A stretch of DNA of 52,938 bases, taken from contig JABACB010000008.1 of assembly GCA_014237925.1 (NCBI GenBank), positions 1 to 52,938 of the forward strand, in the 5' to 3' direction. Shown one piece after another: positions 1 to 52,938 of the stretch; position 1 is the first letter of the stretch, and each line of letters begins with the position of its first letter. The DNA is from Alphaproteobacteria bacterium (GTDB lineage Bacteria > Pseudomonadota > Alphaproteobacteria > JABAAW01). The position numbers and the translations under genes were made by a program. The notes under the pieces were generated by a model. It was not told where the DNA came from, ran no database searches, and was given only the letters and a program-made list of their open reading frames with translations.

Positions 1-1788
1 CAGGAATTGATAAGTGTCCGCACCCGCGCCGCCCCCTAAGATGTCGTTACCCGCACCTCCCTCCAAAATGTCGTCGCCCGCGCCGCCCCCTAAGGTGTCG
101 TCACCCACGCCGCCCCTCAGCCGATTCGCTTCCCCATCGCCGATCAAAGTGTCTGCGCCTTGCCCCCCCGTCGCATCGACAACGCCCGTTGCCAAAAACT
201 CATAAGCACCCGGCTCCTCGCTCTTCTCTTGGCGAACAACCTCGACATCCGCGCCTTGACGATAGACAATACCCGCAACCTCGTCAAAAACGCCAATGCC
301 GCTGAAAAAGCTGAACCTCACATTCACGCTAGAACCCGCAAAGGACAACTCCCCCGCCCCAAGCTCATCCACAGGAGGAGCAGGAACAACAGGAGGAGCA
401 GGAACAACAGGAGGAGCAGGAACAATAGGAGGAGCAGGAGCAACATCGACAATCTCCTCGACATCGACAACATCGTCAGCCCCCAAGTTCTCCTCCGAGC
501 TCTCCTCCGAGTTTTCCCCTTCCGCGTCTACCCCCGCCACAGCTTCCCGTTCCCCCTTGTCGAGAAACGACCTCTCTTCCTCTTCCGCAACAGGCGCAAC
601 GATATACACTTCCCCGCCATCAGACAACAACGCCACCTCTTCCGTCTCGCCAGCTTCGTTACCCGTCTCGCCGTCAGAGACATCGTTGTCTCCGCCCCCC
701 TCGTCCTCCAAGGGCTCGCCCGCCTCTAGCGCGCGCAACTGCTGCTCGCTGCCGTCCAAAAAGTCGTAGGTCTCCAAAACCTCTGCGACCGAAGCAATCT
801 TCGTCGTCGTCTGGGAAATTCCGTCGTCGCCAGAGACGATACGCAGAGTCTCGAACGATGCGTCCAACACCGCCACCTCTCGATCATCCTGCAACAAGGC
901 AATCCTGCCCTCCAACACCGTAACGGAAAGTCCGTCCTCCCTTACCTCGCCCAATATCGTCGTTCCGCGAATCCCGATCACCCCCTGCGGCGTCTGCAAC
1001 CTCACAGAAGCAGGGCTCGCTCCCGCGATCAACCCGCTTGCATACGAAAACGCACCTGCGATGATCGAGAGGACTTGAATGCCGCTCGAGCTCACCTCGT
1101 CGTACAGGTATTGATCGATCGCAAGACGCGCATCCTCGCCCAAGCGAAACTCCATCTTGTCGGTAAAACGCATGAACACCTCCGCACCCTCGCCCGTGCT
1201 GACGATGTCCCCCTCCAAGACCATATCCCCCGCCTTCAAGCGCATCACCAGCCCGTCGCGCACCACCTGCACCAGCCCCTCTGCCGAGACGATCTCGCCG
1301 ATCGCCTGCATCCCTCCATCGTTCGCGCCGAACTTCCCTTGTATCTGTTCTTGCAGCCATCCCAGCGCATATTTTTGGGCAAACTCTCCCTGCTCCAAGA
1401 AGGAAGCCACCAGCGCGGGCGACAGCTGTCCACCTGCGCCCATCGTCAGTGTCGGAGGGGGAGAAGCTGTGAAATATCCTTCTACGACAATTTGTTGTAC
1501 GCCCTCCCCTGTTCCTACCTTGAGGACAAGGTCGTCGCCCTCGCGCACGAAGCGTAGCTCTCCGCGCGCAAACGAAAACTCAGGCAGAGGCAAAACAACG
1601 ATACCCTCTGTTGCGTCGCCTCGTTCCTTGCCTTGCAAAACGGCATCCGCAACAGAGAGGACATGCCTTTCCAGCGAGGAATCGCCGGAGGCATGACCAA
1701 AAGAGCCGCCAGAAAGACCTTCCGCTGCTTGCCTTCCTTGCTCGCCTGTAGTAGCGGAAAAACCTGCTTCTTGCGTTTGCTCGCCCAT
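1..1788 (-). CDS. FecR-domain / RTX-repeat protein, copy 1 (3' end beyond window)
   Basis: The open frame runs 596 codons from ATG at 1788 to the window edge without a stop, so the C-terminus is missing. An in-frame GTG at 1812, preceded by AGGAG, is a good alternative start because the SD of the ATG lies directly against it. In order the protein has a polar N-terminus, a segment ending in a VEGYF motif, a FecR-like domain (residues ~145-310) with the motif GIRGTTILG, an acidic linker with PAPPVV repeats, and glycine/aspartate RTX nonapeptides (GGAGDDTL type) near the cut. It closely resembles the complete copy at 2133-4043. RTX repeats bind calcium in type I-secreted proteins; secretion and an adhesin or surface role are inferred. 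No T1SS exporter genes lie in the window. Confidence 0.85.
371..444 (-). repeat. 18-bp tandem repeat encoding PAPPVV units
   Basis: About four copies of an 18-bp unit (ggaggagcaggaacaaca on the plus strand) lie in the linker of the copy-1 FecR/RTX gene. They encode Pro-Ala-Pro-Pro-Val-Val/Ile repeats. The linker of the neighbouring paralogue lacks this array, so the array expanded or was lost after the duplication. Confidence 0.85.
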
Positions 1789-1898
1789 CTCCTTGCTCTT
1801 TTCTCTACTCACTTCTCCACCTCTCCTGTTTAAAGGCTTTTTAGGAAGTCTGCCAAGAGCCCCTGCCTGAGCAGAAGAACTCCCTTTGACTTGTTTGC

Positions 1899-2036
1899 CT
1901 CCCTCTCACGCTCCCTCACTCCCTCACTCCCTCTTCCCTCTTCCCTCTCGCTCCCTCGCTTCCCTCTCACGCTCCCTCTTCCCTCACTCCCTCTTCTCTC
2001 TCGCTCCCGTTTCCCTCACGCTCCCTCGCTTCCTCC
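1899..2036 (-). repeat. Purine-rich degenerate repeat in the leader of FecR/RTX copy 1
   Basis: On the minus strand this is a run of GAGGGAAGCGAG, GAGGGAGTGAG and GGGAGCGTGAG-like units. It lies between the promoter at 2055-2083 and the start codon, so it would form most of a leader of about 250 nt. A similar but shorter array lies in the same place upstream of the paralogue (4131-4201). A conserved block follows both arrays, containing ACAAGTCAAAGGGAG. The rest of the spacer 1789-2132 holds no gene. Confidence 0.75.
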
Positions 2037-2054
2037 AAACGAATCGTTGAAAGT

Positions 2055-2083
2055 AGAGTAGGAAGAAAAGAAGAAAAAGTCAA
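2055..2083 (-). promoter_or_regulatory. Predicted sigma-70-type promoter of FecR/RTX copy 1
   Basis: Read on the minus strand, TTGACT (2083-2078) is followed by a 17-nt spacer and TACTCT (2060-2055). The paralogue upstream has the same architecture, TTGACT-17-TATCTT, in a homologous position. Conservation of both boxes and the exact spacing supports a functional promoter. Confidence 0.6.
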
Positions 2084-2132
2084 CCATATTTTTTTGGCAG
2101 AGGCAGAGCATCAGAACTCGGTCAAGTCAGGC

Positions 2133-4043
2133 TCAAGTCAGAGTATGCCAAAAGTCATTCGTCACGGGAGTATGGCTACCCTGAACACCGAATTCTATGT
2201 TGATGGTGAACGCAGCAAGTCCCGTTCCTGTGGAGGTGTCGGTATCGTAGGCGTTGAGGATCGTTATTTGGTCGGTGATGCCATCGGTGCTGTCTTTGTC
2301 GATGGTGATGACAAGGTTATCGCCGTCTCTCTGGAAGTTGTTAGAGGCGGTGAAATCCGCGGCTATGTAAGCATTACCCTCGAATTGCAGGATCATGGTA
2401 TCCCCTGCAACATCGGTGATGGTGTCCGTGGCATCGCCCGAGCGAAAGTCGTAGGTGTCTGCGCCCGCGCCGCCATCCAAGATGTCGTTGCCCGCACCGC
2501 CATCCAAGATGTCGTCGCCCGCGCCACCTCCCAAGGTATCGTCTCCCGCGCCGCCCAAAAGGCGATTTTCCCTCGCATTACCCGCGAAAATGTCGCCGCC
2601 GTCCCCCCCCGTCAGGTCGCTAACACCCGCTACTATGAAATCGCCGCTCTCCTGGCGAACAACCTCAACATTCGCGCCTTGGCGAAAGACAAGTCCTGCA
2701 ACATCCCTAAAGGCAACAGTGCCAATGTCAGCGATGTCGAGATTCACCGCAATGCTAGAGCCGGCAAACGACAACTCACTCGCTGCAAGCGGAGTGTCCG
2801 AAGAAACAAAAACAGACTGCGGAGCAACAAGCGGTTCATCCTCCCTTTCGACCTCGTCAGCCTCTGTGTTTTCTTCCTTTTCCTCCTTTTTTGAAGCGGG
2901 AGGTGCGCTCACCTCTTCCTCTGCAACCGGCGCGGTGATGTAGATCTGTTCGTTGTTGCCGGGTAGCAACTTTGCCTCTGTCAACGACTTTTGCAGTTGC
3001 GGCTCGCTGCCATCCAAAAAGCTGTAAGTCTCCAACATCTCTTCGATCGAGATAATACCCGTTGTAACCTTCGACACCCCGTCTCTAGAGACGACACGCA
3101 ACATTTCGAAGCGTTCGTCTTGAGAAACCACCTCCAGCGCAACTATCTCTTGATCGTCTTGCGACAAGGCAATTCCGCCCTGCAACAGCGTCACATAAAG
3201 GTAATTGTCCCCAACATCGCCTAAAATTGTCGCACCTTGAATCCCTATCGCTCCCTGCGGCGTCTGCAACCTCGCGGAAGTGGAGCTCGCTCCTGCGATC
3301 AAACCGCTCGCATACGAAAACGCACCCTCGCTGATCGAAAGAACCTGAAGATCGCTAGAACTCACCTCGTCGTACGAATATTGGTCGATTGTAAGACGCG
3401 CATCCTCTCCCAGGCGAAGCTCCGTCTTGTCGGTAAAGCGCATGAACACCTCTGCGCCCTCGCCCGTACTGACGATATCCCCCTTCCAAATCATGTCTCC
3501 CGCTTTCAAGCGCATCACCATCCCGTCGCGCACCACCTGCACCAGCCCTTCTGCCGAGACGATCTCGCCGATCGCCTGCATCTCCTCTTTGCTCTCCGCC
3601 TCCTTCGCGCCGGCCTCCTTTGCGATCCATTCCGCCCCCGCCGCGTGCTTTTCGACAAAGTTTCCCCCTTGCTCCAAGAGGGAGACGACCTGCGCAGGCG
3701 ACAGCTGGCTGCCTGATTCCATCGTCAGTATCGGAGGAGGAAAAGCTGCGAAATATCCCTCTACGACAACTTGCACGCCACCCCCTGTTTCTGCCTTGAG
3801 GATAAGGTCGTTGCCTTCGCGCACGAAACGCAACCCCCTGTGCGCGAACGGCATCTCAGGCAGAGGCAGAACAACGACACCCTCTGCCACCTCGCCTTGC
3901 AAAACGGCATCCGCAACAGAGAGGACACGCCTTTCCAGCGAAGAATCGCCGGAGGAAGCGTCGAAAGAGCCGCCGCCAGAAAGGCCTTCCGACGCTTGCC
4001 TTCCTTGCTCGCCCATAGCAGTGGAAAAATCTGTCTCTTGCAT
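2133..4043 (-). CDS. FecR-domain / RTX-repeat protein, copy 2 (complete)
   Basis: This 636-aa acidic protein has no classical N-terminal signal peptide. Its layout is a polar N-terminus (1-45), a conserved segment ending in VVVEGYF (~60-115), a FecR-like domain (~155-315; [16 protein letters not shown], then GIQGATILG), an acidic Glu-rich linker (~375-410), RTX repeats of [17 protein letters not shown] type (~480-525), and a C-terminal beta-rich tail like that of type I-secreted RTX proteins. ATG at 4043 is the first possible start, because an in-frame TAA lies 18 nt upstream; AAGGAG lies 11 nt before it. The family resembles FecR-plus-hemolysin-repeat proteins of Rhodospirillales-like bacteria (from memory). 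Secretion by a T1SS and a role at the cell surface are inference. It stands first in a tandem pair with the copy at 1-1788. Confidence 0.88.
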   Translation of the reverse strand: MQETDFSTAMGEQGRQASEGLSGGGSFDASSGDSSLERRVLSVADAVLQGEVAEGVVVLPLPEMPFAHRGLRFVREGNDLILKAETGGGVQVVVEGYFAAFPPPILTMESGSQLSPAQVVSLLEQGGNFVEKHAAGAEWIAKEAGAKEAESKEEMQAIGEIVSAEGLVQVVRDGMVMRLKAGDMIWKGDIVSTGEGAEVFMRFTDKTELRLGEDARLTIDQYSYDEVSSSDLQVLSISEGAFSYASGLIAGASSTSARLQTPQGAIGIQGATILGDVGDNYLYVTLLQGGIALSQDDQEIVALEVVSQDERFEMLRVVSRDGVSKVTTGIISIEEMLETYSFLDGSEPQLQKSLTEAKLLPGNNEQIYITAPVAEEEVSAPPASKKEEKEENTEADEVEREDEPLVAPQSVFVSSDTPLAASELSFAGSSIAVNLDIADIGTVAFRDVAGLVFRQGANVEVVRQESGDFIVAGVSDLTGGDGGDIFAGNARENRLLGGAGDDTLGGGAGDDILDGGAGNDILDGGAGADTYDFRSGDATDTITDVAGDTMILQFEGNAYIAADFTASNNFQRDGDNLVITIDKDSTDGITDQITILNAYDTDTSTGTGLAAFTINIEFGVQGSHTPVTNDFWHTLT

Positions 4044-4130
4044 CTCCTTCAGCTCTCCTTAATCTAAATTCCTTCTCCGCCTATCAGCAACCCTTGCTTT
4101 GGGCAGAATATCTCCCTTTGACTTGTCTGC

Positions 4131-4201
4131 TTCCCTCTCGCTTCCTCGCTTCCCTCTCGCTTCCTCGCTTCCCTCTCGCTTCCCTCCCGCTTCCTCGCTT
4201 T
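4131..4201 (-). repeat. Purine-rich tandem repeat in the leader of FecR/RTX copy 2
   Basis: On the minus strand, units GAGGGAAGCGAGGAAGC repeat about four times between the promoter (4231-4259) and the ATG at 4043. The array matches the one at 1899-2036 in position and composition. It could influence mRNA stability or initiation, but that is inference. Confidence 0.75.
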
Positions 4202-4230
4202 TGGCATCCGTCAAAGGAATCATTAAAAGA

Positions 4231-4259
4231 AAGATATAAAGGAAGAAAGCAAAAGTCAA
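4231..4259 (-). promoter_or_regulatory. Predicted sigma-70-type promoter of FecR/RTX copy 2
   Basis: On the minus strand, TTGACT (4259-4254), 17 nt, then TATCTT (4236-4231). The surrounding sequence (ATGGTTGACTTTT followed by a CTT-rich spacer) also occurs at the copy-1 promoter, so the promoter was duplicated together with the gene. Confidence 0.6.
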
Positions 4260-4288
4260 CCATGCTTTTTGGGCTTGAACTCGCATGA

Positions 4289-4305
4289 GCGCACTTTCGG
4301 TGCGC
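4289..4305. repeat. Small GC hairpin (REP-like)
   Basis: GCGCAC-TTTCG-GTGCGC forms a 6-bp perfect stem with a 5-nt loop, followed by CTTTCGCAAACTTGCA. A similar arrangement, GAGCGC then a GTTTC hairpin then CAACAACCTTGCA, occurs on the minus strand at 27560-27594. It lies in the gene-free stretch 4260-4508 between the cupin gene end and the FecR/RTX promoter. Confidence 0.4.
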
Positions 4306-4363
4306 TTTCGCAAACTTGCACCCTAAATCCGAAAGCGTCGACCTTGCTTGACGCATACGGGTC

Positions 4364-4428
4364 AGCACGAAGCTCGTCCCCGATGAAGCTCGTCTCCGAT
4401 GAGCTTCGTCCCCGACGAGCTTCGTGCT
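4364..4428. terminator. Large nested palindrome downstream of the cupin gene
   Basis: An outer 15-bp perfect inverted repeat (AGCACGAAGCTCGTC at 4364-4378 with its complement at 4414-4428) encloses a second arm pair of the same family. The inner pair, GATGAAGCTCGTC and GATGAGCTTCGTC, pairs fully if two G-U wobbles are allowed. A symmetrical CCC/CCC bulge separates outer and inner stems and the loop is TCC. There is no following T-run, so a classical intrinsic terminator is not assured. The position after the creatinase-cupin operon fits a transcription end or processing element. Confidence 0.5.
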
Positions 4429-4508
4429 CGCTGTCTATAGCGACGACCGCCCCCTCCGTGCGCGCACGACAAGCCGTTCGTTATTCGATGAGGACATTGT
4501 TTTTAAGG

Positions 4509-4892
4509 CTACGCGCGCTCGCCCCCTTGTGCGCCGTAGAACAACACCCACACTTTGAGGTTTTTGAAATTGACGAAACGATGCGCCTTGCCAGCGGGAA
4601 CGAACAAGAAGTCGCGCTCCTGAAACGGAATGGGAGCGGGCAGCCCCTCGACCCAAAATTCTCCGCTGCCTTCCGCCACAATGTAGATCTCGTCTTGAGC
4701 GTGCGGCTGTTGAGGATCGGGGTCGGGAGGAGCGTACAGCTCCACCCGAAGCGTGCCGCGACGGAACAAGTCTATAAAGAACTCACCCTTAAAAGACTCG
4801 TCCTTCGAAGCACTCGAAAGACGAGAAAGCGCCTCCGAAAAACTAATATGGAAAGGAGCGTGAAAATCCGACACGGCAGTTTTTCTTCTCAT
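4509..4892 (-). CDS. Small cupin-domain protein
   Basis: This 127-aa protein is a single conserved beta-barrel cupin. Visible motifs are PHAQDEIYIVAEGSGEF (cupin motif 1 with His and Glu metal ligands) and DFLFVPAGKAHRFVNF (motif 2 with its His). There is no signal peptide, so it is probably cytoplasmic. Its ATG overlaps the stop of the creatinase gene by 4 nt (ATGA), so the two are probably translated together and act in the same pathway. The substrate cannot be read from the sequence; a dioxygenase, isomerase or sensor role are all possible. Confidence 0.8.
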   Translation of the reverse strand: MRRKTAVSDFHAPFHISFSEALSRLSSASKDESFKGEFFIDLFRRGTLRVELYAPPDPDPQQPHAQDEIYIVAEGSGEFWVEGLPAPIPFQERDFLFVPAGKAHRFVNFKNLKVWVLFYGAQGGERA

Positions 4893-6157
4893 CCCCCGAC
4901 GATGTTGTGCTCGGGTCCGAAGGGAAACTTCGTAATGTTCTCCGCCGAATTCTCGCCGACGATCAAGATGTCATGCTCTCTGTAACCCCCTGCGCCCTCC
5001 TCCCCTTCGGGCAGCATCACCATTGGCTCCATCGAAATCACCATTCCGGGTTGCAACACCGTATCGACATCCTCGCGCAACTCTACGCCCGCCTCACGCC
5101 CGTAGTAATGAGACAAGACCCCGAACGAATGACCGTAGCCGAAAGAACGATACTTCAACAAATCCCACGCTCGATACATCTCGTTCAACTCCTCGGCGAT
5201 GTCGCAGCAACGCGCGCCGGGTTGGATCAGCTCCAGCCCTCGACGGTGGACGGCGCAATTTTTCTCCCAAATGTCCAAGCTGCGCTCGCTCGCATGCTTG
5301 CAAAACAGCGTGCGCTCCAATGCCATGTAGTAGCCGAAGATCATCGGAAAACAATTCAACACCATGATGTCTCCCGCCTCGACCGCACGATTGGTGGAGG
5401 GATTGTGCGCACCGTCGCTGTTGATCCCCGATTGGAGCCAAGTCCAAGTGTCCATCAACTCGACGAAGGGAAACGCGCCTGCGATCTCGCGCACCATCGC
5501 GTCTGTCGCGGCAAGCGCAACTTCATGCTCGCGCACCCCCGCTTTGATCGCTGCCACGCCTGCCGCCCCTCCGACATCGCAAATTCGAGCGCCTTCACGA
5601 ATGATCTTATGCTCTTCTGCCGACTTGACTGTGCGCATCCACATCGAGGGCTGTCCGACGTCGACGAATTCGACGCCGGGAAACGCTTCTTCCAGCTGAC
5701 GGCGATAGTCCAAGCTCACATGGTCGAACTCGATGCCTAAAGTTTTTATGTTCTTTGCCAAGCTCTTGACGGCGTAGAAGAAGTTGTCCCTGCGCCAATC
5801 GGTATAGGTGATGTTGTCGCCGAAGGTTCGGCGCCAGGGCTGTCCGCCGTCGACCCCTGCGGAGATCGAGGTTGCCTTCTGCGCATCGACGAAAAAGCCG
5901 TACTTGCGCCCGAAGGAACAGTACAGGAAGCCCGAATAGTAGTTGATACAATGGTACGAGGTGAACAGGCAGGCATCGACGGAGTTCGAAGCCATCCAGT
6001 CTCGGACGGCGTTCTGACGGCGTTCCATCTCGGTTGCGGAGAAGGGCGAGAAGCTTTTCTCTCCGTTGTGCCATCGGGTCGTGCGCATCATGTCTTGTGC
6101 GTCTCGGTTTTGCGTGTTTTCTTGCGCGTTTCGGTTTTGCGTATTTTCTTGGGACAT
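4889..6157 (-). CDS. Creatinase (creatine amidinohydrolase, EC 3.5.3.3)
   Basis: This 422-aa protein of the M24 pita-bread fold matches Pseudomonas creatinase along its length. Shared stretches include FTSYHCINYYSGFLYCSFGR, DGGQPWRRTFGDNI, ELMDTWTWLQSGIN, DGAHNP, GYGHSFGVLSHYYGREAG and a final AENITKFPFGPEHNI. His251 in DGAHNP corresponds to the catalytic His232 of P. putida creatinase. Creatinase hydrolyses creatine to sarcosine and urea in the cytoplasm. I chose ATG at 6157 because AAGGAGG lies 5-6 nt upstream; a longer frame exists. The first 20 residues contain a duplicated NTQNR(N/D)AQ unit absent from normal creatinases, made by a 27-bp DNA repeat. It heads an operon with the cupin gene and is divergent from the TRAP genes. 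Confidence 0.9.
   Translation of the reverse strand: MSQENTQNRNAQENTQNRDAQDMMRTTRWHNGEKSFSPFSATEMERRQNAVRDWMASNSVDACLFTSYHCINYYSGFLYCSFGRKYGFFVDAQKATSISAGVDGGQPWRRTFGDNITYTDWRRDNFFYAVKSLAKNIKTLGIEFDHVSLDYRRQLEEAFPGVEFVDVGQPSMWMRTVKSAEEHKIIREGARICDVGGAAGVAAIKAGVREHEVALAATDAMVREIAGAFPFVELMDTWTWLQSGINSDGAHNPSTNRAVEAGDIMVLNCFPMIFGYYMALERTLFCKHASERSLDIWEKNCAVHRRGLELIQPGARCCDIAEELNEMYRAWDLLKYRSFGYGHSFGVLSHYYGREAGVELREDVDTVLQPGMVISMEPMVMLPEGEEGAGGYREHDILIVGENSAENITKFPFGPEHNIVGG
6088..6152 (-). repeat. 27-bp direct repeat at the creatinase N-terminus
   Basis: Two near-identical 27-bp units (cgtctcggttttgcgtgttt type on the plus strand) encode the repeated AQENTQNR-like peptide just after the creatinase start. 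Confidence 0.75.
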
Positions 6158-6310
6158 CCTATCCTCCTTGGAGTTGCGTGGGGCAAGCGTAGCAAAGCAA
6201 GAAGAGCGAAGCAAGAATTGTTGACTTGCTTCCCCGCTTTGTGCGAGAGTGCGTTGCGGGAGTGCTTCGGAGCCTCGTTGTTCAATCTTGGAATCGATAA
6301 GGAGATATCC

Positions 6311-7327
6311 ATGTTCACACTAAGACGGCTGTTGACTACAGCCTTGTTTGCCACTCTGCCTCTGTTGCTTGCCGGTCAAGCGTTTGCGGAATCTGTTGTT
6401 TGGAATGTCTCGTTGTGGGGCAAGCGGCGCGCCTTCACCGAGCATGTCGAAAAGCTCAAGGAGCTCGTGGAGAAAAAGACGAACGGAGACTTCCGTCTCA
6501 ACATCTCGTACGGGGGTCTTTCGAAGAACAAAGAAAATTTGGACGGCATCTCGATCGGCGCTTTCGAAATGGCACAATTTTGTGCGGGATACCACCGCGA
6601 CAAGAACCCCAGCATTACGGTGCTGGAGCTGCCCTACCTTGGCGTGAGCTCGCTTGAACAGGAGCGGAAAATCAGCCAAAAGATCTACAAACACCCTGCC
6701 GTCAAGAAAGACCTTGCGCGCTGGAACGCAACGCTCCTGATGCCCTCGCCGTTGCCACAATACAACATTCTCGGCGTGGGCAAGGCTCCGACTTCGTTAG
6801 ACCAATTCGAAGGGCTCTCGGTGAGAGCGACCGGCGGCATCGGCAAAGCCATGAAAGCGCTGGGCGCCGTTCCGACTTCCATGTCGGCGACCGAAGTTCG
6901 ACAAGCCCTCGACAGCGGTGTCATCAAAGCCGTAGCGTTTGCTCCTCACGCGCACATGTCCTTCGGCACCGTCGAGACGGGGAAGTGGTGGACGACGAAC
7001 CTCAACCCGGGCACCCTCAATTGTCCCGTTGTCGTCAATACGGACGCGCTCGCCAAGATTTCCAAGAAACACCGCAAAGCCCTGCTCTCTTCGGTGAAGC
7101 CTGCGCTTGACCACTACATCGACCACTACAACAACAAGACACTCAAAGCCTGGGGTCCGAAGCTCGATGAGAAAGGGATACAGCGTATTACCTACGACAA
7201 AAAAGAGCTGGAAGCGCTGAAGGCGAAGGTTGCGCAACCCTCAGCTGATGCTTGGATCAAGCAAAACGCTGCCAAAGGACTTCCTGCTCAAGAGCTCTAC
7301 GACACTCTCGTCAAGGCGATCAAATAA
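6311..7327 (+). CDS. dctP: TRAP transporter substrate-binding protein, DctP family
   Basis: This 338-aa periplasmic binding protein starts at ATG 6311 with AAGGAG 6 nt upstream. A Sec signal peptide (hydrophobic core LLTTALFATLPLLLAGQAFA, cleavage after AFA) is followed by a DctP fold with VWNVSLWG, NGDFRLNISYGG and FEGLSVRATGG, whose Arg fits the conserved carboxylate-binding Arg of the family. It is first of a dctP-dctQ-dctM set and diverges from the creatinase operon across 153 bp. TRAP systems use an ion gradient to import small organic solutes, mostly carboxylates. Creatine or a related guanidino or methylamino acid is the substrate suggested by context, but this is inference. Confidence 0.88.
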   Translation: MFTLRRLLTTALFATLPLLLAGQAFAESVVWNVSLWGKRRAFTEHVEKLKELVEKKTNGDFRLNISYGGLSKNKENLDGISIGAFEMAQFCAGYHRDKNPSITVLELPYLGVSSLEQERKISQKIYKHPAVKKDLARWNATLLMPSPLPQYNILGVGKAPTSLDQFEGLSVRATGGIGKAMKALGAVPTSMSATEVRQALDSGVIKAVAFAPHAHMSFGTVETGKWWTTNLNPGTLNCPVVVNTDALAKISKKHRKALLSSVKPALDHYIDHYNNKTLKAWGPKLDEKGIQRITYDKKELEALKAKVAQPSADAWIKQNAAKGLPAQELYDTLVKAIK

Positions 7328-7366
7328 AACCATCCTCTCTAAAACCATCCTCTAAAACCATCCTTT
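7325..7366 (+). repeat. TAAAACCATCCTC tandem repeat
   Basis: Three copies of a 13-15-bp unit lie directly after the dctP stop, in the 73-bp spacer before dctQ. Confidence 0.8.
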
Positions 7367-7400
7367 TGGGGCGCGGTTGCGCGGGGGGAGGGTGTGGCTT

Positions 7401-7982
7401 GTGATTCTTCGTCGGTTTGATCGCCTCCTTCTCGTTCTGGAGCGAGCCCTCGCCTTAGTCAGCGGTTGTGCGGTCGCCTCGCTCGTGTTGCTGGCGGTCG
7501 TCTCGGTGGGGGGCAGGAAGCTGTTCAACGCCCCCCTGCCGGGCTATGTGGATTGGACCGAACAGGTCATGCCGCTGATCGCCTTCTTGGGGCTCTCTTA
7601 CGCGCAGCGCAACGACGGACATATCCGCATGGACATGCTCACGCGCAAGCTGCGAGGACGAATGTTGTGGACGCTGGAAGCTTTCACCACATCCGCCATG
7701 CTGTTGCTGACGCTGTTGCTGGTCTGGGGAACGGGTGCGCACTTCCTGCGTAGTCTCGATTTCGCGGCTCCCTTGTGGAGCCGCGACAGCTCGATCGATA
7801 TTGCACTCCCTCTGTGGCCTGCCAAGCTGCTTGTGCCGATTGCTTTCTCGGTGTTGGCGGTGCGCTTGGCTCTACAGCTCTGGGGGTTTGTGCATGCCTG
7901 CCTCTTCTGGCGAGACCCGAACGCGATTCCGATCGCAACCCCCATCGACGAGGACGACCAAGAAGCGGGCTTTGCTCACTGA
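7401..7982 (+). CDS. dctQ: TRAP transporter small permease, DctQ family
   Basis: This 193-aa membrane protein has four predicted helices (about residues 12-35, 47-65, 87-108 and 130-155) and the DctQ-type motif VDWTEQVMPLIAFLGLSYAQRNDGHIRMDM. I start it at GTG 7401 because GGGGAGG lies 9 nt upstream; the frame is open from a TTG at 7377. DctQ forms the membrane complex with DctM that receives ligand from DctP. Confidence 0.85.
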   Translation: MILRRFDRLLLVLERALALVSGCAVASLVLLAVVSVGGRKLFNAPLPGYVDWTEQVMPLIAFLGLSYAQRNDGHIRMDMLTRKLRGRMLWTLEAFTTSAMLLLTLLLVWGTGAHFLRSLDFAAPLWSRDSSIDIALPLWPAKLLVPIAFSVLAVRLALQLWGFVHACLFWRDPNAIPIATPIDEDDQEAGFAH

Positions 7983-7997
7983 CGCTGTCGGTTTCTG

Positions 7998-9401
7998 TTG
8001 CAACCCATCGATATCGGTCTTGTCGTTTCTGCCGCCATGCTGCTGCTCGTCGTCGTGGGACTTCGGGTTGCCTTCGCGGCGGCGCTTGCGGGACTTTCGG
8101 GGTTGATTTGGATTTTTTGGCAGAAGCAGGGTTATGCCTCCGAAAGCTTCGGCAAGGCTCTTGTTGTCGCTGTCAAGGTTGCCGGACAGGTTCCGCATTC
8201 GAAGATTGCGTCGCAATCCTTGTCGTTGATTCCCGCCTTCATTCTCATCGGCTATCTCGCCTATTACGCAGGGCTGACGACGGCATTGTTTCAAGCGGCG
8301 AAGAGGTGGGTGGGATGGTTGCCCGGAGGCTTGGCGGTTGCAACCGTCTTTGCAACGGCGGGATTTGCCACGGTCTCAGGGGCTTCCGTGGCAACTTCTG
8401 CGGTCTTTGCCAAGATCGCCATCCCTGAGATGCGCAAGATCGGCTACGACAAGAGGTTTGCTGCGGGCGTGGTGGCGGCGGGCGGAACTTTGGCGTCGTT
8501 GATTCCTCCTTCGGTGTTACTGGTGATCTATGCGGTGATCGTCGAGCAGGATGTCGGAAAACTTTTGCTGGCGGGGTTTGTTCCCGGAATGTTCTCTGCG
8601 ATCGTTTATGCGGGGCTGGTGATTTTGCTGGCGGTTGGTATGAAAAATTTCGGACCTCCTGTCAGAGGTTTCTCGTGGCGCGAGCGGTGGCGTTCGCTTC
8701 CTCCGACCTTTCCCGTTTTTCTTGTCGTGTTGGTGATCGTGGGTTTTGTCGTCAATCCTTTCGGGGGAGACGCCTGGGGGACGCCTACCGAGGGGGGAGC
8801 CTTGGGAGCGTTTGTCGTTTTTTGTGTTGCGGTTGCGAAGGGGGTGAGGTGGGTTCCGTTGAAGCGCGCGTTGTTGCAAACGGCGAAGTTGTCGGTGATG
8901 ATTTTCGCTATCATTTGGGGGGTGTTGATTTATGTTCGTTTTTTGGGATTCGCGCATTTGCCGATGGCGTTTTCGGAATGGTTGGGGGGATTGGAGTATA
9001 GTCCTTTGCTAATTGTGGTTTGTATTTTGTTGTCGTACGCGGTGCTGGGGATGTTTATGGATGCGATAGGAATGATGTTGTTGACTTTGCCGATCGTGTT
9101 TCCTGCGGTGATCGCCTTGAACGGAGGGGAGGGTGTTGATGTGGAGACCAGTGTTTTTGGAATGACTTCGGAGATGTGTGCGATATGGTTTGGCATATTG
9201 GTTGTCAAGATGGCAGAGTTTTGTTTGATCACGCCTCCGATCGGCTTGAATTGTTTTGTCGTTGCGGGCGTTCAGAAGGATATTTCGGTGCAGGATGTTT
9301 TTCGAGGCGTCATGCCGTTTTTTGTGGCGGATGCCTTGACGATAGGGTGTTTGGTGGCTTTTCCTGCGGTCGTGCTATGGCTGCCGGGGTTGGCGAAGTG
9401 A
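7998..9401 (+). CDS. dctM: TRAP transporter large permease, DctM family
   Basis: This 467-aa protein has about 12 hydrophobic segments and DctM features such as FATAGFATVSGASVATSA, GYDKRFAAGVVAAGGTLASLIPPS and ITPPIGLN near the end. It is the ion-coupled translocating subunit of the DctPQM transporter. The start is a TTG at 7998, 15 nt after dctQ, with no clear SD, so coupling to dctQ is likely. Codon usage towards the 3' end becomes T-rich (many TTG and TTT). Confidence 0.88.
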   Translation: MQPIDIGLVVSAAMLLLVVVGLRVAFAAALAGLSGLIWIFWQKQGYASESFGKALVVAVKVAGQVPHSKIASQSLSLIPAFILIGYLAYYAGLTTALFQAAKRWVGWLPGGLAVATVFATAGFATVSGASVATSAVFAKIAIPEMRKIGYDKRFAAGVVAAGGTLASLIPPSVLLVIYAVIVEQDVGKLLLAGFVPGMFSAIVYAGLVILLAVGMKNFGPPVRGFSWRERWRSLPPTFPVFLVVLVIVGFVVNPFGGDAWGTPTEGGALGAFVVFCVAVAKGVRWVPLKRALLQTAKLSVMIFAIIWGVLIYVRFLGFAHLPMAFSEWLGGLEYSPLLIVVCILLSYAVLGMFMDAIGMMLLTLPIVFPAVIALNGGEGVDVETSVFGMTSEMCAIWFGILVVKMAEFCLITPPIGLNCFVVAGVQKDISVQDVFRGVMPFFVADALTIGCLVAFPAVVLWLPGLAK

Positions 9402-9477
9402 ACGAAAGAATAGGAGACGCGCGCATTTTGCAAAAAACAAATTCTATTTTTTATCCATACCATCGCCCATTCGCCAA

Positions 9478-9588
9478 GGACGAGACCAAAAAATAAGCAC
9501 AAAAAATAAGCGCGAGAAATAAGCGCAAAAGAATAAGCGCAAGAAATAAGCGCGAGAAATAAGCGCAAAATATAAGCGCAAGAGGATA
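9478..9588 (+). repeat. AATAAGCGC-type tandem repeat between convergent genes
   Basis: About seven or eight degenerate 13-14-bp units of the form AGAAATAAGCGC(A/G) lie between the ends of dctM (plus) and the DUF3726 gene (minus). No hairpin terminator is obvious in the remaining part of 9402-9619. Confidence 0.85.
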
Positions 9589-9619
9589 TAATTTATTATC
9601 ATCAAATAACAACATCTCC

Positions 9620-10324
9620 CTATCCCGCGCCGCGCTCGCGCGACCCCGCGCTCGCCACAACATAAGTCCGCGCCGCATAATTTTCCAACAACCTCCAATC
9701 CCGCTCTGCCACCTCAACACCCTCCATCACATTCCCGACCTTGTAGAAATCTTCTCCCGGCAGATTTTTTTTCGCCCCCTCACACGCCTCCACAACAACA
9801 TCACCACGAACAATCTCCACAATCTCCAAAATTCTTAATCCCTTCTCATCACCGTTTTTGTTCTCGCTCCCCCCCTTGACAAAAAATCCCTCGCCCCCCA
9901 CAACGACAACGATCTCCCCCCGCCTTACCGAAACATACCCTCCCCAGCGCGCTCTCCCGCGAAACAAAAAACCCAACAGCAACACGGGAGACAACACATC
10001 GCGCAACACAACCCGCTTCCCACAAACCTCGCTGCCCCCGTCGCTCAATCCGCATCCCGCCGCGATGGGAGACAATCCTCCGCTGTCGCCTTTTCCTCTG
10101 CGAGCGCACAGCTCCCCTCCTTGCAACGACATCGGAGCGAAACAACGAGCCTCCTCCCCGTCGACACGATCCAGCAAGGACAACAGAGGCGAGAGGAACC
10201 CTACTCCTCCGCTTGCCAAACAGCGCAACGCACGCCCTGCCTCATAGGACAGCCCCCACGACATTCCGCTGCCTCGACAGGAACGCTGCACCATCACCTC
10301 GATCTCGTTCAGCGAGCACAACAC
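9620..10324 (-). CDS. DUF3726 family protein
   Basis: This 234-aa protein begins with the family signature SLNEIEVMVQRSCRGSGMSWGLSYEAGRALRCLASGG. The start is GTG at 10324, with AAGGAG 9 nt upstream; the longer frame would read through an Asn-Lys microsatellite. No membrane segment or signal peptide is seen. Function is unknown. It is third in a minus-strand series after an M19 dipeptidase and a 600-residue protein of unknown function, and faces the TRAP and creatinase genes, so a role in the same catabolism is inferred. Confidence 0.7.
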   Translation of the reverse strand: MLCSLNEIEVMVQRSCRGSGMSWGLSYEAGRALRCLASGGVGFLSPLLSLLDRVDGEEARCFAPMSLQGGELCARRGKGDSGGLSPIAAGCGLSDGGSEVCGKRVVLRDVLSPVLLLGFLFRGRARWGGYVSVRRGEIVVVVGGEGFFVKGGSENKNGDEKGLRILEIVEIVRGDVVVEACEGAKKNLPGEDFYKVGNVMEGVEVAERDWRLLENYAARTYVVASAGSRERGAG

Positions 10325-10334
10325 AGCGAAGGGC

Positions 10335-10385
10335 TCCTTGTTGTTCTTGTTGTTTTTGTTGTTCTTGTTGTTTGTGTTGTTTGTG
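10335..10385 (-). repeat. AAC/AAG trinucleotide microsatellite before the DUF3726 gene
   Basis: On the minus strand, AACAACAAGAACAACAA-type triplets fill the 61-bp spacer between the hypothetical gene and the DUF3726 gene. They include the AACAAGGAG that serves as the DUF3726 ribosome-binding site. Confidence 0.8.
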
Positions 10386-12251
10386 TCATACGCTCCCCCA
10401 CCCTTCGACTTCGGCGTGCGAGAAATCTCCGCGAGCTTCAGGAGCGCCACGATACATTGCGATCCGCAGCCAGCGGTCTGAGCGGGGGTCAAAGCGAGTC
10501 GCTCCGAAAAAGGACAGTTTGCACCGCAACAAATCGACAGGATACAACGCGCTTCCCACCAAATTTTCTTGAATCTCTGCGTACGGATAGTCGTGCAACA
10601 GCTGGACGCGCCGTGCTGCAAACCTCAGCTCTGGACGACGCAACAACATTTCGCCCAGCAACGAACGAGGAGGCTCTTCTGTCAAAGCTTTGTACAAGCG
10701 CGCGACATCCCATCCGATCGTCAACGGCTGTTCCAGCGCACATCCCTCGTCGATGGCGCGCTCGCCCAGGCGTGGCTCCAGTTTTTCTTCGGAGACATAC
10801 CAAAAGTAGCGCGCTTCCTCTCTGCTCGCGTCGTTGCGACCTTCGCTTGCCCACGAACGACACCAGCCGTAGCGATCCTCCACGATCGAGCGCATCTTGG
10901 CGATCGACATCCTGCCGTCCAAGGTCATGCCTGCATCCCTCTCTTCTGCCATGCCCTCTGTCAGGTCGTCGACCAGCGCCCCCTGCGGTTCCAACAACAG
11001 CGAGACCAGCATCTCCACCCCCTCTGTCGAAAGATTTTCCTGCCCCCATCGAAACAACCCGTCCCAAAAGCCTGTCGCTCCCCCTCCCTCTTCTTCCTTT
11101 TCTTCCTCTTCTTCTTCTCGTGCAACTACGCGCACGCGCGATGCATACTCGCAATCCAACCTTGCAAGGTCTGCGCGCAATCGCGTTATCTTTTTGCGAT
11201 AGCAATCGTCGTTCGTCTGCCATCCCCCAGTTCCTTCTTGCAACCCCGCGCGGGCTGCGTGCATGGCAGCCTTGAAACCTTGCCTGCTTGCGCGCGAGAA
11301 GTCGCCGTGCGCCCGCACGCGCGCCAAGGCACGCTCGCGCGCTTCGATCCAAGCGTGCAGCAGCACGGGATGCGTCACTAGGAACGGAGCCATTCCCAAC
11401 CCTGTCGCGTTGCCGATGCCCAAAAGGCGCCGTTCTTCCGTTCCCAGCGCGACTGCGCTTTCAGGCGCGCGCTGCCGTGCGGCGTGTTCTGCGTAGTCTA
11501 GGCTGAACTGGCGAATGAGAAACACGGCAAGCAGCTCTGCGTGGAACGAACAGCGAAACAGCGAACGCTTGGCGATCCGCTCGCGGTCGGCGATGCCGAA
11601 TTTGCCGTTGCCGTAGACGGCGGTCGTCCGCAGCAGGTAGCCTATGCTTTCTAGGAAGGCGCGATCGGGTTGTTTGCCGTGTGCAAGACGCTCGATGGTA
11701 TGCTCGAACAGACGCACGCTTTTGTTCGCCCGTGAGACGACCAGCTCGCTTTGGCGAAAGCGACCTGCTTCCTGACGCGGCACTTCGTGGGAGAGACGCG
11801 CGATTTCTGCGTCGCTCGCCGTACCGTCGTAGAGCGCGTAGGTTGTATCCCATGCTTCGGCGATCACTCTGTCCGAGCGTTGTGCCTTGTCGATCGTGTG
11901 CGCGAAGCAGACGAGGCTGTAGCACTCTTCCTCGCTGCAACCACCGCCTTTTTCTTTGCCGCCCTCCTTGTTTTCCTTCTTGTCTTCTTTCTTGTCTTCT
12001 TTGCGGAAGGCACGATAGACGGCGATTCCTTCTATCCCTTTTCCTGCTATCTCTTTTCCTGCTGTCTCTTGTCCTGTCTTCTCGTCGAAGTTCCATAGCG
12101 TGCGTTCGAAGTGCCATGCTTCTGTTTTCAGGCGGCGCAACAGCGAGCGCATGAAGCTCAGTCGGCTCGCGTGAAAAGAGCCGAGTCGGGCTAGGCGCAT
12201 CACTTCGCTCGGTGGGCGCAGGGGGATGTTTTCTTTTTGCTCCAAGGTCAA
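10386..12251 (-). CDS. Conserved protein of unknown function (~620 aa)
   Basis: The protein has recognisable conserved blocks: RPPSEVMRLARLGSFHASRL near the start, DKAQRSDRVIAEAWDTTYAL, RQSELVVSRANKSVRLFEH and ERRLLGIGNATGLGMAPFLV. I know such ~600-residue proteins from alphaproteobacteria without an assigned function. It has no signal peptide or clear membrane helix and looks cytoplasmic. Low-complexity inserts (Lys/Glu-rich at ~residues 80-100 and a poly-Glu run at ~385-395) look like repeat expansions. The start is uncertain: TTG at 12251 keeps the conserved PPSE motif, ATG at 12200 is the first ATG after the dipeptidase stop, and neither has a good SD. It ends 61 bp before the DUF3726 gene. 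Confidence 0.72.
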   Translation of the reverse strand: MTLEQKENIPLRPPSEVMRLARLGSFHASRLSFMRSLLRRLKTEAWHFERTLWNFDEKTGQETAGKEIAGKGIEGIAVYRAFRKEDKKEDKKENKEGGKEKGGGCSEEECYSLVCFAHTIDKAQRSDRVIAEAWDTTYALYDGTASDAEIARLSHEVPRQEAGRFRQSELVVSRANKSVRLFEHTIERLAHGKQPDRAFLESIGYLLRTTAVYGNGKFGIADRERIAKRSLFRCSFHAELLAVFLIRQFSLDYAEHAARQRAPESAVALGTEERRLLGIGNATGLGMAPFLVTHPVLLHAWIEARERALARVRAHGDFSRASRQGFKAAMHAARAGLQEGTGGWQTNDDCYRKKITRLRADLARLDCEYASRVRVVAREEEEEEKEEEGGGATGFWDGLFRWGQENLSTEGVEMLVSLLLEPQGALVDDLTEGMAEERDAGMTLDGRMSIAKMRSIVEDRYGWCRSWASEGRNDASREEARYFWYVSEEKLEPRLGERAIDEGCALEQPLTIGWDVARLYKALTEEPPRSLLGEMLLRRPELRFAARRVQLLHDYPYAEIQENLVGSALYPVDLLRCKLSFFGATRFDPRSDRWLRIAMYRGAPEARGDFSHAEVEGWGSV

Positions 12252-12294
12252 CGATGGAAGGTCAAGGATGGAACGCGGGCTTGCGCTGTCATTC

Positions 12295-13356
12295 TTACGC
12301 TTCTTTTGTGTTGTTTTGCTTCGTGTTGTTTTGCTTTGTGTTGTTTTGCGGCGAGAAGGAATGTTCGAAGAATCGCGCCCAGTTTCCTCCTGTGATTTTT
12401 TCTGTCTCTGCTGTCGAGAATCCTGCCTGCAGCAATCCTTCGTGCAGGGTGGGGAAGTCTCGATTGTCTTGAAACCAGGGTGGTTGCGGCGGGAAGGAGG
12501 GTTGTTTTTCTTGTTCGCGGGAGGGTTTGTTCCATCGTCCTTGGCGCATCCATGCCAAGACGCTATCGGGCTGTCCGTAGCAGAGGTCGCTGCCGATGCC
12601 GATTGCGTCGATGCCGATTTTTTCTGCCAGGCGCGCGACCATGGCACAAAAGTCTTCACGCGAGCAATCGCCGTGGTTTTTCAGATGGTAGGGGTAGAGC
12701 GACAAGCCTAACAAGCCTCTGTTGTTTTTCAGGGCTGTCAAGACTTCATCGGAGACGCTGCGCGCTGTCTTGTGCCAAAAGGAGGGAATGGCGTGCGAGA
12801 TCGCAAGCGGCCGTTCGGAGCAGGCGAGCGCCTGCAGGCAGGAGCGTTCGCTTGCGTGCGACAGATCGACGACGATGCCTGTGCGATTCATCTCTCTGAT
12901 CGCCTGCTCGCCCATGCGGGTAAGCCCGCTGTCGTTTTTCTCCTGACAGCCTGACGCCAAAAGCGACTGGCGATTGTAGGAGATTTGCATGAAGCGCACG
13001 CCCAAGTCGAAGCAAATTTTGACGAGTCCGAGGTCGTCTTCCAGCGCCGAGCAGTTTTGCAATCCGAACAGGATTGCCGTGCGCGCGCTCGCTTGTGCTT
13101 GTCGGATGTCTGAGAGGGAGCGCGCGTGGAGGATGAGGTCGCTGTTTTCTGCGAAGAGTTTGTTCCACGCGGTGATGTTGCCGACGACTTCGCGGAAGAG
13201 TTCGTGGTATCCGATCGTTGCGTGGATGGCATCGATGCCTCCTTCGCGCATGTGGAGAAAAACTTCTCTTGTCCAGCGGCAGTATTGCAAGCCGTCGATC
13301 ACCAGCGGGGGAGACATGTTCGCCGTTGTCAAGGAGGTTGGCTTTCCTGCGGTCAT
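12295..13356 (-). CDS. M19-family (membrane/renal-type) dipeptidase
   Basis: This 353-aa protein has the peptidase M19 pattern: VIDGLQYCRW near the start, ILFGLQNCSALEDDLG, a metal-binding DLSHASE, ISHAIPSFWH and GIGSDLCYGQ, ending with GGNWARFFEH. It resembles the Pseudomonas dipeptidase located beside dimethylglycine and glycine-betaine catabolic genes (from memory), which would suit a creatinase neighbourhood. I start it at ATG 13356, which overlaps the methyltransferase stop by 4 nt; ATG at 13317 is an alternative. The last residues are a repeated QNNTK expansion beyond the catalytic fold. Zinc-dependent hydrolysis of a dipeptide-like substrate is expected; the substrate is unknown. Confidence 0.82.
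   Translation of the reverse strand: MTAGKPTSLTTANMSPPLVIDGLQYCRWTREVFLHMREGGIDAIHATIGYHELFREVVGNITAWNKLFAENSDLILHARSLSDIRQAQASARTAILFGLQNCSALEDDLGLVKICFDLGVRFMQISYNRQSLLASGCQEKNDSGLTRMGEQAIREMNRTGIVVDLSHASERSCLQALACSERPLAISHAIPSFWHKTARSVSDEVLTALKNNRGLLGLSLYPYHLKNHGDCSREDFCAMVARLAEKIGIDAIGIGSDLCYGQPDSVLAWMRQGRWNKPSREQEKQPSFPPQPPWFQDNRDFPTLHEGLLQAGFSTAETEKITGGNWARFFEHSFSPQNNTKQNNTKQNNTKEA
12300..12352 (-). repeat. 15-bp repeat encoding QNNTK at the dipeptidase C-terminus
   Basis: Three units (tgttttgctttgtgt type on the plus strand) encode the C-terminal NNTKQNNTKQNNTK tail of the dipeptidase. Confidence 0.8.
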
Positions 13357-16292
13357 CGTCGGGAGGAGTCTGTCATCGCTTGAACGGCTTTTTTGTTGTT
13401 GCCATGCACCAAAGGTTCGAAACACCACGCCTTGCGCAAGCCCTGCACGGCTTTTCTTTCTTCTACGCCGAAACCAAGCATGTCCGCTACGACATCGTCG
13501 ATTTGTTGGCGAACATCGTCTTGCCAAGCCAAGCAAGCAGCCTTGAGTCTTTGTTTCGACAGAGCGTTGAAATGCTTGCGAGCAACTTCTCGTGCTGTTT
13601 TCGCTTGCTTGTCGGATGCGGCAAAGTCAAGGGTTGGTATCTCGGCAAGTGCTTTAACTTGTATGAGACTCCGTCCTGCGTGCTGTCTTCCTCCCTGCGT
13701 CCAGTACATCAGCATGCCAAGCGTGCTGTTTGCCCATAGAGCGAATGCCTTCTTCACATCCTTGTTTTTGTGGGAAAGGGTTGTCCACGCACGCCCTCCC
13801 AAGGCTTCTTCTTTTGTCGTTGCTGCCAGCACCGCTTGCGAAGTCCAGCTCATGTTTCTTGCCAAAAACAATGTAGAGCGTTTTTTATACATTCTTTCGG
13901 CGATGGCTGCATCGACGACAACCCCTTCGTGCGTGGGAGCAACCATCAAATGCTGTTGTTGTTTGCTGTCCGCCTTCCACAAAGCAGGATTGTTGGGGAT
14001 GCTCTGTCCTATTTCGTGAAGCTCAAAGGCTCCTATGGTTTCGTATCCCACCAAATGTCCAATCAGATGATGGGTTGCTCCCATCGCAAAAAGTTTTCCC
14101 AACGGCAGCATCTTCAACGGCAGATTTGCCTCAAAGTTTCCGTCAAGGTCGCACAAATAACCTTTCGTCAGCCTCGCCGTCGCGTGCGCGAGTCCTCTGT
14201 TGCTCGTCCCTGCGTCGCTCCACGGCTCGCCCGTTCCCGACGAGACGACGCGTATCCATTGCCCGATGCGCGTCTCTTCCGCGTCGGCGAGCGTTACAAT
14301 CCCGTTGGAAAGCTCTATGTCGCGCAACTTGTTGATCGCCTTTGCCGTCTCGGTGGCTTCCGCCAAGTGCCGAGGAATATGTTCCAAGTTTATTGTCAGG
14401 CGTTGCGCCTTCTTTCCGTCAGGCTCGCTCTTTTTCTTTGCGACCAGCAACAACTCTCCCATGCCCGTATCCGCCGACAGCGACGCCGTCTTGCCAGGCA
14501 TGACAACGACAAGGATGTCTTGATAATGCTCTTCGAACATCTTGCGCACCTCTTTCCATGTTCTCTGCGAAGCGGCTGTCAGAGGAAGAATGCTTGCCAG
14601 AACCCCGCCTGGTTTCAATTTTCCGTGCGCCAAAACAAGAAAAGCCGAACCCGCCCCTGCCCTCCAATCGGCAGGCGTGTTTTTGAAGATTCTTTTGGCT
14701 CTGTCTTGCGCCTCAAGGCGTTCTTTCTCGTCCAAACCTTCGACATCAAAAAGACTCTGTCCTCCCCTCGTCCGTGAATAAGGAGGATTCATCACAATCA
14801 AATCTTGGCTTTGAGAAAGAACAGCGACACTATCCCCTCCTCCCTGCCTATCCTTTCCCCTGCTCGTTGCAACAGAAGACGAGAACAAATCTGACAAATT
14901 GCTGTCTCTGAAAAGCTCCAAAGAACCCGTGCGAATACCGCTCACCGCCGCCATCGCGATATTTGTCTTGTCGTAAGGAAGAAGACTTTCAACCCCCGAC
15001 AGACTCGCCGCCGTCAAATGAACGGCAATAGGGTTGATGTCGATCCCCGTGAGAACATCGGACATGAAAGAATTATGCAAGTCGCTACCCTTCCCTCCCT
15101 GTCGCTCATACAAAGTGCGAATGCGTCTGTAGACAGCACGCAACAAAGTCCCCGTTCCGCACGCAGGGTCAAGGATGCGCATAGCACAAAGATTTTCCTT
15201 GTCTCCCCAATGTTGTGCCGAACAAGACGAAGCAGGCAAACACAACCCTGCTAGCAGCTCCGCCGCCTCAGGGTTGGTGTAAAAAGCAGCCGCTGTTTTC
15301 CTGTCCTTGGAAAGCAGAGGAAAAACAGACGCGCTAACATCAACTAACGTACTGATACGGTTCTCACTGATTTTTTCGACAAGGTGTACGATTCTCTCGA
15401 AAACGACTTTGAAAGTAGAAGGAAATTCTTCGTCCAAACATTCCTTGGCAGGCTCAAAAATAGAACGATAGTTGATGTCCAACACCTTGTCCCATGCCTC
15501 CTGCAATCTTCTCTGACAGGTAGGAAAACTTTCTTCCAACACCGCCGAAGGCAACGGAACATCGCAGATGTCGGCTCTGGCTATCCTTTCTTGGAAAACA
15601 AGAGCGTTCAACCATACACAAACAGCAACATTCATACCTTGTTCTTTGTCTTGTTGCCCCAACCTCTTCCTTATCGCATCGATAGCCTTGCCAGAAAGCG
15701 TATGCAACAAACTTTCGCCTAAACTTTTAACCTCGCCAGCAACTTCTTCCGCCAAGTCCTTCAAAGTACCCGCAACCGACGCGCTTTGCACAATGATGTC
15801 CGCAAGGTCGCACGCATCGCCTTTAAGCCACCCCTTCTCAGGCCAACGCACAGGGGGTTGTTCTATATCTGTCTTCTTTTGATAAAAACAGACAAACTCA
15901 AATTCTTCTCCTTGCTTGAGACACTCGGCAATTTTTCTTTGATCTTTTTGTCGGAACAGAAGAGGCGCTTTGACCGCAACAACATTACGAATCGGATGGC
16001 AGCCTCCCTTGAAATTTGAAATCAGTCCCAATCTTCCTATCGCGTCTTTTTCAGGGTTTGCGGTTTCTTCGGCAAACTCAACCTCAACCGCTACCGGACG
16101 CAAATCCGGCGATTCAAAAAAAATATCGATACGAGGAAGCGGACCCTTTTTCTTCTCCGCCCATTGCACAATACCCGAACACTCCCCTTCCACGACAGCA
16201 TCGTCGCCGTTCCAAGCAGCGCGTTGCGCTTTCAGCACTTCTGCGAGCGCGTAGTTGAACGCCGATTCGTATGTGTTGCTTTGATTGCTCAC
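13353..16292 (-). CDS. Large N6-adenine DNA methyltransferase, type I/IIG-like
   Basis: This 979-aa protein has the N6-MTase core: FYTNPEAAELLAGL (~337-350), motif I DPACGTGTLL (~375-384) for SAM binding, GIDINPIAVHLTA, and catalytic motif IV NPPY (~502-505). The C-terminal half would hold the target-recognition region. The N-terminal ~75 residues contain RIDIFF...VAVEVEF, a faint PD-(D/E)xK-like pattern in which Glu replaces the usual Lys. A type IIG nuclease-methylase with an altered nuclease, or a solitary methylase, are both possible. No separate restriction or specificity subunit lies nearby. Its stop overlaps the dipeptidase start (ATGA). Confidence 0.82.
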   Translation of the reverse strand: MSNQSNTYESAFNYALAEVLKAQRAAWNGDDAVVEGECSGIVQWAEKKKGPLPRIDIFFESPDLRPVAVEVEFAEETANPEKDAIGRLGLISNFKGGCHPIRNVVAVKAPLLFRQKDQRKIAECLKQGEEFEFVCFYQKKTDIEQPPVRWPEKGWLKGDACDLADIIVQSASVAGTLKDLAEEVAGEVKSLGESLLHTLSGKAIDAIRKRLGQQDKEQGMNVAVCVWLNALVFQERIARADICDVPLPSAVLEESFPTCQRRLQEAWDKVLDINYRSIFEPAKECLDEEFPSTFKVVFERIVHLVEKISENRISTLVDVSASVFPLLSKDRKTAAAFYTNPEAAELLAGLCLPASSCSAQHWGDKENLCAMRILDPACGTGTLLRAVYRRIRTLYERQGGKGSDLHNSFMSDVLTGIDINPIAVHLTAASLSGVESLLPYDKTNIAMAAVSGIRTGSLELFRDSNLSDLFSSSVATSRGKDRQGGGDSVAVLSQSQDLIVMNPPYSRTRGGQSLFDVEGLDEKERLEAQDRAKRIFKNTPADWRAGAGSAFLVLAHGKLKPGGVLASILPLTAASQRTWKEVRKMFEEHYQDILVVVMPGKTASLSADTGMGELLLVAKKKSEPDGKKAQRLTINLEHIPRHLAEATETAKAINKLRDIELSNGIVTLADAEETRIGQWIRVVSSGTGEPWSDAGTSNRGLAHATARLTKGYLCDLDGNFEANLPLKMLPLGKLFAMGATHHLIGHLVGYETIGAFELHEIGQSIPNNPALWKADSKQQQHLMVAPTHEGVVVDAAIAERMYKKRSTLFLARNMSWTSQAVLAATTKEEALGGRAWTTLSHKNKDVKKAFALWANSTLGMLMYWTQGGRQHAGRSLIQVKALAEIPTLDFAASDKQAKTAREVARKHFNALSKQRLKAACLAWQDDVRQQIDDVVADMLGFGVEERKAVQGLRKAWCFEPLVHGNNKKAVQAMTDSSRR

Positions 16293-16451
16293 AGGAAGGA
16301 TCGGCAGAAGTCAATTTTCTATGGAGATTCGTTTTCACGACGATTCTGGCGTAAAAACACGATGTTGTCAATAAAACACATCAACCCCCTTATCTTTTGT
16401 TTCTCTCGTTGTTCCTCTCGTTCGGCTAGCCCGATGCCGTCTTATTGACAT

Positions 16452-16530
16452 ATAAGATTCATCTAATTTTAATCTAACCTTAATCTAACCTTAATCTAAC
16501 CTTAATCTAACCTTAATCTAACTTTGATTT
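16452..16530 (+). repeat. TTAATCTAACC 11-bp tandem repeat
   Basis: About six units of TTAATCTAACC occupy the spacer between the aldehyde dehydrogenase stop and the methyltransferase start (16293-16532). The spacer is AT-rich, and I see no gene or clear terminator in the rest of it. Confidence 0.9.
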
Positions 16531-16532
16531 AA

Positions 16533-18011
16533 CTATTCGGGTTCTCCCGCGTTCGTATAGCTCGTCTTCACTTGAGTGTAAAATTCCTCCGCATAACGAC
16601 CCTGCTCGCGCGATCCGTAGCTGGAAATTCCCCTCCCTCCGAAAGGCACATGGTAATCCGTGCCTGCGGTCGGAAGGTTCACCGTCACACAGCCGCAACG
16701 CACATTCCTGCGGAAATGTGTCGCACGCGCAAGCGAGGTCGTGACAATCCCCGCAACCAAGCCGAAAGGCGTGTCGTTTGCCGTCGCCAACGCTTCCTCG
16801 TAGTCCGCAACCTTGACGACACAAGCAACAGGAGCAAACATCTCCTCGCGGTTGATACGCATATCGTTGCTACCCTCCAGCAGTAGCGCAGGGGTGAGAT
16901 AGTAGCCCTCCGTCTTGCGCGCAACCACCTCTCCGCCACAAGCGCGAGTGCAACCCTCCTCTTCGGCGAGCTTCAGGTAGCGCAAGTTCGATTCCAACTG
17001 CGTCTGACTTGCGACAGGACCGATTTGCGTCTCTTTCTCCAAAGCATGCCCTACGCGCAACGCTTTCGTAGCAGCGACCATCTTTTCGACGAAGGCATCG
17101 TAGATGTTTTCCATGACCACGATGCGCGAAGAGGCGGTGCATTTCTGCCCCGTTCCCCCGAAAGCGCCTTGCACGGCGCAGGAGACGGCGAGCGCGCAAT
17201 CGGCATCGTCGGCGACGACGAGGGCGTTTTTGGCGCCCATTTCCATCTGCAACTTTGTCATGACGGGAATCGCTTTCTGCGCGATCGCTCGTCCCGTCTC
17301 GACGGATCCTGTAAACGAAATGCCCTGCACTTTGGAACTCGCCGCAAGGTGCTCGCCGAGCGTGCTGCCCTTCCCCATGACGAGATTGAACACTCCTTTC
17401 GGCAAGTCGTGTCGCTCGACGATCTCGGCGAGCGCGCAGGCGCTTGCAGGCGTGAGGTTTGCAGGCTTCCATACGACGGCATTGCCGAAGGCGAGCGCGG
17501 GAGCGATCTTCCAACTGGCGGTTGCGATCGGAAAGTTCCACGGCGAGACGATGCCGACCACTCCCAGCGGCTCGCGGCGGATGTCGATCTCGATTCCTGG
17601 GCGCACGGAATCGGCATTCTCGCCCAGCTGTCGCAAAACCTCGGCGGCGTAGTAGGTGAAGAATTGTCCGGCGCGATAAACCTCGCCCGTCCCTTCGGCA
17701 AGGGGTTTTCCCTCCTCGCGCGACAGAAGTTCTCCCAGCTCTTGCGCGCGCGTTTTCAGCTCCTCGCCGATGGCGTTGAGAATGTTGGAACGTTCTTCGA
17801 GCTTCGAGCGTCCCCAAGAGCATCCCCAAGAGCGTTGTGCTTCGGAAGCTGCGTCCAGCGCTTCGTCGAGCTGGCGGGGAGTGGCTTGGGCGTAGATGCC
17901 AACAAGATCGGAGGTATCGGAGGGCGAGCGATTCTCGATGCTTTCGTCCGAGGCAAGCCAACTTCCTGCAACATAGTGGTTGTGAACTTTGGAAGGTACG
18001 ATCGAAGGCAT
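16533..18011 (-). CDS. NAD(P)-dependent aldehyde dehydrogenase, ketoglutarate-semialdehyde type
   Basis: This 492-aa protein carries the ALDH superfamily pattern: VSPWNFPIA, KPANLTPASA, FTGSVETGRAIAQ, the catalytic-Glu motif MEMGAKNALVV, the catalytic-Cys motif GGTGQKCTASSR and REEMFAPVACV. The end, VPFGGRGISSYGSREQGRYAEEFYTQVKTSY, resembles alpha-ketoglutaric-semialdehyde dehydrogenases, but substrate assignment within this family is unreliable. I start it at ATG 18011 because family homology begins there; the frame is open further upstream. It is divergent from a flavin reductase gene across 106 bp. Confidence 0.85.
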   Translation of the reverse strand: MPSIVPSKVHNHYVAGSWLASDESIENRSPSDTSDLVGIYAQATPRQLDEALDAASEAQRSWGCSWGRSKLEERSNILNAIGEELKTRAQELGELLSREEGKPLAEGTGEVYRAGQFFTYYAAEVLRQLGENADSVRPGIEIDIRREPLGVVGIVSPWNFPIATASWKIAPALAFGNAVVWKPANLTPASACALAEIVERHDLPKGVFNLVMGKGSTLGEHLAASSKVQGISFTGSVETGRAIAQKAIPVMTKLQMEMGAKNALVVADDADCALAVSCAVQGAFGGTGQKCTASSRIVVMENIYDAFVEKMVAATKALRVGHALEKETQIGPVASQTQLESNLRYLKLAEEEGCTRACGGEVVARKTEGYYLTPALLLEGSNDMRINREEMFAPVACVVKVADYEEALATANDTPFGLVAGIVTTSLARATHFRRNVRCGCVTVNLPTAGTDYHVPFGGRGISSYGSREQGRYAEEFYTQVKTSYTNAGEPE

Positions 18012-18117
18012 AAAAAAAGTGTAGCAGGATTTTCTTGGTGGCTTGCAAAAAAAAGCGAGTCGTGCACTTGTTGCCGAGCTGTCGCGCACTCTGCTGTAAA
18101 TAAGGTAGACTCGTCGC

Positions 18118-18714
18118 ATGTCGCCTCCTCGCTCGCCTCCTCGCTCGTCTGCCTCCGCTCCTCTGTCGCGCCCCTTCCTGGATGCCATGAGCCTCCTCGC
18201 CACCTCCGTCGCCATCGCCACGACCGACGGTAGCGCAGGCAAAGCGGGTGCGACCGTCTCGACACTTTCGCCCGTCTCCGCCGAATCTCCGCCCTCGTTG
18301 CTGATCTGCCTGCACCACAAAACCTCCGTCGCACAAAAAATTCAAGGCAACAAAACCTTCGCCGTCAGCATCCTCGACGAAACACAACGAGACATCGCTC
18401 AACTTTTCGCAGGGCAATCCCAATCCTCGCAATCCCAATCTTCGCAATCCCAATCTTCGCAATCCAAGGACAAGTTCGATCTCACGCAACACCTGTGGCA
18501 GCAAACACACAGCAGCGCATGGAGATTGCAAGACGCGCTCGCCTTCTTCGATTGTCAGCTGCTGCAGTCCGTTCGCTGCCAGAGCCATTTTGTCGTCATC
18601 GGCAGGGTTCTCGACATCGCGCTCGGTCCTTCGGGCAGGAAGCGCAGGAAGCCCTTGATTTATGCGAGCCGAGCCTATACCATGTTGAGCGATCCCCCTA
18701 TCCGCACGACATAA
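18118..18714 (+). CDS. Flavin reductase-like (FMN-binding split barrel) protein
   Basis: This 198-aa protein has the HpaC/DIM6-NTAB pattern: an N-terminal MSLLATSVAIATT, GATVSTLSPVSAESPPSLLICL, then FAVSILDETQRDIAQLFAG, and a late CQLLQSVRCQSHFVVIGRVLDI. Such enzymes reduce FMN or FAD with NAD(P)H for a partner monooxygenase; no partner is in the window. A repeated QSQSS insert of about 18 residues (18415-18470) interrupts the region before KFDL. ATG 18118 is the first start; no clear SD is visible and a shorter start at MSLLAT is possible. It is followed by mmsA. Confidence 0.8.
   Translation: MSPPRSPPRSSASAPLSRPFLDAMSLLATSVAIATTDGSAGKAGATVSTLSPVSAESPPSLLICLHHKTSVAQKIQGNKTFAVSILDETQRDIAQLFAGQSQSSQSQSSQSQSSQSKDKFDLTQHLWQQTHSSAWRLQDALAFFDCQLLQSVRCQSHFVVIGRVLDIALGPSGRKRRKPLIYASRAYTMLSDPPIRTT
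18415..18470 (+). repeat. 15-bp repeat encoding QSQSS in the flavin reductase
   Basis: Three units CAATCCCAATCTTCG encode the repeated Gln-Ser segment at about residues 100-118. Confidence 0.85.
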
Positions 18715-18737
18715 AGAGCGTTTCCATGCACGCCCCC

Positions 18738-18787
18738 ATTGCCTAACACTATTGCCTAACACTATGCCTAACATTATGCCTAACATT
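18738..18787 (+). repeat. 12-13-bp repeat creating several start codons for mmsA
   Basis: Units ATTGCCTAACACT x2 then ATGCCTAACATT x2 lie in tandem over the gene start. They supply in-frame TTG (18752), ATG (18764) and ATG (18776) codons. Confidence 0.85.
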
Positions 18788-20275
18788 GCCTCTGTCTTCG
18801 GAGGCAGCTTGTATCAAAGCGAGAGCGGTCGCTCTTCGCCCGTCTTCAATCCCGCGACGGGAGAGCAGATTGCTGAAGTTGCGCTCTGTTCAAAACAAGA
18901 GGTGGCGGCGGCGATCGAGGCGGCTGTGGCGGCGCAAGCAGACTGGGGCGAGACCCCCGCTTCCGAGCGCGCTCGCTTGATGTTTCGCCTGCTCGATCTG
19001 TTGGAGAAGAACAAAGAACAGCTGGCTCTTGCGATCAGCAGAGAGCATGGCAAGACGCACGAGGACGCGCTGGGCGAGATCGCTCGCGGGATCGAGCCTG
19101 TCGTGTTCGCCTGCGGCATCGCGCATCTTCTGAAAGGAGAACACAGCACGAATGTCGCGCGGCGGGTTGACACGCACTCGTTGCGTCAGCCCTTGGGCGT
19201 TTGCGCCGGCATTACGCCGTTTAATTTTCCTGTCATGGTGCCTCTGTGGATGATGGCGAACGCGCTTGCTTGTGGCAACAGCTTCATTCTCAAGCCTTCG
19301 GAACGGGATCCGTCTGCGTCGCTTCTGCTTGCCGAGCTGACAGAGCAGGCGGGTTTTCCGAAGGGTGTGTTCAGCGTCGTTCAGGGGGACAAGGAGGCGG
19401 TCGATGCGTTGTTGGAACACGAGGACATACAGGCGATCAGCTTTGTCGGCTCGACGCCGATTGCCGAGTATGTCTACAAGACGGGTTGTGCGCACGGAAA
19501 GCGTGTGCAGGCGCTGGGAGGAGCAAAGAATCACATGGTGGTGATGGCGGACGCCGATTTGGAGAAGGTGTGCGATGCGTTGATCGGCTCGGCGTACGGG
19601 GCTGCGGGCGAGCGCTGCATGGCGATTTCGGTTGCGATGCCTGTAGGCGAGGCGGTTGCCGATGCGCTAGTTGCAAAGTTGAGCGCGCGTGTAAAGCAGA
19701 TTCGGATCGCTCCTGCTACGGATGCGAAGGCGGAGATGGGGCCTCTTGTCACGAAGCAGCATCGGGAGAAGGTGTTGGGCTATATCGAGAGCGGTATCGA
19801 GGAGGGGGCGGAGCTTGTTGTCGATGGTCGTGCGTTTCGTCTTGCGGGGCATGAGAAGGGTTATTTCTTGGGGGGGTGTTTGTTCGACAGGGTTTCTCCT
19901 TCGATGCGGATCTACAGGGAGGAGATTTTCGGACCCGTGCTGGTCGTGTTGCGCACGGCTTCCTTGGAGGAGGCGGTTTCGTTGATCAACGAGCATGAGC
20001 TCGGCAACGGGGTTTCGGTCTTTACGCGCGACGGGGGGATCGCGCGGAATTTTGCACGACGGGTTCGTATCGGGATGGTTGGGGTCAATGTTCCGATTCC
20101 TGTTCCGGTCGGATTCCATTCGTTCGGGGGGTGGAAGCGGTCTTTGTTTGGCTCGCATGGGATCTACGGCGCGGAGACAGTGCATTTTTACACGCGCTTG
20201 AAGACAGTGACGACGCGCTGGGACGAGCGGAGCGGAGAGAGCGAGGGTGCGGAATTTAATTTTCCTAAAACCTAG
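18764..20275 (+). CDS. mmsA: CoA-acylating methylmalonate-semialdehyde dehydrogenase
   Basis: This ~503-aa ALDH-superfamily enzyme shows the MMSDH signatures GITPFNFPVMVPLWM, KPSERDPSA, SFVGSTPIAEYVY, ALGGAKNHMVVMADAD and the catalytic YGAAGERCMAIS. It also has the subfamily tail SFGGWKRSLFG...GAETVHFYTR. It converts methylmalonate semialdehyde with CoA and NAD+ to propionyl-CoA, in valine, inositol or beta-alanine-type catabolism. The start is ambiguous because of an in-phase repeat; I take the first ATG. It lies 49 nt after the flavin reductase gene. The methylmalonyl-CoA mutase at the window end could process its product. Confidence 0.9.
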   Translation: MPNIMPNIASVFGGSLYQSESGRSSPVFNPATGEQIAEVALCSKQEVAAAIEAAVAAQADWGETPASERARLMFRLLDLLEKNKEQLALAISREHGKTHEDALGEIARGIEPVVFACGIAHLLKGEHSTNVARRVDTHSLRQPLGVCAGITPFNFPVMVPLWMMANALACGNSFILKPSERDPSASLLLAELTEQAGFPKGVFSVVQGDKEAVDALLEHEDIQAISFVGSTPIAEYVYKTGCAHGKRVQALGGAKNHMVVMADADLEKVCDALIGSAYGAAGERCMAISVAMPVGEAVADALVAKLSARVKQIRIAPATDAKAEMGPLVTKQHREKVLGYIESGIEEGAELVVDGRAFRLAGHEKGYFLGGCLFDRVSPSMRIYREEIFGPVLVVLRTASLEEAVSLINEHELGNGVSVFTRDGGIARNFARRVRIGMVGVNVPIPVPVGFHSFGGWKRSLFGSHGIYGAETVHFYTRLKTVTTRWDERSGESEGAEFNFPKT

Positions 20276-20360
20276 GAAATTAGATAGGGAAATAGATAGG
20301 AAATTAGATAGGGAAATAGATAGGAAATTAGCATAGGAAATTAGATAGGGAAATAGAGAA
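20273..20360 (+). repeat. TTAGATAGGGAAATAGATAGGAAA tandem repeat
   Basis: About three to four units of a ~24-bp AT-rich repeat lie after mmsA, in the convergent spacer 20276-20426. No hairpin terminator is obvious. Confidence 0.85.
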
Positions 20361-20392
20361 GAAGAGGCTGTGCGGGGTTGTTTCGGCTTGCG

Positions 20393-20465
20393 TCCTACTC
20401 TCCCCGCGTCCTACTCTCCCCGCGTCCTACTCTCCCTGCGCCGTATTCTCCCTGCGCCGTATTAC
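20393..20465 (-). repeat. GCGTCCTACTCTCCCC / GCGCCGTATTCTCCCT repeats at a gene end
   Basis: Two related ~16-bp units repeat across the 3' end of the metallophosphoesterase gene. They encode its terminal RRRENTAQGE and continue past the stop, so the array appears to have extended or truncated the C-terminus. Confidence 0.8.
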
Positions 20466-21296
20466 GCCCTCCGCGTAGCCCAGCTCCTCCATCCCCTCGT
20501 AGAAGACATGATGCAACAACACACGCTCCCCATCTAGCCACAATACCCCGTAGCTCCGCGCCTCGTCGCAATAACGATACCGCCCCGCCTCTTCGTTCTG
20601 CCCCGCGCTCGGCAAGATTGTCTGATGCGACACCGAAGAATGCAAACAACTCAACCCCATCCCCCCCCACATTCCCGACAAGGGTCGATGATAGTGTCCA
20701 CAAAAAATATACCGCACCCTCCCTTGCCCCTCCAACAAGGCGCGAAACGCCCCTGCGCCATCGAATCCCTCGCTCTCCCAAGCGTCCAACGAACACGGCG
20801 GATGATGCATCACCACAAACACATCCCGCCCTGCATACTTTGCCAGCTTCTCGCGTAGCCACAGAAGCCTCGCCTCGCAGAAGCCCCCCTCGATATGCGT
20901 CAACAACTCCCCCTCACCGCGCGCGACGCTGTCCAGCAACAGAAAAACCCCTGCCTCGTCCTCAACCGCAGCCTGAACGAATCCCCCCTCGATGCTATCC
21001 GGGAATGCCTCGGAGAAAGCCTCCCACCCGTCGTGGTTGCCAAGCAAAACTCGACACGGAAACGGAAGCCTTGACACCTCGCGCTTGAAAAAGGCATACG
21101 CCTCCGCATCCCCCCGATGCGCAATATCGCCCAAACAAACACAAAAGACCGCATCCGCGTGCCACCGCCCCATGTGCGCGACCAAGGCGCGAAACCTCCG
21201 CCGCACCTCCCGCTCGCGCAGATCCCCCGCCTTCCCCCCCGCAGCCAAGCCAACTCCCAGGTGCAAATCCGTGATCTGTAAAAACTTGCGCAACAT
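20427..21296 (-). CDS. Metallophosphoesterase (calcineurin-like)
   Basis: This 289-aa cytoplasmic-looking protein shows the five metallophosphoesterase motifs in order: ITDLHLG, CLGDIAHRGD, LLGNHDGW, VVMHHPP and CGHYHRP. These residues coordinate a dinuclear metal centre. The layout resembles CpdA/Icc-type phosphodiesterases, but cAMP specificity cannot be read from sequence. I start it at ATG 21296, immediately before the first conserved motif. It stands alone, convergent with mmsA. Confidence 0.85.
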   Translation of the reverse strand: MLRKFLQITDLHLGVGLAAGGKAGDLREREVRRRFRALVAHMGRWHADAVFCVCLGDIAHRGDAEAYAFFKREVSRLPFPCRVLLGNHDGWEAFSEAFPDSIEGGFVQAAVEDEAGVFLLLDSVARGEGELLTHIEGGFCEARLLWLREKLAKYAGRDVFVVMHHPPCSLDAWESEGFDGAGAFRALLEGQGRVRYIFCGHYHRPLSGMWGGMGLSCLHSSVSHQTILPSAGQNEEAGRYRYCDEARSYGVLWLDGERVLLHHVFYEGMEELGYAEGVIRRRENTAQGE

Positions 21297-21394
21297 AAAA
21301 ATTCTTGCACGAAAATCCTTGACAGAAGTCACCCGAAGGCTCTAGACTTGATCTCGAGGTTTGTCAAGCAAGCAGCGAGCATTAGCAAAGGTAG

Positions 21395-21487
21395 CGAAAG
21401 TCGGCAACGCAAGCCAACAACGCAAGCCAACAACGCAAGTCGGCAACGCAAGCCAACAACGCAAGTCGGCAACGCAAGCCAACAACA
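21395..21487 (+). repeat. 12-bp tandem repeat upstream of the ABC operon
   Basis: About seven alternating 12-bp units AACGCAAGCCAAC/AACGCAAGTCGGC lie in the 255-bp region between the divergent metallophosphoesterase and substrate-binding protein genes, probably in the 5' leader of the ABC operon. Confidence 0.85.
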
Positions 21488-21551
21488 AAAGCTCCTGCAA
21501 GTCTGCTCGCATACAAGTCACAACCAAGGATCCACGAAGGAGAAGAAAACC

Positions 21552-23138
21552 ATGACCGAAAACAATCCCAAACAACACCCCGATGTGACCAATCCCTCCC
21601 GCCGCCGCTTCGTCGAAGGCAGTGCTGCGGTCGCGGGCGTGCTCGCGCTCGGTGGCACCGCCCCCCTGCTCAGCGCTTGCAGCGAGAGCAAGAAAACCAG
21701 CGGACATCTGAAAGTGGGTGTCGATGGTGTCAACTCAACCTCTGTACTCGATCCCTCCTTCGCAACGGCGACAGGCGAGTTCTCCAACGCACGCACCTAT
21801 GCGAGCTTTCTTGTGCAACAAAACGAAGACGGCGAAATCGTCGGCTCGCTCGCCGAATCGTGGGAATCGGACGACGCACAGAACTGGGTTTTCAAGCTGC
21901 AGAAAGGCGTTGAGTTCCACAACGGCAAGTCGTTTTCCGCCGAAGACGTCATCGCCACGATCGATTCGATACGCTCTGGAACATCGAAATCGCCCGTGAA
22001 AGGCATGGCGAACACGATCGACTCCATCAAAGCCAGCGGCGACGGCAAACACGAGATCACGATCAAACTCAAAGAACCGAACGCCGATCTGCCCGTCGTC
22101 TTCAACGAAACCGGCTTCGCTATCCTTCCCAAAGGCGCGAACCGCAACGACGGCATCGGCACAGGTCCCTACAAGCTGGAATACTTCGAACCCGGCGTCT
22201 CCACGGGCTTCCAGCGCTTCGCAAACTTCTTCGATGCCGATCGCAAAGGCTTCTCCGCCTCGATCGAATACCAAGTCATCAACGACTCCTCGTCGCGGGT
22301 GAACGCGCTGAAGACAGGCGATGTGCATCTGATCGCAAAAATCCCCGCCTCCGCCGCGCCCAGCATCGTCGAAGACGACAACCTGCAACTCTTGCGCGTC
22401 TCCGGCAAAGGTCACTACACCATTCCGATGGATGTGCGGAAAGAACCCTTTTCGAACAACGATGTGCGTCTCGCGCTGAAATACGCGATTAAACGCGAGG
22501 AGCTGGTGGAGAAAATTCTCTTCGGCTACGGCTCTGTCGGCAACGACCAGCCGATCGCCGAAAGCGACCAGTTCTATAACAGCAAGATCGCGCAACGAGA
22601 GTACGATCCTGACAAAGCGCAGTTCCACATCAAGAAGGCGGGCTTCGAAGGAACCATCCCTCTGCATGTTTCGAACGCGGCGTTCGCCAACGCCGTTTCG
22701 GCAGCACAGCTCTTCGCGGAAAACGCGAAGCAGGCAGGGCTGGATATCAAGGTGATCCGCACGCCTGAGGACGGCTACTGGGACAAGGTGTGGATGCAGA
22801 AAGGCTGGTCCTTCAGCTACTGGAGCGGCAGACCTGCGGCAGGACAGATGTTCGCCATCGGCTACCACCCGACGAGCGCGTGGAACGAGACCTTTTGGGA
22901 TAACGCCGAGTTCAACAAGCTCTTCGACGAAGGCAAACGGACGACCGCCACGAAGAAGAGAAAGGAAATCTACGGCGAGATGCAGCGCTTGATGGTCGAA
23001 GAAGGCGGGTCGGTGATCCCCATTTTCAACGACTATTTGGATGCCGCCAGCAACGATGTCAAGGGCTATCCCTACATCCCGACCGTCTTCGGCGACTACG
23101 AAGCGGCGCTCTATGTGCGCGTAGAAGACAAGAGCTAG
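21552..23138 (+). CDS. ABC transporter substrate-binding lipoprotein, family 5 (Dpp/Opp-like)
   Basis: This 528-aa protein has a Tat-type N-terminus (SRRRFVEG at 16-23), a hydrophobic stretch and a lipobox LLSAC with Cys43 as probable lipid anchor. The body has SBP family 5 features: SLAESWESDDAQNWVFKLQKG, FHNGKSFSAEDVIATI, NDVRLALKYAIKREELV and a late GGSVIPIFNDY. The ATG has AAGGAG 9 nt upstream. It is first in an operon with two permeases and a fused ATPase. Such systems import peptides, nickel chelates or opines; the ligand is not identifiable here. Confidence 0.9.
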   Translation: MTENNPKQHPDVTNPSRRRFVEGSAAVAGVLALGGTAPLLSACSESKKTSGHLKVGVDGVNSTSVLDPSFATATGEFSNARTYASFLVQQNEDGEIVGSLAESWESDDAQNWVFKLQKGVEFHNGKSFSAEDVIATIDSIRSGTSKSPVKGMANTIDSIKASGDGKHEITIKLKEPNADLPVVFNETGFAILPKGANRNDGIGTGPYKLEYFEPGVSTGFQRFANFFDADRKGFSASIEYQVINDSSSRVNALKTGDVHLIAKIPASAAPSIVEDDNLQLLRVSGKGHYTIPMDVRKEPFSNNDVRLALKYAIKREELVEKILFGYGSVGNDQPIAESDQFYNSKIAQREYDPDKAQFHIKKAGFEGTIPLHVSNAAFANAVSAAQLFAENAKQAGLDIKVIRTPEDGYWDKVWMQKGWSFSYWSGRPAAGQMFAIGYHPTSAWNETFWDNAEFNKLFDEGKRTTATKKRKEIYGEMQRLMVEEGGSVIPIFNDYLDAASNDVKGYPYIPTVFGDYEAALYVRVEDKS

Positions 23139-23249
23139 GCGACAACAAGCAAGTCCCGAACAAACAAGTTCCGCTCTCCCTGCGCGTCGTTGCGCGAGGG
23201 AGAGCTCGGACTTTCTCAACGCAAGAGGAGCGAAAGGAGGAAGAGGCCC

Positions 23250-24209
23250 GTGGCTGTCTTTCGATTGCTGGCGACGCGCGTCTTTTGGGGGGTGGTTTGC
23301 TTGTGGGTCATCTCGGTTCTCATCTTCTCGGCGACCGAGCTGCTGCCGGGCGACTTGGCGAGCGTCGTCTTCGGACAGGCGAAGACGCCTGAGGCTGTAG
23401 AATCTTTGCGCAAAGAGCTGGGGCTCGATCGACCGCCGCAGGAACGCTACCTCGAATGGCTTGCAGCAGCGGCACGGTTTGATTTCGGACGCTCGCTCGC
23501 GACGCAAAGACCTATTAGCCAGCTCATCGGGAAAAGGCTGCAACGAACGCTTCTGCTCGCGCTCACGACCGCCTGCATGGCGGTGCCGCTCGCGCTGTTG
23601 GTCGGCATGCTATGCACGCTGTGGCGCGACAGCACTTTCGATCGAGCTGTCAACGCCGCTGCGATCGTCGTCATTTCGCCGCCCGAGTTTTTCACGGGCT
23701 ACTTCCTCGCCTTCTTCTTCGCCGTCAAGCTGGGATGGTTTCCCGCCGTCATGCTGACGACACCCTCGATGTCCTTCGCCGAGATTGTCCACGCCATCTT
23801 TCTGCCCTGCGTGACGCTGCTGTTCGCCTGCTTCGGACACATGATGCGTTTGACGAGAGCTGCGCTCATCTCGGTGTTGGAAGACCCGTACATCGAGACT
23901 GCTCGATTGAAGGGTCTGTCCAATCGCCGCATCCTGCTCGTCCACGCGCTGCCGAACGCCATCGCCCCGATCGCCAATGTTGTCGTCATCAATCTCGCCT
24001 ATTTGGTTGTGGGGGTCATCGTCGTGGAGACTGTCTTCAACTACCCCGGTCTCGGCAAGCTCATGGTCGATTCGATCAGCTCGCGCGATATTCCCGTCAT
24101 TCAGGCCTGCAGCCTGATCTTCGCCACGACCTACATCGTTCTCAATCTGACCGCCGACTTGATCTCGTTGCTCGCCAATCCGAAGCTGCGCCATGCCGTC
24201 GCTACGTAA
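23250..24209 (+). CDS. ABC transporter permease, DppB-like
   Basis: This 319-aa inner-membrane protein has about six hydrophobic segments. It shows the DppB pattern LLPGDLA, LRKELGLDRPPQERYLEWL, FDFGRSLATQRPI and the EAA-like loop DPYIETARLKGLSNRRILLVHALPNA. I start it at GTG 23250 because AAGGAGG lies 9 nt upstream; an earlier in-frame start at 23190 lacks homology. It overlaps the next permease by 17 nt. Confidence 0.88.
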   Translation: MAVFRLLATRVFWGVVCLWVISVLIFSATELLPGDLASVVFGQAKTPEAVESLRKELGLDRPPQERYLEWLAAAARFDFGRSLATQRPISQLIGKRLQRTLLLALTTACMAVPLALLVGMLCTLWRDSTFDRAVNAAAIVVISPPEFFTGYFLAFFFAVKLGWFPAVMLTTPSMSFAEIVHAIFLPCVTLLFACFGHMMRLTRAALISVLEDPYIETARLKGLSNRRILLVHALPNAIAPIANVVVINLAYLVVGVIVVETVFNYPGLGKLMVDSISSRDIPVIQACSLIFATTYIVLNLTADLISLLANPKLRHAVAT

Positions 24210-25044
24210 CACAGGGCGGCAGGCGCGCCTTTTGTTGCGCTCCATGAGCACGCTGACGCGCACGAGCGTGGGCGTGCTGTGTTTGATTCTGCTGCTCCTG
24301 CTGGTGGGACCTTCGCTCAGTCCCTACAGCTATTCTGCGCCGGTCGGAGATGTGTGGGAGGGGATGTCGTGGCAACACCCTCTCGGCACCGATGTTTTGG
24401 GCAGAGACATGCTCACGAGAATCATGAAGGGCGGCAGACTGACCGTGATGCTCGCCTTCTTGGCGACATTGCTGGGCTTCCTGCTCGGCACCTTCTTCGG
24501 CTTCATGTCGGCGTTGGTCGGGCGGTGGGTCGATATTTTGCTCTCGCGCATCGTCGAGATCATCATGGCTTTCCCCAGTCTGATCTTGGCGCTGATCGTC
24601 TTGGCGCTGATCGATGTTTCCAAGGGGATTCTTATCGTCATCATCGCGGTGTTGGATTCGACGCGCGTCTATCGTCTCTCGCGCTCGCTTGCGCAGGATA
24701 TCGTGGTGATGCCCTATGTGGAGACGGCGCGTTTGCGCGGCGAGAAGTTGGGATGGTTGATGCGACGCGAGATTCTTCCGAATGTTCTTCCGCCGATGCT
24801 GGCGGAGTTCGGTTTGCGCTTCGGGTTTGCCATTCTCTTCTTGAGCGCGCTCAGCTTTTTGGGGCTGGGCATCCAGCCTCCTGAGGCGGACTGGGGATCG
24901 ATGGTGAAAGAGAATGCGCTCTCGTTGCCCGTTGCGCTGGTGCCTGCGGCGGCGATCGCGCTGACGACGATTTGCGTCAACATCATCGTCGACTGGCTGC
25001 TTGCTCGCGCGGCGCGCGTGCGCAGCGCGACGCCGGAGGTTTGA
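24193..25044 (+). CDS. ABC transporter permease, DppC-like
   Basis: This 283-aa membrane protein has the DppC hallmarks HPLGTDVLGRDMLTRIMKGGR, FPSLILALIVLAL and the loop PYVETARLRGEKLGWLMRREILPNVLPP. It forms the heterodimeric channel with the preceding permease. The start lies inside the preceding gene, consistent with translational coupling. Confidence 0.88.
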   Translation: MPSLRNTGRQARLLLRSMSTLTRTSVGVLCLILLLLLVGPSLSPYSYSAPVGDVWEGMSWQHPLGTDVLGRDMLTRIMKGGRLTVMLAFLATLLGFLLGTFFGFMSALVGRWVDILLSRIVEIIMAFPSLILALIVLALIDVSKGILIVIIAVLDSTRVYRLSRSLAQDIVVMPYVETARLRGEKLGWLMRREILPNVLPPMLAEFGLRFGFAILFLSALSFLGLGIQPPEADWGSMVKENALSLPVALVPAAAIALTTICVNIIVDWLLARAARVRSATPEV

Positions 25045-25047
25045 GCG

Positions 25048-26679
25048 ATGGGGCAGCCCAACAAAGACAACGACCTTGTTTTGGACATCGCTGGGTTGAG
25101 CATTGTTTCTTTGCACCAGCATGGTGCGCAGCCGTTACTGAAGGGTTTGACGCTACGTTTGCGACGCGGCGAGATTTTAGGTTTGATCGGCGAATCTGGA
25201 GCGGGCAAATCGACGCTGGGGCTGGCTGCGCTTGGCTACCAGCGCACGGGCTGCAAGTATGACAAGGGCGTTGTTCGTTTCGACAATCTTCTTTTGCACT
25301 CAGGAGACGAGAAGACGCTTTCTTCGTTGCGCGGTGTGCGGATGGCTTATGTTGCGCAATCGGCTGCGGCGGCGTTCAACCCTGTGCATCGTCTGGGTGC
25401 GCAGATCACGGAAGCTGCGCGTTGTCAAGCGGCGCTTTCGAGGCGGGAAGCGGAGCGGCGTATGGTATCGTTGTTTCGTCGTTTCGATCTTCCTGAGCCT
25501 GAGCGTTTCGGGGATCGTTTTCCGCATCAGGCATCTGGGGGTCAGTTGCAGCGAGCGATGATCGTGATGGCGATGCTGTGCGAGCCGCAGCTGATCGTTT
25601 TCGACGAGCCCACGACGGCGTTGGATGTCACGACTCAGATCGAGGTTTTGGCGACGATCAAGCGGAACATTCGTGCGCACAGTGCGACGAGCGCGTTGTA
25701 TATCACGCATGACTTGGCGGTTGTTGCGCAGGTTGCCGACAGGATTATGGTGTTGAAGGATGGGATGTTGGTGGAGGAGAACGACACGAAGGCTTTGTTG
25801 ACGAAGCCGCAGCGTCCTTACACGAAGGAGTTGCTTTCGGTGTATCAGGTTGGTCGCAAGCGTGGGGGAGGCAAGAAGAAGGGGAGAGGTGTCTTGTTGC
25901 GCGGCGAGGGTTTGGATGCGAGTTATGGGGATGGTGCGCGTATTTTGGAGGATGTTAGTTTTGGGGTTAGCGAGTATGAGGTTTTGGGTGTTGTGGGAGA
26001 ATCGGGTAGTGGCAAGTCGACTTTGGCTCGTGTTGTGACGGGTTTGTTGCCTTCGCGCGAGGGTTCCTTGTGGTTGGGGGGAGAGGTGTTGCCGAGGAGA
26101 TTGAAGCGACGGAGCAAGGAGCAGTTGCGGCGTGTTCAGTTGGTTTCGCAGATACCGGACACGGCGTTGAATCCTCGTCAGAAGATTGGGGAGGCTTTGG
26201 GTCGTCCTTTGTCGTATTTTTTTCCGCAGAGAACTCAGGCGGAGCGCGAGCGTCGATTGGGTGAGTTGTTGTCTTCGTGCGAGTTAGATTCTCGGTTGAC
26301 GAATGCGTTTCCTGCGGAGTTGTCTGGCGGTCAGAAGCAGCGCGTTTGTATTGCGCGCGCGTTGGCGGCGGAACCTGACATTATTGTTTGTGACGAGATC
26401 ACTTCGGCATTGGATAGGTTGATTGCGAAGGGGATTGTGAATTTGATGTTGGAATTGCAAGAGAAGTTAGGGATGGCGTATATTTTCATATCGCATGATT
26501 TGGGGTTGGTGCGTGCGATTTCGGATGACATGATGGTGATGCAAGGGGGGAAGATTTTGTCGTATGGGGCTGCTTCTGGGATCGAGAAGAGTGAGGATGC
26601 TTATACGCAGAAGTTGTTGCGCTCGGTGCCGCAGATGCGGGTTGGGTGGTTGGACGAGGTCTTGCAGAAGAGGGGTTGA
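25048..26679 (+). CDS. Fused double ABC ATPase (DppD-DppF-like)
   Basis: This 543-aa protein carries two complete nucleotide-binding domains. Domain 1 (~10-270) has Walker A GESGAGKST, signature ASGGQLQR and Walker B LIVFDEPTTALD. Domain 2 (~285-540) has GESGSGKST, LSGGQKQR and IIVCDEITSALD. The family normally splits these between two proteins, though fused forms are known. It follows the DppC-like gene by 3 nt and energises the transporter. Codon use becomes T-rich (TTG, GTG) in the second half. Confidence 0.88.
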   Translation: MGQPNKDNDLVLDIAGLSIVSLHQHGAQPLLKGLTLRLRRGEILGLIGESGAGKSTLGLAALGYQRTGCKYDKGVVRFDNLLLHSGDEKTLSSLRGVRMAYVAQSAAAAFNPVHRLGAQITEAARCQAALSRREAERRMVSLFRRFDLPEPERFGDRFPHQASGGQLQRAMIVMAMLCEPQLIVFDEPTTALDVTTQIEVLATIKRNIRAHSATSALYITHDLAVVAQVADRIMVLKDGMLVEENDTKALLTKPQRPYTKELLSVYQVGRKRGGGKKKGRGVLLRGEGLDASYGDGARILEDVSFGVSEYEVLGVVGESGSGKSTLARVVTGLLPSREGSLWLGGEVLPRRLKRRSKEQLRRVQLVSQIPDTALNPRQKIGEALGRPLSYFFPQRTQAERERRLGELLSSCELDSRLTNAFPAELSGGQKQRVCIARALAAEPDIIVCDEITSALDRLIAKGIVNLMLELQEKLGMAYIFISHDLGLVRAISDDMMVMQGGKILSYGAASGIEKSEDAYTQKLLRSVPQMRVGWLDEVLQKRG

Positions 26680-26743
26680 GCGCTGCGGAGGAAGGTTTGC
26701 GTTGTTTGGGGGAGGGCTATGTGAATCTGTTGCGCTCGCGCTT

Positions 26744-26761
26744 GTGCTTTTTAAGGAGCAC
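26744..26761 (+). repeat. 18-bp hairpin left of the GIY-YIG gene
   Basis: GTGCTTTTTAAGGAGCAC folds with G-U pairs into an 8-bp stem. The same core, TTTTTAAGGA, with compensated outer pairs (GCGC...GCGC instead of GTGC...GCAC) occurs in inverted orientation at 27577-27594. The pair brackets the AT-rich GIY-YIG gene. The spacer 26680-26884 holds no other gene. Confidence 0.55.
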
Positions 26762-26884
26762 TTACTCACGCAACAGATGCGCAATGCGGCATGACAATTT
26801 TGTTTTAAAAAATTGATGAAAAAATGTTGTTGTTCCACTATATTGATTAAGAAAGCGTGAAACATCAAAACTAGAGACAAAAAC

Positions 26885-27478
26885 ATGAACCATCTTACCC
26901 AATGCGTGTTTGAAGAAACACAAATCAACACAGAGGCAACTATAAAGGAATTGCGTTGCAACCGCGTCAAGGCAGAAGATTGGGGAAAAAACAATTCAAA
27001 ACTCGGCAAAGTTGGCGGAATTTATGCTTTTTGGGAAAACGACAAGGCTGTTTATGTCGGTCGTACCAAAAACATTCTCGGTCGTCACCGACAACATCTT
27101 AAATTTAAAAAAAATCAAAGTCCTCTTGCTGTCAAACTTGCGAAGGAATCTTTGGCAAAAGAAAAAGGGGGAAACGAAGGAAAAGATTATCTTCTTGCAA
27201 ACTATAATAATTTAATTAAATCAAAAGAAATCCGAAATGAAATAGAAAAGCGTTTGAAATGCAAAGCAATTCAAAATCGTATTTACGCAATGGAATTTTC
27301 TTTCTTCGAGCAAGAAAATATTCTGCTGCAATATACGTTAGAATTTTTTTGTTCGATAGAGTTAGGTACCGTAGTTTTAAATAACGATAAAGACGAAAAG
27401 GACAACATTAAAGAAGAGAAAGATGCAGATAAAATTTATTATCGATATCTTTTTTACAATTCTTTCAAAACCTCTTAA
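26885..27478 (+). CDS. Stand-alone GIY-YIG nuclease-domain protein
   Basis: This 197-aa protein has a GIY-YIG core at ~44-85: GGIYAFW, a ten-residue turn, then VYVGRTKNILGRHRQHLK with the catalytic-type Tyr and Arg, followed by SPLAVKLAKESL. A Glu-bearing segment FFEQENILLQY follows at ~140. The C-terminus is Lys/Glu/Asp-rich. GIY-YIG proteins cut DNA in repair, restriction and homing; this small type has no assigned role that I know. The gene is much more AT-rich than everything around it, especially in its second half, and sits between two inverted hairpins, which suggests horizontal acquisition. Confidence 0.8.
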   Translation: MNHLTQCVFEETQINTEATIKELRCNRVKAEDWGKNNSKLGKVGGIYAFWENDKAVYVGRTKNILGRHRQHLKFKKNQSPLAVKLAKESLAKEKGGNEGKDYLLANYNNLIKSKEIRNEIEKRLKCKAIQNRIYAMEFSFFEQENILLQYTLEFFCSIELGTVVLNNDKDEKDNIKEEKDADKIYYRYLFYNSFKTS

Positions 27479-27559
27479 GACGGACAAACGCTACGCACTT
27501 TGTTTTTGCCTCTAGGATGAAGCACAATGGCAAAATCTTTGCTGCGTTGCAAGGTTGTT

Positions 27560-27594
27560 GCGCGTTTCGCAGAAACGCGCTCCTTAAAAAGCGC
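27560..27594 (-). repeat. Double hairpin right of the GIY-YIG gene
   Basis: A perfect 9-bp stem GCGCGTTTC/GAAACGCGC with a GCA loop (27560-27580) abuts the 18-bp element GCGCTTTTTAAGGAGCGC (minus strand, 27594-27577). The second element is the inverted partner of 26744-26761. The gene-free spacer 27479-27660 contains nothing else that I can support. Confidence 0.55.
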
Positions 27595-27660
27595 AGAGCG
27601 AACTCGAGGCAGATACGCTCAACATCAATTAACATGTTTTCTATCCTCTTTCAAAAAGAT

Positions 27661-28449
27661 TTATCCCACCCCCAGCCACTCCGCAAACGCCCGCTCCATA
27701 CTCGTCAAGCATAACCTCCTCTTTCCCAAATCATAACCCGTCACATTCATCATCTTGACACGCAACAAAACCTCCCCTCCACGCCGATCAACCTCGATCA
27801 AATTCAAACAACAATAATCCTGCTCCAACTTCGGCAACATCCGCAAAACAGACGCAACATCACCGCCCCCCACCAATACCGAACCCAAAATAACTCGATT
27901 CACCGCATCGTGCGAAACAATCAACAAATTACGCCAATCCCCCTCCAACAACGGAAAAAAAACAGCCCTCACGCGCTCGGCAAAAGAAACATACGAATCA
28001 CCCCCCGCATAACTGGCCCCCTCATCCCCGGCGCGCTCGTACGCGTAAGACAGCTCTCGCCGCTTTGATCTCTCTGGAATAGAGTCGTAATCGCCCTCCA
28101 TAATCTCCCGCAACCCCGACAAGGTCTCTATCTGTCCTTGCTCTCTTTCGCCCACAACGATCTTCGCCGTCTCTAGCGTCCGCAACAAGGGAGAACTGAT
28201 AACCCTGTCAAACATCACCGAACGCAGCTCTGCCCCCACCTTCTTCGCCTGCTCACGCCCCGCTTTGGTGAGCGGAACGGAATCGGTCTCCAATACCGGC
28301 TCTCCCGCAGCCGTCACATACGATACCTCTGCGTGGCGCAACAAAAAGATCCGCGAGCGAAACGAAGGCACGACTCCATCTCCATCTCCACCTCCACCTC
28401 CATCTCCATCTCCACCCCCGCCTCTCTCGATGCCTGCTTCTTTCGCCAT
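27661..28449 (-). CDS. Histidine phosphatase family protein
   Basis: This 262-aa protein has the phosphoglycerate-mutase-like pattern: IFLLRHAEVSYV with the catalytic RHA, RVISSPLLRTLETA, an acidic REIMEGDYDS, and a distal LLIVSHDAVNRVIL with the second His. It is probably a broad small-molecule or cofactor phosphatase; the substrate is unknown. Residues ~9-25 are a Gly/Asp run made by a hexanucleotide-type DNA repeat. The start codon directly follows the stop of the DUF1178 gene (TGAATG), so the two are probably cotranscribed. Confidence 0.83.
   Translation of the reverse strand: MAKEAGIERGGGGDGDGGGGGDGDGVVPSFRSRIFLLRHAEVSYVTAAGEPVLETDSVPLTKAGREQAKKVGAELRSVMFDRVISSPLLRTLETAKIVVGEREQGQIETLSGLREIMEGDYDSIPERSKRRELSYAYERAGDEGASYAGGDSYVSFAERVRAVFFPLLEGDWRNLLIVSHDAVNRVILGSVLVGGGDVASVLRMLPKLEQDYCCLNLIEVDRRGGEVLLRVKMMNVTGYDLGKRRLCLTSMERAFAEWLGVG
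28374..28426 (-). repeat. GGAGATGGAGGTGGA repeat encoding Gly/Asp run
   Basis: On the plus strand this reads (ccatctccacctcc)n. It encodes the GGGGDGDGGGGGDGDG run near the N-terminus of the histidine phosphatase. Confidence 0.85.
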
Positions 28450-29034
28450 TCAGTTGTGCCGATCTGGCAAAGGCGGCAAAGGAGAAACGGAAATGCCATC
28501 CTCTTCCAAAATGCGCACCTCCTCCGCCGTCGCCTGACCGTAAATACCACGCCCTCCTCCTTTGTGCTTCTTGCGAGATAGCTGCTCTCCTTCCTCCGCG
28601 TCTCTACCCGCTCGCTTTTTTGTCCATTCTTCCGTCCATTCTTCCGCTTCTGCGTCTTCGCGCGCTTCCTTCATCTCAAGCGTCTTGTCGTGCATTTTGC
28701 GCGCCTCGCTGGCAAAACGATCGCCCACATCGTCGCAAGTGCGCTCGATATAACGATGGAAGGCACGCAAGGCACTGGCAAAGTTTTGTATCGACGGCGA
28801 AGGAAGCCAATCCGCTTCGCCGATTGCGGCGCTTCTTTCCTTTCTGTCGCTTGTTCCCGCCTTGTCGCGCGAGCGCATCACATTCGGCACGCTCGGACGA
28901 CGCTCGATATCGCGCACGCCACACCAGGGACAAGCCACCAGCCCTGCTGCGTGCTGGCGAGAGAATTCCGCCTTCGAGCGAAACCACGCCTCGAAAGTAT
29001 GTCCTTTGCGACACGCAAGGTTGACCGTCGTCAT
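28450..29034 (-). CDS. DUF1178 family protein
   Basis: This 194-aa protein matches the DUF1178 layout. It has NLACRKGHTFEAWFRSKAEF, then ACPWCG, the two Cys-containing ends of a zinc-ribbon-like N-terminus, and near the end GRGIYGQATAEEVRILEEDGISVSPLP. The conserved CDDVGDRFASEARKMH lies in the middle. An additional charged insert of about 35 residues, rich in Glu and Lys, separates the last two blocks. Function is unknown; the family is common in alpha- and betaproteobacteria. Confidence 0.85.
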   Translation of the reverse strand: MTTVNLACRKGHTFEAWFRSKAEFSRQHAAGLVACPWCGVRDIERRPSVPNVMRSRDKAGTSDRKERSAAIGEADWLPSPSIQNFASALRAFHRYIERTCDDVGDRFASEARKMHDKTLEMKEAREDAEAEEWTEEWTKKRAGRDAEEGEQLSRKKHKGGGRGIYGQATAEEVRILEEDGISVSPLPPLPDRHN

Positions 29035-29184
29035 AACCCTTCCCTATAGCCTTGCCAAGCGCAAAGGTCAAGGAGCGAAGTTCATCAGATCCGCAACAAG
29101 GGAGCCTCGCCACAAAGGCATCCTCACAAGGTTATCTTCACAAAGGTATCTTCTTTTGCCTTGTGTTGTTGTAGGATCGCTCGT

Positions 29185-29985
29185 ATGCTCCCCCCGCCAG
29201 AAAATCTTCAAGCCTCCGCCGAAAATACCGTCGCAGACTCGGACAAGCTTTCCGCCGTCGATATCGGAGCGCAAGTGCGTGCCGCGCGCGTCCTGCTCGG
29301 CGTCTCGCAATCGGCATTGGCGCACGCCGCGCGACTTTCGCTCTCCACCCTGAACGATCTCGAACACGGCAGAGAAAGCGTTCGACAGCGAACACGCGAA
29401 CAAGTCGCTCGCTGTCTGGAAGACGCGGGCATCCTCTTCGTGCGCGAGCATGCCGCCGTAGAAGGTCGCATGCTGGGGTTGCTGCTCCACCGCGAGGCGC
29501 GCCCCGAAAACGCTTCGGACGAAGCGCAACGATGGCTGCACCCCGACGCGCTTGTTCCGCCACAAGAGCTGATCTTCTTCGTCGCAAGCACGCACCCCCG
29601 CCCCGCGCCCGAAGAGACGCTACGCCTCGGTGTGCGTCTGCTCTTTCCGCACCGCACGGTGCTGTTCGATCTCGCCGGCTTCGACCTCTCCGCGCTACGC
29701 CTCGCTGCCCTCTCGCGTTTTCTGTTCTCCGCCTTCTCGCTCTACAGCGACCGCCTGCTCTGCACCGCCCCCCTGCGTCTGCCGACGCTCGCCATGTCGA
29801 ACGCGAGCGCGCACAGAACGCTGGAACAAACCGCCGCCCGTCCGCTGCACGACCCCTTCCCCTTGCTCGAAGTTCTGACAAGCTCCGACGAAAGAGCTGC
29901 TATAACGCTCGCAACCTGCCTTCGTCAACACGACCATCCGCTCGCGCGCGTGCGCCACCTCATCGAAGCGCAACTCGACGCCTGA
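29185..29985 (+). CDS. XRE-family HTH transcriptional regulator
   Basis: This 266-aa protein has an N-terminal Cro/C1-type helix-turn-helix at ~28-85: IGAQVRAARVLLGVSQSALAHAARLSLSTLNDLEHG. It is followed by LEDAGILFV, typical of short alphaproteobacterial XRE regulators, and a C-terminal domain of ~170 residues that I do not recognise. ATG 29185 has AGGA 8 nt upstream. It precedes comEC by 5 nt, so the two may share a transcript. Confidence 0.78.
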   Translation: MLPPPENLQASAENTVADSDKLSAVDIGAQVRAARVLLGVSQSALAHAARLSLSTLNDLEHGRESVRQRTREQVARCLEDAGILFVREHAAVEGRMLGLLLHREARPENASDEAQRWLHPDALVPPQELIFFVASTHPRPAPEETLRLGVRLLFPHRTVLFDLAGFDLSALRLAALSRFLFSAFSLYSDRLLCTAPLRLPTLAMSNASAHRTLEQTAARPLHDPFPLLEVLTSSDERAAITLATCLRQHDHPLARVRHLIEAQLDA

Positions 29986-29990
29986 CAACG

Positions 29991-32060
29991 ATGACAACAA
30001 CACCGACCGGCGACAGAATCGTCTGGGCGGTCTGCGCGTGCGCCTGCGGCATCCTGCTAGCGATGGCGACCTCCAAGGCTTTTCTGTCGGTTGCAACCCT
30101 TCTCGTCCTTGCTGCAGGCGGTTTGTTGTTGTTCAAGCAAGGGCTCGGCTTGAAGGACGAGCGCATCCGCCCGACGACAGGCTTCGTGCTGCTGTTGCTG
30201 ACCGCCTCGCTCTGCGGCGCGTGGCGCATGGAGTGGCGCGAAAGCACGACGGGAGCCACCCTTTTGGCGGAAGACCACGACAAGGTGTTGCTTTCAGGAC
30301 ATGTCGTTTCTCTTTCCGGGCGAACGCGCGGCTCGCGCCTGATTCTTGAGGATGTTCTGACGAACGACATCGCTCTGCCGCCGCGAAGGATTTCGTTGCG
30401 CTACTGGGGAGGGGATCCACCTCCGTTGGGCAGCCGCATCGAGGTTGTCGCGCGTTTGCTAGCGCCCTCTGCGACGCTTTTGCCGCAGGGCTTTGATTTT
30501 CGTCGTTCCGCGCGTTTTCGAGGCATCGACGCCTACGGCGCTGTGAAGCAGCCCTATCGTTTGATAGCGCCGCGAGCCTATGGCGAGAACAACCCTTCGC
30601 GGCTGTGGCTCGCGCGCCTGCGCCATGCCATCGGTGCGCGGCTGGACGAGAAGATGGGAGGCGACGCTGCGATGGCGCGGGCGCTGTTGATCGGCGAGCG
30701 CGACGCGGTTGCGCGTAGCGACCTTCGTCATATCCGCGATGCGGGACTTGCCCACATCCTTGCGATATCGGGCTTGCATTTGGGTCTTTTCGCCTTTGGG
30801 TTGTTTGTTGTGGTGAGGCGATGTTTTTCATTTTTTTCGCACTTGTGCCAAGCCATTCCCGTCAAGAAGGGTGCGGCGTTGCTCGCGCTGGTTGCAGCCT
30901 TCGCCTATATGCTGCTCGCCGGTGCAACATTGCCTACGCAACGCGCCTTTGTGATGAGCGGACTTGTTCTCGTCGCCGTGCTGTGCGATCGTGCGGCTCT
31001 TTCCTTGCGGGTCGTGGCTCTTGCCGCTCTCGTCGTGCTTGCGCTGAACCCTGAGAGCGTGGTCGGCGCAGGGTTTCACATGTCCTTTACCGCCGCCGCT
31101 GCGTTGGTCGCCTTCTACGAGGCTTTCTCGCGCTCCTCCTATCGCGCCCGCCTGAGCAAGTTGCCCTTCTTCGTCAACTCTCTCGTCTTGCTGCTGACGA
31201 CGACGGCGGTCGCCAGCCTTGCAACCGCACCTTTTGTTCTCTACCACTTCGGTCGGATTGCGCAATACGGCATGCTTGCCAATCTTCTCGCCGTGCCGCT
31301 TTTGGGAGCGGTCGTCCTTCCTTTCGGCGCCTTGGCTGTTGTGTTGATGCCTTTCGGCTGGGAATCTCCTGCGCTGCACGTGATGGGGTGGGGGCTTCGC
31401 TGGATCCGAGGCGTTGCAGAGTGGACGGCTTCCTTGCCCGATGCCGTCTATCATGTGGAGCAGCCGCCGTTGATGTTTCTTGTTTTCGTTTCGGTGGGCG
31501 TTGTCTTCGTCGTTTTCGGCGCAGGCAGAAGGGTTTTGTTTGGCTTGGGATGGATGTCGGTCGCGCTCGCCTGCATCCTTTGGCTCAGTGCGCCCTCTCC
31601 GTTGGCGATGCTGGGAGGCGAGAAGGGGAGTTTGTGGCTGCGGAGCAAGAGCGGCGTCTACTGGCGTTTTGGCGGGTGGCAGGAGGGTTTCGAATACAGG
31701 CAATGGGTAGGGTTTTCGGCAGGGGCGCCGCGGCGCAAATCTGCGGGCGAGGTGGTCGAGATCGAGACAGCCGCAGGTCTGTTTCGCTGTGAGAAGGGAG
31801 AGAAGGGACATTATCACTGTCGCGGACAGATGAGGGGAGGGGTGTTGACGGCAGGCGGCGGCGGAGTGAAGTTCGTTTGCAACAAAACAAGGCGAGGAAG
31901 GAGGGAAGAATTTTGTCGAGACGTTGTCTTGAACGAAGAGGACTTGACAGCCGCGCATGCGGTGGTGTTGTATGCGACGCGCACGGGAGGGGTTGCGGTG
32001 AAGCGCGCGCGCGCGTCTTTTTTGCCGAGCGCGTCTTTTTTGCATCGTGTTAATCGCTAG
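29991..32060 (+). CDS. comEC: ComEC/Rec2 family competence protein
   Basis: This 689-aa polytopic membrane protein has an N-terminal soluble OB-like region (~80-200), then the competence domain with ARALLIGERDAVARSDLRHIRDAGLAHILAISGLHLGL and LAGATLPTQRAFVM, and about ten helices. The C-terminal metallo-beta-lactamase domain of Gram-positive ComEC is absent; the last ~130 residues are a beta-type tail without an HxHxDH motif, as I recall for many alphaproteobacterial versions. ComEC imports single-stranded DNA across the inner membrane. Confidence 0.85.
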   Translation: MTTTPTGDRIVWAVCACACGILLAMATSKAFLSVATLLVLAAGGLLLFKQGLGLKDERIRPTTGFVLLLLTASLCGAWRMEWRESTTGATLLAEDHDKVLLSGHVVSLSGRTRGSRLILEDVLTNDIALPPRRISLRYWGGDPPPLGSRIEVVARLLAPSATLLPQGFDFRRSARFRGIDAYGAVKQPYRLIAPRAYGENNPSRLWLARLRHAIGARLDEKMGGDAAMARALLIGERDAVARSDLRHIRDAGLAHILAISGLHLGLFAFGLFVVVRRCFSFFSHLCQAIPVKKGAALLALVAAFAYMLLAGATLPTQRAFVMSGLVLVAVLCDRAALSLRVVALAALVVLALNPESVVGAGFHMSFTAAAALVAFYEAFSRSSYRARLSKLPFFVNSLVLLLTTTAVASLATAPFVLYHFGRIAQYGMLANLLAVPLLGAVVLPFGALAVVLMPFGWESPALHVMGWGLRWIRGVAEWTASLPDAVYHVEQPPLMFLVFVSVGVVFVVFGAGRRVLFGLGWMSVALACILWLSAPSPLAMLGGEKGSLWLRSKSGVYWRFGGWQEGFEYRQWVGFSAGAPRRKSAGEVVEIETAAGLFRCEKGEKGHYHCRGQMRGGVLTAGGGGVKFVCNKTRRGRREEFCRDVVLNEEDLTAAHAVVLYATRTGGVAVKRARASFLPSASFLHRVNR

Positions 32061-32093
32061 CGCTGTCGTGCGAGTTTGCTTACACTGCGTGCC

Positions 32094-33302
32094 ATGTCTT
32101 CGCTTGCCTCTTCGTCTGCGTCGTGGTTTTCGCCTGAGAATCGGATTCGTCTGCTTGCCTTCGCCATGCCGTTTTCTTTCTACGGCTGGATGGGGCTTCT
32201 GAACAACTTCTCGATCGAGGTTGTGGGGTTTGGCGGACGAGAAATCGGCATTCTCCAGACCTTGCGAGAGGTTCCTGGCTTCCTCGCCTTCACGGCGATT
32301 TTCCTTCTTCTGTTCATGCGCGAGTCGCGGCTGGCGGTTCTTGCGCTGACGCTGCTTGCGGTGATGGTTTCGGTCACGGGTTTTTTCCCTTCGGTGCTGG
32401 GACTCTATGCGACGACGGTTCTGATGAGCGTAGGCTTCCACTACTTCGAGGCGATGCAGCTTGCAACGGTTTGGAACAGCTTCAAGAGCAGCCAGTCGGC
32501 GCGAAAGTTGGGACGGCAAATCGGTTCGAAGTCGCTGGGTGCGGTCGGCGTTTTCGCCATGCTGTGGTTTGCAAGCGAGGTGTTGGATATCTCTTACAAG
32601 CCTTTGTATATGATGTGCGGCGGGGTTACGCTTGTCATCGTTTTATTCATCGTGCTTACCTTCCCTGAGCTCAAAGCGCCTGTGCAACAGGCGAGGAAGC
32701 CTGTGCTACGCAAACAATACTGGCTGTATTACGCGCTCACTTTGATGAGCGGCGCGCGGCGACAAATTTTTGTTGTCTTCGCAGGTTTTCTGATGGTCGA
32801 AAAATTTCGTTACTCGATAGGCGAGGTCGCGCTGCTCTTTCTTGCCAACAACATCTTGCAGATATGGCTTGCCCCTTACGCCGGTCGTCTCATCGAGCGG
32901 TGGGGGGAGCGCAACGCCCTATTGTTAGAATACAGCGGATTGCTCTTTGTCTTCTTGGGTTATGTGTTCGTGAGCGACGCGCGTGTTGCCGGCGCGCTCT
33001 ACCTTCTGGACCATATCTTTTTCTCGCTGACGATTGCGATGAACAGCTATTTCCGCCATATAGCGCGCCCTGAGGATATCTCTGCTTCTGCTGCGGTAGG
33101 CTTTACGATCAACCATGTTGCGGCGGTCGTCTTGCCCGTGACACTCGGCTTCGTGTGGCTTGTTTCGCCTGGGCGCGTCTTCTTGTTTGGAGCGGGGCTT
33201 GCTCTGTTTTCGCTCTTCTTGTCGCTACTGATTCCCAACAACCCGAGGCGGGGTTGCGAGACGAGGTTTGTCAGGGGAGCTTCGTTGAGGCAGATGACAT
33301 GA
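32094..33302 (+). CDS. MFS transporter
   Basis: This 402-aa protein has about twelve hydrophobic segments and an MFS-like two-half organisation, with a basic loop near the middle (QARKPVLRKQYW) and NNILQIWLAPYAGRLIERWGERNAL in the second half, which resembles MFS loop 8-9. The substrate is unknown. It starts at ATG 32094, 33 nt after comEC, and its stop overlaps the start of the first LysE gene by 4 nt (ATGA). Confidence 0.78.
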   Translation: MSSLASSSASWFSPENRIRLLAFAMPFSFYGWMGLLNNFSIEVVGFGGREIGILQTLREVPGFLAFTAIFLLLFMRESRLAVLALTLLAVMVSVTGFFPSVLGLYATTVLMSVGFHYFEAMQLATVWNSFKSSQSARKLGRQIGSKSLGAVGVFAMLWFASEVLDISYKPLYMMCGGVTLVIVLFIVLTFPELKAPVQQARKPVLRKQYWLYYALTLMSGARRQIFVVFAGFLMVEKFRYSIGEVALLFLANNILQIWLAPYAGRLIERWGERNALLLEYSGLLFVFLGYVFVSDARVAGALYLLDHIFFSLTIAMNSYFRHIARPEDISASAAVGFTINHVAAVVLPVTLGFVWLVSPGRVFLFGAGLALFSLFLSLLIPNNPRRGCETRFVRGASLRQMT

Positions 33303-33892
33303 TCGATTATGTCGCTTTAGCTTTGTACAGTACTTTGATGGGCTCGACCCCAGGTCCGAACAATGTGATGTTGACGGCGTCGGGGGTGAACTTCGGATTT
33401 GCGAGAACAATTCCTCACATGCTGGGAATTGCTTGCGGGCATACTGTTCTGGTGATGATGGCTTGTTTAAGTTTAGGAGAAATTTTTGTGCGTTATCCTT
33501 TGGCGCAAAGGAGTTTAAAGATTGCGGGATTTTGTTATCTGTTGTATTTGTCGTGGCGCATTTTGATGTCCTCGTCGAACTCAGAGAACAAGGGGCGAAG
33601 CAGGCCTTTGAATTTTTACGAGGCGATGTTATTTCCGTTAATCAACCCGAAGGCGTGGGTTTTCGTGACGACGACGGCGGTGTTGTTTTTGCCTAAGGGG
33701 GAGACTGGGGTGTTGATGAATGCTTTCTTGCTGTCTTTCGCTTCGGGAACTATTGTCATCCTTTGTGAAGCTTTATGGGTAGGATTTGGGCATGCGTTGC
33801 GGAAATTTTTGCGGAATCCTGTATCGTTGCAGATTTTCAATGCTGTGATTGCGGCGGCGTTGGTGGGAACGGCGATTTACCTAGTTATATGA
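33299..33892 (+). CDS. LysE-family exporter, tandem copy 1
   Basis: This 197-aa membrane protein has five to six helices and the LysE/RhtB motif STPGPNNVMLTASGVNFG near the N-terminus, with a central FYEAMLFPLINPKAWVF. The family exports amino acids or similar small metabolites. It is coupled to the MFS gene by an ATGA overlap and is closely similar to the next gene. Confidence 0.87.
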   Translation: MIDYVALALYSTLMGSTPGPNNVMLTASGVNFGFARTIPHMLGIACGHTVLVMMACLSLGEIFVRYPLAQRSLKIAGFCYLLYLSWRILMSSSNSENKGRSRPLNFYEAMLFPLINPKAWVFVTTTAVLFLPKGETGVLMNAFLLSFASGTIVILCEALWVGFGHALRKFLRNPVSLQIFNAVIAAALVGTAIYLVI

Positions 33893-33955
33893 TATGCGCG
33901 ACAATGTATCTTCCCGAGTGAAACTTGGCAAGAGCTCTGCGATAAGGCAGGGAAC

Positions 33956-34552
33956 ATGATCGATTATGTCGCTTTGGCGTTGTACTGCGTGTTGATGGGC
34001 TCCACGCCTGGTCCGAACAATGTGATGTTGACGGCATCCGGAGTGAACTTTGGTTTTACAAGGACGCTCCCTCACATGATAGGAATTGCTTTCGGGCATA
34101 TTATTCAGATCATCGTGACCTGTTTGAGCTTGGGAGAAATTTTTGTGCGCTATCCTGCAGCGCAGAGGAGTTTGAAGATTGCGGGCTTTTGTTATCTGTT
34201 GTATTTGTCGTGGCGTATTGTAGGAGCTTCGGCGAGCGTGGGGAAGGGGGGAGGGAGAAGCAGACCTTTGCGTTTTTACGAGGCGGCGTTATTTCAATTT
34301 GTCAATCCGAAGGCGTGGGTTTTCGTCACGACGGTGGCTGCGCTGTTTTTGCCTGAGGGGGAGGAGGGATTGTTGAAAAATACTTTGTTGTTGTCTTGCG
34401 CGGCGGGTGTTGTGGTGATTCCTTGCATTGCTTTGTGGGCGGGGTTTGGGCAGGGGTTGCGGAAATTTTTGCAGGATCCTGTCAAGTTGCGGGTATTTAA
34501 TGCGATCATTGCAACGGCGTTGGTGGGAACAGCCATTTATTTGGTGATATGA
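33956..34552 (+). CDS. LysE-family exporter, tandem copy 2
   Basis: This 198-aa protein differs from the preceding copy at scattered positions and carries a Gly-rich alteration in the central loop (VGKGGGRSR). It keeps STPGPNNVMLTASGVNFG and VNPKAWVF. It starts at ATG 33956, 63 nt after copy 1, with AAGG upstream. The two copies arose by tandem duplication and may have distinct substrates. Confidence 0.87.
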   Translation: MIDYVALALYCVLMGSTPGPNNVMLTASGVNFGFTRTLPHMIGIAFGHIIQIIVTCLSLGEIFVRYPAAQRSLKIAGFCYLLYLSWRIVGASASVGKGGGRSRPLRFYEAALFQFVNPKAWVFVTTVAALFLPEGEEGLLKNTLLLSCAAGVVVIPCIALWAGFGQGLRKFLQDPVKLRVFNAIIATALVGTAIYLVI

Positions 34553-34607
34553 ATCGTGATACGACGCGATGATGTGTGTTGTTGTCGTTGCGTAGTGCGC
34601 CTGTAAA

Positions 34608-34656
34608 GAAGCGCAAGCGCACCCCGCGCAAGCGCGCCCCGCGCAAGCGCGCGTTC
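34608..34656. repeat. CGCAAGCGC(A/G)CCCC repeat
   Basis: Three 15-bp GC-rich units lie in the convergent spacer 34553-34674 between the LysE genes and hslU. Because each unit contains GCGC-type palindromes, the array could fold strongly and might act as a bidirectional terminator, though there is no T-run. Confidence 0.75.
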
Positions 34657-34674
34657 GTTTTGCATCCGTAAAGA

Positions 34675-35988
34675 TTACAAAATAAACCTCGACAAATCAT
34701 TATCCTCCAACAAGGGTCGCAATTTCTCGTCCAACATCTCTGCGGTTATTTCATACTCCTTCTCGGTCATATCTGTTGCACGAAAGCTCACATCTTCCAA
34801 CAGTTTTTCCATCACCGTATGCAACCGCCTCGCGCCAATGTTCTCTACCGTATTGTTCATCTGCACCGCCAAATCGGCAATGGCTTCGATCGTCTTGTCG
34901 GTAAAATTAATTTTAACCCCCTCGGTCGCCAACAACGCAACGTACTGCTTCACCAAGCTGCCTTCAGGCTCGACGAGAATTCGCACGAAATCCTCGCGCG
35001 TCAAAGCTTGAAGCGCGACCCGTATCGGCAACCTCCCTTGCAGCTCAGGCAGCAAATCGGAAGGCTTCGCCATGTGAAAAGCCCCTGATGCGATGAACAA
35101 AATATAATCGGTCTTCACAGGTCCATACTTCGTAGAAACGGTCGTACCTTCGATCAAAGGCAGTAGATCGCGTTGCACGCCCTCGCGCGATACATCGCTG
35201 CCTGCCCTGATCTCGCTGCGCGCACAAATTTTATCCATCTCGTCGATGAAGACGATGCCACTCTGCTCGACGCGCTCGATCGCCTCGCGTGTGATTCGGT
35301 TGTCGTCCAAAAGCCTGTTGCTCTCCTCTGCGATCAAAACAGGCATCGCCTCCTTGACCGCCAGCGTCTGCTTCTGTTGCGGCGTCTGAGAGCCCATCGC
35401 CTTTCCCAACATCTCGGAAAGGTTGACCGCGCCCATCTGCATGTTGCCAAGGTTGAACGAAGGAAATGTGGGCTGAGGCGCGCTCAAGGAAATCTCTACT
35501 GTCACCTCCTGCAAATCGCCCGCGCGTAATTTTTCGCGCACCTCCTCCTTGCTACGCCCCCTGCCCCCCTCGCTTTGCAGCAACGCCTCGATCAAACGTT
35601 TTTCCGCCAGCAGCTCGGCTTGCGCGCAAACGGAACGACGATGCTCCTCGCGCGTCATGTACTGCGCCGCCTCCAGCAGGTCGCGCACGATTTGGTCGAC
35701 ATCGCGTCCGACATAGCCGACCTCGGTAAACTTCGTCGCCTCAACCTTCAGAAACGGCGAGTGCGAAAGCCGAGCAAGCCTTCGAGCGATCTCGGTCTTT
35801 CCGCAGCCCGTAGGTCCGATCATGAGAATGTTCTTGGGTTGTATCTCCTCTTTCAAGACCTCGTCGGTGATCTGCAGCCTGCGCCATCGATTGCGCAAGG
35901 CGATGGCGACGGCGCGCTTCGCCTCGGCCTGTCCGACGATGTGGCGATCCAACTCCGAGACGATCTCGCGCGGTGAGAACTGCGTCAC
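34675..35988 (-). CDS. hslU: HslU, ATPase subunit of the HslVU protease
   Basis: This 437-aa AAA+ unfoldase has the N-terminal [34 protein letters not shown], Walker A GPTGCGKT (58-65), [16 protein letters not shown], Walker [12 protein letters not shown], the sensor region [25 protein letters not shown] and the C-terminal DLSRFIL that docks into HslV. Length and all motifs are normal. It follows hslV by 10 nt and acts in cytoplasmic protein quality control. Confidence 0.96.
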
Positions 35989-35998
35989 AAGAATCTTC

Positions 35999-36535
35999 TC
36001 ACAAGGTCTCGATCAAAATTTCGCGGTTGGTATAGACGCAAATGCCTGCCGCGATCTCGATCGCCTTGCGCACAAGGCTGGGTGCATCCAAGTCGGTCTC
36101 GCTACGCAAGGCGCGCGCGGCTGCCAACGCGAAGGCGCCGCCTGAGCCGATTCCCAACAAGCCGTCCTCGCTCTCGACGACGTCGCCGTTGCCGGAGAGG
36201 AGCAGATCCACCTCTTTGTCGGCGACCGTCATCATCGCCTCCAGTTTGCGCAAATAACGATCGGTGCGCCAATCCTTAGCCATCTCGACGGCGGCCCGCT
36301 TGATCTGCTTCGGATACTGCTCGAGCTTGCTTTCCAAACGCTCGAACAGCGCGAGCGCGTCCGCCGTCGCCCCTGCAAAGCCGGCGATCGCAATTCCGCC
36401 GCCGATCGTGCGGATCTTGCGCGCGTTCGCCTTCAGAATCGTGGCACCGTGCGTGATCTGCCCGTCGCCGCCGACCGCTACCTGCCCGCCGTAACGCGCG
36501 CACAATACGGTGGTGCCGTGTAAGGTTGCAGACAA
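35999..36535 (-). CDS. hslV: HslV, peptidase subunit of the HslVU protease
   Basis: This 178-aa N-terminal-threonine peptidase has a short propeptide ending before [19 protein letters not shown], so the catalytic Thr should be the first of the TT pair. [33 protein letters not shown] and [15 protein letters not shown] are all present. The start appears to be TTG at 36535. It is first in the hslVU operon and diverges from the acyltransferase gene across 63 bp, a spacer that should contain both promoters. Confidence 0.95.
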
Positions 36536-36598
36536 AATTCTCTCTGGGTTGTGCTACACTTCCTTGTCCCTTAACCTATATCGGCGACAAGCGCAGGC

Positions 36599-37291
36599 AT
36601 GTCAAGTCCCTCGCGTAGCGTGCCTCCGCGAATTTCCATGAAGACAAACAGCCCCTGCTACACGGACGAAGAGCTGCGAGCCTTGGGCTTCGCTGCGCTC
36701 GGCGCGCATACGCAGGTGGCGCGCAGCTGCGCACTCTACGGCATCGAGAACATTCACCTCGGCGATCGTGTGCGCATCGATGCCTTCACGACGATCACGG
36801 CATCCGAATGTCATGCGGTGCGCATCGAAGATTTTTCGCATGTCGGAGTCCATTGCTATCTGAGCGGCAGCGGGGGGGGGATCGTCTTGGAGCGTTACGC
36901 GATTCTCTCTTCGGGGGTGCGCCTTTTTTCCAGCGCGGACGACTATTCGGGAGAGTTCATGACGACCCCCCTCGTGGCGCCTCCGTACACGAACCCGCGC
37001 TGCGGGCGGGTTCATCTCGAACCCTTCTCGATCGTCGGCGCGCAGGCGGTCGTCTTGCCCTCTTGCCGTCTGGCGGAGGGAGCGGCGCTCGGAGCTTTCT
37101 CGCTTGCAACGAAGAGCCTGAAGGCATGGACAATCTACGGCGGCATCCCGGCGCGAAGGTTGAAATCGCGCGCGCGCAAGCCACTGGCGTTGAGCAAACG
37201 GCTGGAGGAAGACCCGCGCTATCGTTACCTTTTTGCGCTATCTCTTTGCGTCATCTTTGTTGAGTCATCTTTGTTGAGTCATCTTTGTTGA
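36599..37291 (+). CDS. Hexapeptide-repeat (LbetaH) acyltransferase
   Basis: This 230-aa protein has a left-handed beta-helix type pattern with isoleucine-rich imperfect hexapeptides (IENIHLGDRVRIDAFTTI, IVLERYAILSSGVRLF, SIVGAQAVVLPSCRLAEGAALGAFSLAT) ending in YGGIPARRL. This resembles WbbJ-like O-acetyltransferases. The acceptor is unknown, perhaps a surface sugar. ATG 36638 is an alternative start. The final residues VESSLLSHL are encoded by a 14-bp DNA repeat that probably extended the C-terminus. Confidence 0.78.
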   Translation: MSSPSRSVPPRISMKTNSPCYTDEELRALGFAALGAHTQVARSCALYGIENIHLGDRVRIDAFTTITASECHAVRIEDFSHVGVHCYLSGSGGGIVLERYAILSSGVRLFSSADDYSGEFMTTPLVAPPYTNPRCGRVHLEPFSIVGAQAVVLPSCRLAEGAALGAFSLATKSLKAWTIYGGIPARRLKSRARKPLALSKRLEEDPRYRYLFALSLCVIFVESSLLSHLC

Positions 37292-37302
37292 GTCATTTTT
37301 TG
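37247..37302 (+). repeat. GTCATCTTTGTTGA 14-bp tandem repeat
   Basis: About four units lie over the stop codon of the acyltransferase gene and into the spacer before rpsD. The 14-bp period shifts frame with each copy, so changes in copy number would change the C-terminus. Confidence 0.85.
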
Positions 37303-37413
37303 GCGCGTCTTTTATCCCTTCTTGCAATAAGAATTTTGGCGACAAAAGTCTTGACAAGGCGAAGCCGAGGCTCTAGAGTTTTGCTCTTTGTGTCCTTGAT
37401 CTGAACGGTTTTT

Positions 37414-38028
37414 ATGACGAAACGCTTGCAGTCGAAATACAAGTCGAATCGCCGCCTTGGGTTGAACCTGTGGGGTCGTCCGAAGTCTCCTGCGAACAAG
37501 CGCAGCTACGCGCCTGGGCAGCATGGGCAGCGGCGGCGCAAAGAGAGCGATTACGGCATCCAGCTGAGTGCGAAACAAAAGCTGCGCTTTTACTACGGCA
37601 ATATCTCGGAGAACCGTTTCCGCCGCTACTACCGCGAGGCGGTGCGTGGCAAGGGAGACACCAGCGAGAATCTGATCGGACTTTTGGAACAAAGGCTCGA
37701 TTGCGTCGTCTATCGAGCGAAGTTCGTTCCCACCGTTTTTGCGGCACGGCAGTTTGTCAGCCACGGGCATGTTCTTGTCAACGGCAAGCGAGTGACGGTG
37801 TCATCGTACGCGTTGCGACTGACGGATGTCTTGCAAGTGAAAGGCAAGAGCGTCGAGCTCGCGCTGGTGCTGGAGTCGATCGATCTTGCCGAACGGGACC
37901 TTCCCGACTATCTGGATGTTGACCACAAGAAGATGACGGCGCAGCTGACGCGCGTGCCGAAGCTCGACGAGGTGCCTTATCCTGTGAAGATGGAACCCAA
38001 TTTGGTGATCGAGTACTACAGCCGATAA
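37414..38028 (+). CDS. rpsD: 30S ribosomal protein S4
   Basis: This 204-aa protein matches alphaproteobacterial S4 in length and content: [65 protein letters not shown] (the S4 RNA-binding domain) and the end [14 protein letters not shown]. It binds 16S rRNA early in small-subunit assembly. It stands apart from other ribosomal genes, as is usual in this class. Confidence 0.96.
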
Positions 38029-38070
38029 ACACGAGAGAGCCACCTACTAGGGAGAAGGGGCAACAACAGA

Positions 38071-39210
38071 ATGGATTCGAACCCGTCGAAGAAACGAGTA
38101 TCCCCTCTTATGCCGCGTGTCTTTTTTTCTTTCCGTAGCTTTGTTCTGAAATTTTTTTTCGTTGCGGGTTGTCTCGCTTTTCTGTCGTTATTTTTTTTGC
38201 CCGACTTTGCGCATGCAGTGTCGTTTTCGCAGCGCACGCGTTTGGAGATGAACGGCGGCTACAACTTCGGACGACACACGGTCAGCCACTACTACGCCTA
38301 CTACGGTGCACCTGATACCTCGACGCTCCTCTACACGCGGCACAGGGGAGAGGGGAGGGTTGCGCTCTCGTGGAGCGGCTTTTCGAAGCTGGACGAAGGC
38401 AGGCAGGGGCTGTACCTGCGTAGCGTGCCTGCTTTCGTCGGCGGTGGCAGCGTGCAGGGCAACCTCAACGACAAAGACTTCTGCGATGGCTCTCGAATCT
38501 TAGTCGACGTTGGTGGCTGGTCATGCCCGCAACGATTGACGGTGTGGAGCGATACGGACAGCCCTGTCCGCAATTGGTTTGTCGGTGCGGAAGTCGACAA
38601 CGCCGTGGGTTTTTTCTTGCAGAACCCTGGCAACGACGAGCGTTTTTTCGGCACAGGGATTTCTTTTGGCTACAGCTTTTTACACGAGAACGACCTTGCG
38701 CAAGGATTTTTCACTCGAACCTACGCACCAGGAGGAATTGTCAACGCCAGCAATCCTCCTCTTCAATATGCGGGTGTCGATGTGATCGGCAACAAGGTTT
38801 ATTGGCAAGCCTTGAAGGTCGGACTGGAGATGTGGACGGAACAGATTCCGCCGCGCTGGCGCCAACCCGTTGTTGTCAACCTCGCGGTTCATTATTTTCC
38901 TTACGCCTCTTTTGTGGAAGAGGACTCGCACTTCCTGAGGGTCGAGCGTGACGACTTGGGTCCTGTTCCCAACATTATCGCCAAAGGGACGGGGCAAGGC
39001 ATCGAGGTGAAGGGTAGCCTTTTCGTTCCTTTTCCTGTTACGCGATCTCCGCGCTTGGGGATACTGGTGCAAACACGATGGCGGCGGCTTTTCTTGAAGC
39101 AGGGGAAGGAGACCTTTCTCGGTGGAGACGGCAGCTTATATGCTACGCCGCTGACGGAATTCACGACCGAGAGCTTTTCCGTCTCTACGGGCTTTTCGCT
39201 GACATGGTAG
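38071..39210 (+). CDS. Putative outer-membrane beta-barrel protein
   Basis: This 379-aa protein has a long basic N-terminus, a strongly hydrophobic segment (~24-45) and a likely signal-peptidase site after FAHA. The mature part consists of alternating polar and aromatic strands (for example NGGYNFGRHTVSHYYAYYG) and ends in SVSTGFSLTW, a C-terminal aromatic typical of outer-membrane barrels recognised by BamA. I do not recognise the family. It is 42 nt after rpsD. Its last 26 nt overlap the convergent AraC-MGMT gene. Confidence 0.65.
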   Translation: MDSNPSKKRVSPLMPRVFFSFRSFVLKFFFVAGCLAFLSLFFLPDFAHAVSFSQRTRLEMNGGYNFGRHTVSHYYAYYGAPDTSTLLYTRHRGEGRVALSWSGFSKLDEGRQGLYLRSVPAFVGGGSVQGNLNDKDFCDGSRILVDVGGWSCPQRLTVWSDTDSPVRNWFVGAEVDNAVGFFLQNPGNDERFFGTGISFGYSFLHENDLAQGFFTRTYAPGGIVNASNPPLQYAGVDVIGNKVYWQALKVGLEMWTEQIPPRWRQPVVVNLAVHYFPYASFVEEDSHFLRVERDDLGPVPNIIAKGTGQGIEVKGSLFVPFPVTRSPRLGILVQTRWRRLFLKQGKETFLGGDGSLYATPLTEFTTESFSVSTGFSLTW

Positions 39211-40117
39211 AGGGCGGGAAGAGAGCCGTTTCGCAGCCGAGCATGGCGATCTTCTTGTCGATTCCCCAGTAGTATCCGCCCAAAGCGCCGCTCTTGCGGA
39301 TGACGCGGTGGCAGGGAATGAGGAAGGCTACGGGATTGCTGCCGACGGCGTTGCCGACGGCGCGTGCGTGGGTTACGCCGAATCCGAGCGTGCCGTAGCT
39401 TTCGCATCTGCCGGTCGGGATATCGAGCAGCGCACGCCAGACTTGCAGACGAAAGGGGGTTGCGAGCAGGTGTAGCGAGAGCTGTTCGGGTGTCGCAAAG
39501 CTTTTGTTGTTGGGAGCGGGAAAAATTTTCTCGGCGTAAGGCTCTGTTTGCGTAGCATCCTCTTGGATGCGGGCTTTGGGCCAGCGGCGTTGGAAGTCTT
39601 GTTGGGCAGCGCGAGCGTCGCTGGCTCTTTCGCCGTGGAAGCCGAGCGCGCAGAGTCCGCGCGCGCTTGCGACCATGTGCGCTTTCCCGAAGGGGGTGTT
39701 GTGGCTGCCGAAGAAGAGGGTGAGGTGTTCGCCTTGTCGTTTGTAGTCGCCTGGGGTCATGGCTTCGATACGCACGAAGAGGTCGTGCAGACGCGAGGGG
39801 GAGGAGAGTCCCATATCGATGCTTGCCTCCAGGATGCTGGAGCCCTTCTGCAGCAGCGTGCGCGCGACCTTGGCGTTGAGGAAGGCGAGGAAGTCTTTCG
39901 GGCTCACCCCTGCCCATCGCGTGAAGCGTTTTTGCAGCGCGAAAGGGCTTGTGCCGAGCGCTTGCGCAAGAACGAGCAGGGAGGGTTGGCTGGCACGGTG
40001 TTGAGCCAGCCAGCGCAGGGCTTTCGCTATCGTTGCGTCTTCCTGCTGTTCGCGCGGCAAAGCGATGCGGAGTCGTCTCGGAGCGGCGGGGGGAGGGAGG
40101 GAGGTGTTGTCGTTCAT
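39185..40117 (-). CDS. AraC-type HTH / methylated-DNA-protein-cysteine methyltransferase fusion (Ada-like)
   Basis: This 310-aa protein has an AraC-type HTH domain (~28-110; LAQALGTSPFALQKRFTRWAGVSPKDFLAFLNAKVARTLLQKG, DMGLSSPSRLHDLF). A C-terminal O6-alkylguanine transferase domain follows, with active site IPCHRVIRKSGALGGYYWG. The N-terminal zinc domain of E. coli Ada, which repairs phosphotriesters, is absent. It would repair O6-methylguanine and possibly regulate transcription. I use ATG 40117; upstream codons are a degenerate 14-bp repeat. The C-terminal coding overlaps the convergent outer-membrane protein gene. Confidence 0.88.
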   Translation of the reverse strand: MNDNTSLPPPAAPRRLRIALPREQQEDATIAKALRWLAQHRASQPSLLVLAQALGTSPFALQKRFTRWAGVSPKDFLAFLNAKVARTLLQKGSSILEASIDMGLSSPSRLHDLFVRIEAMTPGDYKRQGEHLTLFFGSHNTPFGKAHMVASARGLCALGFHGERASDARAAQQDFQRRWPKARIQEDATQTEPYAEKIFPAPNNKSFATPEQLSLHLLATPFRLQVWRALLDIPTGRCESYGTLGFGVTHARAVGNAVGSNPVAFLIPCHRVIRKSGALGGYYWGIDKKIAMLGCETALFPPSTMSAKSP

Positions 40118-40124
40118 GGCTGGA

Positions 40125-40170
40125 TGTTTTCGGCGCTTGTCTTTCGGCGCATGTCTTTCGGCATGGGGGC
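40125..40170 (-). repeat. TTTCGGCGCATGTC-type repeat upstream of the AraC-MGMT gene
   Basis: Three degenerate units containing TCTTTCGGC(GC)ATG lie just upstream of the chosen start. They provide alternative in-frame ATG codons on the minus strand. Confidence 0.6.
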
Positions 40171-40266
40171 GTTGTTGGCGTGTTTTTTGCATCTTCTGTT
40201 GCAAGAGCAGTGCGAGGCAACCCGATTCTTGCCAAGTTTTCGAAAAGTCTGTAGATAGGGGGCGTG

Positions 40267-40602
40267 ATGATATCTGTTGTTGTTCGTTGTGGATGGAACG
40301 TTGCGGTTTGTTGCGTTGCACTCGTCTTGTTGTGTTCTTGTGCGGCAGGTGCCGCTGTTTTGGGCATCGCCTACACGGTTCATACGAACCGCTTGCCGAC
40401 GGACGCTTTGGCGAGCGCGATGTTGGACAAGGATTGCAGCATGATTCGCCAGGAAGAGGAGGGCGGAGCATGGTGCAGGGACAAGGGTGCGGAACGCGAC
40501 AAGGGAGCGTCGCAGCCTCCTGTATGGTGTTATCGTTCGTTGGGCGAGGTGAATTGTTACGACAGGCCTATTGCGGAGGAATCGGCGCAGTTGGTGCAGT
40601 AA
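40267..40602 (+). CDS. Small predicted lipoprotein
   Basis: This 111-aa protein has an N-terminal hydrophobic segment ending in LLCSCAAG, a plausible lipobox-like site. Its distal part, PPVWCYRSLGEVNCYDRP, contains two cysteines. I recall the CYRxLGxVxCY motif from short unannotated alphaproteobacterial lipoproteins. Function is unknown. It is preceded by GTG-ATG; either could initiate. A lysine/aspartate repeat DKGAERDKGAS lies in the middle. Confidence 0.65.
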   Translation: MISVVVRCGWNVAVCCVALVLLCSCAAGAAVLGIAYTVHTNRLPTDALASAMLDKDCSMIRQEEEGGAWCRDKGAERDKGASQPPVWCYRSLGEVNCYDRPIAEESAQLVQ

Positions 40603-40739
40603 GGTATTTTTTAAAATCTGCCAAAAGTTCTTGCCTTTCCGTCCCTTAGGCAGCACAATCAAGCCAATACTTGCAGTCTCTCTCCTCTCCCCCACGAGCG
40701 AAGCGACCCCTCCCCAACGAGCGAAGCGACCCCTTCCCA

Positions 40740-40982
40740 ATGAGCGCCCCCTCCCCTCTGCCCTCCCCTCACGGTGTCGCCACAAAAAGCTCTGCCGCCA
40801 GTCCTTGGGAACACCTTGAGCGAGCTCTCGGTCGTCTCGAATCCGCCATTCTCACGCAAAAGCACCTTGATGAGGCGGAAAGCAACACCCAAGAAACAGA
40901 ACGGCTGCAACGACAAAACGCGCACATGAGAGCAACTCTGCGCCAAACGCTCGCAGAGCTGAAAACAATCCTCGACGCCTAG
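40740..40982 (+). CDS. Short coiled-coil protein upstream of zapA (DUF4164-like)
   Basis: This 80-aa protein has a Ser/Pro-rich N-terminus and a heptad-like helix (residues ~23-79: LERALGRLESAIL...ETERLQRQNAHMRATLRQTLAELKTIL). Alphaproteobacteria commonly carry a small coiled-coil gene just before zapA. ATG 40740 is chosen; the preceding spacer 40603-40739 contains the repeat CGAGCGAAGCGACCCC and no other gene. Confidence 0.65.
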   Translation: MSAPSPLPSPHGVATKSSAASPWEHLERALGRLESAILTQKHLDEAESNTQETERLQRQNAHMRATLRQTLAELKTILDA

Positions 40983-41023
40983 CTGCCTCGCGCACTGCTG
41001 GAGCCTCGTTCGAAAGCTCGCCT

Positions 41024-41416
41024 ATGCTGCAACGCTCGACCATCACCCTCGTCGTCAACGGGTCCAAACGGCGCATCGTCTGCGAACACGGACAAGAAGA
41101 ACACCTCCAGCACGCGGGAAAATACCTCGACAAAAGACTGCGCGAAATGAAAAGCAATGTCGGCAACATCGCCGAAAACGAGCTCTTCGTTCTGACCGCG
41201 CTCATGCTCATCGACGACCTCTCGGAAGCGCACACGCGCATTACCGAGCTGCAAAAGACGCTGAACAATGCCGCCTCCTCTTCGCAGGCACGTTTGGCAC
41301 ACGACGCCATCCCCGTCGGCGCCTCCCCCGTCAACGCCCTCCCTGTCAACGAAAGACGGCTGGAACAAACGACGCGGCGCATCGAACAGCTTGCCAAACT
41401 CTTCGAGGCGGGTTAG
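41024..41416 (+). CDS. zapA: Cell division protein ZapA
   Basis: This 130-aa protein has the ZapA pattern: ITLVVNGSKRRIVCEHGQEEHLQHAGKYLDKRLREM, then NELFVLTALMLIDDL and a C-terminal coiled coil. ZapA bundles FtsZ at the division ring. A short VGASPVNALPVNE segment with a repeated PVNA/PVNE unit lies in the distal linker. Upstream coiled-coil gene and downstream candidate 6S RNA and fau are the expected neighbours. Confidence 0.85.
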   Translation: MLQRSTITLVVNGSKRRIVCEHGQEEHLQHAGKYLDKRLREMKSNVGNIAENELFVLTALMLIDDLSEAHTRITELQKTLNNAASSSQARLAHDAIPVGASPVNALPVNERRLEQTTRRIEQLAKLFEAG

Positions 41417-41480
41417 AATCGTCGGTGTCACGGCTGCGGAGCGCGAACGCGGAATCACGCTCGGGGGCTACAATCATCGA

Positions 41481-41640
41481 ATGGAGCCTGCCGCTGGCGG
41501 TGTTCATCGCTATGTGGGCTCCCCTTTGGCATCAGGCCATCGGGCAGCTATGACGCGACGTCTCGTCGCGGCCGTGATCCTTTCTTTTGCCCCCCACTCC
41601 CCCCACCCAATTGCTCGCCCCCACTCCATATTGCTCGCCC
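41481..41640 (+). ncRNA. ssrS: Candidate 6S RNA
   Basis: The gap between zapA and the 5-formyl-THF cyclo-ligase gene is the classical 6S RNA locus. It holds GGCGGTGTTC...TATGTGGGCTCCCCTTTGGC, resembling the conserved 5' bubble of 6S RNA. A GC hairpin GCGACG-TCT-CGTCGC follows, near where the terminal stem is expected. A TACAAT -10-like box at 41469-41474 is 6-7 nt before the proposed 5' end. I could not identify a convincing 3' closing strand, and the 3' part is a C-rich repeat, so the end is approximate. Confidence 0.45.
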
Positions 41641-41647
41641 CCACCCC

Positions 41648-42253
41648 ATGCTCGCCCCCACCGAAGACAAGAAACGATTGCGAAAACAGCTTTTGGAGCA
41701 ACGAACCCTCGCCGCAGAACACTACCGCCTCGACGCTTGCGCGCGCCAAAGCTTGCTCGCGTTGTTCCGCCAGTTTCTGATCGAACACTCGGCGAACACC
41801 CCGCCGTCGCCTTGCAGCGGATACCTTCCCATCCGCAACGAAATCGACCCTCGAGCGCTGATGAAAGAGCTCCGCTTGCACCACGAGACGGAACTGCTGC
41901 TCCCCGTCGTTGTCGGTGCGCACGAGCCGCTCGTCTTTCGCGCCTTCGATGGCGACGAGGCAACCCTTCAAAACGGTGCCTTCGCTACCCGACATCCGCC
42001 TGAGAGCGCACAAGAGGACTCCCCCGCCTTCATGCTTGTCCCCCTGCTCGGCTTCGACCGACGCTGCAGGCGCCTTGGCTACGGCGGAGGATTTTACGAC
42101 CGCACGCTCGAATCCTTAGCCAACAAGGGCCTATACCCCTTGACGCTGGGGATCGCCTTCGAGGCGCAGCGTACAGACGACCTTCCCTCAGAGCCACACG
42201 ACATGCCGCTGGACGCGGTGTTGAGCGAAACAACCCTCTACAAACGCGAATAG
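41648..42253 (+). CDS. fau: 5-formyltetrahydrofolate cyclo-ligase
   Basis: This 201-aa protein has the family pattern: DKKRLRKQLLEQRTLA at the N-terminus, GYLPIRNEIDPRALM for substrate binding, and the nucleotide-binding GFDRRCRRLGYGGGFYDRTL. It converts 5-formyl-THF to 5,10-methenyl-THF with ATP in the cytoplasm. The locus zapA-6S-fau is widely conserved in proteobacteria. Confidence 0.9.
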   Translation: MLAPTEDKKRLRKQLLEQRTLAAEHYRLDACARQSLLALFRQFLIEHSANTPPSPCSGYLPIRNEIDPRALMKELRLHHETELLLPVVVGAHEPLVFRAFDGDEATLQNGAFATRHPPESAQEDSPAFMLVPLLGFDRRCRRLGYGGGFYDRTLESLANKGLYPLTLGIAFEAQRTDDLPSEPHDMPLDAVLSETTLYKRE

Positions 42254-42260
42254 AGCGCGC

Positions 42261-43196
42261 GTGTTCGACGACGAACAGAAGCGCTGCGAGCCGAAGCGTG
42301 GATTGAACATCCTCTTCTTGGGCGACATCGTCGCGGCAACGGGCAGAAACGCGGTGATACGCGCAACCCCGCTGCTGCGCAAGGCGCTTGCGCTCGACCT
42401 GCTGTGCGCGAATGCCGAGAACGCGGCGCACGGCTTCGGACTGACGCCCTCGATCGCCGAACATCTTTTGGAAGCGGGGCTGGACCTGTTGACGACGGGC
42501 AACCATGTTTGGGATCAGCCCCTTCTCATCGACTACCTTCGCGCGAACCCTACTGCCCCCATTCTTCGCCCGCACAACATGCATTCGGATCCTCGTGCGC
42601 CGCTTCCTGGACGCGGCTACGCCGATCTCGCGCTCAGCGAAGGCAAGAGCGTGCGCGTCGTCAACATCATCGGACAGGTCTTCATGGAACCTTGCGCGCA
42701 TCCGTGGTTCTCTCTCCAACCCCTGCTGGCAGAAGGCTCGCCGCAAGACGCGGGCTGGGACGCGCTGCTGATCGACTGCCATGCCGAGACGACCGCCGAG
42801 AAGCTCGCGCTCGCACATCTGTGCGACGGCAAAGCGACCGCCTTCTTGGGAACGCACACGCATATTCCGACGGCGGACGCAGGCGTGTTTCCGAAAGGGC
42901 TTGCCTACCAAACGGATCTCGGCATGTGCGGTTGCTACGACTCTATCATTGGCTTTGATCGCAAGCTTTCCGTCGCTCGATATTTGAAAGAAATTCCCAG
43001 GACGAGGTTCGAGCCCGCGCAAGGTCGAGCTTCGCTCTGCGGAGTCTTCGTCCAGACCGACCCTGCGACGGGATACGCGCGACGCATCGAACCCTTGCGT
43101 CTCTCGGCAGATGAGAATCCCTTGTTGCCCTCAGTGCTGCCGCAAGCGTTGCATCCTTGCAAAAAAGACCTGCAAGAGACGCTGCAGGCATGCTAG
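42261..43196 (+). CDS. YmdB-type metallophosphoesterase
   Basis: This 311-aa protein matches the TIGR00282/YmdB phosphoesterase type. Metal-site motifs occur in order: LFLGDIV, NAENAAHGFG, TTGNHVWDQ, DCHAETTAEK and GTHTHIPTADA. Bacillus YmdB hydrolyses 2',3'-cyclic nucleotides. The start is GTG 42261, 7 nt after fau, so the genes are probably cotranscribed, as in many alphaproteobacteria. Confidence 0.88.
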   Translation: MFDDEQKRCEPKRGLNILFLGDIVAATGRNAVIRATPLLRKALALDLLCANAENAAHGFGLTPSIAEHLLEAGLDLLTTGNHVWDQPLLIDYLRANPTAPILRPHNMHSDPRAPLPGRGYADLALSEGKSVRVVNIIGQVFMEPCAHPWFSLQPLLAEGSPQDAGWDALLIDCHAETTAEKLALAHLCDGKATAFLGTHTHIPTADAGVFPKGLAYQTDLGMCGCYDSIIGFDRKLSVARYLKEIPRTRFEPAQGRASLCGVFVQTDPATGYARRIEPLRLSADENPLLPSVLPQALHPCKKDLQETLQAC

Positions 43197-43206
43197 CCTT
43201 GAGGGC

Positions 43207-44004
43207 ATGACTGAGCCTCTTTTTCGAGAAGACCCTTACGCTAAGCGCTGCCGTGCGAGTGTCGTGCGCGTAGAGCCGCCTGCGGGTGTCGTGCTTGATC
43301 GCACCGTCTTCTTCGCGCGCTCCGGCGGACAACAAGGCGACAGAGGCACGCTCTCGCGTCAGGAAAAAAACAAAAACGACGAAAACAAGGACACGGACGA
43401 GGTCAAGTCTTTCACCGTCGCAGACAGCATCTACACGACCGATCGCAACATTCTCCATGTTTTGGACATCCCCCTCGAAGACGAGCAGCTGACACAGGGC
43501 GAGACGCTGGAGGGCAACATCGACTGGGCGCGGCGATACGCCATGATGCGCCTGCATACAGCCTTGCACCTGCTATGCTCGCTGGTGCCGTACGGCGTTT
43601 CAGGGGGAAACATCGCGCCGGAGAAAGCAAGGCTCGATTTCGACTGCAGCGATGATACCAACGAAAATCCTTTAGACAAACAAATGTTACAACAACAACT
43701 CGACCGACTCGTCAAGGACGACCGCCCCATCAGCGTGCGCTGGATCGAAGAAGAAGAGTTGCAGAAGAATCCGCAGCTGGTGCGTACGCTTTCAGCCCAG
43801 CCTCCGAAGGGCGAGGGGCGCGTGCGACTGGTCTCGATCGAAGACTGCGACTTGCAACCCTGCGGCGGAACCCATGTGCGCAGCACCGCCGAGGTCGGAG
43901 AAGTTCTCATCGGAAAGATAGAGAACAAAGGCAAACACAACCGTCGCATCACACTCCGCCTCGCCGAGGGGAGCGAGGCAGCGACAGCAACGACAACAGC
44001 TTAG
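43207..44004 (+). CDS. AlaX-type alanyl-tRNA editing protein
   Basis: This 265-aa protein is a free-standing version of the AlaRS editing domain. It has VVLDRTVFFARSGGQQGDRG, the zinc site HTALHLL and the distal CGGTHVRSTAEVG. It would deacylate Ser-tRNA(Ala) or Gly-tRNA(Ala). ATG 43207 is preceded by GAGGG. Residues ~52-66 are a Lys/Asn/Asp-rich insert, and the C-terminus ends in a short Ala-Thr run. Confidence 0.88.
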   Translation: MTEPLFREDPYAKRCRASVVRVEPPAGVVLDRTVFFARSGGQQGDRGTLSRQEKNKNDENKDTDEVKSFTVADSIYTTDRNILHVLDIPLEDEQLTQGETLEGNIDWARRYAMMRLHTALHLLCSLVPYGVSGGNIAPEKARLDFDCSDDTNENPLDKQMLQQQLDRLVKDDRPISVRWIEEEELQKNPQLVRTLSAQPPKGEGRVRLVSIEDCDLQPCGGTHVRSTAEVGEVLIGKIENKGKHNRRITLRLAEGSEAATATTTA

Positions 44005-44014
44005 GACGACAACG

Positions 44015-45268
44015 ATGCCCTCCTCCTCCTACTACTCCCCCTCCTCCCTTTCTTCGCCCTCCTCGTCCTCCTCGAAGTCGTGGGGTCTTGCGACGAAGCT
44101 TGCCGACCTAGGACGCGACCCTTGGAACCACGCTGGCTATGTCAACATGCCGATCTATCGCGGCTCGACGATTCTGTTTCCCGATCTTGCAACGCTCGAC
44201 GGCAAGAAGCCCGCGCCGCTTCGATACGGTCTCCACTCCTCTCCTCAGCACGAAGCCTTGAAAGAAACGCTCACCGAGTTGGAGGGCGGAACAGGTTGCG
44301 TTCTCGTCTCCTCAGGGCTGGAGGCGGTCACCTTGCCCTTGCTCGCCCTGCTGCAACAAGGAGAGCGCATTCTCATTACCGACGGCGCGTACGAGCCCAC
44401 GCTCGATTTTGCCGAGAACTTCTTGCCGAAGCTCGGGATCAAGGCACAGCGCTACGATCCGACCGACCTTGCGGCATTGGAAAAAATCCTTGCGACGCAG
44501 CGCGACTGCAAAGCCATTCTGATCGAATCGCCGTCGTCGCACACCTTCGAGCTGACCGATATTCCCGCCCTAGTTGCCTGCGCCAAAAAGCACGATGTTG
44601 TCACGATCGCCGACAACAGCTGGGGCGCGGGCATCGCCTTGCGACCGCTGGAGATGGGGGTCGATATCGTCGTGCAATCGGGAACGAAGTATGTGTGCGG
44701 ACACTCGGATGCCTTGATGGGTTTTTGCGTCGCCAAAGAAGAGTCCTTCTTGCAAAAGCTTTCGCAAGCGCGTGCTTTCTTGGGTCTCTACAACGCGCCC
44801 GACGATGTCGCGCTCTGTCTGAGAGGGGTGCGCTCGTTGCCCGTGCGCTACGAGGCACACCGCACGGCAGCCCTTCGCGTGTGCGACTTCTTACAAGAGC
44901 AGCCCGAAGTCTCCGCCATCCTCCACCCTGCGCTTGCCTCCCACCCGCAGCATGCGCTTTGGCGACGCGATTGCGCGAGTTCCTGCGGACTCTTCTCCTT
45001 TCTGATGGAGAAGAAGGGCGAGGGGGAGCGCGCGCGCGACCTTCTCGCCCGTTTCACCGACGAGCTGCAACTTTTCGGCATGGGCTACAGCTGGGGAGGC
45101 TACAAAAGCCTGATCCTGCCCGCAGAAGTACAAGGGCTGGGGAGACAGTTTCTGCCCGATATTCCGAACGACCGCTGGCTGTTGCGCGTGCATGTCGGAC
45201 TGGAAGACACGGCAGACCTTGTCCAAGACCTCGACGATGCCTTCCTCCGCTACCGAGCCGCCGTCTAG
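44015..45268 (+). CDS. metC: Cystathionine beta-lyase (PLP-dependent)
   Basis: This 417-aa Cys/Met-metabolism PLP enzyme has [58 protein letters not shown] and the Schiff-base motif [12 protein letters not shown]. It also has the late [13 protein letters not shown] and [11 protein letters not shown] typical of proteobacterial MetC. It cleaves cystathionine to homocysteine, pyruvate and ammonia. The first ~22 residues are a Ser-rich low-complexity run outside the conserved fold. Confidence 0.9.
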
Positions 45269-45641
45269 TCGCGCTTCCTCCAGCTTGTGGGCGTCCTTGC
45301 GGTTTAACGAGCGCGGGCTTGTTTCCGCCATCGCCTTCTGCAACACGACGAAGCGCGTGCTGATGCAGGCGTGGATGAACCGCGAGGCGATCGAGCGCAC
45401 ATTGGCAACACGACAGGTCACCTACTACTCGCGTTCGCGGGACAGGCTTTGGCGCAAGGGGGAGACATCGGGCAACGAACAAACGCTGGTCGAGATGCGT
45501 CTCGATTGCGACGGGGATTGTCTGCTGCTGTTCGTAGACCAACGAGGGGTTGCGTGCCACACGGGACGGGCTTCCTGCTTCTATTTGCGAGTAGAGTCCG
45601 ATGCCAATCCCACAGACGCGTCGCTTGCAGAGGTGTCGTGA
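45237..45641 (+). CDS. hisI: Phosphoribosyl-AMP cyclohydrolase
   Basis: This ~134-aa protein has the full HisI signature: [39 protein letters not shown], the Mg-binding DCDGD and zinc-binding [10 protein letters not shown]. It performs the third step of histidine biosynthesis. I use ATG 45237, which overlaps metC by 32 nt; earlier starts extend further into metC. Its stop overlaps the modA GTG start by 4 nt. Confidence 0.92.
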
Positions 45642-46510
45642 CTCTTTCTCGACGCTCTTTTTTCCGAACCTGCCTCCAAGCCTTTCGCAGCCTCAACATT
45701 CTCTGCTTGGCGCTGGTGGCGGCGAGCTTGCCTTGTCGTGCGCTTACAAGCGTGAGCGAGGGACGCGAGGGAACGACGGTTTTTTTGGCAGCCAGCCTGC
45801 AGCCCGTGTTGCTCGCCATCGAGAAGCGGCACGGGCTCACACTGAAGCTTGTGCCTGCGTCCAGCGGTCTTTTGGCGCGACAGATCGCAGCGGGCGCGCC
45901 CGCCGACATCTACCTCACCGCCGATCGAAAGTGGACGGCGTGGCTTGAAGCACGGAATGTTCGCCTGCTTGCGCGCAAGACTTTTCTTTCCAACAGGCTC
46001 GCGTTCGTCGAGCCCATCGTCGATTCCCGCGTTGATTCCCGCGTTGATTCCCTCGCCGATTCTTTGTCCGCTTCGATTCCACGACACGACGAAGACACGC
46101 TGAGCAAAGCCGAGACGCGCACAAAGCTTGTTTCGGCGACGCGCATCGCCGTCGGGGATCCCAGCCATGTTCCCGTCGGGCTGTACGCGCAACAGGTCTT
46201 CGCGTCGCTTTCGCTCGACAAACCCACCTTCCTTGCCAAGCTCGTTCCGTTGGTCAACACGCGCGCGACTGTTCTGCATATCGAGCGCGCGGAAGCGCCG
46301 CTCGGTATCGTTTATCGCAGCGATGCGCTTTTTGCGAAACGCTCGGTTCGCGCGAAGATGCGCGTCGCGGGCTACCTTCCCTCTGCTCTGCACGATCCGA
46401 TCGCCTACGACATGCTTCTGCTCGGCGAGAAGGGACGCTCGCTCTACATCCTTCTTTCGAGCGCGTCTGCGCGCCAGGAGTTTCGAAGCTTCGGCTTCAC
46501 CCCTCTGTGA
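45638..46510 (+). CDS. modA: Molybdate ABC transporter substrate-binding protein
   Basis: This 290-aa periplasmic protein begins at GTG 45638 (GTGA overlap with hisI). It has a SRRSFFR twin-arginine-like motif followed by a hydrophobic segment, then [67 protein letters not shown] and GIVYRSDA, all standard for ModA. A repeated VDSRVDS insert (~residues 128-142) is made by a 15-bp DNA repeat. Confidence 0.92.
46018..46062 (+). repeat. 15-bp repeat inside modA
   Basis: Three units of the type GTCGATTCCCGCGTT/GATTCC encode the [16 protein letters not shown] insert of ModA. Confidence 0.85.
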
Positions 46511-47184
46511 CCCTGCTGAGTCCTTACGAGTGGCAAGTGCTACGGCTGAGCCTTTGGGTTGCGACGCTCTCGTGCGTTCTCTTTCTGCCGCTGGCGTGCC
46601 TTTGGGTTGCGCTCTACGACCGCTGTCGCTTTTGGGGACGCGGCACGCTCGACCTTCTGTTCCACCTGCCGCTGGTTCTGCCGCCCGTCGTCGTTGGCTA
46701 CCTGTTGCTGTTCGCGCTCGGCAAGCAGGGCTTCCTGGGCGCAGCCCTCTATCGCTGTTGCAACATCGCCTTCGCCTTCACTTGGAAGGCTGCCGTGCTT
46801 GCCTCCGGCATCATGGCGTTCCCTCTGATGATTCGAGCCTTGCGTGCATCGCTGGAGAGCATCGATCGCAAGCTGGAGCCCGCGGCGCGCACTTTGGGCG
46901 CGTCGCGTGTGCAGGCATTTTTTTCGATCACCTTCATACAAATTCTGCCCGGCTTCTCGACCGCTCTGCTGCTGGGGTTCGTGCGCGCCTTCGGCGAGTT
47001 CGGAGCAACGATCACCTTCGCCGGCAGCATTCCGGGGGTTACGCGCACGCTGCCGCTCGCCATCTACAACGCGACCCTCATCCCTGGCGCAGAAGCCGAG
47101 GCGGCTCGGCTGGCGGTCATCGCCTGCGTTGCTGCCATCGCCGCGATTCTCGCCTCCCAACTTCTGACGCGCTCGCAAGATTGA
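46507..47184 (+). CDS. modB: Molybdate ABC transporter permease
   Basis: This 225-aa protein has about five helices and ModB hallmarks: LLFHLPLVLPPVVVGYLLLFALG, MAFPLMIRALRASLESIDRKLEPAARTLGASR (the EAA loop) and FVRAFGEFGATITFAGSIPGVTRTLPLAIY. It starts at GTG 46507 within the modA stop (GTGA overlap). Confidence 0.93.
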   Translation: MTLLSPYEWQVLRLSLWVATLSCVLFLPLACLWVALYDRCRFWGRGTLDLLFHLPLVLPPVVVGYLLLFALGKQGFLGAALYRCCNIAFAFTWKAAVLASGIMAFPLMIRALRASLESIDRKLEPAARTLGASRVQAFFSITFIQILPGFSTALLLGFVRAFGEFGATITFAGSIPGVTRTLPLAIYNATLIPGAEAEAARLAVIACVAAIAAILASQLLTRSQD

Positions 47185-47213
47185 GAACAAGACTGAGAAC
47201 AAGACTGAGACCA
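47182..47213 (+). repeat. TGAGAACAAGAC 12-bp repeat between modB and modC
   Basis: Three units fill the 45-bp spacer between modB and modC. Confidence 0.85.
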
Positions 47214-47229
47214 AGCCTGAATCTTTGCC

Positions 47230-48366
47230 ATGCTGAACTTCGACCTCACGCGCAACCTGCCGCAGCATCGTCTGCGCTTCCGCGCGCGTCTGCCTAGCGA
47301 GCCTACGACGAGCGTTCTGTGCGGAGCGAACGGCAGCGGCAAGACTCTTCTGCTATCGATGCTCGCCGGCGTCGAGCAACCCGATCGAGGACGCATTGCA
47401 TACGCCGAAAATCTCTTCTTCGCCGAAGGACGCAACCTGCCGCCTGACAAACGACGTATCGGCTATGTTTTCCAAGAAGCGCTGCTCTTCCCTCACATGT
47501 CGGTCGCAAAGAACCTCGACTACGCGCAACGCATCAACAAATCGCTGCGTGCAGCATCTCTTCTCGACAAGAAAGAGCGCAACGCCGTCATCGACGCGCT
47601 CTCCCTCTCGCGCCTGCTTGCCCGCCGTCCCTCGCGCCTCTCAGGCGGCGAGCAGCAGCGTGTAGCCCTAGCGCGCGCTTTGCTGGCAAACCCCCAGCTG
47701 CTGTTGCTCGACGAACCCCTCTCGTCGCTGGACCGTCGCCATAGGAGGGAGGCGCTCGAATTTCTTCAGCGATGGCTGCGCGACAAAAACCTCCCCTGTC
47801 TCTATGTCAGCCACGAGATCGAAGAGGTCGCCTGTATCGCAACGCACGCGCTCGTCGTCGCAACGAAGCGTGGCAACGAGGCGGGAGAGACGATCGCTCA
47901 CTCTCGGATCGCCCTCTCTTCTGCCATCGATGTTGCAACGACCGACCTGCGCACAAGCACGCTCACGGGCGCATGCCCTACCGCCGTCGTGCCTGTTCGT
48001 CTCCAAGAACAACGTGCCCTCGACGGATTGTGGACGGTCGCTTTCTTGGAAAACCCCGCAGCACGCTTTCATCTTTCTACGCACAAGGGCGCACCTCCAA
48101 CCTTGCTAGACGCGCACGCGCGCACGACGCATGCTTGCATTCGCGCCGAAGACGTCTTGCTTGCCGAGCGCGACGATCCTCACGCGCTCGACGCGCGTCT
48201 TCTTGCGCTCGCCGCGCCGCGCGACGGGTCGCACACGGCACAAATCGCCTGCGCACGCCAACGCCTGCTCATGCAACTCTCGACGAGCCAAGCGCGCAGC
48301 CTGCAGCAGACGAAAGGCAAGACCTGCCGTGTACGCATAAGAAAAGCACAAGGCGGTATACTCTGA
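47230..48366 (+). CDS. modC: Molybdate ABC transporter ATPase
   Basis: This 378-aa protein has Walker A GANGSGKT, Q-loop FQEALLFPHMSVAKNLDYAQ, signature LSGGEQQRVALARALLANPQ, Walker B LLLLDEPLSSLD and the H-loop YVSHEIEEV. The C-terminal ~90 residues correspond to the Mop/TOBE-like domain. It powers the ModB channel. Confidence 0.93.
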   Translation: MLNFDLTRNLPQHRLRFRARLPSEPTTSVLCGANGSGKTLLLSMLAGVEQPDRGRIAYAENLFFAEGRNLPPDKRRIGYVFQEALLFPHMSVAKNLDYAQRINKSLRAASLLDKKERNAVIDALSLSRLLARRPSRLSGGEQQRVALARALLANPQLLLLDEPLSSLDRRHRREALEFLQRWLRDKNLPCLYVSHEIEEVACIATHALVVATKRGNEAGETIAHSRIALSSAIDVATTDLRTSTLTGACPTAVVPVRLQEQRALDGLWTVAFLENPAARFHLSTHKGAPPTLLDAHARTTHACIRAEDVLLAERDDPHALDARLLALAAPRDGSHTAQIACARQRLLMQLSTSQARSLQQTKGKTCRVRIRKAQGGIL

Positions 48367-48396
48367 AATCTCTCCATGGCGTGCTACACTGCTGCA

Positions 48397-48426
48397 AAGT
48401 CGTCCCAAAGTCGTCCCAAAGTCACC
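48397..48426 (+). repeat. AAGTCGTCCCAA 12-bp repeat before lepB
   Basis: About two and a half units lie in the 108-bp spacer between modC and lepB. Confidence 0.75.
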
Positions 48427-48474
48427 CTCATACTTGATTCACCCCCTCCCCTTACACTCCCCGCCCGTTTTTTG

Positions 48475-49206
48475 ATGCCCCACTTCGTTATCCATATTTG
48501 GCGCGACTTCTTGCGCCCGATCCTCTTGGCGGTCCTTCTCGTCGTCTTGTTCCGCAGCTTCGTCTGGGAGCCCTTCCGCATTCCCTCAGGATCGATGGAG
48601 CCCAACCTGTTGGTCGGCGACTTCATCTTCGTCTCCAAATGGCGCTACGGCTACGGACCCTTCTCGCTACCCTTCCTGTCGCTGTTCGTCGATCACGACA
48701 GCGCACGCATGTTCGGCATTCCGCCGCGGCGCGGAGACATGGTCGTCTTTCGTCGTCCGAACAACCCCGGCGACATTTTGGTGAAACGCGTCGTCGGACT
48801 GCCCGACGATCGGGTTCGCGTCACAGGCGGACGGCTGGAGATCAACGGAAAGAAGGTGGCGCGCACGGAGCTCGCGCACAGCATGTACCAAGAGACGCTG
48901 CCGAACAGAGTGCGCTATCCCATCTTGGAAGCCTACGGCGACAACGCCTGGAACGACAACACGCCGTTGTTCCGTATTCCTGCTCGCCACTATTTTATGA
49001 TGGGCGACAACCGCGACAACTCTCTCGACAGCCGTATCATCGAAGAAGTTGGCTTCGTGCCTGAGAGCCACCTCGTAGGTCCTGTGGTTCGCGTGTGGTT
49101 TTCCCTGAAACGCAGCGGCTTCTTTCCGTTCAACATCCGCTGGAACAGAATTCTGCGTCCGATCACCGAGATCGAGGCGCGAACAATACGAGAGCATGGG
49201 CGGTGA
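48475..49206 (+). CDS. lepB: Signal peptidase I
   Basis: This 243-aa membrane-anchored peptidase has one N-terminal helix (~12-28), the catalytic Ser40 in FRIPSGSMEPNLLVGD, the catalytic Lys104 in ILVKRVVGLP and the conserved GDNRDNSLDSR. It removes Sec and Tat signal peptides. ATG 48475 matches the normal family start; longer in-frame starts lack homology. It is first in the lepB-rnc-era series and overlaps rnc by 11 nt. Confidence 0.94.
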   Translation: MPHFVIHIWRDFLRPILLAVLLVVLFRSFVWEPFRIPSGSMEPNLLVGDFIFVSKWRYGYGPFSLPFLSLFVDHDSARMFGIPPRRGDMVVFRRPNNPGDILVKRVVGLPDDRVRVTGGRLEINGKKVARTELAHSMYQETLPNRVRYPILEAYGDNAWNDNTPLFRIPARHYFMMGDNRDNSLDSRIIEEVGFVPESHLVGPVVRVWFSLKRSGFFPFNIRWNRILRPITEIEARTIREHGR

Positions 49207-49921
49207 ACGGCGAGACGAGCGCATCCCCTTGGCTTGCGAGGCGGCGCTTGTCGCGCTGGAAGATCAGCTGGGCTATCGCTTTCGAGACCGCCACTTGTTG
49301 AATGTCGCGCTGACGCACAAGAGCGTCAGCAAGCAACAAAGTTACGAACGCATGGAATTTTTGGGCGACCGTCTTCTCGGCTACCTTGTCGCAGAGACGC
49401 TCTACCGACGCTTTCCGCAAGACAACGAGGGGGAGTTGAGCAAGCGGCTTGCGGCGGCTGTTTCGCAAAAACACATCTCGAAGGTCGCGCACGGCTGGCA
49501 GGCGGGTCGCGCCGTCGTGCTTTCGTGCGAGGTGCGCAAGGAGAGTTTTGCCGAAAGCCCTGGGCTGCTTGCCGATCTGTGCGAATCGATCTTAGCTGCC
49601 GTCTATTTGGACGGCGGCTTGGAAGCACTGCGCCGTGTCGTAGACACGCACTGGGGACAGGCGTTCTGCGACGACCAGGCGAAAAGGGGAGACGAGCGCT
49701 CTCTGCTGCAAGAATGGTGTCAGGCGCGTACTTTGCCGTTGCCCGCCTATGCCTGCCGCGCCGAAGGACCTGATCACGAGAAATCTTTCTGCGCCACCGT
49801 GTCGGTGACAGCCCTGTCGAATGACATCTACACTGCCGAGGCTGTCGCCTCCAGCAAAAAGCTCGCCATGCAACAAGCGGCAGCAAGGTTGTTTGCGCGC
49901 ATTCAAAACAAGGAGCCGTGA
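49196..49921 (+). CDS. rnc: Ribonuclease III
   Basis: This 241-aa protein has the nuclease domain with signature YERMEFLGDRLLGYLVAE, LADLCESILAAVYLDGG, and a C-terminal dsRNA-binding domain (SLLQEWCQARTLPLPAY to SSKKLAMQQAAARLF). It processes rRNA precursors and double-stranded RNA. The era GTG overlaps its stop by 4 nt. Confidence 0.94.
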   Translation: MGGERRDERIPLACEAALVALEDQLGYRFRDRHLLNVALTHKSVSKQQSYERMEFLGDRLLGYLVAETLYRRFPQDNEGELSKRLAAAVSQKHISKVAHGWQAGRAVVLSCEVRKESFAESPGLLADLCESILAAVYLDGGLEALRRVVDTHWGQAFCDDQAKRGDERSLLQEWCQARTLPLPAYACRAEGPDHEKSFCATVSVTALSNDIYTAEAVASSKKLAMQQAAARLFARIQNKEP

Positions 49922-50874
49922 AACAACACTGCGGCATCACAACCTTGGTCGGCGAAAGCAACGCCGGCAAGTCTTCGTTGCTGAACGCCTTTGCGCAAGC
50001 AGCCCTTGCGGAGGTGCATCACAAACGCAACTTGACGCGCGAGGTCATGCGTGCGGTCGTCACGACAGGCGCACGCCAGCTCGTGTTGGAAGACACGGCA
50101 GGACTCAACGCCGAGGCACGCGACGAAATCGGCTCAAGGCGAGCCGAGCAATCGCTCGCCGCCGCTCGCCATGCCGCCCTCGCCCTTTGGATCGTCGACG
50201 CAGCGCGCGGCACGAAAGCCATCGAGGCACTGCTCGCGCGCGTGCAAAAAGCAACGCAACAAGGCTCACAACAAGGTTCGCGGCAAAATTCACAACAAGA
50301 TTCACAACAAGGCTCACAACAAGGTTCGCAGCAAGATTCGCAACAAGGTTCGCATGAAGGTTTAGATGCCTCGTGTCGTTTTGTCGCGCTCAACAAGGTG
50401 GATCTCGTCAAGGACAAGCGTCTGCTGCTGCCCTTAGCGCACAAGCTGGGAGCGAGCGGCTTGTTCCGCGATGTGTTCATGCTTTCTGCCAAAAGCGGCG
50501 ATGGCATCGACAGGGCGCGCAAGACGCTGCTGCTCGCTCTGCCTGAGGCGCCCTTTCTCTACGAGCGCGAGGGCGACACGCGCACACCCGCCCTCGTTGC
50601 CTGCGAGACTGCGCGCGCCGCGCTCTACGAGCGTCTGCACGACGAGCTGCCGTACGATGCCATTGTCGAGAGCGAGCTGTGCGAGCAACGCGAAGGCGCG
50701 TGGCACATCGCGCTGACGATCCTTATGAGACGCGAGAGCCAGCGGCAAATCCTTCTTGTGCACGACGCACGCCTTTTGCAAATTGTGCGCGAGCATTCGC
50801 AAAGAGTTTTGCAACGGCGTTTCCAAGCTCCCGTCCTGTTGCAGCTTCATCTTCCACGCCCTCGACAACGATAA
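49918..50874 (+). CDS. era: Era-like GTPase with Gln/Ser repeat insert
   Basis: This 318-aa protein occupies the era position after rnc. G1 is GESNAGKS (12-19), the switch I region has NLTRE, G3 is DTAG (59-62; Era usually DTPG), G4 is NKVD (159-162) and G5 is SAKSG. Residues 114-145 are a QQGSQQGS-type tandem repeat between G3 and G4. The C-terminal part starts with the Era-like ELPYDAIVESELCEQREG, but the KH-domain loop normally reading GKGG is replaced by VHDARLL, without a GxxG. Era binds 16S rRNA through this loop during 30S assembly; whether this protein does so is doubtful. Confidence 0.85.
   Translation: MKQHCGITTLVGESNAGKSSLLNAFAQAALAEVHHKRNLTREVMRAVVTTGARQLVLEDTAGLNAEARDEIGSRRAEQSLAAARHAALALWIVDAARGTKAIEALLARVQKATQQGSQQGSRQNSQQDSQQGSQQGSQQDSQQGSHEGLDASCRFVALNKVDLVKDKRLLLPLAHKLGASGLFRDVFMLSAKSGDGIDRARKTLLLALPEAPFLYEREGDTRTPALVACETARAALYERLHDELPYDAIVESELCEQREGAWHIALTILMRRESQRQILLVHDARLLQIVREHSQRVLQRRFQAPVLLQLHLPRPRQR
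50257..50352 (+). repeat. 12-bp repeat encoding (QQGS)n in era
   Basis: Eight units of the type CAACAAGGTTCA, with third-base and D/N/R variants, encode the 32-residue Gln/Ser insert. The G/A and A/G differences between units show that the array is partly diversified. Confidence 0.88.
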
Positions 50875-50896
50875 CCCTCAGTGCTAGAATACGAGG

Positions 50897-52938
<2,042 letters not shown>

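Follow-up and report, generated by a model that had tools for sequence, protein, structure and literature searches.

A stand-alone GIY-YIG nuclease gene in a variable intergenic slot marked by REP-like hairpins in an uncultured alphaproteobacterial lineage

The AT-rich GIY-YIG gene that lies between two inverted hairpins in the 52,938-nt stretch of DNA analysed here (the window) is best explained, with a probability that we put at about 0.6, as a single accessory gene that was acquired into a variable slot marked by hairpins, one of several permissive and recombination-prone hairpin loci at which AT-rich genes would be gained, lost and replaced. The two hairpins belong to families with many copies in the genome and a clear intergenic bias, the content of the slot differs between relatives, and AT-rich genes are enriched close to the hairpins. 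An earlier note, made from the letters of the window, had read the same arrangement as a small mobile unit or as an element mobilised by its own nuclease.

The nuclease gene and its protein

The gene (26885-27478, plus strand) encodes a stand-alone GIY-YIG protein of 197 aa, recognized by Pfam, alignments and predicted structure. Its GC content is 0.338 (GC3 0.30), whereas the window as a whole has 0.570 and each neighbour 0.55, and it is the lowest-GC 594-nt stretch of the window, the runner-up elsewhere reaching 0.446. It is AT-richer than its neighbours, as the earlier note had said, and looks foreign. The proposed GIY-YIG identity holds as well, the protein matching the Pfam family PF01541 beyond the curated cut-off (4.3e-6). 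The catalytic-type residues Y47, Y57, R67, H71, E153 and N192 are conserved in the alignments, and all of these except H71 are invariant in the five GIY-YIG sequences aligned (5/5). The predicted fold (pLDDT 78) finds its top structural matches in UvrC GIY-YIG domains, with weak E-values of 0.04 or more.

Judged by its alignments, the protein falls in a small family of stand-alone GIY-YIG proteins that has members on plasmids of Alphaproteobacteria, and a KwaB-like gene is found two genes away from one of these plasmid-borne relatives. The match of the window protein to PADLOC PDC-S14 is weak and partial (1.7e-3), and a tblastn search against phage records gave no match. The nuclease may have a defence or restriction role. 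A weak promoter-like site (ATGAAA-17-TATATT; 26816-26844, plus strand) was found 5' of the gene by consensus scan only, and neither the promoter nor the terminator scans around the gene gave anything better than shuffles; the Rfam search of the region returned nothing meaningful. A PF01541 search of the genome from which the window comes (G000, an 86% complete MAG, 1.97 Mb long and split into 409 contigs) yielded only two genes, the window nuclease and a UvrC-like one, in an open frame of 620 aa, that we take to be uvrC.

The two hairpins and their families

The two 18-nt hairpins of the earlier note, with a common core in opposite orientation and one compensatory pair, are there as described. 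The core GCTTTTTAAGGAGC is exact at 26746-26759 on the plus strand and at 27579-27592 on the minus strand, and the left 18-mer GTGCTTTTTAAGGAGCAC (26744-26761, plus strand) differs from the right one GCGCTTTTTAAGGAGCGC (27577-27594, minus-strand reading) at two positions which form a single compensated pair, T-A on the left and C-G on the right. Each 18-mer is the apical part of an imperfect hairpin of ~60 nt and roughly 20 bp. The left hairpin (26721-26782, plus strand) lies 42 bp past the stop of an ABC transporter gene and is a full member of a palindrome family, family 1, with consensus GTCTGTTGCGCTCGCGCTTGTGCTTTTTGGATAGCACGCGCTCGCGCAACAGAC; it scores 69.1 bits (E=4.5e-15) with the covariance model R1, the left copy being itself among the 23 training sequences of R1, and it is supported independently of that model by a pattern count (27 against 0 in the control) and by its score with the model of a second family, R2 (3.9e-7). 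The right hairpin (27560-27621, minus strand), ~40 bp past the stop of a phosphatase gene, scores poorly with R1 (14.2 bits) and well with R2 (36.4 bits, E=6.5e-8), a model made without this copy. Its 5' arm and core are intact and its 3' arm is replaced by a GCGTTTCTGCGAAACGC palindrome; it belongs to a sister family (family 2) and is partly decayed. Neither hairpin is due to chance. As they fall in different subfamilies of one superfamily, the compensated T-A/C-G pair is a difference between subfamilies. Intrinsic terminators were considered for the hairpins and rejected, the T-tract being absent after the stem.

Other palindromes were observed in the window. A very stable hairpin (-48.9 kcal/mol) made of repeated GAAGCTCGTC..GATGAGCTTCGTC units at 4364-4428 was the sole one of such strength in a general scan for ungapped perfect hairpins, and a cluster of GCGCAAGCGCG palindromes lies between convergent genes at 34574-34654, where the match to the family-2 model is weak (E=0.16). 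Two adjacent paralogous genes of the window (33155-34552) encode similar LysE-like membrane proteins (MIDYVALALY...GSTPGPNNVMLTASGVNFGF), apparently through tandem duplication.

The earlier note had suggested looking for more copies of the hairpin in the genome, and there are many. When up to three mismatches are allowed, a 21-nt segment taken from the left hairpin occurs at 27 places in G000 and its reversed control at none. The 23 aligned copies of family 1 share a fold in which an 8-nt loop closes a stem of ~20 pairs, interrupted by a TT bulge and an internal mismatch of two bases; in the alignment, 92.6% of cells are paired, changes on both sides are seen at 8 of the 20 pairs, and every measure is above that of slid controls. 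The R1 search scored only the best 150 candidates in each genome, which makes all counts lower bounds; it gave at least 39 distinct family-1 places in G000 and at least about 9 in the congener G002; among the best 150 candidates of each there was no family-1 hairpin in G001, G003, G004 or G005, which are three other congeners and one relative of the same order. By codon-based gene calls, ~84% of the sequence in the 40 family-1 copies scanned is intergenic and the copies frequently lie downstream of genes; most hairpins have ordinary genes as neighbours. Being dispersed across the genome, the hairpins are not the nuclease gene's own ends, and with only two GIY-YIG genes in G000 the nuclease does not own them. 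At least four hairpin positions appear common to G000 and G002, from alignments that span or abut the hairpins, which suggests that many of them are old residents. A further dispersed palindromic repeat (L129:3111-3300, on G000:C365), present also in congeners, often adjoins family-1 hairpins in repeat islands.

The slot in relatives

The edges of the slot are two convergent genes, a dipeptide/oligopeptide ABC transporter ATPase on the left (25048-26679, plus strand; Pfam ABC_tran) and a member of the histidine-phosphatase family on the right (27661-28449, minus strand; Pfam His_Phos_1). Both have orthologs in G002 (contig C314; 87% and 79% identity, respectively), which are separated there by ~970 bp. 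In place of the nuclease, this interval holds a different AT-rich gene (GC 0.43) for a Sel1-repeat protein, named from its sequence, and the slot is therefore variable. Just behind the phosphatase gene of G002 there is also a degenerate family-2-like hairpin (only E=0.07 with R2) that is the probable, though not proven, counterpart of the right hairpin of the window. The comparison with relatives proposed in the earlier note thus speaks for a change of slot content and, with a right hairpin probably kept where there is no nuclease, against a unit that includes it.

Homologs of the nuclease (31-37% identity) were found in two other species, G003 and G004, at another locus, where they follow the end of an enolase gene, a macro-domain gene and a tRNA, all identified by reading the sequence. 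The gene of G003 (31-35% identical) lies between two hairpins that R2 detects (E=1.9e-7 and 0.0014); that of G004 has no upstream hairpin, its downstream side being cut by the contig end.

AT-rich genes near the hairpins

The association between hairpins and AT-rich genes was examined on ten long contigs of G000 (~695 kb without N, read whole or largely; 578 genes from our own codon-based calls on this fragmented, 86% complete MAG), which carry 19 family-1 hairpins in 14 clusters. Few genes are AT-rich in this set (GC below 0.43), namely six at five loci, and four of the five loci are within ~350 bp of a family-1 hairpin where random intergenic placement predicts 0.42 (p<0.001). These are the window gene, an orphan gene between two hairpins on C222, a PDC-S57 candidate on C365 (PADLOC 1.1e-35), on which we found no publication, and an HNH nuclease on C333 (Pfam 3.1e-10). 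The fifth, a methyltransferase-like and restriction-like pair on C111, is ~5 kb from the nearest family-1 copy. Because the window had been chosen for its nuclease gene, the test was repeated without it, and three of the five remaining AT-rich genes lay within 350 bp of a hairpin (p=0.0007), or two of the five with a 200-bp cut-off (p=0.009); in a replicate on G003, p was 0.008, rising to a non-significant 0.08 once the contig that had been fetched for its GIY-YIG gene was left out, and all these p-values are guides only, as the distance and GC cut-offs were picked after seeing the data. Hairpin sites seem to be where the G000 bacterium collects nuclease and other foreign genes.

Some related loci deserve mention. 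The pair on C111 (86191-88069, in L157) resembles, when annotated by reading its sequence, a DNA adenine methyltransferase and a restriction-type gene. On G000:C349 an AT-rich gene (L123:3395-4099) 90 bp from a family-1 hairpin matches phrog_18119 (5e-17), a group with no assigned function, and, read by eye, could encode a nuclease of PD-(D/E)XK-like type. In G003:C128, a 300-bp tandem repeat of 3.2 copies with a family-2-type hairpin per unit (L249:6083-7034) ends ~370 bp before an AT-rich gene, and HNH and T5orf172 genes are found on the same contig.

The association could also be a coincidence, in which the few intergenic regions that are long or convergent would collect hairpins and AT-rich genes independently, without any part played by the hairpins in acquisition. 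Both kinds of element are intergenic, the family-1 clusters of the ten contigs often form repeat-rich islands with the further repeat, and neither an integrase nor a transposase was identified beside the nuclease gene. However, the excess of AT-rich loci near hairpins over that expected, small as the numbers are and with gap length only partly modelled, argues against independence, and we regard coincidence as rather unlikely, though still to be reckoned with.

Shorter sites and bracketed genes

The site on C222 measures ~1.27 kb in G000, where it contains two hairpins and the orphan gene; between the same flanks there are 174 bp in G002 and 79 bp in G004, and no hairpin was found in these two gaps. 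The C222 cargo lies between two direct hairpin copies with ~95-bp flanks that are 88% identical. At the C365 site, G004 is ~1.2 kb shorter than G000. From these alignments, and from the positions common to G000 and G002, some hairpins are old and others arrived with or near their cargo. The absence of both hairpins and cargo of C222 from the relatives would also fit co-insertion.

This last possibility leads to a cassette bounded by the hairpins, both of them serving as recognition ends for a trans-acting recombinase that would move single nuclease or defence genes. Two of the 578 genes of G000 are hairpin-bracketed and both are AT-rich, the G003 gene sits between two family-2-type hairpins at another locus, and the arrangement at C222, missing as a whole from relatives, is of the kind expected. 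On the other hand, the window hairpins are inverted and of different subfamilies while those of C222 are direct, most hairpins adjoin ordinary genes, the G004 nuclease lacks the upstream hairpin and no Y1 transposase was found in G000-G004, so we consider this explanation possible but improbable. The proposal of a small mobile unit survives in part: the gene looks foreign, its slot varies, AT-rich genes are enriched by hairpins and the bracketing recurs in G003, but hairpins as the ends of the unit are not supported, given the 39 or more places, the different subfamilies and the probable G002 counterpart without nuclease. Finally, a homing-type element whose GIY-YIG product would cut the hairpins and so spread the unit, as the earlier note had envisaged, is compatible with the predicted fold and active-site residues but very hard to sustain, given a single gene copy and two PF01541 genes in all against at least 39 left-type places, hairpins without the gene in G000 and G002, a G004 homolog without upstream hairpin, and no relation between the gene's sequence and the type of hairpin. 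The gene itself is free-standing, and the G002 slot holds another gene.

Proposed origin of the slot

In the preferred reading, acquisition into a variable slot, the two window hairpins, which belong to a REP-like superfamily, follow two convergent housekeeping genes at their 3' ends, and the nuclease gene would be a horizontally acquired accessory, of restriction or defence type or selfish, that entered the slot between them. Hairpin loci would be permissive places between genes, prone to recombination, at which AT-rich accessory genes (nucleases in several cases) come and go or replace one another, and the nuclease would neither carry nor mobilise the hairpins. Acquisition may have taken place by illegitimate or repeat-mediated recombination, or through a transposase that targets REP-like hairpins. 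A bolder version, that this superfamily without known transposase is the recognition or target site for insertion and exchange of single nuclease and defence genes, giving dispersed hairpin-marked defence slots across the genus, seems to us quite unlikely.

Should complete genomes bear the association out, palindromes between genes would offer an easy way to spot single-gene defence or nuclease cargo that lies outside prophages and genomic islands, and one would have to ask what inserts cargo at palindromes. For now, the work contributes one new family of REP-like elements, from an alphaproteobacterial lineage that has not been cultured, and a further stand-alone GIY-YIG accessory gene.

Comparison with known systems

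The stand-alone GIY-YIG proteins of alphaproteobacterial plasmids align with the window protein along most of its length at 29-34% identity, with the Y, R, H and E residues conserved, and differ from it in insertions and in its longer C-terminal part. Integron cassettes, in turn, are also AT-rich single genes beside imperfect hairpins (attC) with extra-helical bases. The attC arms have the consensus AAC...GTT. The arms described here are in the opposite order, GTT...AAC, which speaks against the attC reading; the hairpins are dispersed, mostly adjoin ordinary genes and form no array.

The hairpins also resemble REP elements. A REPIN/RAYT system was rejected, as no Y1/RAYT transposase gene (PF01797) was found in the five MAGs G000-G004 (64-86% complete). 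The family-1 consensus has no clear GTAG or CGTC tag with a tail, and whereas CGTC families have stems of 8-9 bp and loops of 4-5 nt (PMC3733652), the hairpins here have a ~20-bp stem, an 8-nt loop and a fixed TT bulge. Having neither a published tag nor an 8-9 bp stem, they are called REP-like and placed in neither published superfamily. REP sequences are insertion targets of IS elements, and mobile DNA is found preferentially at extragenic palindromes (Tobes and Pareja 2006, PMC1525189); in our case, by contrast, the inserts are single AT-rich accessory genes without evident transposase. REP elements, BIMEs and REPINs are dispersed intergenic palindromes, many of them downstream of genes and between convergent or co-directional ORFs, which are lineage-specific and sometimes clustered (PMC3733652, PMC3116915). 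Like the REP elements of the GTAG and CGTC superfamilies, BIMEs and REPINs, the hairpin family of the window consists of many dispersed short palindromes, extragenic and often downstream of ORFs, lineage-specific and sometimes clustered, whose hairpin is conserved through compensatory change.
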